Virus record (IMG/VR): IMGVR_UViG_3300020470_000065
Coordinates: 1 to 38,256 of that record
Length of the DNA: 38,256 nt
Reading direction: 5' to 3' (one strand)
DNA from: a virus
This document shows, piece by piece, positions 1 through 38,256 of the stretch (the first letter of the stretch is position 1; each line of letters starts with the position of its first letter). The translations under genes and the position numbers were made by a program. The notes under the pieces were generated by a model that did no database searches, was not told the DNA's origin, and worked only from the letters and a program-made list of their open reading frames with translations.

Positions 1-833
1 TCCGTTCCTACTTGAGTTGGTGATGATAAGGAAGTGGTATTATTGACTCCAGTAGCTCCTTGATCACCAAGTCCCCATGTCCACATGGTTCCGTCTTGTT
101 TAACTGCACCGCCAAGTCTCTCACCACCTGAACATGAGTGTGCTCCAAAAGCCCAGTTGGTGCCAGGAATTTGAACTGGTGAAGAGGTTGTAACATCAGG
201 CCCTATATTACGTGCTAAAGAACCATATTGACTTTGACCCCAACACCATAAGGTTCCATCAGTTTTAGTCCCCAACGCACCAGTACCACCACTACCAAAT
301 GAAACATGCCCCCAATTAGATTCAGTTCCAATCTGATTAGGTGATGAAAATCTTTGATCATTAGGTGAATTTAATCCTAAACGTCCATTTTTTCCTGTTC
401 CCCATGCCCATGCTGTACCATCAGTTTTAATTGCCATTACACCACCACCTTCATCATCAGGGCCACCAATGGAAGTGAAGTATTTCCAACTACCAGGTAA
501 TTGGACTGGTGATGATCTATCAGAGTTATTAGGCTGATGTATTCCTAAATTTCCATACTTATTACTTCCCCAACACCATCCACTATTATCAGTTTTTATA
601 CCAAATACAGCATTAGAAGTTGATCCCCCAAATACTTCCTTCCACTCTGTAGGGCCTCCTAACGCTACAGGAGAAGATCTTTTATAGTTTACAGGTTGAT
701 TAGCACCCCACTGACCTTCCCAACTGTGACCACAGTACCAAAATTTTCCACTAAATTTATACTCAACGTTTCCAGCAACATGTTGATCATACCACTCATC
801 TAATGACCATGTATTTTGTCTAAGTTCTGCCAT
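1..833 (-). CDS. RCC1-repeat tail-fibre protein, 3' end cut by window edge
   Basis: This open frame starts at the ATG at 833 and runs off the left edge without a stop (277 codons seen). It begins MAELRQNTWSLDEWYDQ and then shows RCC1-type repeats, each with an (R/S)SSPVQ(L/I)PG strand and a 'KTDGT-W-WG-N--G-LG' strand. Five SSP turns are visible. The two complete relatives in this window have seven, so about two blades are probably missing. RCC1 repeats fold as a seven-bladed beta-propeller, and in marine myoviruses such proteins are candidate distal tail-fibre or receptor-binding parts. The start overlaps the stop of the upstream glycosyltransferase gene as TAATG, so translation is probably coupled. 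The N-terminal W-x-L-D-E pattern recurs in both other RCC1 proteins and may be the attachment peptide. The fold is fairly sure; the role in receptor binding is inferred. Confidence 0.85.
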   Translation of the reverse strand, partial: MAELRQNTWSLDEWYDQHVAGNVEYKFSGKFWYCGHSWEGQWGANQPVNYKRSSPVALGGPTEWKEVFGGSTSNAVFGIKTDNSGWCWGSNKYGNLGIHQPNNSDRSSPVQLPGSWKYFTSIGGPDDEGGGVMAIKTDGTAWAWGTGKNGRLGLNSPNDQRFSSPNQIGTESNWGHVSFGSGGTGALGTKTDGTLWCWGQSQYGSLARNIGPDVTTSSPVQIPGTNWAFGAHSCSGGERLGGAVKQDGTMWTWGLGDQGATGVNNTTSLSSPTQVGT

Positions 834-1531
834 TATACTCTAGAGGATCCTTTGAACCTATTTATCCCTAAAATCTCCTCACATTTATCATAGAAGTAAA
901 CATTATATATTTGTTCACGAGCAGAAAATAAATGATAGAACATCTCCACACCCAAATGATTTGAATATGTAGTGCCGATACCCCATTCCCCACGACCTTT
1001 CCCCAGATCCCATATATCATTCTTAGGTCTACGTTGAAAATGAGTTGGTTGATACATCTCCACATCTATTCCTCTTTTCTCTGCTTCGTAAGTATAATAT
1101 CCACAACAATCAGCCTTGATATGATCTGGTTTCACTGTCATTCTTCCAAAGTCCTCATACATCTGACGAGTCAAACAAAATGCTGATGGTGCAACATAAT
1201 TGTGCTCATCATTATCCAAATGCATTCCTCTCTGCACATTACCAATCAACTTACCTTTCTCTGCTTGCTCAAAGGTATATTCAAGTGCATATGAATTTAA
1301 AGGAATACAATCAACATCTAATAAAAGAACTGTATCATACTTTCGTTCTACAAATAACTGATTAAAACCATAGTCAACTGCATCAGGGTGAATCACTTCT
1401 TCTCCATGCGTTTTGGAAAGTAATGGAATAAATTCTGCTGTTGTATTGAACTTCTTAACAACCTCTGCCTGAAGTCTTACGATATCAGGATCCAAAGAGA
1501 GATTATAGAATGTAAATATTGCTCTCTTCAT
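833..1531 (-). CDS. GT-A-type glycosyltransferase-like protein
   Basis: The protein has 232 residues from the ATG at 1531. A TTG start at 1543 would add four residues, but the ATG forms an ATGA overlap with the upstream stop and is preferred. It resembles nucleotide-diphospho-sugar transferases of the GT-A fold. It has an N-terminal beta-alpha start (MKRAIFTFYN), a DxD-type motif in VLLLDVDCIPLN (about residues 68-79, DVD at 72-74) that would bind the metal and sugar nucleotide, and a C-terminal histidine region GVEMFYHLFSAR (about 194-205). Donor and acceptor are unknown. The gene is the last enzyme of an overlapping cassette and is followed directly by an RCC1 fibre gene, so the fibre is the natural suggested acceptor. 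It could also modify host surface sugars or be inactive; the family call is moderately sure. Confidence 0.72.
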   Translation of the reverse strand: MKRAIFTFYNLSLDPDIVRLQAEVVKKFNTTAEFIPLLSKTHGEEVIHPDAVDYGFNQLFVERKYDTVLLLDVDCIPLNSYALEYTFEQAEKGKLIGNVQRGMHLDNDEHNYVAPSAFCLTRQMYEDFGRMTVKPDHIKADCCGYYTYEAEKRGIDVEMYQPTHFQRRPKNDIWDLGKGRGEWGIGTTYSNHLGVEMFYHLFSAREQIYNVYFYDKCEEILGINRFKGSSRV

Positions 1532-2226
1532 GCTATAACCCAAGCATTTGCAGCTACAGTATACCTTGGTTCTTCTAAAGGTAACTGTCTACTTCGATGA
1601 GATAACCAACCAGGAAATATGACCCATGTATTCTCAAGTGGTGCTATCTCTTGCATTCTTGTTGAAAATCCAGGTGGAATTCTAGGATCATGAAATTCTG
1701 TTCCTCCAGTCTCACCAGTCAACTTTTTTCCATTCTTAATAATTTCATAATTCCCCTCTTTACTAATAGTACGATCCTTCACTGCAGGATCGTGTAGATA
1801 ATATACACCAGATAAAAAAGAAGGATTATGATTATGCCAAGGTTGAGTTGTCTCTGATTCCAGATCTGCAGAATGCCAGGATTTATATCCCCATGCAGTA
1901 AAACCAGTAAAATTTAATGTATCTTGACCCTGACAAAAATTATCTACTTTATTCAAATAGTTTTCACATGCTATATAAAAACTATCCCTTAACTTTTTCC
2001 AAATAGGTGGAGCCTTATCTTCAAATAAAATACTATGAGTTTGATATTTCGGAGTGCTATTATTATCTGTCCATACTCCATTTGATATTAACAAATCAAT
2101 GCTCTCCATCATTTCTTTTTTATCCTCTAATGTAATCGAAGGACACCTAGATCTTATTAGGTAAGTAGGAAATAATTCATAACTTACGCACTCAGGAAAA
2201 AGTTTTTCATCAAAGTTTCTTTTCAT
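1528..2226 (-). CDS. 2OG-Fe(II) oxygenase-like protein, H-x-H type (paralogue of next gene)
   Basis: A 232-residue protein of the phage/marine-bacterial 2-oxoglutarate and iron dioxygenase type (resembles the 2OG-FeII_Oxy_5 group). The core reads PWHNHNPSFLSGVYYLHDP (His131 and His133), then GGTEFHDPR, then NTWVIFPGWLSHRS (distal His210), then EEPRY (Arg221, the expected 2OG-carboxylate contact). The first iron motif is H-x-H rather than the classic H-x-D; as I recall, that is usual in this group. It is a clear paralogue of the gene at 2223-2849, with which it shares most of the core, but it carries about 21 extra residues between YYLHDP and GGTEF (about 148-172). Its start overlaps the stop of that gene as ATGA. 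The substrate is unknown; hydroxylation of a fibre protein or of a sugar is plausible from the neighbours. Confidence 0.8.
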   Translation of the reverse strand: MKRNFDEKLFPECVSYELFPTYLIRSRCPSITLEDKKEMMESIDLLISNGVWTDNNSTPKYQTHSILFEDKAPPIWKKLRDSFYIACENYLNKVDNFCQGQDTLNFTGFTAWGYKSWHSADLESETTQPWHNHNPSFLSGVYYLHDPAVKDRTISKEGNYEIIKNGKKLTGETGGTEFHDPRIPPGFSTRMQEIAPLENTWVIFPGWLSHRSRQLPLEEPRYTVAANAWVIA

Positions 2227-2849
2227 GGTTTTTTCCAGTAGCCATCATTTACTTTTACATATAAATTACCTGAAATCACATATCTTGGTTCTTCTAAAGG
2301 TAATTGGCAGCTTCTATGAGCCAACCAACCAGGAAATATAATCCATGTATTCTCCATTGGCAACACCTCCTGCATTCGAGTTCCATGTGCTTCGGATTTT
2401 CTTGGATCATGAAACTCTGTTCCTCCAGTAGTTCCATCACCAGGATCATGGAGATAATATACACCAGATAGAAATGAAGGGTTATGATCGTGCCAAGGAT
2501 TGGCCTCTCCTTTATTTAATGACTCCCATCCTTTATATACCCATGCTCCTGACCCCGTGAATTCAAGTGCATCCTGATTCTGAATAAAACTATCTACTGT
2601 ATCAAGATAATTTTTACATGCCTGATAAAATTCCTTTCTTAACTTCAACCAAACAGGAGGTGCATCATCTCTGAATAACATCATATGAGTTTGATACTTA
2701 GGTGTCAATTCATTATCACTATACATCTTCTGCTCTATCATCCAGTCAGTGCAATCCATCATCTCTTGCTTGTCCTGTGGTGTAATGGAAGGACACTTAC
2801 TCCTTACTATATGAGTAGGGAATAAGTCATATGTCATAGTTTCTACCAT
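2223..2849 (-). CDS. 2OG-Fe(II) oxygenase-like protein, H-x-H type
   Basis: A 208-residue dioxygenase-like protein, the shorter member of a tandem pair with 1528-2226. The double-stranded beta-helix core is visible as PWHDHNPSFLSGVYYLHDP (His120, His122), GGTEFHDPR (about 142-150), NTWIIFPGWLAHRS (distal His178) and EEPRY (Arg189). The N-terminal part (YDLFPTHIVRSKCPSIT) matches the paralogue closely. The start lies inside the end of the TPR-glycosyltransferase gene (7-base overlap) and the stop overlaps the start of its paralogue. The family is known to hydroxylate or otherwise oxidise small molecules, peptides or sugars using 2-oxoglutarate and O2; which applies here cannot be read from the sequence. 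Confidence 0.8.
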   Translation of the reverse strand: MVETMTYDLFPTHIVRSKCPSITPQDKQEMMDCTDWMIEQKMYSDNELTPKYQTHMMLFRDDAPPVWLKLRKEFYQACKNYLDTVDSFIQNQDALEFTGSGAWVYKGWESLNKGEANPWHDHNPSFLSGVYYLHDPGDGTTGGTEFHDPRKSEAHGTRMQEVLPMENTWIIFPGWLAHRSCQLPLEEPRYVISGNLYVKVNDGYWKKP

Positions 2850-4147
2850 TCCCAGTTCTCCATAATTTCATATAGTTTATCTATGGTCTTATCCCAACTA
2901 TTATACTCCATTTGCTTCAATACTACAACATTATCAGGATACCATGTGATATCTTTTGTTTCCCATGTTATGTAACAACACATAGGAGGAAGAACAATAA
3001 CCTTTGCACCCATTGCACCAGCTAAATGAGCAACAGAGGTACATGAAGTTATAATTAAATCTGACTCTTCAAAGATATCATAGGTATCATTCCATGTTTT
3101 AATGCTCGGAGCAAGATCCCATACATTTGCATTCTTAGCTAAATCACTGTCTTCAAGTTGAATGGAAAATAACTGTCCGAACCTCTCAAGTCCTAATAAC
3201 TTTTCTATGGGTATACTTCTGAATTGCTCATGTTCAAACTGAGCACTTCCTTTCCATCGAATACATATTTTTTTTCTCTTACCTGCTATTACATTCATTT
3301 CTGACACAGATCTACTCTCTCTTTTAAGATAAGGAAAAGTTACTCCCTCACAAGGATCTTTTAATCCTAAGAAATAAGGAGCTGACATCGCAGGAACATA
3401 CTTATCCCATTTAGTCTTTACTATCTGTTCTGGTTCATACAAATTTTCATATCCACATTCATCTAACAAAGGTATTAAGTTCTTAGGAGAAAATATTTTT
3501 ACTTTTTTGCAAAGTTTTTTAAAATGTTCTACATAACGAACAAATATCATTCCATCACCCAATCCTCCTTCAAGATAAAAAGCAATGGTATCTACTTCAT
3601 CACCCAATTTCCAACGATATTCTTCACCTATATTATATTCCTTTCTCAATATCCACTCATGTCCCCATACTCTTAACTCATCTATAGCTCCTGTGCGAAT
3701 ATACTTATATCCCTGTTGAAACTTATCTTCTCCTAACAAATGCCACCCATAATTGAATGATGCTCTTACATTTGTATCTGCAATCGGTGCTAAAAGTTTT
3801 TTGGTTTCATTTAATTTACCCTGAGCTGTCATATACAAACCCAAGTCTACAATATAACCCTCATCATTCTTATATTTTTTAGGAAGAGATCGTAAGATTG
3901 CTTCTGCCTCTGGTGCTCTTTCTAAGTAATAAAGAATCTTAGCCTTATGAATAAGAACCTTCGGATTTGAAGTGACTTTTTCTATACAATCTAATGCTTT
4001 ACTATAATTCTTTTCTTCATGATGAATTCCTGCCAACAGAAACATGATATTTTCATTTTTTTCATTTCTTAAATATGCAATAGCAAGTTCTCTGGCAGCA
4101 GGTAACTCGTTAGCCTCAAAAAGTTCATTAATAAGTTGAGGAATCAT
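2843..4147 (-). CDS. TPR-repeat glycosyltransferase (GT9/GT41-like)
   Basis: A 434-residue fusion. Residues about 1-165 are helical pairs of tetratricopeptide type (for example ELPAARELAIAYLRNE, NYSKALDCIEKV, APEAEAILRSLP), usually a protein-binding scaffold. Residues about 180-434 look like a GT-B glycosyltransferase of the heptosyltransferase/O-GlcNAc-transferase kind. They contain EGGLGDGMIFVRYVEHF (about 193-209) at the start of the first Rossmann domain, RWKGSAQFEHEQFRSIP (about 297-313), and DLIITSCTSVAHLAGAMG (about 363-380), the usual nucleotide-sugar site. TPR-GT proteins of this type commonly glycosylate proteins, which fits a fibre-modifying role. It is translationally coupled: its ATG overlaps the stop of the upstream oxygenase gene (TAATG), and its end overlaps the next one. 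Sugar and acceptor are unknown. Confidence 0.8.
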   Translation of the reverse strand: MIPQLINELFEANELPAARELAIAYLRNEKNENIMFLLAGIHHEEKNYSKALDCIEKVTSNPKVLIHKAKILYYLERAPEAEAILRSLPKKYKNDEGYIVDLGLYMTAQGKLNETKKLLAPIADTNVRASFNYGWHLLGEDKFQQGYKYIRTGAIDELRVWGHEWILRKEYNIGEEYRWKLGDEVDTIAFYLEGGLGDGMIFVRYVEHFKKLCKKVKIFSPKNLIPLLDECGYENLYEPEQIVKTKWDKYVPAMSAPYFLGLKDPCEGVTFPYLKRESRSVSEMNVIAGKRKKICIRWKGSAQFEHEQFRSIPIEKLLGLERFGQLFSIQLEDSDLAKNANVWDLAPSIKTWNDTYDIFEESDLIITSCTSVAHLAGAMGAKVIVLPPMCCYITWETKDITWYPDNVVVLKQMEYNSWDKTIDKLYEIMENWEW

Positions 4148-4698
4148 TATTTTTTCAGTCCAATATTAGGTCTACCATCCAACCCTCTATCCTTATACTT
4201 ACCGTCTGCATCCACATAATGCATAAACACCTGATATTGTAAATTACCCTCAAATCTATCTCTCCAATGTTCTAGTTCCGTTCCATGATAGACCATCATA
4301 TCTCCTTCTTTAAGATCTACAGAATTATTATTACCATTATAATCCTTTATGGATATCGGCCATATGGAATCTCCACCTAATGATAAAGTCACTGAATATT
4401 CACACTCTGGACGGTCACTATGAATCTTAAGATCAGAACCATTCTTGTATATTCTTGCATAAGTATATGTTGGAATTAATTTTTTTCCAACCACTTCTTC
4501 TATATCAGGTCGTGACATAAACATCAACATATCAAAAGCAGGATCTCCGTAAATACAATGAGAATTAGGAGCTTGGTCATCACCCACAAATTTTTCATTA
4601 TCAACTCTTAGTGAAAAATAATTACGCAAATAATTAGAAAAAAAACTAGGAATATATTTTTCCCATTTTTCAAAACCCTGGTCTTGGAATTGTGTCAT
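4147..4698 (-). CDS. 2OG-Fe(II) oxygenase-like protein, H-x-D type
   Basis: A 183-residue single-domain dioxygenase. The iron triad is visible as KIHSDRPECEYSVTLSLGG (His93, Asp95) and MMVYHGTELEHWRDRF (distal His144), followed by Arg/Gln residues (R146, R148, Q154) where 2-oxoglutarate would be held. It is not closely similar to the three other oxygenases of the cassette. Its start lies 29 bases inside the preceding prolyl-hydroxylase-like gene and its stop overlaps the TPR-glycosyltransferase start. Similar small proteins are common in cyanomyovirus genomes. The substrate cannot be told from the sequence. Confidence 0.8.
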   Translation of the reverse strand: MTQFQDQGFEKWEKYIPSFFSNYLRNYFSLRVDNEKFVGDDQAPNSHCIYGDPAFDMLMFMSRPDIEEVVGKKLIPTYTYARIYKNGSDLKIHSDRPECEYSVTLSLGGDSIWPISIKDYNGNNNSVDLKEGDMMVYHGTELEHWRDRFEGNLQYQVFMHYVDADGKYKDRGLDGRPNIGLKK

Positions 4699-5311
4699 AA
4701 AGGTTTTTCTCCGTTTCTATCCAACTTACTAAACTATATCTATGTCCCCATGTAACTGGATGCACCTTATGTGCAAAATCTTTATATGATGGGAATGCTA
4801 TCATCATACCTTTTTTTGGTTTAATAGTCAACCCAAGATCAGGAAATTCTAGTTCTCCTCCACCATATTCTTCATTTAAATAAAACAGAAAGGAAATGTC
4901 TCGTGGCATACATTTTTCCCATTGACGAGTTTCATAATTAAAATGCTCACCGTCATTATGTTTCTTGTAATGACCACCTGGATTATATCCAAGAAATTGG
5001 GCAGGTTCATACTTCTTGAAAGTGCATTGATATCGGGGTTGAACATATCTAAAATAACACCCAGATATGGCCTGTTCAAGATGAACTCGAAGTTCATCAG
5101 ACTGAGGATACCAAAGTGTATCACGAACCTCTAAATCTTGTTTACCATCTGGATCATCATTAAGAATAGTAGCTTGTTGAGTATCTTGAGTATTAGTACA
5201 TTCCATTAGAAGATTTATATCTTCTTGAGGAACAACATTATTTCTAATGATAATCAAATCATGTAAATTAAATAACGTTATTGCTATTTTTTCATCTCTA
5301 AATGCTGCCAT
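4670..5311 (-). CDS. Prolyl-4-hydroxylase-like 2OG-Fe(II) oxygenase
   Basis: A 213-residue protein with a prolyl-4-hydroxylase catalytic core. It contains FLGYNPGGHYKKHNDGEHF with the H-x-D iron motif (His118, Asp120), RDISFLFYLNEEYGGGELEF, KPKKGMMIAFPS, and AHKVHPVTWGHRYSLVSW (distal His181, 2OG-binding Arg191). This is the closest to canonical P4H of the four oxygenases here. It is the first gene of the enzyme cassette, 20 bases after the end of an RCC1 fibre gene (5332-6621), and overlaps the next oxygenase gene by 29 bases. Family members hydroxylate proline or other residues in proteins; a tail-fibre substrate is inferred from position only. Confidence 0.87.
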   Translation of the reverse strand: MAAFRDEKIAITLFNLHDLIIIRNNVVPQEDINLLMECTNTQDTQQATILNDDPDGKQDLEVRDTLWYPQSDELRVHLEQAISGCYFRYVQPRYQCTFKKYEPAQFLGYNPGGHYKKHNDGEHFNYETRQWEKCMPRDISFLFYLNEEYGGGELEFPDLGLTIKPKKGMMIAFPSYKDFAHKVHPVTWGHRYSLVSWIETEKNLYDTIPRPGF

Positions 5312-5331
5312 AGTAAAAGTTGTTTAATAAT

Positions 5332-6621
5332 TTATGTAGGTGCTTTTAAAGCCGCTTTGGTTTGTCTATCAAATGACTCACACCCTATCCATGAACCTGG
5401 AAGTTGAGTTGGTGATGACCGATACTGATTAGGCCCTCCTTCATTGTTTCCGAATTGACCCTTCTCATTCTTTCCCCATACCCACAAAGTATTATCAGTT
5501 TTGGTTGCTGCCGTACCATATAGACCACAACTGACCTGTTTCCAAGTGGTTCCTGGAATTTGAGTTGGAGATGATCTTCCCTCATTACTAGGATTACTAT
5601 TTTCATTAAGACCTAATTGACCATAATAATTACTACCCCACATCCATAATGTTCCATCTTGTTTAATGCAAGCCATGTGTTGATATCCACCAACGGCTGC
5701 TGCACCAGCAAAGGTACCCCAATCAGTGTCAGTTCCTATTTGAGCAGGTGATGAACGTTTTGAAGGTGCAGCGTTGAAACCATTAGCTCTTCCCCACATC
5801 CACAATGTTCCATCAGTTTTAGTCATGAGAGTCTCGCCATTACCCCCCACTTCACCTGCATCACTCCAAGTAGATTCAGTTCCTATTTGGACTGGTGATG
5901 AACGTCTATTATTCTCTCCTCCTACATTCTGTCCTAAACATCCACTACCATTATTTCCCCATGCCCATAGTGTACCATCAGTTTTGGTTGCCATACCACC
6001 ATAACTTCCAACCTTATAAGATCTATTCCAAGAACCAGGTATTTGAATTGGTGATGAATATCCGCTAGGATTATGTGGTTCTCCTTGTGTCTCATTGTTT
6101 CCTAATTGACCGTATTGAACAAGACCCCAACCCCACAGTGTATTATTTGTCTTAATCCCATGCACACATTGTTTAGTTCCCGATATCCGTGCCCAGCTAC
6201 CAGGTAGTTGAACTGGTGATGAACGAGCACTATTTTGAGGGCCTCTCATCTGAGTTCCACCTTTATTTTCTCCAACTCCCCACATTGTACCATCTTGCTT
6301 CACCATTAACATAGCAGTCTGCTCACCAAAGTAAGCAAAACCTGGTTCTGTTGATCCTAATGGGCCAGTAGCATGAGTAGCTGGAACTCCCCAATCAGTG
6401 CTCGTTCCTATTCTAACTGGAGAAGAGTGATCTTGACTCTTGTTATTGGGTAATGCTGCTGGATAAGGAGTATTGGGAGAGAAGGTACCCTGTTCCTGAA
6501 ATCCCCACATCCACAGTTGCTGTGGATCCGTGGCAGCATAAGACCAAATTCCACCTTGGTTTATTTTATTATAAACCTCATCGAGTTCCCAAACTCCTTC
6601 TTCTTTATCGGTTATAGCCAT
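5332..6621 (-). CDS. RCC1-repeat tail-fibre protein, seven blades
   Basis: A 429-residue protein. After an N-terminal segment with the shared GVWELDEVYNKI pattern come seven RCC1-type units, counted by seven SSP turns (for example RSSPVQLPGSW, YSSPIQIPGSW, RSSPTQIPGTTW). Each is followed by a KTDGTLW-WG-N strand. Seven units would close one beta-propeller. Trp, Gly, Asn and Ser are very frequent and there is no signal peptide or membrane segment. It is three bases downstream of the gene at 6625-7329 and directly upstream of the oxygenase/glycosyltransferase cassette. As a likely receptor-binding or fibre-tip component it is a candidate substrate for those enzymes. The fold is confident; the place in the virion is inferred. 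Confidence 0.87.
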   Translation of the reverse strand: MAITDKEEGVWELDEVYNKINQGGIWSYAATDPQQLWMWGFQEQGTFSPNTPYPAALPNNKSQDHSSPVRIGTSTDWGVPATHATGPLGSTEPGFAYFGEQTAMLMVKQDGTMWGVGENKGGTQMRGPQNSARSSPVQLPGSWARISGTKQCVHGIKTNNTLWGWGLVQYGQLGNNETQGEPHNPSGYSSPIQIPGSWNRSYKVGSYGGMATKTDGTLWAWGNNGSGCLGQNVGGENNRRSSPVQIGTESTWSDAGEVGGNGETLMTKTDGTLWMWGRANGFNAAPSKRSSPAQIGTDTDWGTFAGAAAVGGYQHMACIKQDGTLWMWGSNYYGQLGLNENSNPSNEGRSSPTQIPGTTWKQVSCGLYGTAATKTDNTLWVWGKNEKGQFGNNEGGPNQYRSSPTQLPGSWIGCESFDRQTKAALKAPT

Positions 6622-6624
6622 AAT

Positions 6625-7329
6625 TTACAAATACTGATAACGAGTTCTGATTGAACCAGGTTTATAATATCCCACATTTATATCTGAATATTCTGTACTA
6701 ATTCCTACAGTAGTAATTCCAATCTTTTCTTCACTGTGAATACCTACATACGATTCAAGTGCCTTTGTCACCGTAGAAGTATCAATACCTGCCATTATAC
6801 CATTTATTCTATCAGTTATTAACCCACGAAGTCCAGCAATCTTTGCTTCTTTCTCAATATATGCCTCATGATTAGTCTTAATCTTAGCCGCAAGAGTGCC
6901 TACAGTGCAATCACGATAAAATGCTTCTGTGGTTAATCCCGCATTTGGTGTTGCACTACTTATAAATGCAACAGCCGCATCATACTTATATCCTGATGCT
7001 GATGCATAAACACTATCAGCATAGTTCCCTAATTCCGATTCTCTCAAATCTCTCTCCTCTTTATATGCCTCCCCATCCCAATCTCTTACAAACTCTTGAA
7101 TTTTACCTGTAATATCACTTATCCACTCTGCATCACTAATTTCAAATATAAAATTACTAGCATCTACAGTAACACTATCATCTGCGGTTCCATAATAGAA
7201 TTGTCCCCAATCAAAAGTTGACTCTAATCCACTAAGAGTAGGATGTATAGCACCATTAGTTGCTGTAGCAATTATTTCGGATATACCAGTCACGGAATCG
7301 ACTTTTGCCCATTTAATATTTTTGGTCAT
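6625..7329 (-). CDS. Unknown protein, probable fibre accessory
   Basis: A 234-residue protein that I do not recognise. Residues about 1-75 look beta-rich (WAKVDSVTGISEIIATATNG, FDWGQFYYG). Residues about 85-190 are mostly helical and charged (GKIQEFVRDWDGEAYKEERD, KIKTNHEAYIEKEAKIAG). The C-terminus carries GITTVGISTEYSDINVGYY, recalling the GIGT-type strings of the large fibre proteins here. It lies between two RCC1 fibre genes and has its own late promoter-like box 38 bases upstream, so it is probably expressed late. It could be a fibre chaperone, connector or minor fibre protein; no function is assigned. Confidence 0.65.
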   Translation of the reverse strand: MTKNIKWAKVDSVTGISEIIATATNGAIHPTLSGLESTFDWGQFYYGTADDSVTVDASNFIFEISDAEWISDITGKIQEFVRDWDGEAYKEERDLRESELGNYADSVYASASGYKYDAAVAFISSATPNAGLTTEAFYRDCTVGTLAAKIKTNHEAYIEKEAKIAGLRGLITDRINGIMAGIDTSTVTKALESYVGIHSEEKIGITTVGISTEYSDINVGYYKPGSIRTRYQYL

Positions 7330-7366
7330 AACCTCTAAAAGACCTCTCTTTTTATTTATTTATAAG

Positions 7367-7374
7367 GTAAATTG
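7367..7374 (-). promoter_or_regulatory. T4-type late promoter box TATAAATA
   Basis: The reverse complement reads exactly TATAAATA, the late promoter box of T4 and of cyanomyoviruses (NATAAATA in Syn9). It is 38 bases upstream of the ATG at 7329, in the gap of about 90 bases after the RCC1 gene at 7417-8547. It would drive the 234-aa protein and everything downstream, including the RCC1 fibre and the modification cassette. Confidence 0.7.
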
Positions 7375-7411
7375 AAAATTGGAACTCCATCCACACATTT
7401 CTAATCCAGAG

Positions 7412-7437
7412 CTCTCTTATAAAGCTCTCTTATAAAG
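7412..7437 (-). repeat. 13-bp tandem direct duplication at the 3' end of an RCC1 gene
   Basis: Two perfect back-to-back copies of CTTTATAAGAGAG (7425-7437 and 7412-7424, read on the minus strand). The first copy codes LYKRA. The second is out of frame with the first (13 is not a multiple of 3) and brings in the TAA stop. Without the duplication the gene would end LYKRALD-stop, so it looks like a recent slippage event at the very end of the frame. Confidence 0.85.
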
Positions 7438-8547
7438 ACTTGTATTACCTTGTTGAAAACCATCAATCCACGTACCAGGTATTTGAATTGGTGATGAACG
7501 ATTTGTTGTACTATTTTGTCCTAAGTTTCCATTACCATTTTCTCCCCATGCCCATGCTGTTCCATCAGTTTTTGTAAAAGCCATGGCTCTGTCTGCACAA
7601 TTTACAGCTCCTACATTCCATGTCGTACCAGGAAGTTGTCTTGGAGAAGACTCGTCACCGTATTGATAATTGTGTCCAGTACAACCCTGTTCACCTTTTC
7701 CCCATGTATATAATTCTCCAGCAGTGTTAGTTGCCCAGATAGCAGGATCCTGCCCTGCTCTTCCTATATATTTCCAATTGGTATTAGTTCCTACTTGTCG
7801 AGGTGATGAATAATGTGTTAGATTACTCTGTCCTAATTGTCCATTATCATTTTTACCCCATGACCATAATGTTCCATCAGTTTTGGTAGCGAGAATCTGA
7901 TCTTTAGAACAACATACCTCACTCCATGTACCAGGAATTTGAAATGGTGATGAACGAGTATTTTTGTTTGGGCCATATCCACTCCATGCCCCAAATCCCC
8001 ATAGATACAACTCACCATTATCCTTAATACCTGCACTGTTATTATTACCACCACTTATCCTACTCCACGTACCAGGAACTTGTGTTGGTGATGAACGGAA
8101 GGTTGTATCATTCAAACCTAACGTAGCATACTGATTAATACCCCACATCCACAATGTTCCATCAGTTTTAATTGCTCCACAAAACTGTCTGGAGCAAGTA
8201 ATTTCCCCAAATCCCGATTTCCATGAACCTGGTATTTGAGTTGGTGAGGATCTATTATTATTACTAGGAAGATTAATTCCTAATTGACCATAAGAATTAC
8301 TACCCCATGTCCATAATGTATTATCAGCTCTAACTCCCATTGAATGAAATCCATTCGATTCCTCAAAAAGAACCACATTCCATTGACCAGGTAATTGTAT
8401 GGGTGATGAATGATCAGCGTTCTGATTTAAACCCGATGTTCCATTTGTCCCATTTCCAACTATGAATGCTTTATTATAATTGACCCATTCACTTTGCAGA
8501 TACTTATCTCGTACCTGCTGCAAATCCCAAACTCCAGATCGTGCCAT
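7417..8547 (-). CDS. RCC1-repeat tail-fibre protein, seven blades
   Basis: A 376-residue protein starting MARSGVWDLQQVRDKYLQ, the same W-x-L N-terminal pattern as the other two RCC1 genes. Seven RCC1-type units follow, marked by seven SSP turns (HSSPIQLPGQW, RSSPTQIPGSW, RSSPTQVPGTW, RSSPFQIPGTW, YSSPRQVGT, ESSPRQLPGTT, RSSPIQIPGTW), each with a DGTLW-WG-N strand. The number is right for a closed propeller. A strong Shine-Dalgarno AAGGAGG lies 9 bases before the ATG and overlaps the stop of the 1149-aa fibre gene, so the two are probably co-expressed. A 13-bp tandem duplication sits at the stop codon. Function as a tail-fibre or receptor-binding propeller is inferred. Confidence 0.87.
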   Translation of the reverse strand: MARSGVWDLQQVRDKYLQSEWVNYNKAFIVGNGTNGTSGLNQNADHSSPIQLPGQWNVVLFEESNGFHSMGVRADNTLWTWGSNSYGQLGINLPSNNNRSSPTQIPGSWKSGFGEITCSRQFCGAIKTDGTLWMWGINQYATLGLNDTTFRSSPTQVPGTWSRISGGNNNSAGIKDNGELYLWGFGAWSGYGPNKNTRSSPFQIPGTWSEVCCSKDQILATKTDGTLWSWGKNDNGQLGQSNLTHYSSPRQVGTNTNWKYIGRAGQDPAIWATNTAGELYTWGKGEQGCTGHNYQYGDESSPRQLPGTTWNVGAVNCADRAMAFTKTDGTAWAWGENGNGNLGQNSTTNRSSPIQIPGTWIDGFQQGNTSLYKRAL

Positions 8548-8556
8548 TAATTAATT

Positions 8557-8563
8557 CCTCCTT
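8557..8563 (-). promoter_or_regulatory. Strong Shine-Dalgarno site for RCC1 gene at 7417-8547
   Basis: The minus strand reads AAGGAGG, ending 9 bases before the ATG at 8547 and overlapping the TAA stop of the upstream fibre gene (8562-8564). It is one of the best ribosome sites in the window and fixes the start of the RCC1 gene. Confidence 0.75.
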
Positions 8564-11500
8564 ATGTAATTTGCTTACCAGATGCAGTGACCTCTAATCT
8601 ATCTGCTTGGTTGGCATATGCTCGAAGTTTATATCCCGACGCTAGATATTTAGGTTTCTGACATAATTCTACAGTTGAATCAGCAGGAACCACCATATCA
8701 TAACAGAGATATGATTGAACGTTGTTACTTCCATCTGTCCACACAACTCTTGCCTTCACATCATTGGTTCCATCATTGTTACAAAGAAGAATACTTTGAA
8801 CCACAGATGGATTAGAAGTAGAAGTATATAAATCAGTCATCGTAGCAGCAGAAGAAAGTGCAACTTGAGCATCCCATAAATCCGTATCCTCTTTATATTC
8901 TATAATAATCGTTGCTTCTAATGCTGAAGATGCACTTGCTTGAAGTTCAATTGTTTCACTTGGGCCAAGAACTTTAGGTTGATGAAGTAATTCAACTGCT
9001 GAGTTTCCAGGAACTGGTATGGTATGGGCAAAGGAGAAACTAGATTGCATTTCTCCACTAATCGTAACCTCAGAACCAGTAATATTAGCAATGTGAACTG
9101 AATGAACAATTGTTCTGTGAGAAGTACTAGCGTTAGCAGTGAACGCAGTTGCCATTGAAGTAGTAACATCATATTGAGTGGCACCACTAATACTCGTATT
9201 AAACTCACCAGATCCACCAGCAGCAATACCAGTTAGAGCACTACCATCACCACTGAAGGCAGTGGCAGTCATCAGACCAGTAGATGGATTATATGTCAAT
9301 CCACTATCGGTTTCAATTCCTTGAGAACCTGTAGTTCCATCTACAAATGTAGGATATACAGTTTCGTTAGTGGTGTTGTTTGCTGTAGCAGTTACATTAG
9401 TTGCGACGTTTGCTGTACCAGTACAAGATCCAGAAGAACCAGTACAGTTACCCGTTACGTTACCAGTGACATTACCTGTAAAGGATGTAGCCGATAGAAC
9501 ATTGGTTGAAGGATTATAAGTTATTCCTCCATCAACCCTCATGGTTTCACCAGCAGTGGTTGAGGAAGTATCCGCAAATACAAGATAATAAGTAGCATCA
9601 GTGCTGGTAGCAGTTATGTCCACAGTGTCTGCACTACCCGCATTACCAGTGGTGTTCTGGTTTAGAGTTGCAACTCTAGCTGCTGCAACAGTTCCCGAAG
9701 TTATATTTGAACCATTTATATCTGAAAGAGAAGAACCATCTCCACTAAAACCAGAAGCAACTAAAAGACCAGTACTAGAATTAAAGGTAAGATTGGATCC
9801 ACTCTTAACTGATAAATTTCCTGTTGCAGTATCAGCAAACAATACATTACATGTTGTATCACTTGATTCATCAGCAACAGTAACAGTTGTTGCAACAGTT
9901 GCAGTATCGGCATTACCCGTAACATCACCAGTAACATCACCAGTAAAGGATGTAGCCGATAGGACGTTGGTTGAAGGATTATATGTTATTCCCCCATCAA
10001 CCCTCATGGTCTCACCAGCAGTGGTTGAAGAAGTATCTGCAAATACAACATAGTAAGTAGCATCACTACTCGTAGCAGTAATATCAACTGTATCAGCACT
10101 TGCCGCATTACCAGTACAAGATCCAGAAGAACCCGTGCAGTTTCCAGTTACATTACCAGTGACATTACCAGTGAAAGATGTAGCCGATAGAACGTTGGTT
10201 GAAGGATTATATGTTATTCCTGCATCAACCCTCATGGTTTCACCAGCAGTCGTTGATGAGGTATCGGCGAAGACGACGTAATGAGTAGCATCGGTGCTGG
10301 TTGCGGTAATATCCACAGCGTCTGCTGTTGCAGCATTACCAGTACAAGATCCAGAGGAACCAGTACAGTTACCAGTGACATTACCTGTGAAACTTCCAGC
10401 TATACTTCCTGTTCCAGTGATGGTAGGAGATGTAAGAGTTTTATTAGTAAGAGTATCAGTTGTATCTCTACCGACCAGCGTGGTTGTAGATGCTGGTAGA
10501 GTTACTGTTGCGTTTCCTGAATAGGCAGAGTGTGCTGCTGCTTGTATTGCTGTGTAGTGAGCATTAGAAGATTCGCAATATAATCTAACTGCTGATTGAG
10601 ATCCATCGTTCTTCAGATCAATCAAACCAGTTGAAAGAGTGATTCTATCATTACCAGCAAATGCAATATCTATTTGATCATCTGTATCGGCAGTAATTGT
10701 TGTATCTGCATCAGCATCTAAAGTTAGAACACCACCATTTAGATCAACTGCTCCTGTGAATGAAGTAGCAGATAAAGCATTGGTTGAAGGGTTGATTCTG
10801 AATCCAGTATTAACTCTAACTGGATTATTACCACTACCAGCACCAAGAAAAGCTACATATTGAGATGCATCCGTAGAATCAGCATTGGTTCCTACCTTAC
10901 TTGCATTATCCACACTGGTGGTATTAGCGTTAATCCACGATAAAGTAGTACCAGTCGAAGATAAAATAGAAGCTGCTGTTCCCACTGATCCAGTTTGGTC
11001 AGCTATTGCAGTGATAGTCGCAATACCAGTAATATTAGCATTATTAGAAATCGTCGTAATACCAGTAATCTTAACATTATTAGTGATCGTAACTGCTGTT
11101 CCTGTAACAATATTATCTGTGGAAGCAACACCTGTTAAACCAGATCCATCACCAGTAAATTTACCTGCTGTAAGATTACCTGAATTAGGATTATATGTTA
11201 AACCTGTGTCAGACTCAGCACCTTGAGCTCCTGTTGCTCCGTCTACAAATATAGGATATACAGTTTCATCGGCACTATTATTTGCTGTAACCGTAAAAGT
11301 ATCAGTGTTACCCGTGACATCACCCGTGAGATCTCCCTCAAAGGTAGTGGCTGTTACAGTTCCTCCACTAAATGTAAACGTGGAAGCATCTTGTAATTCT
11401 CCACCAGTACCAACAGTTACAACTCTACCAGAAGTTAAATCTGAAACCTTAGCAGAAGCAAGAGTGGCAATACCAGTAATATTAAGATTTCTACCTCCTA

Positions 11501-12011
11501 TCTCATCATATGTAATATCTCCAACAACATTTAAATCTCCACCAACCGTCATTATACCAGCAATGGAAAGTCCACCGTGGGGTTGAATTGTTACACCAGA
11601 TCCAACTGTTATCGTACCAGTGCAAGTAGAAGGCCCTGATACAACTAAATTACCAACAGTTGAAACACCACTCGCATTACTTAAGAAATGAACATATGCT
11701 TCTGTGAGGATACCCGTTCTAATGGTTCCTATACCAGTAACACTTAAATCTTCAAATGATAATGCACCAGCAAGAGTTGATATACCCGTTACATTCAAGA
11801 AGTCACAAACCGCACTCGTTATTATACCTGTCGCAATCGTTGCTACACCACTTACCTGAATATCCGTACAAGCAATACCACCCTGAACATCGAGCAGCAT
11901 ACTAGGAATGGTACTAGCAATACCAACTCGGTTACTCGAAGGATCAGCAAAAATAAGATCGGTATTAACCTCTAAACCGTTCTTTACAACGAAATTCTTA
12001 TTTACAGCCAT
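8562..12011 (-). CDS. Large repeat-rich tail-fibre protein
   Basis: An 1149-residue fibre-type protein starting MAVNKNFVVKNGLEVNTDL, a start typical of large cyanomyovirus structural proteins. The N-terminal third is built of short beta repeats (VTGISTLAG, GVATIATGIITSA). The middle holds about 70-95-residue repeats with NCTGSSGSCTGNA, TVDITATSTDAT, VFADTSSTTAGETMRVD and GITYNPSTNVLSATSF, three nearly identical copies plus weaker ones. The C-terminal about 200 residues are non-repetitive (starting near GGSGEFNTSISGATQYDVTT) and end with EVTASGKQIT; they look like a globular tip or trimerisation domain. Cys pairs recur inside the repeats. A late promoter box and a GGGGGAG ribosome site precede it. 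Probably a trimeric fibre; receptor binding is inferred. Confidence 0.8.
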   Translation of the reverse strand: MAVNKNFVVKNGLEVNTDLIFADPSSNRVGIASTIPSMLLDVQGGIACTDIQVSGVATIATGIITSAVCDFLNVTGISTLAGALSFEDLSVTGIGTIRTGILTEAYVHFLSNASGVSTVGNLVVSGPSTCTGTITVGSGVTIQPHGGLSIAGIMTVGGDLNVVGDITYDEIGGRNLNITGIATLASAKVSDLTSGRVVTVGTGGELQDASTFTFSGGTVTATTFEGDLTGDVTGNTDTFTVTANNSADETVYPIFVDGATGAQGAESDTGLTYNPNSGNLTAGKFTGDGSGLTGVASTDNIVTGTAVTITNNVKITGITTISNNANITGIATITAIADQTGSVGTAASILSSTGTTLSWINANTTSVDNASKVGTNADSTDASQYVAFLGAGSGNNPVRVNTGFRINPSTNALSATSFTGAVDLNGGVLTLDADADTTITADTDDQIDIAFAGNDRITLSTGLIDLKNDGSQSAVRLYCESSNAHYTAIQAAAHSAYSGNATVTLPASTTTLVGRDTTDTLTNKTLTSPTITGTGSIAGSFTGNVTGNCTGSSGSCTGNAATADAVDITATSTDATHYVVFADTSSTTAGETMRVDAGITYNPSTNVLSATSFTGNVTGNVTGNCTGSSGSCTGNAASADTVDITATSSDATYYVVFADTSSTTAGETMRVDGGITYNPSTNVLSATSFTGDVTGDVTGNADTATVATTVTVADESSDTTCNVLFADTATGNLSVKSGSNLTFNSSTGLLVASGFSGDGSSLSDINGSNITSGTVAAARVATLNQNTTGNAGSADTVDITATSTDATYYLVFADTSSTTAGETMRVDGGITYNPSTNVLSATSFTGNVTGNVTGNCTGSSGSCTGTANVATNVTATANNTTNETVYPTFVDGTTGSQGIETDSGLTYNPSTGLMTATAFSGDGSALTGIAAGGSGEFNTSISGATQYDVTTSMATAFTANASTSHRTIVHSVHIANITGSEVTISGEMQSSFSFAHTIPVPGNSAVELLHQPKVLGPSETIELQASASSALEATIIIEYKEDTDLWDAQVALSSAATMTDLYTSTSNPSVVQSILLCNNDGTNDVKARVVWTDGSNNVQSYLCYDMVVPADSTVELCQKPKYLASGYKLRAYANQADRLEVTASGKQIT
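9420..10395 (-). repeat. Internal DNA/protein repeats in the 1149-aa fibre gene
   Basis: Three near-identical units lie at about 9420-9640, 9950-10160 and 10165-10395. They share the plus-strand strings 'accctcatggt(t/c)tcaccagcagt' and 'gatgtagccgatag(a/g)ac(a/g)ttgg'. They encode VDITATS(T/S)DAT, FADTSSTTAGETMRVD and ITYNPSTNVLSATSFTG. The high DNA identity, not only protein identity, points to recent duplication or gene conversion. Confidence 0.8.
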
Positions 12012-12042
12012 TTTGGGTTCACTCTCCCCCGATATTTTTTAT

Positions 12043-12050
12043 TATTTATA
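12043..12050 (-). promoter_or_regulatory. T4-type late promoter box TATAAATA
   Basis: The reverse complement is a perfect TATAAATA, 31 bases upstream of the ATG at 12011 in the short gap between the glycine-rich adhesin and the 1149-aa fibre gene. It is followed by a purine-rich ribosome site (GGGGGAGAG). It would serve the fibre gene and the downstream RCC1 gene. Confidence 0.7.
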
Positions 12051-12056
12051 TAACTT

Positions 12057-14675
12057 TTACTCTATCCAACCCCCACCAGGTGCTTCAGCAACTATCTTTA
12101 TATATCCCACTAATCTTGAGTTTCCTCCTTGTGTATTCGAGACAATAGAAGATCCAGTAAATTCTCCACTATTATATCCTCCACCACCACCTCCACCAAT
12201 ATTTCTCTCTAAACCACCGCCATTTCCACCTCTGGCTCCACCTCCGCCACCTACAGTGTATAAAGAACTGGTTCCTTGACCATATCCCCCATTCCACTGA
12301 TAATTTAAACCTGCTTTATATCCTCTCTTCACAAGAACACCAAACGTAGAAGTTTCTGTTCCATCTGCACCTGTGAAAACTGTAGTCATGCCCCCTATAT
12401 CAGCACAAGGTGCGATTCCTTGAGTCTGCCAATAATCACCTATGGTACATCCTCCCACATATCCACCCAGATTATATACATCACCAAAAGCTGCGTTTCC
12501 AGGTGGTAATGTTGAAGTTGCTACACCATCTATCTTACGAGCAAATGACCCAATCGATGGGTCGCCACCAAGCGGATTTAAATTCTCTGCTCCAGTGATT
12601 CCTTGTCCTCCTATACCAAATTGATTAAAGGCAAAAGGTGAACTAGTTCCATCCAAACCAGCACCACCACCCTTACCACTTGCAAATCCAGCTGCACCAC
12701 CTCCACCACATGCCATCAATAACTCTGCTCCTCTGTAGAAGAATGATCCACCTCCACCAAACTTACCACGATTACCCCATCCACCTGAAGGCCAAATAGC
12801 AGCACCCAAATTAACAACATACTCTTGTTGTTGTACAATATCCATAATCCAAGTGGTTACTCCACCTTCACCACCTGCTGCTGTAATACCTGCTTCATCA
12901 ACACCAGTACCAGCCGCACCTCCCATTGTGATCTTAACTTTAAAACTTCCTTCTGGTGCATAGAATGAATATATTCTATTCCAGTCAGAAGTAACACTAA
13001 GTCCGTCTGAAGGAATAATTTCTAAAGGTGTTGTGGTTAAATCAACCTGATCAGTATTATATAATTTAGCATTAACATCAAACTCCTCAAGATACAGTAT
13101 TCTTCTCTCTCCACTATCAACAGAAGTATAGGTAACAACATTGGATAACAGAGGAGAATTATCTGCAGTTGGATGAGAAATAGAAGATCTTACTGTATTG
13201 ATTCCTGCTACATTAGATTTAATTGTGAGTGTGGGAGTTGTAGCACCACTAACCGTAAATTTACCACCCTCATTTGCATTAGAAGGATAGAATCTAGTAT
13301 TAGGCCAAATAATTCTTACTGCTCCAGTTCCTCCTGCTCCACCATTACCACTACGAGTGTCTGGATGATAAACTGATCCTCCACCCCCTCCAAAAAGACC
13401 TCCATTTCCTCCACCTACAGGTTCAGAGTATCTAAATCCCTCAGGTCTTGAACCATCAGATACTTTAGTAGGAGCTGTTACATTTTCTCCAGCAGTTCCA
13501 CCTGAACCACCACCTCCACCGTTTATGACTGCACCATCTATCGTACTTACATCTGCTCCATCAGAACCAGTATCACCACTTCCAAATACTCCTGTACCAC
13601 CACCTCCAGCTCCTCCACCTGTTACTGTGGCAGAACCACCAGTTCCACCTCCACCACCTAAATCCTCAGAATATCCAGCAGCTCCACCTCCTCCACCACT
13701 TCCAGGCCCTGAACCACCTTGTCCACCATCACCTGCAAAATCTCCACCAAGGGCATCTCCACCCCCTCCTCTTACAGTATCGCTATCAATAAACCAACTA
13801 TCCTTACCATTATTAGATTCTAATCTACGAGTCGCAGAACCAGCACCACCTTCACCTACAACTAAATTATAAGTCTGACCTGGCACCACGGTGATATTAT
13901 TGTTCCAGCCAAGGCCTCCACCACCTCCACCTGACATTGCTTCTCCACCATCTGCTGCACCACCAGTTCCACCACCACCTCCACCAATAGCAACTGCTGC
14001 TACTGCTGTGACTCCCTCTGGAGCAGTCCATGTGTGAGATCCTGGTTCAGTGAAAATAATATCTCCTTCCTCTTCTTCAGTACTCGTATCTGTTACACCA
14101 TCATTAATAGTAGTGCCATTAAGTAACCAACTATAAACAATATCTGCAGTTGTATTATCAGTAACATCGGCTACTACAGTAAAGGCAGCATTCGTGTTGA
14201 TATTAGCAGCAAGACTTACAGGTTGAGTAGTAAAGGAAAGTGTAGGTTCAACTAAAAGTCCAACAGTATCTGATTTTAATGGAGCATTAACAGCATTACC
14301 TGTAGATCTAGCAGTTCCTGCCGTAATAGGACTACTTCCGTAAGCAGAAGCGACATAACTTGCCTCAAGATAAAATTGTCTTCCTGCATCATCAGGGTTA
14401 GATAAATTAGATATAGTTAATGTTGATGCACCACCAACAGCAGCAGTAGTTGCACTACCTGTTATATTTGCACCATCAGTAAGTTTACCTACTCCAACTT
14501 CATACCATTGGTAAGAAAGATGTCCAGTGCCTGTTGGTTCTGATGTTACTATTGCAGTAAAACTAGCAGTAGTAGCATTTGTAGTAATTCCAACTGGTTG
14601 CGTCGAATAAGAAAGATAAGGCCCGTTTAAATCAATGCTAGTTGGAATACTACGATGTATTTTAAATCCTATCAT
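12057..14675 (-). CDS. Glycine-rich adhesin with Ig-like domains
   Basis: An 872-residue protein. Residues about 17-135 form an Ig-like domain (LSYQWYEVG, ASTLTISNLSNPDDAG). A second Ig-like domain starts at about 146 (FTTQPVSLAANINTNAAFTV, YSWLLNGTTINDG) and resumes at about 467 (GGKFTVSGATTPTLTIKS). Between its halves, residues about 204-465 are an inserted glycine-rich module starting FTEPGSHTWTAPEGVTAV and ending GTGAVRIIW. A second glycine-rich region fills about 545-872 and ends in IKIVAEAPGGGWIE. Runs of up to six glycines suggest polyglycine-II packing, as known for the gp38 adhesin of S16-type T-even phages. The start overlaps the VrlC-like gene's stop by 4 bases (ATGA). Probable distal adhesin; the receptor is unknown. 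Confidence 0.8.
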   Translation of the reverse strand: MIGFKIHRSIPTSIDLNGPYLSYSTQPVGITTNATTASFTAIVTSEPTGTGHLSYQWYEVGVGKLTDGANITGSATTAAVGGASTLTISNLSNPDDAGRQFYLEASYVASAYGSSPITAGTARSTGNAVNAPLKSDTVGLLVEPTLSFTTQPVSLAANINTNAAFTVVADVTDNTTADIVYSWLLNGTTINDGVTDTSTEEEEGDIIFTEPGSHTWTAPEGVTAVAAVAIGGGGGGTGGAADGGEAMSGGGGGGLGWNNNITVVPGQTYNLVVGEGGAGSATRRLESNNGKDSWFIDSDTVRGGGGDALGGDFAGDGGQGGSGPGSGGGGGAAGYSEDLGGGGGTGGSATVTGGGAGGGGTGVFGSGDTGSDGADVSTIDGAVINGGGGGSGGTAGENVTAPTKVSDGSRPEGFRYSEPVGGGNGGLFGGGGGSVYHPDTRSGNGGAGGTGAVRIIWPNTRFYPSNANEGGKFTVSGATTPTLTIKSNVAGINTVRSSISHPTADNSPLLSNVVTYTSVDSGERRILYLEEFDVNAKLYNTDQVDLTTTPLEIIPSDGLSVTSDWNRIYSFYAPEGSFKVKITMGGAAGTGVDEAGITAAGGEGGVTTWIMDIVQQQEYVVNLGAAIWPSGGWGNRGKFGGGGSFFYRGAELLMACGGGGAAGFASGKGGGAGLDGTSSPFAFNQFGIGGQGITGAENLNPLGGDPSIGSFARKIDGVATSTLPPGNAAFGDVYNLGGYVGGCTIGDYWQTQGIAPCADIGGMTTVFTGADGTETSTFGVLVKRGYKAGLNYQWNGGYGQGTSSLYTVGGGGGARGGNGGGLERNIGGGGGGGYNSGEFTGSSIVSNTQGGNSRLVGYIKIVAEAPGGGWIE

Positions 14676-17600
14676 GCGAAGTTTTGTCCTCCGACAACGC
14701 CATATAGTCCTGAAGAAGTAATATTAGATCCATCAAATGTCATAAATGAATACACATCTGTTTTTGATGCAGTTTGAGTTACCTCTGGCACTACACCACC
14801 TGCAGGCCAGTAAACGGGGATTGCCGTTCCACTCACATTCTTAAAGGTATCTATACCCACAGAATATCCAGTAGAATCTTGAACAATCTTAAGAGTAAAG
14901 GCTGTTGCTCCTGCTGGTGAATTTTTCAGAGTAAAGGAAGTGACCGCCTCATCCACGGTTAAAGTAAATGATTGAGCAACTGCAAGGTCAATAGTAACAA
15001 CACCACTGGAAATATCAAGATCCTCTACATTTTCAAAATAAGTCTTAAATTTAGTAGAACCTTCTAAATCTATAGCAGATCTTGGAACTCCTGTTCCCAA
15101 ACCTACATTGCCAGAGGAAGTGGTCACCGCACTTCCAACCATTAATGTGGTGGCAGTTACAATTCCTGTTACGATATTACTAGAAGAATCATTTAAATTA
15201 TAAGTTGTGGCACTCAGTGCTCCACCTACCTGAAGATCTTTAGTGGTAGTAAATCCAGCAAAGACTGCTGTGTTTCTAACATATAAAGCTGTAGTTCCTA
15301 TACCTGTAGTTCCCACATCCAACATGTAATCAGGTTTAGAATTACCAATACCTATGCGTTTAGATGCAGCATTGATTGGAGCGTATCCAGCAGAAGTTCC
15401 CGATCCTACTGTCTCCCATAAACTATCAGTGGCAAGGTTACTGAGTAAAGAACCATCACCTTTGTAGAACTGAGCAGTTACAATACCAGCAACATTGACA
15501 TTACCCTCAATATTGAGTTTATATCCATTAGCAGTTGTTCCAATACCAACTCCAGTTCCATCAACAGCAAACTCAGAAGTTCCTGCTCCTACCTGTAACG
15601 TATTCAAACCAGGTGAGGTAGTTCCAATACCTAGTTGATCGAAGACTCCAATATCAAGTGTCTTAGAAAGACTGATATTACCAAAACGATACCAGTCATT
15701 ATCTGTAGTGTAAATCCAACCACTATAACCACCCTTAGTAGGATTAGCAAAGTATGTTATGTCACCTGGGTTACCTGCAAGGGATGGTGTACCAACTCCG
15801 ATGGTTTGTTTTCTTGAAACCGTAGCATCACCTTGTAAGAATAATGATCCTGCCTCTATACCTTTACTTGATGTTGATGTAAGTTTATTATTAAAGATTA
15901 CAGGGCCATCAAACTCAGAAATAATGTTTGCATTCGGGCCACCTTCAACTCTTAATGATCTACTGATCGATGCTTCCAGTGGAGTAAGAACATCAAATCC
16001 AATGTTAATACCACCTTCAGATGCGTCCTCACCAGTAATAGTAGGAATCGGAGCATCAAATACTTCTTCCTGACCTGTGGCAGAACTTACTTTCTTATTA
16101 CCAATGTAGAAGTCACCAGCATCATTCATACCAGTGTAAACATTCACACCACCATCTCGTCTAGTGGATTGTGCTAATAATTCCTCTTGAGCAGTAAGAC
16201 TTCTATCTTGCTTATCAGGAAGTGCAGTTGAGTAGTTACCTGGCCCAAATCCCACATATTCAAAGGTATGTCCTGATGCACGAATGATAGAATTCCTTCT
16301 AAATTCAACAGGACGGCAATTAATACGTGTTACTACTGTATTATTGACATGAGTAGCAGCTTTTGTTCCTTGAACTCCTCTGAATACAGTAATAGGATTA
16401 CTCGTAACCGTAGATTTAACTCTTACGATTTCAGATTCAATTAGAAGATAGTCACCAATATTAACATCTAGATTATCAATGTTAGTTAATTCAATACTGG
16501 TAGTTGTTTCTGTCAGAACAGCAGCCGATAAAGTAGTTGTAATACCTGCATACTCAGGAAGTTGTCTACCTGCTATATTCTCCTCCTCAAGAGTAATATT
16601 ACCACCAGTTGAAGTATATCCAAACTTATAGGCATACATTGTACCTGTAGCATCAGGTGCAGTCGTTCCTATTCCTATGCTAATGTTAAATGATGTTTGA
16701 TCATTGACCTTTTTAACAATGAAATCACCACGATAAAGTTCTCTTTGAGATCCACCCAACTTAACCTTATTATCAACATTTAAACCATGTCTCTGTGCCG
16801 TGGTAACTATACCCGTACCAGTATCCATATTATAATTAAATGCTGCTACATCTAATGTTTGACCACTAAGATAACCAGTTGCAGCTGCCAGATCTGTTGT
16901 TCCTACACCTAAAGTTGTAGCACAACCAATAGTAGAAGCAGATGCTACTTGTATTTCTTTGGTATTTTTAGTGATACTCGTTCCTATACCAACAGATCCC
17001 TCCGAAGAACCAACCTGAGTAATTCTATAAAGAGTATTAAACTCATTATCACTATCAGGAAGAACGCCTTGAATTTGAATAGTATCTCCTACGTTATCAT
17101 AAATTTCGGTAACAGTGACCATACCCACGGTATGTGGAGCAGTGGTTCCTACACCAACAACATGAAGACTATTACCTATTCCATAGGCACTTCCTCCATC
17201 CATTATCTTCAACGCAACTAAGTTACCAGCATCATTAACTTGAACTCTAGCTGTTGCATGAGCACCAGTAACAGATGTACCAATACCCACTAACTTAGCA
17301 TCATAAAGATACCCTGCTGATCCATCTCCATATCCAGTACCACTTTCTGCGATAGAAACATTAATAACACGATTCAAACCATGATCAATAGTGGTGAAGA
17401 TAGTATGAGCAGTACCAGCTGTGTTAGAAGTAATCTCTGTAATTCCAAATCCAACACTCCAATCAAATATTCCTTCCTCTATAGTCTCCTTAGTAATACT
17501 ATGTTGAGGATTATCAACAACCACCTGACCAATAGGATCGGGAAGAGCATATGATGCAGTGGCCTTAGGATCAGATTTAGGATTATCTCTATTTGTTTGA

Positions 17601-20600
17601 GGATATAGTTTCTGAATGGGTTGAGAATATCTCTCGGTAGAGAATGGACTTGCAGTAGGTTTATTAGATGCATTAGTTAATAGCAAGTAATAGATACCAT
17701 CCTGAACTCCACCAATGTATTCCTGAACCTGCTGAGATCTATAAACTTGGAACGTTCCAGGAAACTTCTTCTGAGTAAACGTAGGAAGACTGGTAGTTCT
17801 GGAATCAATGTCACTTGTGAAAGTTCCAGGCCCAGTAGTTCTAGGAAGAGATACAACAAATTCTCTTGCACTTGTTATTCCAGTAACATTAAAGGTTCCG
17901 TTAAATCCAGAATTGGCAGTTCCAACTGGATTATTAGCACTCTTTACATTTTTAATTTCAACCTGAGATCCTGATTTTAAACCATGAGGTAGTTCGGAAA
18001 GGAAGTAACCAGTATCACTTGACCAATGTGCATGTGTTAAGAAACTAAAGTTCCGTAGTTCATCCTTGTTACTTAAACTAACTGTAGTAGGACTGAAGAA
18101 ACTAGCAACCTCTGCATCAGTGGCTCCAGTTACATTACTTGATTCTTCTAAAATATAACCATCAACAGGAGGACGTGCAGAAGTAATTCCAGTTGCAGCA
18201 GGAATTACATAACGAGCTCTGTAAACTGTATCAATAGTATTTCTGGTATCAGGTTGTCTTTCAATAAATGTTCTCGGAGTAGCAGTACCCAAAGAAGTAG
18301 AACCTAAACCAACAATAGTAGAATAAATGTCATTATCAGTTGCAGCCGTTCCAACAGTTACATACCATTGACTCTCATTACTATCATATTGAATTGGATG
18401 TCCGATCTCTCCTGCAATTTTATCAGATACTCTACTTTCAATATGAAGGATACCACCTTTATTATTGATAGAAATTGCTTCTCCAGAAACTGCATCATTA
18501 AGTGTTTGACCAACTTTAAGTTGATCGTCATTTATACCATCAGTTATCGCAAAATATACTGTATTGGAATCTAATCCATCAGGAAGATGTCCATTTTCAG
18601 CAATGACTCTAACTGTTTCACCCTCTAAGAAATTATGATCCGCAGTCAAAGTAAAGGTATTATTTGTAATACTACTAATACCAGCCGCTGATCTTCCAAC
18701 CGTAAAAGTCTTTTCAAAAGAAACTTGAGTGGTTGAAAGTTCAGTATCAGGCATCACAATTCGTGCCTTATGCTGATTAGTATTTCCTGAGGTATCAGGA
18801 ATAAGAACATTCAACGTATCATTTTCTTTTGCACCTATTCTATAACCTTCAATAACACTACTTGGTTTAACATCTTGGTTAGTCTGGTTATAAAGATATA
18901 AACGACTAGTTGATCCAACACCTACTGCTGATCCTGTTTTATTAACGTCAATCGCATCATACTCAATACCGATTGAAGATGTTTCTAATTGTTTTGGTGG
19001 AATAATATGAGTAATATATCCAACATCATCTCTTCCAAAAGCATCTTTTTTGAATCCAATTGAAACTAATGATTTTGCACCAAAGTTAGAGTTAGAGTTA
19101 GTGACAGATAAATCACCACCAGACTCAGTTAATAGATGTTGTGCATAACCAATAGCAAATACAGAAACTATCTGAATAACAGCATCATTGCTAGCTCTAA
19201 TGTGCCAGTTTTTATATGCGGGTTTATATATTGCTCTTGAATCTGAATTAATATTCTCATTACCTGCAAAAGAACTATCCTTATACTCTCCACTGTCCTC
19301 ATCATACTTAACAAACGCATTATTATCCTTCTGCAATCCAATACCTGTGTACTGAGCAACAACCATAGATTTAAATCCAGTGGCTTTTGCACCATCAGCA
19401 TACATACCACACATACCATAAACTGATCTCAATGATATGTTAAAGATGTAAGGAGAAGCAGATGTAACAGTATCAACCTGAAGATTAACTGTTGAACCTG
19501 TTACAGAAGGAAGTGCATTTACAGGTGCATTTAATACTTGATACTTAAATTTGGTGATTCCATTTGAATCTGTGGTAACAACATCACTAACCACAAAATT
19601 ACCACTATATCCCTCTGCTGTAATTCCATCAACTTGGAATGCAGTGTCTACATCTAATCCTTTTAATCCTTCAGTTAATTCAACTGTAATCTCAGTAGAT
19701 GTTGTAGATCCATCACCAGCCTTAATACTAGAAATTCCAACAGAACCACTTACAGGGCCAACAATTCTATATTCATCAATCTTAGGTTGAATATCAAGAC
19801 CTGTTGAAGGATAATCTGGTTCAATCTCTCTACCAGAAGAAGGGCCATATGCAAGACCTACTTTTTCATAGTAGATATCAAGATCGGTTCTTGCTGCATC
19901 GAAATCAGATATAAATGCATCGTTTATTTTTACATCATTAACACCATCCGCATACTCAAATACAGTTAGTTTGTTGTGAGAGTAGTTAGGAACAAATTCA
20001 CTTCTTGAATAATCTCTATATACCGTTCCATTAGGATCTCCATCAAAGATAGTGAACTGCCATAGATAACAAGCACCTGTTAATCTAAAGACAGCACTTC
20101 TTTCAATATTATCATTCTCAGGATTAGGAACATACTTAGGACGTATCTTTGTCTTTCTTAAATCTAAACCAACAAGAGAAGTACCACGAGGAAGAATAAT
20201 ACCCCCGTAGACACTATTCATCTTATAAAGAGCATTATCAACTGAATTAAGATCAAAATTAGTAGAAAGAGACCAAGCTGAGAAGTCTGTTGAATTACCA
20301 CCATCTCTCAATCTATATTCATTTGTTCCTAGACTGCTATCAGGAATCCAACCAGGTCTATTATCTACAATGTGTTCGCCAGGATAAAGAAGAATGGTAG
20401 TTTTACCAAATCTATCATTATCTAAACCTTTCTGATATGAAAATCTCGCTGCTTCAATAAGAGCTCTTTGAATAGTCTTAAATGGACGAGTTAATGAATT
20501 TCCCTGATTCTCAATACTGTCTGTGGCATCCAAATCATTCGGATTTACATACAGAATATTACCACGAACATTCTTCAGGAAATTATCTAGACGACTGAGA

Positions 20601-20605
20601 GGCAT
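14672..20605 (-). CDS. Very large VrlC-like structural/fibre protein
   Basis: A 1977-residue protein, the largest in the window. The N-terminus (MPLSRLDNFLKNVRGNILYV, then SLTRPFKTIQRALIEAARFS) is the start of a right-handed beta-helix of the pectate-lyase kind. It matches the giant protein often annotated 'VrlC' in cyanomyoviruses. The middle has many short VGIGTS/GIGTT and 'GITS' strings between beta segments. The last 350 residues or so resemble the fibre repeats of the neighbouring 1149-aa protein (LGIGTTSPGLNTLQV, LNIEGNVNVAG, YKGDGSLLSNL). The C-terminus ends SGLYGVVGGQNFA. A GATAAATA late box precedes it. It is likely a long trimeric fibre or tail-associated protein; the VrlC name is from memory and tells nothing about mechanism. 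Confidence 0.75.
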   Translation of the reverse strand: MPLSRLDNFLKNVRGNILYVNPNDLDATDSIENQGNSLTRPFKTIQRALIEAARFSYQKGLDNDRFGKTTILLYPGEHIVDNRPGWIPDSSLGTNEYRLRDGGNSTDFSAWSLSTNFDLNSVDNALYKMNSVYGGIILPRGTSLVGLDLRKTKIRPKYVPNPENDNIERSAVFRLTGACYLWQFTIFDGDPNGTVYRDYSRSEFVPNYSHNKLTVFEYADGVNDVKINDAFISDFDAARTDLDIYYEKVGLAYGPSSGREIEPDYPSTGLDIQPKIDEYRIVGPVSGSVGISSIKAGDGSTTSTEITVELTEGLKGLDVDTAFQVDGITAEGYSGNFVVSDVVTTDSNGITKFKYQVLNAPVNALPSVTGSTVNLQVDTVTSASPYIFNISLRSVYGMCGMYADGAKATGFKSMVVAQYTGIGLQKDNNAFVKYDEDSGEYKDSSFAGNENINSDSRAIYKPAYKNWHIRASNDAVIQIVSVFAIGYAQHLLTESGGDLSVTNSNSNFGAKSLVSIGFKKDAFGRDDVGYITHIIPPKQLETSSIGIEYDAIDVNKTGSAVGVGSTSRLYLYNQTNQDVKPSSVIEGYRIGAKENDTLNVLIPDTSGNTNQHKARIVMPDTELSTTQVSFEKTFTVGRSAAGISSITNNTFTLTADHNFLEGETVRVIAENGHLPDGLDSNTVYFAITDGINDDQLKVGQTLNDAVSGEAISINNKGGILHIESRVSDKIAGEIGHPIQYDSNESQWYVTVGTAATDNDIYSTIVGLGSTSLGTATPRTFIERQPDTRNTIDTVYRARYVIPAATGITSARPPVDGYILEESSNVTGATDAEVASFFSPTTVSLSNKDELRNFSFLTHAHWSSDTGYFLSELPHGLKSGSQVEIKNVKSANNPVGTANSGFNGTFNVTGITSAREFVVSLPRTTGPGTFTSDIDSRTTSLPTFTQKKFPGTFQVYRSQQVQEYIGGVQDGIYYLLLTNASNKPTASPFSTERYSQPIQKLYPQTNRDNPKSDPKATASYALPDPIGQVVVDNPQHSITKETIEEGIFDWSVGFGITEITSNTAGTAHTIFTTIDHGLNRVINVSIAESGTGYGDGSAGYLYDAKLVGIGTSVTGAHATARVQVNDAGNLVALKIMDGGSAYGIGNSLHVVGVGTTAPHTVGMVTVTEIYDNVGDTIQIQGVLPDSDNEFNTLYRITQVGSSEGSVGIGTSITKNTKEIQVASASTIGCATTLGVGTTDLAAATGYLSGQTLDVAAFNYNMDTGTGIVTTAQRHGLNVDNKVKLGGSQRELYRGDFIVKKVNDQTSFNISIGIGTTAPDATGTMYAYKFGYTSTGGNITLEEENIAGRQLPEYAGITTTLSAAVLTETTTSIELTNIDNLDVNIGDYLLIESEIVRVKSTVTSNPITVFRGVQGTKAATHVNNTVVTRINCRPVEFRRNSIIRASGHTFEYVGFGPGNYSTALPDKQDRSLTAQEELLAQSTRRDGGVNVYTGMNDAGDFYIGNKKVSSATGQEEVFDAPIPTITGEDASEGGINIGFDVLTPLEASISRSLRVEGGPNANIISEFDGPVIFNNKLTSTSSKGIEAGSLFLQGDATVSRKQTIGVGTPSLAGNPGDITYFANPTKGGYSGWIYTTDNDWYRFGNISLSKTLDIGVFDQLGIGTTSPGLNTLQVGAGTSEFAVDGTGVGIGTTANGYKLNIEGNVNVAGIVTAQFYKGDGSLLSNLATDSLWETVGSGTSAGYAPINAASKRIGIGNSKPDYMLDVGTTGIGTTALYVRNTAVFAGFTTTKDLQVGGALSATTYNLNDSSSNIVTGIVTATTLMVGSAVTTSSGNVGLGTGVPRSAIDLEGSTKFKTYFENVEDLDISSGVVTIDLAVAQSFTLTVDEAVTSFTLKNSPAGATAFTLKIVQDSTGYSVGIDTFKNVSGTAIPVYWPAGGVVPEVTQTASKTDVYSFMTFDGSNITSSGLYGVVGGQNFA

Positions 20606-20633
20606 CTTATTTGCACGGTAGTTCTATTATGAT

Positions 20634-20825
20634 TTATTTATCATCCAACGGATTGGTATATGTTAACATGTCCTCAGGACAATTATCCCTTACAAAATGT
20701 AATACATTCATAAACTCTTCTACAGTCTCACACTCTACTGTTCTAGTCTCTCCTTCATCAGAATATAAGTGGACTTTTCGTAAAAGGGTATCCACAACAC
20801 AACGGGAAAGGTAATCATCATCCAT
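20634..20825 (-). CDS. Small acidic conserved protein with own sigma70-type promoter
   Basis: A 63-residue acidic protein (starts MDDDYLSRCVVDTLLRK, ends LTYTNPLDDK). It has a predicted beta-hairpin (KVHLYSDEGETRTVECET) followed by a helix (VEEFMNVLHFVRDNCPEDML). I recall similar short proteins of unknown function in cyanomyoviruses. AAGG lies 6 bases before the ATG. It is preceded by a perfect TTGACA-17-TATAAT promoter and followed at its stop by a late-type box for the next gene, so it is a separately controlled, probably early, gene set inside late structural genes. The function is unknown. Confidence 0.75.
   Translation of the reverse strand: MDDDYLSRCVVDTLLRKVHLYSDEGETRTVECETVEEFMNVLHFVRDNCPEDMLTYTNPLDDK
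20635..20642 (-). promoter_or_regulatory. Late promoter-like box GATAAATA
   Basis: The minus strand reads GATAAATA, matching the cyanophage late consensus NATAAATA. It is 29 bases upstream of the ATG at 20605 and overlaps the last codons of the 63-aa gene. It would start the late transcript for the VrlC-like protein and the adhesin. Confidence 0.6.
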
Positions 20826-20849
20826 TGTAAACCTTATATAGGTTCAGTT

Positions 20850-20878
20850 ATTATATCACGACTACTCTGTGCTGTCAA
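20850..20878 (-). promoter_or_regulatory. Perfect sigma70-type promoter TTGACA-N17-TATAAT
   Basis: On the minus strand TTGACA (20873-20878) and TATAAT (20850-20855) are both exact consensus with the optimal 17-base spacer. Transcription should start near 20843, giving a leader of roughly 18 bases before the ATG at 20825. The -35 box lies within the last codons of the preceding gene (20862-21098). Such a promoter is recognised by host RNA polymerase without phage factors, unlike the late boxes around it. Confidence 0.82.
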
Positions 20879-21098
20879 GTAGTTTACCTACTACCATATA
20901 ATAGCAGTTTACTGGTATCCCCTGACTTTGTAAATGAATGTCTAAGCCTTGCACTCCTTTCACAATTAAATTTTGCTTCGCACCGATCTCTGTTAAGTGA
21001 ACTGTTATTGTATCTAAATCCACTAACTCTTCCCATTTATCTGGTAAAGTAATTAAATTTTTTCTACATTTACCATACTCAATTAAAAAATCATTCAT
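20862..21098 (-). CDS. Stand-alone copy of a tail-spike C-terminal domain
   Basis: A 78-residue protein. From about residue 14 it aligns with residues 247-310 of the 346-aa tip protein encoded at 22587-23627: ITLPDKWEELVDLDTITVHL here against IDIPEYWQGLVDYDTITVNL there, and VNCYYMVVG against VECFYQVWA. It is thus the same beta domain, lacking the HPT...EGPE strand that precedes it in the large protein. The start overlaps the end of the 498-aa fibre gene by 8 bases. It may be a trimerisation or capping subunit, or a partner that mixes with the larger protein. Its function is not known. Confidence 0.7.
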   Translation of the reverse strand: MNDFLIEYGKCRKNLITLPDKWEELVDLDTITVHLTEIGAKQNLIVKGVQGLDIHLQSQGIPVNCYYMVVGKLLDSTE

Positions 21099-22587
21099 CT
21101 AATAAATCCTTCACTGTAGTTATTCCTATATATGACTCCAAATCTACCAGAGCATCATATTCATCATTTAATTTACTAATTCCTTGCCTCATAGACCATA
21201 TTCTAATATTAAGTTCATTTCTTTCAGTTCTTAATCCATTTACGGCTCTTACTTTATTAACTCTATTAGTTCCTTGTCCTGATATTTCTTGCTCTTTAGT
21301 ACTCGAAATACCAATAAGAGTATTTACTGTAGCATCTTGTGTTGCACAAGTAGGTAGATCTTGATATAGTCCAGCGAAATCACCAGGTTCAACACCAGTT
21401 CTGATATCTCCTTCTTCAGCTGGAGTGTTTACACTCATCATAGGACGGGTAGAAAATCCGACAGGCCAAAAACATCTACCAGATCCTACATTTGGAGGTT
21501 GAACAGGGCCCGCAGTGGCATTTCCTCGACTATCATAATCTACCACCCATCCATAATAATTGGGATTCCAATCCTGAACTCCATCAGGAGCTCCTGAATT
21601 ATCTAAAGCAATAGATACTCCGATTCCGCAAGTGGTAGTTTTCATTATTCCTACATCTTGCATCAAATAAGGATCTTTATTCCAATTACTAGTCCCATCG
21701 GCTTTATAAGGGAAGGCATATTTTTTTCTACCTGTATCCACTACATCATCAGGATCACCAATTACTCTAAAAGTCACAAATGTTCCATCAGGTTCAGGTG
21801 ATTTAACTGCTACTCCTGCAGCATTATCAACGGTAAGAATATTGACAAATTGAAGGGTGCTTCCAATCCCCACATTATTAGGAGAGTTTCTTAAATCCAC
21901 CAACCCTGTTGTAATACCTGTAATCTTTGTTGTAGCAGTAAAGACTCCATCTTTATTAGCACTAATTATATCTCCAACTTCTAATACTTCAGAGGTTCCT
22001 GCACCCACTGGTTGCATAACAGTTACAGTGGTTCCTCCCAATGCCATCGTTCCAATAAAAGCAGTAACAAAAGTATCCCCGATATCCAGAGAGTATGGTT
22101 CATCATAATATTTTAAACCATAAAAATTTCGTGGATCAAATCCAAAATAAGAAGCTTCAGGTCTTCCCTCTTGCTGATCCCCATAAGTATCTAAAGGAAA
22201 ATCAACTAAACTATCGGTAGCAGGATTTAACATGCGAACCGATGTTCCTATTCCTACTTGTTCATATCCTCCTGCAGACAGTTTAGTGCATGTAAACGTA
22301 TATTGATCAGGAGTGGGAGTAGGATTATATCCTGTCACCCTCCAAAATAAATCAGTTCTACATCCCACAGATATTCTGTCTTGCATTGCATCTTTGACAT
22401 CATCAAGTGCTCTATTTACAATTTGTATTTCACCCAATAAATCATTATCCAATCTAAAGATAGCTTGGTCATAAAGAGATTTCTGATCATCTACAAGAAC
22501 AATTTGATCTTGAAAAAATTCAATCTGTTCTAATTTATCTTGAATTGTTTTTCTAGTTCTTCCAACTATTTCAGTTCCTATTGACAT
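21091..22587 (-). CDS. Coiled-coil-flanked structural protein, probable fibre
   Basis: A 498-residue protein. Residues about 10-75 are a predicted coiled coil (TRKTIQDKLEQIEFFQDQIV, LLGEIQIVNRALDDVKDAM). Residues about 80-415 are a beta-rich, glycine- and aspartate-rich body with VGIGTS, FGFDPRNFYGLKYYDEPYSL and WNPNYYGWVVDY. Residues about 430-490 are a second coiled coil (NGLRTERNELNIRIWSMRQG). This plan fits a trimeric fibre or collar-like baseplate protein. The start directly overlaps the stop of the 346-aa tip gene (TAATG), and it is co-directional with the needle and tip genes. I recall homologues in cyanophage virions but not a defined role. Confidence 0.68.
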   Translation of the reverse strand: MSIGTEIVGRTRKTIQDKLEQIEFFQDQIVLVDDQKSLYDQAIFRLDNDLLGEIQIVNRALDDVKDAMQDRISVGCRTDLFWRVTGYNPTPTPDQYTFTCTKLSAGGYEQVGIGTSVRMLNPATDSLVDFPLDTYGDQQEGRPEASYFGFDPRNFYGLKYYDEPYSLDIGDTFVTAFIGTMALGGTTVTVMQPVGAGTSEVLEVGDIISANKDGVFTATTKITGITTGLVDLRNSPNNVGIGSTLQFVNILTVDNAAGVAVKSPEPDGTFVTFRVIGDPDDVVDTGRKKYAFPYKADGTSNWNKDPYLMQDVGIMKTTTCGIGVSIALDNSGAPDGVQDWNPNYYGWVVDYDSRGNATAGPVQPPNVGSGRCFWPVGFSTRPMMSVNTPAEEGDIRTGVEPGDFAGLYQDLPTCATQDATVNTLIGISSTKEQEISGQGTNRVNKVRAVNGLRTERNELNIRIWSMRQGISKLNDEYDALVDLESYIGITTVKDLLDE

Positions 22588-23627
22588 TATGAATCCTCCT
22601 TATCATAAGTATAACCAGCAATTGAATGACCTGACTGATCACCTGGATAATCTGCTGGAGATTCTCCATCATACTCTACTACCAACTCTGGGCCAATCCT
22701 ATCAGCCCATACCTGATAAAAACATTCTACTTGTGTCAAATGATCCGAAGAAAGAATAATTTTATTATCTCTAATTTCTTTTACATATAAAGACAGATCA
22801 GGTTTTCCGCAAGGTGTAAGATTTACTGTAATTGTATCATAGTCTACCAGTCCTTGCCAATACTCTGGTATATCAATAATATGATTACCTTTTAATTTAC
22901 CTCTTATATAGATGGCAGATTCTGGGCCTTCTACGCAAATATGTCTTACTCTCTTTCCTTTTCTGGTGGGATGTTGAATATCAAACCCTTTATTACCTAA
23001 TGCTCTTCCAGTAAAAATTCTACCTACGGTTACAGGCCCTTTAACAATAGGAGCAGCAGTAGGACTTGCATTTGATGCTGGACCTGCTTCTGTTCTAGCA
23101 CCTGCATCACACTTAGCACCTGCCTCCATTGCTACACCAGTTTTCAACTTTGCTCCAACTTCATTTAAAGATCCAACATGAAACTTGTTAGCAAAGATGC
23201 TGATGGTAGGAGTTAAAATATTAATGAAAGTAGAATTAACAACGTTAATCATCACAGAATTAACTGCTATACCCACTTGACCAATCGCAGGATCTCCAAA
23301 CATCACATCAAATGGAGTGGGAGGACTTGGAGGAATACCTTTATTTGTTACTTTTAATAGACCAACACATTTAGCGGCTAAAGGATTGGTTACTACATTT
23401 GGTCGAGCAATCATTACGGCTGCTTCAGGAACCTCAGGAATAGGATATGCTGTAGGATTACCTATAAGTACACATCCAGAAGCATAAATTGAACCAGGAA
23501 TTGCAGATGGCCCTATTCCGAGACATGAAGGATCTCTTCCAGGCAGAACAGGACTCTCATTCATTCCTGGTAGTGCCGAGGAAACAAATAATTGATTTCC
23601 TATATGTACGTCGTTTTGTTCTGCCAT
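22587..23627 (-). CDS. Baseplate spike/tip-like protein with C-terminal fibre domain
   Basis: A 346-residue protein. The N-terminal half is Gly/Pro-rich with PAAR-like turns (GIGPSAIPGSIYASGCVLIG at about 37-56, NPTAYP) followed by short beta strands (VGIAVNSVMINVVNSTFINI). Residues about 155-190 carry an alanine/glycine repeat (EAGAKCDAGARTEAG). Residues about 215-320 form a domain seen in phage spikes: FDIQHPTRKGKRVRHICVEG, then IYIRGKL, IDIPEYWQGLVDYDTITVNL. The same domain is repeated as a separate gene at 20862-21098. It lies directly after the needle-like gene, and the start overlaps that gene's stop. Probable role: the piercing tip or a spike attached to the central hub. The PAAR resemblance is weak. 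Confidence 0.65.
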   Translation of the reverse strand: MAEQNDVHIGNQLFVSSALPGMNESPVLPGRDPSCLGIGPSAIPGSIYASGCVLIGNPTAYPIPEVPEAAVMIARPNVVTNPLAAKCVGLLKVTNKGIPPSPPTPFDVMFGDPAIGQVGIAVNSVMINVVNSTFINILTPTISIFANKFHVGSLNEVGAKLKTGVAMEAGAKCDAGARTEAGPASNASPTAAPIVKGPVTVGRIFTGRALGNKGFDIQHPTRKGKRVRHICVEGPESAIYIRGKLKGNHIIDIPEYWQGLVDYDTITVNLTPCGKPDLSLYVKEIRDNKIILSSDHLTQVECFYQVWADRIGPELVVEYDGESPADYPGDQSGHSIAGYTYDKEDS

Positions 23628-24262
23628 TATGCTATACTCTTAATTAACTTCATTACACCTTTTAGGAATTTTACTGCACCCATCGTTCCCTGTCCACCTC
23701 TGAGTAAAACAGGTAAAGCAACGTCTGCACCTTCTGTAACAGAAAAATCTCCACAGTCAATCTCAGCTCTTCCCATACAAGTAATATTGTAATCTCGTTC
23801 TGCTTCAAATGCAATACTATCATCCACTATAGTTTTCATATTATCACTGGTAACCTTAACTTCATTCGTGGCATCTAAGTAAATATTTCCAGATGGTTCG
23901 CCACCATTTGCCTGTATAGAAATTGTTTCAGCATCTAATATTATTTTTCCATTTGGAGCTTGAATCCGAATATCTCCATTCTCGGCTAACCACAACCCTG
24001 CTACCTCACCATAAACAGGTTTCTCCCCACATTTCATTTCCAATACACTGGGAGCATTCATTTGTATTGCTCCATCATATTCACCATTCATCTGAAGGGC
24101 AATATAATGATCAGTCTTAAAATTATTAGGACTAGGAAGAATGCGACGCAAAGCTACAGCAAATTTAGCATTATTTTCCTGAACATACCCACAAAATAAC
24201 CCACCCTCAGTCGTATTAAAACTTTGGCGTTTATATGATTTGGTTTCTCCTTTATCTGCCAT
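23627..24262 (-). CDS. Baseplate central needle, gp5 C-terminal beta-helix-like
   Basis: A 211-residue protein. Residues about 70-185 show the regular short strands of a gp5/VgrG-type triple-stranded beta-helix (LWLAENGDIRIQAPNGKIIL, AETISIQANG, GNIYLDATNEVKVTSDN, AEIDCGDFSVTEGADVALPV). There is no lysozyme motif. In T4 the OB domain, lysozyme and needle are fused in gp5. Here the OB-containing hub is the upstream gene (24266-28993, ending three bases before this start) and the needle is separate. The C-terminus (GAVKFLKGVMKLIKSIA) is an amphipathic helix. Role as cell-puncturing needle is inferred from the fold and neighbours. Confidence 0.65.
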   Translation of the reverse strand: MADKGETKSYKRQSFNTTEGGLFCGYVQENNAKFAVALRRILPSPNNFKTDHYIALQMNGEYDGAIQMNAPSVLEMKCGEKPVYGEVAGLWLAENGDIRIQAPNGKIILDAETISIQANGGEPSGNIYLDATNEVKVTSDNMKTIVDDSIAFEAERDYNITCMGRAEIDCGDFSVTEGADVALPVLLRGGQGTMGAVKFLKGVMKLIKSIA

Positions 24263-24265
24263 TTA

Positions 24266-27200
24266 TTATATCCTCGTTCTTGCTAGACTTCCCACATTAC
24301 CGACACAATCAATAACTTGTATCACGTTAGTTCCCTCTGGAGTTTCTATGTCAGGTCGATGGAATTTCATAACAGGATAGAGCATTGCATTATAACCAGT
24401 ATCAGTATTTATGAATACGTCAGGGATCTCATTAAAACCTGCACCACAATTTATAACTTTAATTTTTATAATTCCACCCTCCTCATCACACTCTTCAATA
24501 ACAGCTTTTGCACCATTATCAGGAACAATGGTCACAGTGTCCTTACTACAATCAAATCCAAATCCTGGATTTAAAGCATATATTCCATCAATACAAGCGA
24601 TCACTCCATATGTGGACTCAGGTATACAAACACCATCGACACAAATATGATTTGGAGGACAATCTGCATCAACACTACACTCACCACCAGAAGGAGGACA
24701 TCCAGGTGCTGTAAATGATACACTGTAATCAGGAGTGCTTCCCCAATTAGAATCAGCCAATTTTCCCTTCATACAATCATCCAATATAATATCAGGATTT
24801 GCTTCCAAGAAAGTTCTTATATCATAATCACTAAATCCCATTCTCTGAGCTTTAGGATACTCTACTTTACATCCAAAAAATCGAGTATCATCTCCAAGTG
24901 ATATATCACCCACCTCCTTCGTAATTACCTCATACATCTTAAGAGAAAAACGAGATTTAGTAGGTTCATCTATTCTTTGAGTTGTATTCGCAAATGGATC
25001 TAGAGAAGTTCTAACAATATTACCACTTGGGCCTCTTAAAACCCATCCTAGTGCTGCTGGATTTTTCTCCCACTCACTATAACTATTGTCCACATTAGTG
25101 ATAGTTCCCGTGATAATATGAGTTCCAGGTGTAACATTATCAACAGTAAAAAAGGTAGAACTATTATGAGATTCAAAAATTGTTGTAGATCCTAAGAATA
25201 ATCCATCAAAACTCATAGACCCTTGATTATCAGCCTGAACTTCAAACGTATAAGTTCCTGGTTCTGTGATTTCTACTTCCCACTCTCCTCTATGAGGTGT
25301 ATTAATAGTTACATCATAGGAAGGATAAACTCCATAAGTCTGTAAGAAAGGTGACCAACCTTTAGGATCGGTTAATACCCAATTATTGGCACTTGTACCA
25401 TCTTTAGCTAATAACCACTCAGATGTATCTTGTTCTATGGTTTGAACAACTCCTTCTTTATATTCACCTAATCGATATAGAATACCATCTATTTTAAATT
25501 GAGGAACTTGAGTATACTCTTCTTGAATATATGTCCCCAAATATTCTCCATCAGCATAGAACCACCATTGAGCAACACCTGCAGGATAGTCAGGATCTGT
25601 TCCATCAATTCTCTCTATACCATATCCCCCTTCCCAATCATATACTTCTCTGATGAACTTAAGCGAATCTATATCCGAGAAAGTAAAATCTGACTTTCCT
25701 CCAAATGGAAAATCACTCATATCTTTTGCCGTTGGAGAATCCCCTACGATAATAGATCCTGGTAACATACTTGGATCAAAATCTTCATTAATACAAATTT
25801 CTGGTTTGGCTGGAAGTTTGATACAATCATCAGGATATAGAGTAATCACATCTCCTTCATCATAAGGTACATCCCAGTTACCATTTGCTCTATGAACAGT
25901 AGTTTGGCATCTTCCAGCCCAAGTTCTTCTCATTCCACCTTGAGATCCGTCAGGTTTTGATATATAACCAAACCCTGTTTCTTTAACAATAACTTGAGTT
26001 ACTCCAATACCAGTGGTAGTGGGAGTACCATGATGAGGACTACAAATAATATTAACAACTTCACCAGGTGAATATCCTCTTCCTCCATTATTAATAGAAA
26101 TCATAGTTATAGCACCATTATTCACCCTATCCACATTAAGAGTGAAGTCTGTTCCATTTCCTCCCTCAGTTGTTAAATTTGTAGATCCCTCACTATATCC
26201 CGTTCCTCCTTGAAGATTTCTAACTGCTATTACTTTTCCATTACCATCAACTTCTGAAATCTCAACAGTAGCATTTCTACAATGCGTGTCATATGATTCG
26301 GGATCAGGTGTTATAACATTAATCAATCCTCCCATCTGAGGATGATTTTGACAGTAATAATATAAGGTATCTGGAGTATTATTATTAACTACGATTCTAG
26401 TATATGCTCCAATATTACCAGGAACTCCATCTACAGTGACCCCACGAGTATATTCAACTCCACAATTACTCACAATTTCTTCAGTTTGGGGTGAAAAAGA
26501 ATCTAAAGATGAAGCAATAATATTTCCAGAAGAATTTCTTAAAGCCCATGCTAAAGCACCTGGATTTGTATTCCAATCCAATGAGGCAGTGGTATCAAAA
26601 TGAGGAGTATTTTCTATGGAAGCAGTAATAATATGTTTTCCTGTTTGAGTAACATTAACAGAAAGAAACTTAGGTGTGTTATGAGGGCCTTTCAAATCAA
26701 CTCCTACTCCTGCATAAGCATCAGTACTACCTAAAAATACACCATCCCAACTAATAGTTCCCACATTATCTGCTTGCATCTCAAAAGTATAATCTCCTGT
26801 TTCCTGAATATCAACTTCCCAATTACCAACATGAGTTCCTGGTAAGACCTGATGAGATGGATAAACTCCATAATTTTGTAAAAACGGAGACCACCCATCA
26901 GTACTCAATACCCAATCATCAGAAGCTAATCCATCTTTAGCTAAAAGCCAAGAATCAGGAGTTGTAGTTTGATCGGTTCTATCACAATTATGAATTCCAT
27001 CTGATTTCTCAGAGAATCTTAAAGGATGTATTTTTTCAGCTTGACTCTCTTGATCAATAGTATACAAACTATCCCCTAATTGGAAAGTTGTAGTTGCTAC
27101 CCCTACAGGCCCATTTGAAAAATGTGCCTGATCAAAGATATAAGTTTTACCTCTTTCCAAGGTTAGAGTCCTTTGTTGTCTACCATCCACCACATACTTA

Positions 27201-28993
27201 TTGCCTGAAGGAGTTCCTTTTACTTTCACATTGAAAGTAACTCCGACTCCTAAACCAGCTCCTGTTCCGACATTAGTATCATCATAAGTAGGGTCGGTAA
27301 GATCACCAATACCACCCGTAGTACCAATACCTGTCCCATCACCAAAAACGGTAGTTCCAATTCCAACATCTCCTATGATCACCGTGCCTGTGAATCCTCT
27401 TCCATTACCACAATTATCTTGAAGACTTATAAAAGGTTCCTCAGAATAATTTCCTGGTAGAATAATATCAATTCCTAAAAGATCACCTGTAGCATTAACA
27501 ACTGCATTTCCAGCCGCACCAGAACCATTTCCACCCCAGAAAACAACTTGAGGGGCTCCACATATTTCAGGGCCCGAATAACAATCACTAAAGACATCAC
27601 TCAACGCTGATCCTGGATTAAAATCAAAATTGAAATTCTTAAGATTATCAGGAACATTAGTTAGTGCTTCAAAATCCTCTCCAACTTTTTGTGCTTTGTT
27701 AAAGATATCGGCAATATCTAATTTTTTATTTTCTGTTTTCTGATTAGCACCACCATTAAAATTCCATCTCTTTACTTTAGGATCTTCCCCACTATCACAT
27801 TTTTGCTCTTTATCTCTTCTATCTTCATATTCTTTCTTAGTCTCTCCCTCTTGTTTTGCTTCACCTGGCCCTTCGTCTGTCTTTATACATCCACCCACTT
27901 CACATTCTAAAAGAGATAATATTGTTTTTAAAACACTTCCAATACTTCCCATTAAACTTCCAATACTTCCAAATAAATTAGAAACAGGCCCTAGAATACC
28001 ATTAATTAAACTGGATAATTGGCCTGTAATCTGACCTATAAAATTACCAATAAAATTTTCTACAACACAGGTGGCAACATTTACAATCTTATCAATAAAA
28101 GAAGTGATTGCATTTCCAATCAGGTTACCTAGATTAGAAATCATTAATTTAAAAATACATGCAATCGCATCTATAATTTTCTTTTTTATTCCATTAGCTG
28201 CAAATCTACCTGATAAAGGATTAGTGGATAAAGCATTGTTTATTGCCGCTTCTAACTTTCTGATGAACTTTTTCTTCACCTTGTTCATCATCTTGGTGAT
28301 CCATTTTGATATTCTTTTAGCATACTCATCAACTGCTTCCTCAAAATCATCAATCCCATCCTCTATATCCTTTTTTAACTTCTCCAAATCAGATTCAATA
28401 CCTTCCGCAGCATCTTCTAAATTATCCACCCACGGGAATAATATATCATCTCTTCCTTCCTTTTCTTTTTTCTTCGTTGATTTAGTTTTTGTATTTGCTA
28501 CCCCAGAGACAGTTTCAGCACCAACATCACTACCATATTGAGTTTCTGGTTTCATAAACAAGGTGGATCCTGGTTGGAATCCACTTGCTGAATTCGGCCC
28601 TTTTCCCTCCTTTTTCTTAGAAAGTTCTGGTTTTGTGTTGGGAACAACTCTATCAATATACCAATTACCCGTATCCAGATTCTTAATTACATAAACAAGA
28701 GTATTAATAGGAAAGGTAGGAGATCCAACAGATTCACCCCTTAAACCAGAAGTAGGAAAAGGAGGATATGCCCAAGGAAGAGCCTCAGGAGCAACGTCAT
28801 CACTATGAATCCCAAATATACGAATCTTATATCGAGGAAGATTATATTCAGGATTACCTTTACCTGTATATTGAGTTTGTTGTAAAGTCTCTACATGACT
28901 AATATCATCCGCAACCTGAGCCAATCGAGGGGTTGTCCAACCCATCAACTCCTCATATTGTTTTTTAGTATATCTTTCAGTTTGAGACTTCAT
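24266..28993 (-). CDS. gp5: Giant gp5-like baseplate hub protein with inserted domains
   Basis: A 1575-residue protein. Residues about 10-125 are a gp5-type OB domain (YKIRIFGIHSDD, NTLVYVIKNLDTGNWYIDRV). Residues 185-250 are coiled coil. Residues 250-365 are a hydrophobic helical stretch (NLGNLIGNAITSFIDKIVNV). Then come a Cys-containing beta region (SGPEICGAPQVVFWGG), and a cupredoxin-like domain split into 597-669 and 846-895. His656 (KIHPLRFS) and Cys881/His884/Met887 (YYYCQNHPQMGG) are possible copper-type ligands. A PA14/jelly-roll-like module (about 681-835) sits between the halves, and a second copy is at about 1191-1335. Residues 1432-1456 hold a five-Cys motif. No tail-lysozyme domain is seen. 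It sits after the gp27-like hub and before the needle gene, as expected for a central hub. Confidence 0.75.
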   Translation of the reverse strand: MKSQTERYTKKQYEELMGWTTPRLAQVADDISHVETLQQTQYTGKGNPEYNLPRYKIRIFGIHSDDVAPEALPWAYPPFPTSGLRGESVGSPTFPINTLVYVIKNLDTGNWYIDRVVPNTKPELSKKKEGKGPNSASGFQPGSTLFMKPETQYGSDVGAETVSGVANTKTKSTKKKEKEGRDDILFPWVDNLEDAAEGIESDLEKLKKDIEDGIDDFEEAVDEYAKRISKWITKMMNKVKKKFIRKLEAAINNALSTNPLSGRFAANGIKKKIIDAIACIFKLMISNLGNLIGNAITSFIDKIVNVATCVVENFIGNFIGQITGQLSSLINGILGPVSNLFGSIGSLMGSIGSVLKTILSLLECEVGGCIKTDEGPGEAKQEGETKKEYEDRRDKEQKCDSGEDPKVKRWNFNGGANQKTENKKLDIADIFNKAQKVGEDFEALTNVPDNLKNFNFDFNPGSALSDVFSDCYSGPEICGAPQVVFWGGNGSGAAGNAVVNATGDLLGIDIILPGNYSEEPFISLQDNCGNGRGFTGTVIIGDVGIGTTVFGDGTGIGTTGGIGDLTDPTYDDTNVGTGAGLGVGVTFNVKVKGTPSGNKYVVDGRQQRTLTLERGKTYIFDQAHFSNGPVGVATTTFQLGDSLYTIDQESQAEKIHPLRFSEKSDGIHNCDRTDQTTTPDSWLLAKDGLASDDWVLSTDGWSPFLQNYGVYPSHQVLPGTHVGNWEVDIQETGDYTFEMQADNVGTISWDGVFLGSTDAYAGVGVDLKGPHNTPKFLSVNVTQTGKHIITASIENTPHFDTTASLDWNTNPGALAWALRNSSGNIIASSLDSFSPQTEEIVSNCGVEYTRGVTVDGVPGNIGAYTRIVVNNNTPDTLYYYCQNHPQMGGLINVITPDPESYDTHCRNATVEISEVDGNGKVIAVRNLQGGTGYSEGSTNLTTEGGNGTDFTLNVDRVNNGAITMISINNGGRGYSPGEVVNIICSPHHGTPTTTGIGVTQVIVKETGFGYISKPDGSQGGMRRTWAGRCQTTVHRANGNWDVPYDEGDVITLYPDDCIKLPAKPEICINEDFDPSMLPGSIIVGDSPTAKDMSDFPFGGKSDFTFSDIDSLKFIREVYDWEGGYGIERIDGTDPDYPAGVAQWWFYADGEYLGTYIQEEYTQVPQFKIDGILYRLGEYKEGVVQTIEQDTSEWLLAKDGTSANNWVLTDPKGWSPFLQTYGVYPSYDVTINTPHRGEWEVEITEPGTYTFEVQADNQGSMSFDGLFLGSTTIFESHNSSTFFTVDNVTPGTHIITGTITNVDNSYSEWEKNPAALGWVLRGPSGNIVRTSLDPFANTTQRIDEPTKSRFSLKMYEVITKEVGDISLGDDTRFFGCKVEYPKAQRMGFSDYDIRTFLEANPDIILDDCMKGKLADSNWGSTPDYSVSFTAPGCPPSGGECSVDADCPPNHICVDGVCIPESTYGVIACIDGIYALNPGFGFDCSKDTVTIVPDNGAKAVIEECDEEGGIIKIKVINCGAGFNEIPDVFINTDTGYNAMLYPVMKFHRPDIETPEGTNVIQVIDCVGNVGSLARTRI
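24989..25423 (-). repeat. PA14/jelly-roll-like module, copy 2, in gp5-like gene
   Basis: Codes residues about 1191-1335. It shares SEWLLAKDGTSANNWVL, GWSPFLQTYGVYPS, TYTFEVQADNQGSMSFDG, LFLGST, HIITGTI, NPAALGWVLR, SGNI and SLDPF with copy 1. It is a diverged internal duplication at the protein level. Confidence 0.8.
26489..26953 (-). repeat. PA14/jelly-roll-like module, copy 1, inserted in cupredoxin-like domain
   Basis: Codes residues about 681-835: SWLLAKDGLASDDWVL, GWSPFLQNYGVYPS, DYTFEMQADNVGTISWDG, VFLGST, HIITASI, NPGALAWALR. It lies between the two halves of a cupredoxin-like domain and is flanked by Cys670 and Cys844. Confidence 0.8.
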
Positions 28994-28999
28994 GCGTTT

Positions 29000-29263
29000 T
29001 TAATCGTCGTATACTCTACATTCCAGTGAATCTGGATGATTATCGCAATAAACTTCTAAGTGCTTATCTTCATGTCTGGTGTGCCAATCATTAATCTTTG
29101 CATCATTCTTATCTACCTCATCCTCACTATGTGCATGGAACGCATCATTATGCATTTCCAAATCTTCTTTACTGTACTCTAACATACCATGATTGATATG
29201 CTCCTTACCATCTTTAGGGTCAAGATAGACCTCGTGTTCTAAATCGTGTTTGGGAGTAGTCAT
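29000..29263 (-). CDS. Small His/Asp/Glu-rich protein of unknown function
   Basis: An 87-residue, very hydrophilic protein with 11 histidines and many acidic residues (HAHSEDEVDKNDAK, WHTRHEDKHLEVYC). Near its C-terminus is CDNHPDSLECRVYDD with two cysteines eight residues apart, which could bind metal or form a disulfide. No hydrophobic segment. It is six bases upstream of the gp5-like gene and just after the gp27-like gene, so it is probably co-expressed with the hub. It might be a metal-binding plug or assembly factor for the spike; there is no recognised family. Confidence 0.65.
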   Translation of the reverse strand: MTTPKHDLEHEVYLDPKDGKEHINHGMLEYSKEDLEMHNDAFHAHSEDEVDKNDAKINDWHTRHEDKHLEVYCDNHPDSLECRVYDD

Positions 29264-29268
29264 AATTT

Positions 29269-30633
29269 TTAAAATAATAGAACGTCAGTGGACGAATTGG
29301 ACGAAGAAGGAGATTTAACACCATAAGAATCTCTAACTAAATGCAATGCCGTAAAAGAATTAGTTTTAGTTCCGTGATGGCATAAATCCGCTATCATATA
29401 TATACCACTATCTCGCTTGTTACTTCCCACAGTGGTTTCTTTATTGGAAAGTTCTTCAAATTCACAATGAACTAAATCACCTGCATGTAAATCCAGATCA
29501 GCAGAGATAATAATCTGTATTGACATATTCATTTTTTGCCTATAATTTTGATGTGCTTGTTGAAAAATTTCCTCAACAACATATTTTGGTTCATCAGTTT
29601 TTTCGACTTGTTCCTCTACATCATCTGTTCCTTTTACTGTTTGACCAGTAGCAGTTGTAGTAACTTGAAAACCTGTTAGTTTTCCTAAAAAATCTTTAGC
29701 TAGTTGAGGTAATTTTTTACCTGCCATCACAGTATTGTCACCTGCAACCAATTCACTTTCTTTAGATTCACCCGTCACTTCATCGAAAGTGTTTATTTTA
29801 CTCCCCCATGCACCAGATTCAAATTGAGATAATGCATCTGTGCTTCTATTAACACATGACCATAAAATTTTAGCATCATAACTCGCAGGTACATTATCAT
29901 CAGACTTTTTATTTTCAATAAATCTTTTAATTGTTTTATCAGTAGTATCAAAAATTTTATCAAGAGATTTAAAATTATATCCTAATGAAGTTTCCCAAAA
30001 AAGATATCCAGCCGTTTTTCCTTTCGCACTTTTACCATCAGATACTTGTATATTAGGAATAGAAAGTTTTTGAATATCTAAAAGCAATTCAAAAGGATAC
30101 TTATTATCACCCCATTCATGATACTCATTCAAGGTCTCATCAATATCTAATGTTTTATTAGATCCTAAATTTGTTCTTATAATGGCAGATGCAATATCAG
30201 ATATTTTTCCTGAATATTTTGAATTACATCTATTTTCCAGTAAAGTATTGTCAAATGCTTCTTTAGACACAGCAGTTAAAGTATATGTTTGATTTTGAAA
30301 TGATTGTTTCATATTAGATATCTGTGCCAACCTTAAATTAGGCAAATCCATTCGTGTACCCTTTTCATCCTCTATGCTAAAGAAAACTTCTTCAGTTCCT
30401 TGAGCGATTTCAGCATCTAACAAACCGATACTAGACTGCGTTCCGTCATCTGCAGGTACAGTATTTCCTGTATCTACAATAAAAGCCATAACTTCCACAT
30501 AAGGCATAAAAACACTCTCTCTATATTCAATAATAGGATTACCCGTGCGAAGATCCACCAGTTCTTCATCACCAACATTTGCACGAATGGCTAATGCATT
30601 ATAAATGAAAGGGGTTTCTACTGATGATGTCAT
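29269..30633 (-). CDS. gp27-like baseplate hub protein
   Basis: A 454-residue protein with the T4 gp27 hub pattern. There is an N-terminal beta-barrel region (PYVEVMAFIVDTGNT, EVFFSIEDEKGTRMDLPNLR, YTLTAVSKEAFDN), then a helical arm (KISDIASAIIRTNLGSNKT), then the typical GYLFWETSLGYNFKSLDKIF segment at about 208-227. The C-terminal domain ends MSIQIIISADLDLHAGDLVH and DSGIYMIADLCHHGTKTNSF, as in phage tail hub proteins. gp27 forms the trimeric ring that joins the tube to the gp5 spike. It lies between the tape-measure-like genes and the gp5-like gene, matching that role. Confidence 0.8.
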   Translation of the reverse strand: MTSSVETPFIYNALAIRANVGDEELVDLRTGNPIIEYRESVFMPYVEVMAFIVDTGNTVPADDGTQSSIGLLDAEIAQGTEEVFFSIEDEKGTRMDLPNLRLAQISNMKQSFQNQTYTLTAVSKEAFDNTLLENRCNSKYSGKISDIASAIIRTNLGSNKTLDIDETLNEYHEWGDNKYPFELLLDIQKLSIPNIQVSDGKSAKGKTAGYLFWETSLGYNFKSLDKIFDTTDKTIKRFIENKKSDDNVPASYDAKILWSCVNRSTDALSQFESGAWGSKINTFDEVTGESKESELVAGDNTVMAGKKLPQLAKDFLGKLTGFQVTTTATGQTVKGTDDVEEQVEKTDEPKYVVEEIFQQAHQNYRQKMNMSIQIIISADLDLHAGDLVHCEFEELSNKETTVGSNKRDSGIYMIADLCHHGTKTNSFTALHLVRDSYGVKSPSSSNSSTDVLLF

Positions 30634-30637
30634 GATT

Positions 30638-32017
30638 TTAAACTTCCTGAACTATGGGTTGAATAATAGTGGTGGTATTGGTAATCATTCCATAACTACC
30701 TATCGAATAAGAAGTATTAGTAGCAAGATCATCATATGATTTATCCATAGGTGAGATGGGGGGTACAACACCACCCTGTGCATATGCCCCTGCTTGTTTT
30801 AAAGTCAGATTCACTCCCAAAAATGCTGCTCCAAGCTGAATTACTTTAGCAGCAGTGCTTAGGATGGCCCCTACAGGAGCAAGAGGATTAACTTCAGTTG
30901 TTGCTGTATCCTTAAAATATTCAGGGGTATAATATACACCTGTATCTGGATTAATTGGTATTCTCTCTTCTATTTCTTCTGAGGTTTCCAACAACAACTC
31001 CTCCACTGGGGGTGTATCTATAGCTACAGCAGTTTGTCCTTCTAGGACAGGATCTATAGCAGGATTTATAACATCCTCACTTTTTTTCTTACCTAATGCA
31101 CTCAATATATCTTTAATAGGATCGAATATACTTCCCCAGTTGAATCCTGGACTCGTAACTACATCAGGTTGAATTTGTGTTATTGTTGATAATTCTGTTT
31201 CTAATGATGGTACTGTTTGAGGATCGGGAACTTTACACACACATGGTTTGCATGGAGGACATCCTCCTCTTCCTCCACGTCTAGGCATAAAAGGTCGAGC
31301 GACTAAAGCAAGAGCAGCGGCTATTATTGCTCCATTAATTACCTTTTTTAATAATCTAGCAACTCTATCAAATTTCTCTACTGCTTCATCACCACCAATA
31401 TCTCTAATAGATTCTCTGAGAGCATCATAACCATCATATGCTTTTTCAATAAATCCTATCACCCCTTCCCACATAAACTTAGCAAATTGCATAATACCCT
31501 TAACAATAGGTTTTAGTTTCTTTACTATTTCCTCAACCACAGAAAGATTATTTAAAAGTAAATTAAGTAAAAATCCACCTGCTAAAAATGCTAGAAAATT
31601 TTTAAGAGAATCTAGTATCCCTGTTTGAGGAAGTAAATTTAAAAAATTGGGGGATTTTTTCTCTTTTTGTTTATTTTCTTCTAATTCCTTTTCTCTATTT
31701 TTTCTTCTCTCCTCCCTCATACTTTTCATTCTTTGAGAGAAAGAAGATACTCTAAATTTCAGTTGAAGTCCCAATAAATCTTTTATCATCAAAAGCTTAT
31801 CCTTTATGGAATCTTCTTTCGTAGTTATCAAATTGGCAGTAGGGATTGTAGTTGTCTTAATGGAGAGAGGAACTAAAGAGTTTTGAGGTTTAATGACGGG
31901 TTTTTCATCTTCCTTACTAGAACGATTTAATACCTGTTGAGACATCTCTTTCCCAGACTTGGATTTTTTCTTCTTCCTTCCTGATAATAATGATTTTCCT
32001 AAAGCAGATAATAACAT
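30638..32017 (-). CDS. Tape-measure-like tail protein II
   Basis: A 459-residue protein. It has a basic N-terminus (GRKKKKSKSGKEMSQQ), a long charged helix (MKSMREERRKNREKELEENK), and hydrophobic segments at about residues 128-158 (LDSLKNFLAFLAGGFLLNLL) and near 222-235 (VINGAIIAAALALVARPF). These are followed by a cysteine cluster (GGCPPCKPCVCKVP) and a C-terminus with AGAYAQGGVVPPISP. Its plan matches the neighbouring 506-aa protein, so the two look like distant relatives or partners. Hydrophobic helices plus a 'GGVV' C-terminus are typical of tape-measure proteins, which set tail length and pass into the host membrane. The T4 equivalent would be gp29 or gp28, but I cannot match it directly. 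Confidence 0.6.
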   Translation of the reverse strand: MLLSALGKSLLSGRKKKKSKSGKEMSQQVLNRSSKEDEKPVIKPQNSLVPLSIKTTTIPTANLITTKEDSIKDKLLMIKDLLGLQLKFRVSSFSQRMKSMREERRKNREKELEENKQKEKKSPNFLNLLPQTGILDSLKNFLAFLAGGFLLNLLLNNLSVVEEIVKKLKPIVKGIMQFAKFMWEGVIGFIEKAYDGYDALRESIRDIGGDEAVEKFDRVARLLKKVINGAIIAAALALVARPFMPRRGGRGGCPPCKPCVCKVPDPQTVPSLETELSTITQIQPDVVTSPGFNWGSIFDPIKDILSALGKKKSEDVINPAIDPVLEGQTAVAIDTPPVEELLLETSEEIEERIPINPDTGVYYTPEYFKDTATTEVNPLAPVGAILSTAAKVIQLGAAFLGVNLTLKQAGAYAQGGVVPPISPMDKSYDDLATNTSYSIGSYGMITNTTTIIQPIVQEV

Positions 32018-32018
32018 A

Positions 32019-33539
32019 TTACACCCCTACCAAATCATGAATACCCAAAGAGCGAGTGGTCATTGATCTATAATGGGAACCATTTACAATCATGATATCG
32101 GGAATAGTCTTACTTCCAATCTTAGTAGGAACCTGGCTTTCTTTTGATATTCTCTTCTCTGGCATTACAACGGTCTTAGTATTTTGTTGATTTACAGGAA
32201 TATCAAGAGCAACCATTCCTTTTGCCTTACTGGGGATAAATTTACCTCTATCATCACTAATAAAAGGCATCGTTGAAGTTTTATTAAACATACTTTTTAT
32301 CTCTACCAATCCCCCACCTTCATATTCAGGTCTTACCTTTTTTCTCTTAGGTTTAGAACGAGTTGCCATGCCACCCATTCTATTCATAGCTTGCAAAGTG
32401 CGAGCTCCCCAAAATTTTGTAGATTCTTTTCTAAATATAAACTCCCCACCCTCAACATTTATATCCGTTCCCCCTTGAGCATGAGATGGGCCTTTAGTCA
32501 TTCCTCCCTTTTTAAATGGCATCATTCCAGGTGTAGATCCTAATTCAAGTATGCCTTGCAACCATGACATATTAACTTTTTTCTTAGTAGGGTCTTTTAT
32601 ATTTTTATTTTCTTGTTGAAACTCATCTACAGTTGTAATGCTCTCATTATCTGTTTTATTAAAATCTTGTCTTAAGTCTCCCTTTCGTAATTCAGCATCA
32701 AGAGCACCGTAACCAAAGACAGATGCGAGAAGAGCACTACCAGCAATCCACGGATTTTTTACCATAAGACTTACTAAAGCAGGAAGAGCCCAAGATAAAA
32801 ATCCAATCAAACCTCCAAGTATGGTTCCTAAAGGAGTAAGAAATAGAAGAGCTGCTCCTGCTAGTGCTGGCCACCAATCTTTAAAAAATCTTGTAAGAGT
32901 TTTAATTTTCTTTTGATTTTTTTCATCCGTAAACCATTCAAAAAGAACATTAAAAAGAACACCTGCTAAAACATTCTTTAAAAACTTACCTATAGCACCT
33001 AAAATATTAGAAAAAGGGGAAACTATTTTACTTACTAAATTTTTTCCAACTTTAGCAATACCCTTTGTGCTCTCTAATAAATTCTCTCTGACTTTTCTTC
33101 TCTTCGCTGCTCTCTCTTTCCTTTCTATCTCTGCTTCCTTTTTATCTTGCTTATTACCTATTTTTAAAATTCCTATGATGGTGTCCAATATGGAATGGGC
33201 TTTTTTATCTATACCACCCTTCTCTTTTTCATCATCTTTACTAGCAGGTAATAATGCTTGAGGTTTAATTCTATTCGTGGGTATTACTTGTCTTCTAGCA
33301 AATAATTTATCAACATTTACTTTTCTCTTTTTTTCTCTTATTCGTTTAATTTCATCTCTTAATATGCGTGATCTCTGATCCCCTTTCTTATCTTTTGAAG
33401 CAACTTCAATAGTATTAATACCTTCTCTTAATGCAGAAAGGTAAGTTTGTTCTGCATTATCGACAGCATAAACATCTACTGGTTCTATTCCAAGATCCAA
33501 TAGAATTTTTGAAATTTCTGGTCTAGCGGTGACTGCCAT
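32019..33539 (-). CDS. Tape-measure-like tail protein I
   Basis: A 506-residue protein. Residues about 1-175 are charged and helical (RSRILRDEIKRIREKKRKVN, KKEAEIERKERAAKRRKVRE). Residues about 180-290 hold hydrophobic helices (FLKNVLAGVLFNVLFEWF, WWPALAGAALLFLTPLGTIL, IGFLSWALPALVSLMVKNPW). The C-terminal part has GGTDINVEGGEFIFRKEST and FWGARTLQAMNRMGG, which resembles the 'GGTDTVPAMLTPGEFVM' motif known from phage tape-measure proteins. Its ATG overlaps the gp51 stop (TAATG). A role in tail length and in channel formation is inferred. Confidence 0.65.
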   Translation of the reverse strand: MAVTARPEISKILLDLGIEPVDVYAVDNAEQTYLSALREGINTIEVASKDKKGDQRSRILRDEIKRIREKKRKVNVDKLFARRQVIPTNRIKPQALLPASKDDEKEKGGIDKKAHSILDTIIGILKIGNKQDKKEAEIERKERAAKRRKVRENLLESTKGIAKVGKNLVSKIVSPFSNILGAIGKFLKNVLAGVLFNVLFEWFTDEKNQKKIKTLTRFFKDWWPALAGAALLFLTPLGTILGGLIGFLSWALPALVSLMVKNPWIAGSALLASVFGYGALDAELRKGDLRQDFNKTDNESITTVDEFQQENKNIKDPTKKKVNMSWLQGILELGSTPGMMPFKKGGMTKGPSHAQGGTDINVEGGEFIFRKESTKFWGARTLQAMNRMGGMATRSKPKRKKVRPEYEGGGLVEIKSMFNKTSTMPFISDDRGKFIPSKAKGMVALDIPVNQQNTKTVVMPEKRISKESQVPTKIGSKTIPDIMIVNGSHYRSMTTRSLGIHDLVGV

Positions 33540-33712
33540 TAAGATGATGCTTGCTGCTGTTGTTGCTTCAATTTCTCTTCTTCAAGATGTGCTCGAAGTA
33601 GTTCAACATAAATGTCTCTCTCCCAAGGGATCAAGTTTTCTATCTCAGTTAATGAATATTTATGATACTGAATCAAAGAAAAATTCAGTTTATAATAATT
33701 CTCTAGATCCAT
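33539..33712 (-). CDS. gp51: gp51-like baseplate hub assembly factor (57 aa)
   Basis: A 57-residue gene from the ATG at 33712 to the TAA at 33541-33539. It starts MDLENYYKLNFSLIQYHKYS, continues LTEIENLIPWERDIYVELLR, and ends with a charged helix and a glutamine run (LEEEKLKQQQQQASS). The IPWERDIYVELL core is typical of the small T4 gp51 family, which catalyses assembly of the hub and is not part of the finished virion. It begins 11 bases after the gp26 stop, the same order as in other T4-like genomes, and its stop overlaps the tape-measure start. It is easily missed because it is under 60 codons. Confidence 0.82.
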   Translation of the reverse strand: MDLENYYKLNFSLIQYHKYSLTEIENLIPWERDIYVELLRAHLEEEKLKQQQQQASS

Positions 33713-33723
33713 ATGGACTAGAG

Positions 33724-34446
33724 CTATCCGAAAAAACTGGATAACCCTTCTAATAATACCGTATTTTCTACTTTAGTATTTGGATTAGTAAATTTTACCT
33801 CATGAGAGAGTTTAGGCATTGTCTCAAAAAATTCTTCAATCTGTTTAAATTGATAAGAATTCATCGAATCAAGAAAGTCTCTTATTTCTTTCTTAGTACA
33901 ATCAGCCCCAACCCAAACTTCTTCTTGTGAATAAATTTTATCAATACAAGTTGCAATTAAATCAAAAGACTGATCCACAACTTTACCACCATCATTAAAA
34001 TCAAAATTATTTTTAATGAACTCTGCAAGAGAAGGATATTTCATCTCCATCATTAAATCATTATCTAACTTAACTTTATTAGTATGATTTTCATTTTTCT
34101 TAACTTGTATTTCATCAATAGGTATCTTTACAGGAACTTGAGTTTTACCATCATCAGGACATACCATCCCAACTTCAATTTCTTCTCCTACAGACTTACC
34201 TCTAATATTAAGGAATAAAAATTCAATATCAAATGTAGGAAGAGTATCAACTTTGATTCCTTTCGTTTGGATACAAGATTTTATAACATTCTTGATAGCA
34301 GTGGTTATTTCTTTTGTATTTTCACTTTCTAAAGCTAAAACTAATAATTTCTCTTCTTTAACTAGAAAAGGTCTATATTCAATAGTTTGTCCAGTTGATG
34401 GTAGTTCCAACTCATATGTCGGTGTAGCAATCTTTGGTAAAGGCAT
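33724..34446 (-). CDS. gp26: gp26-like baseplate hub protein
   Basis: A 240-residue protein matching the T4 baseplate hub gp26 family. The N-terminus is LPKIATPTYELELPSTGQTI, then YRPFLVKEEKLLVLALES, then IKVDTLPTFDIEFLFLNIRG and VGEEIEVGMVCPDDGKTQVP, which is the strongest family signature (about 97-130). It ends EGLSSFFG. gp26 helps form the central hub under the tail tube and is usually encoded just before gp51, as here. No unusual start; MPLPK is the only sensible one. Confidence 0.85.
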   Translation of the reverse strand: MPLPKIATPTYELELPSTGQTIEYRPFLVKEEKLLVLALESENTKEITTAIKNVIKSCIQTKGIKVDTLPTFDIEFLFLNIRGKSVGEEIEVGMVCPDDGKTQVPVKIPIDEIQVKKNENHTNKVKLDNDLMMEMKYPSLAEFIKNNFDFNDGGKVVDQSFDLIATCIDKIYSQEEVWVGADCTKKEIRDFLDSMNSYQFKQIEEFFETMPKLSHEVKFTNPNTKVENTVLLEGLSSFFG

Positions 34447-34486
34447 GATATCCTATAGAAATTTCAGTGTATTTTATTTAGTGTAG

Positions 34487-35161
34487 TTAAATTGGGTTAA
34501 ATGTAACTACTCCATCATCGTTTATAGTAGGGGTTCCAATGGTCGAAGTGTTAATTTTAGGATATACCAAATAACGAGAGAAATTAAAATTAACTGTACA
34601 CTTTAATAAATTAGATGCTTCATAAGTAACAGGCATCGAATCAATACTTATTGGATAGGCTTGTAAGAACTTATACTCTAATATTCTATTATAATCTTTT
34701 TCAAATTTTTTGATATAAATGGAAGTTTGATATTCCTTAGGAAAGTTTACTCTATAAGAATAATTATCAGCACTAGAGTTCTGTTGGTTAACAATAAATC
34801 CAATCCATTTTTCAAAAGTAGTAATTATTTCATAGTCATGATCCACATAAAATGTGAAAGAAGAAGTTGAATTATATTGTCTTCTATACGCATGTCTCTC
34901 CGTTACTCCAGTATGATCTCCAGTCATTTGATGAGTGGCTAAAGAAGTTGCTGGTAATGTAGCCTCTGAACAGGATAAAGAAGTGAATCTATCATCCCTC
35001 TCATCTCCCGTCAATAAAATTCTCACTCTAGGTGGTGGGAAAAACCAACATTGAAAATGTGAAGTAAGAGCAGGGTTTAAAATTGAAGCTTTTAAATCTG
35101 CTAATATTTTTTTATGAGGTTTTGGAGTGCTGCTTGTTGAACCGCCGATTACGACAGACAT
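34487..35161 (-). CDS. Tail-tube or baseplate tube-initiator protein (gp19/gp54-like)
   Basis: A 224-residue protein resembling the T4 tube family. It has an N-terminal strand (HFQCWFFPPPRVRILLTGDE), then ATLPATSLATHQMTGDHTGV and RHAYRRQYNSTSSFTFYVDH with DYEIITTFEKWIGFI, a pattern shared by gp19 tube and gp54 initiator subunits. Then follows LQAYPISIDSMPVTYEASNL with KCTVNFNFSRYLVY. A single copy next to hub genes favours a gp54-type initiator over the major tube protein, but the sequence alone does not decide. It is the first gene of the large minus-strand series, transcribed divergently from gp4 with only 36 bases between the starts. Confidence 0.72.
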   Translation of the reverse strand: MSVVIGGSTSSTPKPHKKILADLKASILNPALTSHFQCWFFPPPRVRILLTGDERDDRFTSLSCSEATLPATSLATHQMTGDHTGVTERHAYRRQYNSTSSFTFYVDHDYEIITTFEKWIGFIVNQQNSSADNYSYRVNFPKEYQTSIYIKKFEKDYNRILEYKFLQAYPISIDSMPVTYEASNLLKCTVNFNFSRYLVYPKINTSTIGTPTINDDGVVTFNPI

Positions 35162-35166
35162 ATCTC

Positions 35167-35174
35167 TATAAATA
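35167..35174 (+). promoter_or_regulatory. T4-type late promoter box TATAAATA
   Basis: A perfect TATAAATA on the plus strand, 23 bases before the gp4 start at 35198, in the 36-base gap between divergent genes. It would drive gp4 and the genes after it. Confidence 0.75.
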
Positions 35175-35197
35175 TTACTACTGATATATTATGTATA

Positions 35198-35650
35198 ATG
35201 GGAGAAAGCAAAAAGAGTTTTTTTAAACCTTCTTTTCCCAAAAAATACAAGGGAAATCCAAATAATATCATATGTCGTAGCACTTGGGAGACCAAATTCT
35301 GCAATTATTGTGATTTGAATGAGAATATTCTTGAGTGGGCAAGTGAAGAATTCTATATTAAATATGTCTCTCCTGTTGATAATCGGACTCATCGTTATTA
35401 TCCAGACTTTCTTATCAAAGTTAAAGAAAGCACAGGTCAAATTAAAACTTATGTGATTGAGGTAAAACCCAAGAAACAAACTCAACCTCCCAAAAAAAGA
35501 AAAAAAGTGACTCAATCCTATCTTTATGAATGCAAAACCTATGCTGTTAATACAGCTAAGTGGAAGGCAGCACAGGAGTTTTGTAATGATAGAAAAATTG
35601 AATTTAAGATTATTACCGAACAAGAACTAGGAATATATCATGGCAGATGA
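35198..35650 (+). CDS. gp4: gp4-like head completion protein, nuclease-like fold
   Basis: A 150-residue protein of the T4 gp4 (gp50) head completion family. Residues ICRSTWETKFCNYCD (Glu31), RYYPDFLIKVKE (Asp70) and YVIEVKPKKQ (Glu88, Lys90) form a complete PD-(D/E)xK nuclease-type signature like that of TnsA. A basic loop (KKQTQPPKKRKKV) follows. The family is needed for the filled head to accept a tail; whether it cuts DNA is not settled. It starts the plus-strand island and overlaps the next gene by 11 bases. Confidence 0.87.
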   Translation: MGESKKSFFKPSFPKKYKGNPNNIICRSTWETKFCNYCDLNENILEWASEEFYIKYVSPVDNRTHRYYPDFLIKVKESTGQIKTYVIEVKPKKQTQPPKKRKKVTQSYLYECKTYAVNTAKWKAAQEFCNDRKIEFKIITEQELGIYHGR

Positions 35651-36038
35651 ATTAGAAGATTACTTTGAACAATATGAGCAACAGGTAGGTGATAACAGGA
35701 TCGAACCTATCATGGATGAATTGAAAAGTATCACTGATCCTGAAGAGAAGATGCTTCTTATCATGGATGCCTTAAAAGATGTAGAAGTAGTGCCTGATGT
35801 AGGAAAATATTATACTTTCATCTACACGGCAAAAACCCCTAGACTTCAATATGATCAACATCCTTTGGTGGCTGTAACTGACATCCAAAGATGGGGATTC
35901 AGAGGACTTAATTATCACTGGGGTAAATTTAGAAACTACACATGGGAAGAGATTGGAGGAGTCCTCTATGTGGTTCGACCTAGTGAAATAAATGACTTAC
36001 GTAATGTATCCTATGCTTATTTCCTTACAACTCTATAA
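35640..36038 (+). CDS. Conserved phage protein of unknown function
   Basis: A 132-residue protein I do not recognise. Residues about 1-55 are an acidic helical region (ELEDYFEQYEQQVGDNRIEP, DEEKM-like turns). Residues about 56-132 form a beta-rich core (PDVGKYYTFIYTAKTPRLQY, HPLVAVTDIQRWGFRGLNYH, YTWEEIGGVLYVVRPSEIND). It overlaps gp4 by 11 bases and its stop codon is inside the late box of gp48, so it belongs to the head-tail completion group. A minor head-tail or baseplate role is only a guess from context. Confidence 0.68.
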   Translation: MADELEDYFEQYEQQVGDNRIEPIMDELKSITDPEEKMLLIMDALKDVEVVPDVGKYYTFIYTAKTPRLQYDQHPLVAVTDIQRWGFRGLNYHWGKFRNYTWEEIGGVLYVVRPSEINDLRNVSYAYFLTTL

Positions 36039-36041
36039 ATA
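36034..36041 (+). promoter_or_regulatory. T4-type late promoter box TATAAATA
   Basis: A perfect TATAAATA on the plus strand, overlapping the stop codon (TAA at 36036-36038) of the 132-aa gene and 16 bases before the gp48 ATG at 36058. The start of transcription would be very close to the ATG, giving an almost leaderless message; read-through from the gp4 promoter may also supply gp48. Confidence 0.6.
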
Positions 36042-36057
36042 ACTAAAAAATAATATA

Positions 36058-37515
36058 ATGTCTTTTAGCAACTCGCTACCTTTAAAATTAAAAGAACCAA
36101 CAGATGACAACGATAAAAGTGTGCAAACTTTTAAATATGCCACTCAGATTGTAGAAACGAAGAATGAAAATGGTGGAAAAGATTTTGAAAGCTATGTATA
36201 CAGATGTCCCGATACGGGTAGTTGTACACTAGATAATGCCACTAAAATAGGAAAAAGAAATAGTAATGGGGCATTAGTGTTTAATAATAGTGAAAATGAT
36301 AAGGAAAGAGCAAATTATAATACAATTAATAAAGAAACAAAAAATCAAGCTGAGGGTTTGATTACAGGTTTAAGTGCAGTAGAACAAGTATTATATAATC
36401 TAAAAACAGGAAATGGAAATCAAGAACTTATTAATAAAGTAACATCAGAGGGAGAGATCATAAGTGACGATCCAGACGAGACTTTAGAAGATGCAATTAA
36501 GGCTATTGTTGCTGCTCAAAATGGTGGAAAAATTGATTTTATGGATACTATTTCAGATGATAACTTTAATTCAGATATAAATGTCAATATAAAGGGAAGA
36601 AATGCCAGAACCCAATATGGAAATTATTGCTATCCAGAGGATATAAAAAATGATAGAACTCAGGATAGAATCAAATTTACTATGAAATATAGTAAAGGAA
36701 CTCGTATAACCACATCTACTACAGCAGGAGTTAAAGTCTTTGAAAGAAGAGAACAAAAAATCAAAGGATCAGTAACCCTTCCAATACAATCAGGAATTAA
36801 AGATCAGAATAGTGTAAGATGGAATGGATCCGCACTTAATGCTCTTCAAGCATTCGGTGCTGGTGCAGCACTGAATATTTTTGATGCCGCAACTGGTGGA
36901 GCACCCATACAAGATGTAACTGATAATGCTACTGGACTCTTTTCTAAGGCAGCAGGGTTCTTAAAAGATGGAACTGCGGGTGCTGATGCTCGAACAGCAA
37001 TTAATGTATACTTGGCTCAACAGGCAGTAGGTACAAAAAACCTACTTTCAAGAACTGCTGGTGCTATTGTCAACCCTAATGTAGAAATGCTTTTTGATGC
37101 TCCTGCATTAAGACCGTTTTCATTCCAATTTAGAATGTCTCCTAGAGATGAGGATGAAGCAGCACAAGTAAGAAGTATTATTGCCTTCTTTAAACAAGGA
37201 ATGTCCGTCAAAACTTCAAGTTCTAATGTATTCCTTAAGGCTCCTAATATATTTGATATCAAATATATAACGTATAATGATGGTAAGGAGATACATCATC
37301 CATCCATTAACCGCATTAAAACATGTGCTCTTCTGGCAGCAGAAGTGGATTATACACCAGATAATTCTTACATGACCTATGATGATCCTAGAAGAACTAT
37401 GACTTCATATGCTATTACTCTACAATTTAATGAACTTGATCCTCTCTATGAAGATGATTATGAAGAGTTAGGTTTCACAAATTCCACTAACACCGCAAAC
37501 GAAATAGGTTACTAA
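36058..37515 (+). CDS. gp48: gp48-like baseplate tail-tube cap
   Basis: A 485-residue protein of the T4 gp48 tail-tube cap family. The C-terminal half is the clearest: ALRPFSFQFRMSPRDEDEAA, SIIAFFKQGMSVKTSSSNVF, LKAPNIFDIKYITYNDGKEI, INRIKTCALLAAEVDYTPDN and SYAITLQFNELDPLYEDDYE, in the gp48/gp54-like tube fold. The N-terminal half (about 1-190) is charged, rich in Asn/Lys/Asp. A hydrophobic Ala/Gly stretch is at about 262-278 (ALNALQAFGAGAALNIF). gp48 sits on the baseplate hub and starts tube polymerisation. It is followed one base later by gp53. Confidence 0.85.
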   Translation: MSFSNSLPLKLKEPTDDNDKSVQTFKYATQIVETKNENGGKDFESYVYRCPDTGSCTLDNATKIGKRNSNGALVFNNSENDKERANYNTINKETKNQAEGLITGLSAVEQVLYNLKTGNGNQELINKVTSEGEIISDDPDETLEDAIKAIVAAQNGGKIDFMDTISDDNFNSDINVNIKGRNARTQYGNYCYPEDIKNDRTQDRIKFTMKYSKGTRITTSTTAGVKVFERREQKIKGSVTLPIQSGIKDQNSVRWNGSALNALQAFGAGAALNIFDAATGGAPIQDVTDNATGLFSKAAGFLKDGTAGADARTAINVYLAQQAVGTKNLLSRTAGAIVNPNVEMLFDAPALRPFSFQFRMSPRDEDEAAQVRSIIAFFKQGMSVKTSSSNVFLKAPNIFDIKYITYNDGKEIHHPSINRIKTCALLAAEVDYTPDNSYMTYDDPRRTMTSYAITLQFNELDPLYEDDYEELGFTNSTNTANEIGY

Positions 37516-37516
37516 A

Positions 37517-38185
37517 ATGCCAGCTTACTTTAGACAAGTTCCAAATTTTGAATATGTTAATAGACTGGCTGATTCTAAAAGCAGTTCAGAGTATATTGAA
37601 GTAAAAAATATTTTTAAAAGAGGAAAATTAAAAAAAGACGTTTTTGATAATTTGATGTACTTCACAAAATATCAAATTGTGGGGGATGACCGTCCTGATA
37701 ACGTAGCATTCCAAGTATATGAAGATGAAACCTTAGATTGGTTAGTTTTACTTTCCAATAATATTGTAAATATACAAACTGAATGGCCTTTAGAACAACA
37801 ATCTTTTCTAAATTATCTTTTAAACAAATATGGAAGTCAAGCAAACTTTCTCCAACCTCATCATTATGAGACCAAGCTGACTAAAAATACTAAAGGAACT
37901 GTAATTGTTAAAAAAGGATTAGAAGTTCCTCAAGATTACTCTTTTGAATATTATGACGGTGTTCTTGGAAAGTATGTTACAACATCTAATATAACATCTG
38001 TGGTATCTAACTATGATTATGAAATAAAAATTGAAAATGCAAAAAGAAACATATATGTACTTAAACCTGAATATTTGAATGTTGTGCTCAATGATATGAG
38101 TGAAATTATGCCATATAAAAAAGGTTCCACCCAATATGTGAGTGAAACCCTAGTAAAAGGAGAAAATATTAGACTATATTCCTAA
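37517..38185 (+). CDS. gp53: gp53-like baseplate wedge protein
   Basis: A 222-residue protein of the T4 gp53 wedge family: MPAYFRQVPNFEYVNR at the start, then YFTKYQIVGDDRPDNVAFQV with YEDETLDWLVLLSNNIVNIQ, a LysM-like segment (about 53-88) found in gp53. It ends with IYVLKPEYLNVVLNDMSEIM. gp53 joins neighbouring wedges around the hub. It is the last gene of the plus-strand island, one base after gp48, and its stop abuts the stop of the convergent minus-strand gene at 38186. Confidence 0.85.
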   Translation: MPAYFRQVPNFEYVNRLADSKSSSEYIEVKNIFKRGKLKKDVFDNLMYFTKYQIVGDDRPDNVAFQVYEDETLDWLVLLSNNIVNIQTEWPLEQQSFLNYLLNKYGSQANFLQPHHYETKLTKNTKGTVIVKKGLEVPQDYSFEYYDGVLGKYVTTSNITSVVSNYDYEIKIENAKRNIYVLKPEYLNVVLNDMSEIMPYKKGSTQYVSETLVKGENIRLYS

Positions 38186-38256
38186 TTATTCCTCTGCAAG
38201 TTTTTGGAAATAAGAAAGAGCATCATCCTCATCTGAACTAGCAGATGCAACTGCAG
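38186..38256 (-). CDS. C-terminal end of a minus-strand gene, acidic tail (edge-truncated)
   Basis: The frame that ends with TAA at 38186-38188 reads AVASASSDEDDALSYFQKLA then EE at its C-terminus. It is entirely open to the window edge, so only about 22 residues are seen. An acidic tail ending in an aromatic helix is common in single-stranded-DNA-binding proteins; a gp32-like protein is one possibility but this is a guess. The stop is directly next to the gp53 stop, with no terminator space. Confidence 0.5.
   Translation of the reverse strand, partial: AVASASSDEDDALSYFQKLAEE

Follow-up and report, generated by a model that had tools for sequence, protein, structure and literature searches.

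The window, i.e., the whole stretch of 38,256 nucleotides analysed (IMG/VR record IMGVR_UViG_3300020470_000065), carried on its minus strand, reading from 5311 to 833, six overlapping enzyme ORFs with RCC1 propeller genes flanking both ends. The overlaps were 29 bp (P4H/HXD), 1 bp (HXD/TPR-GT), 7 bp (TPR-GT/HXH2), 4 bp (HXH2/HXH1) and 4 bp (HXH1/GT-A), and a TAATG joined the GT-A gene to the next RCC1 gene. This layout was confirmed as given in a preliminary description made from the sequence alone. The region sits between tail-fibre and baseplate genes, and no RNA families were found in the window. In the direction of transcription the features were:

8562..12011, minus strand: fibre-like protein (1149 aa) preceding the RCC1 genes (PHROG tail/baseplate matches; position kept in relatives)
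7417..8547, minus strand: RCC1 propeller, putative fibre 1 (PF00415, 6.9e-38)
6625..7329, minus strand: 234-aa gene between two RCC1 genes (position conserved)
5332..6621, minus strand: RCC1 propeller, putative fibre 2 (PF00415, 8.9e-21)
4670..5311, minus strand: P4H-like 2OG oxygenase (PF13640, 1.5e-17; HxD...H...R intact)
4147..4698, minus strand: H-x-D oxygenase, HXD (phrog_2954, 2.3e-49; PF13532 weak; conserved neighbour of P4H)
2843..4147, minus strand: predicted TPR plus GT-B-like glycosyltransferase, TPR-GT (TPR; predicted fold; RCC1 linkage)
2223..2849, minus strand: H-x-H oxygenase HXH2, the copy common to relatives (PF13759, 4e-10)
1528..2226, minus strand: H-x-H oxygenase HXH1, the tandem second copy (PF13759, 5.6e-10)
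833..1531, minus strand: predicted GT-A glycosyltransferase with a DVD motif, ATG start at 1531 (predicted GT-A fold, pLDDT 90.8)
1..833, minus strand: RCC1 propeller, putative fibre 3, truncated where the window ends (PF00415, 5.9e-18)

The order fibre-RCC1-hyp234-RCC1-P4H-HXD-TPR-GT-HXH-GT-A-RCC1 recurred in MH319737 and numerous further contigs; the isolated cyanophage S-SRM01 had the reduced order RCC1-DUF4376-RCC1-TPR-GT-HXH-GT-A at 22–26% identity. This conservation indicates that the arrangement is more than chance. The enzymes were 63–90% identical to those of close relatives, while the RCC1 proteins there were about 31–46% identical. The 234-aa protein, whose S-SRM01 counterpart (L015) matched DUF4376 (PF14301, 1.6e-5), may serve in fibre assembly or as an adaptor. 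The cassette had been described as ending at the RCC1 start; relatives show instead that the operon continues past 833 and beyond the window end, where the RCC1 gene is followed by a sulfotransferase, GT25, two further PF13759 oxygenases and GT2. Four 2OG oxygenase ORFs had been counted and are present in the window, but HXH1 (61% identical to the neighbouring HXH2) was seen in this window only; relatives with the cassette never had more than one H-x-H oxygenase here, and HXH2 was present in them at 63–85% identity. The conserved cassette is P4H, HXD, TPR-GT, HXH and GT-A, with three 2OG oxygenases.

The three RCC1 propellers matched PF00415 at 65.6, 74.7 and 129.4 bits (cut-off 21.7). Putative fibre 1 has the N-terminal anchor GVWDLQQVRD and blades containing SSPxQ[IVL]PG[ST]W. 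RCC1 N-termini were conserved by position and the propeller part diverged; with the anchor as query, only MH319737 was found. These conserved anchors and the position beside fibre and baseplate genes suggest that the RCC1 proteins are virion tail fibres. The genome paper of S-SRM01 contains neither virion proteomics nor a discussion of RCC1, and literature pairing “RCC1” with phage concerned algal strain codes or unrelated matter.

The oxygenase family calls held for most of the genes. The P4H-like protein matched PF13640 at 64.8 bits, and HXH1 and HXH2 matched PF13759 at 40.0 and 40.4 bits (cut-off 27 in each case), placing all three in the 2OG-Fe(II) oxygenase superfamily. The P4H metal ligands and 2OG-binding residue (H118, D120, H181, R191) were invariant in the alignment. 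Among 2OG enzymes with solved structures, its profile came closest to prolyl 4-hydroxylases: the best match was 5c5t (1.7e-10), the viral collagen-type prolyl 4-hydroxylase of PBCV-1, followed by other (bacterial and human) P4Hs at about 2e-8 and PiuC at 2.2e-6. HXD fell below the curated Pfam cut-off for a 2OG domain (PF13532, 19 bits vs. 31.2; E 0.0017), and its PDB sequence search returned nothing beyond chance. Its sole strong match was phrog_2954, and its HxD...H residues were invariant in five relatives. The PHROG/GenBank name ferrochelatase was rejected for HXD, which had no PDB match and showed the HxD...H pattern instead.

The two glycosyltransferase calls, originally made without sequence support, are now backed by confident predicted folds. 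GT-A had no Pfam match and only chance-level matches in a PDB sequence search; its predicted fold matched GT-A enzymes, among others the GT domains of LH3 and COLGALT1, and D72 and D74 were invariant, which indicates a GT-A fold with a DxD motif. The TPR-GT model (pLDDT 93.9) showed TPR helices followed by a GT-B fold, the same succession as in OGT (GT41) and SPINDLY, which together with bacterial TibC were the nearest solved structures, all of them protein glycosyltransferases. TM-scores against whole OGT chains were low (0.3–0.4), and Pfam and PDB sequence searches returned TPR only, without a GT41 or other glycosyltransferase match. The predicted fold suggests that TPR-GT works like a GT41 enzyme; it is not filed as GT41 because of this lack of a match at the sequence level. 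Within the GT domain, GGxGD, K293, E305/H306, SCTSxAH and W395 showed little or no variation across 42 sequences with 27% mean identity.

A survey for co-occurrence of the enzymes with RCC1 had been proposed in the preliminary description, and it separated TPR-GT from the other genes. When similarity to TPR-GT was the sole search criterion, reaching down to about 25% identity, 45 of the 50 clusters found had RCC1 within 5 kb, mostly no more than 100 bp away, as did 26 of the 27 TPR-GT clusters with 5 kb known on both sides. Over all loci, RCC1 was in the locus for 56 of 60 TPR-GT clusters and within 500 bp for 34. Reverse retrieval with RCC1 alone found TPR-GT in 36 of 46 loci with at least 3 kb downstream, and the two genes were at most 103 bp apart in 48 of 54. 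TPR-GT is thus a near-exclusive partner of RCC1 propellers in many unrelated phages. In contrast, the distant relatives of P4H, HXD and GT-A, which served as controls, never had RCC1 nearby (0/36, 0/22 and 0/17). Homologues away from fibre genes had been named as evidence against the cassette's link to fibres; such relatives without RCC1 exist for HXD, HXH and GT-A, and one HXD relative was located in a replication region. SSP was considered as the TPR-GT acceptor site and rejected, being equally common in RCC1 proteins without TPR-GT; no acceptor site was identified in RCC1 proteins.

Across 80 distinct TPR-GT/RCC1 loci, the Pro-Gly fraction of RCC1 blades was 0.31–1.0 at the 14 loci with a cassette-type P4H and 0–0.20 at the 66 loci lacking one. 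Pro-Gly ranked first of 400 dipeptides for P4H presence (AUC 1.000) and was not enriched in non-RCC1 proteins (0.285 vs. 0.258 per 100 aa). At four loci without HXD, Pro-Gly tracked P4H. On the TPR-GT tree there were three changes each of P4H and Pro-Gly, all concordant, and Pro-Gly was reduced in both within-clade P4H losses; at the L019/L098 change the remaining RCC1 genes were of the second-array type. With only three independent changes (sign test p = 0.25), hitch-hiking with the lineage could still account for the pattern. Among 20 further Pro-Gly-rich contigs, five reached TPR-GT and all five carried P4H. Pro-Gly-rich RCC1 genes without P4H were considered as counterexamples; all but one proved to be second RCC1 arrays or to lie on contigs cut before the cassette. 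L632, from another phage (31 kb), has a Pro-Gly-rich RCC1 and neither P4H nor TPR-GT, and ends 1 kb past the RCC1 gene. A PVQIPGT pattern search in bacterial genomes returned mostly unrelated proteins and one RCC1 contig (L536), which carries P4H, HXD and TPR-GT.

These observations lead us to favor, with moderate confidence, the reading that this marine T4-like phage has a locus for fibre modification within its host-recognition region, where RCC1 fibres would undergo both glycosylation by TPR-GT and hydroxylation by P4H. TPR-GT would be a dedicated transferase whose TPR part recognizes RCC1 propellers, and glycosylation would occur inside the infected cell, ahead of tail assembly or as it proceeds. 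For the P4H-like enzyme, the proposed activity is hydroxylation of the proline in the [IV]-Pro-Gly-[ST]-Trp turn recurring in RCC1 blades. X-Pro-Gly is the target sequence of collagen P4H (PMC9676403); here the proposed target would lie in a turn of a beta-propeller rather than in a collagen helix. The two modifications would be separable, glycosylation being widespread and hydroxylation an addition in the window's clade. The glycan is probably lengthened or capped by GT-A together with the sulfotransferase, GT25 and GT2 encoded further along, and other residues are probably hydroxylated by HXD and HXH. The original proposal that the phage enzymes modify the RCC1 fibres is thus strengthened by two independent genomic lines, linkage for TPR-GT and RCC1-specific covariation for P4H; for HXD, HXH and GT-A, which probably act on the same substrate, the evidence is gene order.

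Three other readings were weighed. It is rather unlikely, in our estimate, that TPR-GT alone modifies the fibres and the oxygenases act elsewhere (on small molecules, nucleic acids or other tail proteins), Pro-Gly being a structural variant that marks a clade. The oxygenase families do occur without RCC1 and in other contexts in isolates, published interpretations of cyanophage 2OG genes invoke nitrogen metabolism or DNA repair (PMC3037559), and the independent changes are few. Against this reading, Pro-Gly tops all dipeptides, is confined to RCC1, follows P4H and not HXD, and falls in both P4H losses, and prolyl 4-hydroxylases are the closest solved structures to the P4H profile. Somewhat less likely still is modification of the host surface, in which the enzymes alter the O-chain or surface polysaccharide, e.g., excluding other phages, and the gene site is a hypervariable host-recognition island. 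In the pelagimyophage host recognition cluster, tail fibres are mixed with glycosyltransferases in a variable island of the structural region, and host O-chain modification was proposed (PMC7029224, which does not describe an RCC1/TPR-GT link or prolyl hydroxylation). The position between tail-fibre and baseplate genes, and the GT25, GT2 and sulfotransferase families common in glycan synthesis, agree with this. Left unexplained are the tie of TPR-GT to RCC1 in distant phages whose other enzymes differ and the covariation of fibre Pro-Gly with P4H, and a peptide-binding TPR part would be needless in a lipid- or polysaccharide-directed glycosyltransferase. A non-catalytic fibre chaperone on a glycosyltransferase fold would fit the immediate adjacency of TPR-GT to the fibre gene, as fibre chaperones often show, but the near-invariant GT-domain residues make it extremely improbable.

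The analogy to collagen or Skp1 modification drawn at the outset, in which the oxygenase-added fibre hydroxyl is the attachment site of the first sugar, is very unlikely in its strict form. Hydroxylases and glycosyltransferases do share an operon, the predicted GT-A fold is similar to GT domains such as those of LH3 and COLGALT1, and a GT25 gene lies downstream in relatives; but the majority of TPR-GT/RCC1 loci lack P4H and have almost no blade Pro-Gly, so TPR-GT does not need that hydroxyl group, and GT25 accompanies TPR-GT also where P4H is absent. The strict scheme could still hold for GT-A alone in the window's clade.

Phage-encoded glycosylation of a phage's own virion proteins is known from mycobacteriophages, at the C-termini of capsid and tail tube proteins (Freeman et al., 2023, as cited in PMC12619734); in the window the proposed substrates are instead RCC1 fibres, with TPR-GT and hydroxylases. 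Cyanophages and pelagiphages (HTVC008M, S-SCSM1, S-PM2) carry 2OG-Fe(II) oxygenases of the same families (PMC3037559), frequently as runs of several genes close to those for the baseplate or tail fibres, and in those stretches no RCC1 fibre or TPR-GT is annotated beside them. The role of these many oxygenases has been a question since at least 2010. The substrate-level prediction, the [IV]PG proline of RCC1 blades, allows a direct peptide test of one of them. Should it prove true, it would be the first case known to us of a phage-encoded enzyme hydroxylating a virion protein.

The phage probably decorates its own host-recognition fibres, which may alter host binding or protect the exposed fibres. 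We rate as evenly balanced the broader view of a dedicated two-layer system for the receptor-binding propellers of tailed phages of sea and lake, with OGT-like glycosylation of RCC1 and, in one clade, P4H acting on a Pro-Gly turn in every blade, which would place a constant surface mark, made by enzymes, on fast-evolving fibres. If the reading is true, TPR-GT and RCC1 would together form a module for fibre glycosylation that is widely distributed and matters for host recognition, and annotations of “LPS-modifying” glycosyltransferases in phage islands would change.

The viral record from IMG/VR comprised 38,256 bases. Its minus strand carried baseplate hub, tail tube, baseplate and tail-fibre genes upstream of the cassette region, then a 1149-aa fibre-like gene and the following genes:

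7417-8547, minus strand, RCC1 propeller gene (proposed tail fibre)
6625-7329, minus strand, 234-aa gene (hyp234)
5332-6621, minus strand, RCC1 gene
4670-5311, minus strand, prolyl 4-hydroxylase-like gene (P4H)
4147-4698, minus strand, H-x-D oxygenase-like gene (HXD)
2843-4147, minus strand, putative glycosyltransferase TPR-GT
2223-2849, minus strand, H-x-H oxygenase gene (HXH), the copy common to relatives
1528-2226, minus strand, second HXH copy
833-1531, minus strand, putative glycosyltransferase GT-A
1-833, minus strand, RCC1 gene, incomplete and interrupted by the window end

The coding strand changed at approximately 35200: the tail genes lay on the minus strand, and the plus strand carried those for head closure, the DNA end protector, the tail tube cap and the baseplate wedge. 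The start/stop overlaps reported among the enzyme genes were borne out, including TAATG at 835-831. The preliminary description had counted four 2OG oxygenases; Pfam identified P4H and both H-x-H proteins as such, while the H-x-D protein gave a weak 2OG match and a strong one to phrog_2954. Both H-x-H genes were present, but relatives carried a single HXH, the second copy being a local duplicate (61% identical to its neighbour). This copy also had an insert following VYYLHDP that was absent from relatives. Neither glycosyltransferase had a Pfam glycosyltransferase match.

The order fibre, RCC1, hyp234, RCC1, P4H, HXD, TPR-GT, HXH, GT-A, RCC1 recurred in IMG/VR relatives and in the single-cell record MH319737. 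Relatives' contigs were fragments, and each collection scan covered the best 80 loci. In close relatives the enzymes were 63-90% identical to those of the window and the RCC1 proteins only about 31-46%. The N-terminal anchor was particular to each of the three RCC1 genes (GVWDLQxVRD; GVWxLDxxYxK; NTWxLxxxYD) and was retained where the propeller varied, which suggests three separate docking places on the virion. Past the window end, the relatives' operon continued with a second enzyme cassette (13867-20727 in L006; same region in L012, L010 and L007) containing a sulfotransferase, GT25, two PF13759 oxygenases, GT2, a TPR-GT-like protein and DUF6445, among others. Further along, three to six or more long RCC1 genes stood in tandem as a second array (L332, L348, L353, L391, L406, L392); they encoded proteins of about 400-970 aa with an N-terminal extension and followed a gene for about 260-290 aa on the minus strand. 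The isolated cyanophage S-SRM01 carried RCC1, DUF4376, RCC1, TPR-GT, HXH, GT-A and, further on, RCC1 and sulfotransferase (22-26% identity); in BUCT-ZZ01, TPR-GT immediately followed RCC1.

Among the matches listed, 45 of 50 distinct clusters retrieved by TPR-GT similarity alone had an RCC1 gene within 5 kb, as did 26 of the 27 with 5 kb known on both flanks. Across all loci, RCC1 was present for 56/60 TPR-GT clusters (within 500 bp in 34); the other four had a short flank on the side where relatives carry RCC1. Retrieval by RCC1 alone gave, among the matches listed, 46 distinct new loci with at least 3 kb downstream, of which 36 had a TPR-GT; in 48/54 cases the two genes were at most 103 bp apart. 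Distant relatives of the other enzymes, retrieved in the same way, had no RCC1 within 5 kb (P4H 0/36, HXD 0/22, GT-A 0/17). By gene neighbourhood, TPR-GT belongs with the putative RCC1 fibres. Its AlphaFold model was confident (pLDDT 93.9), and the nearest solved structures, XcOGT, SPINDLY, human OGT and the autotransporter glycosyltransferase TibC, all glycosylate proteins. Because global TM-scores were low (0.3-0.4), the model supports the architecture and a likeness to these enzymes, and not GT41 membership. Some TPR-GT relatives were extended at the C-terminus (L016 16063-17787; many of 560-670 aa); in BUCT-ZZ01 the extension weakly matched a methyltransferase (PF08241, 0.007).

P4H covaried with the RCC1 blade sequence, which read SSPVQ-IPGTW in loci with P4H vs SSPVQ-IGTSSW in loci without. 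Among 80 distinct loci with a sequenced RCC1/TPR-GT junction, the fraction of Pro-Gly in the blades was 0.31-1.0 in 14/14 loci with P4H and 0-0.20 in 66/66 without. Pro-Gly ranked top of all 400 dipeptides in separating these groups (AUC 1.000); next in rank came Ile-Pro and Val-Pro, parts of the same motif. Non-RCC1 ORFs of the same loci showed no such rise (0.285 vs 0.258 per 100 aa). Four loci with P4H and without HXD kept Pro-Gly at 0.43-0.59, so Pro-Gly tracks P4H, not HXD. On the TPR-GT tree, three changes in P4H and three in Pro-Gly fell at the same positions: once at the clade base, once at L025 and once at L098/L019, the latter two by loss of the P4H-HXD block. With only three events, a sign test could not reach significance (p = 0.25). 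Other contigs rich in Pro-Gly were obtained independently, through RCC1 or a DNA pattern for PVQIPGT. P4H was present in 5/5 of those that extended to TPR-GT; those without P4H ended before it or represented the second RCC1 array, with one possible exception, L632. This different phage (L632 / L720 8336-10201) had Pro-Gly in 6/7 blades of an RCC1 protein and neither P4H nor TPR-GT on a 31-kb contig ending 1 kb past the RCC1 gene. Large genomes lacking P4H had only remote 2OG relatives elsewhere (at most 64 bits), and BUCT-ZZ01 and one 165-kb record had none. The P4H profile best matched the solved prolyl 4-hydroxylase 5c5t (1.7e-10), the PBCV-1 viral enzyme, with PiuC behind (2.2e-6). Viral P4H is known from algal viruses. 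X-Pro-Gly is the classical target sequence of collagen P4H (PMC9676403).

Gene order alone places HXD and HXH in the putative fibre-modification system. In isolates of cyanophages and pelagiphages, such oxygenase genes were often lined up close to those for the baseplate or short tail fibres, but the HXD relative of Syn30 sat among replication genes. Adjacent HXD and P4H-like genes occurred without RCC1 or TPR-GT (L248-L251, L293, L295, L305); the pair thus exists independently of these. The label ‘ferrochelatase’, given to phrog_2954 in PHROGs and many GenBank records, had no visible support for the H-x-D family (phrog_2954, phrog_3531). One end of phrog_3531 (362 aa) matched the H-x-D family and the other the P4H-like protein, which suggests natural fusions of the pair. 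Ten residues past the distal His (H144 to Q154 in the window), five HXD relatives had an invariant Gln where many 2OG enzymes have Arg; the 2OG anchor may lie elsewhere in the protein. GT-A had a predicted GT-A fold (pLDDT 90.8), with nearest structures including chondroitin synthase, LH3, C1GalT1, COLGALT1 and mimivirus R699.

Phage virion glycosylation is already known from mycobacteriophages, as cited in PMC12619734. Glycosyltransferases in pelagimyophage host-recognition clusters were interpreted as O-chain modification (PMC7029224), and roles in nitrogen metabolism or DNA repair were ascribed to cyanophage 2OG enzymes (PMC3037559). The limited literature searched contained no earlier account of TPR-GT pairing with RCC1 or of P4H covarying with Pro-Gly. 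Most likely, TPR-GT would glycosylate the putative RCC1 fibres and, in the clade of the window, P4H would hydroxylate the proline of the blade [IV]PG. The suggestion that hydroxylation creates the site for the sugar was not upheld for TPR-GT: this gene mostly paired with RCC1 in the absence of P4H, so the sugar would be independent of the [IV]PG-proline hydroxyl. GT-A and downstream enzymes would lengthen the glycan, and candidate roles of the fibre modification include receptor binding, fibre stability and shielding.
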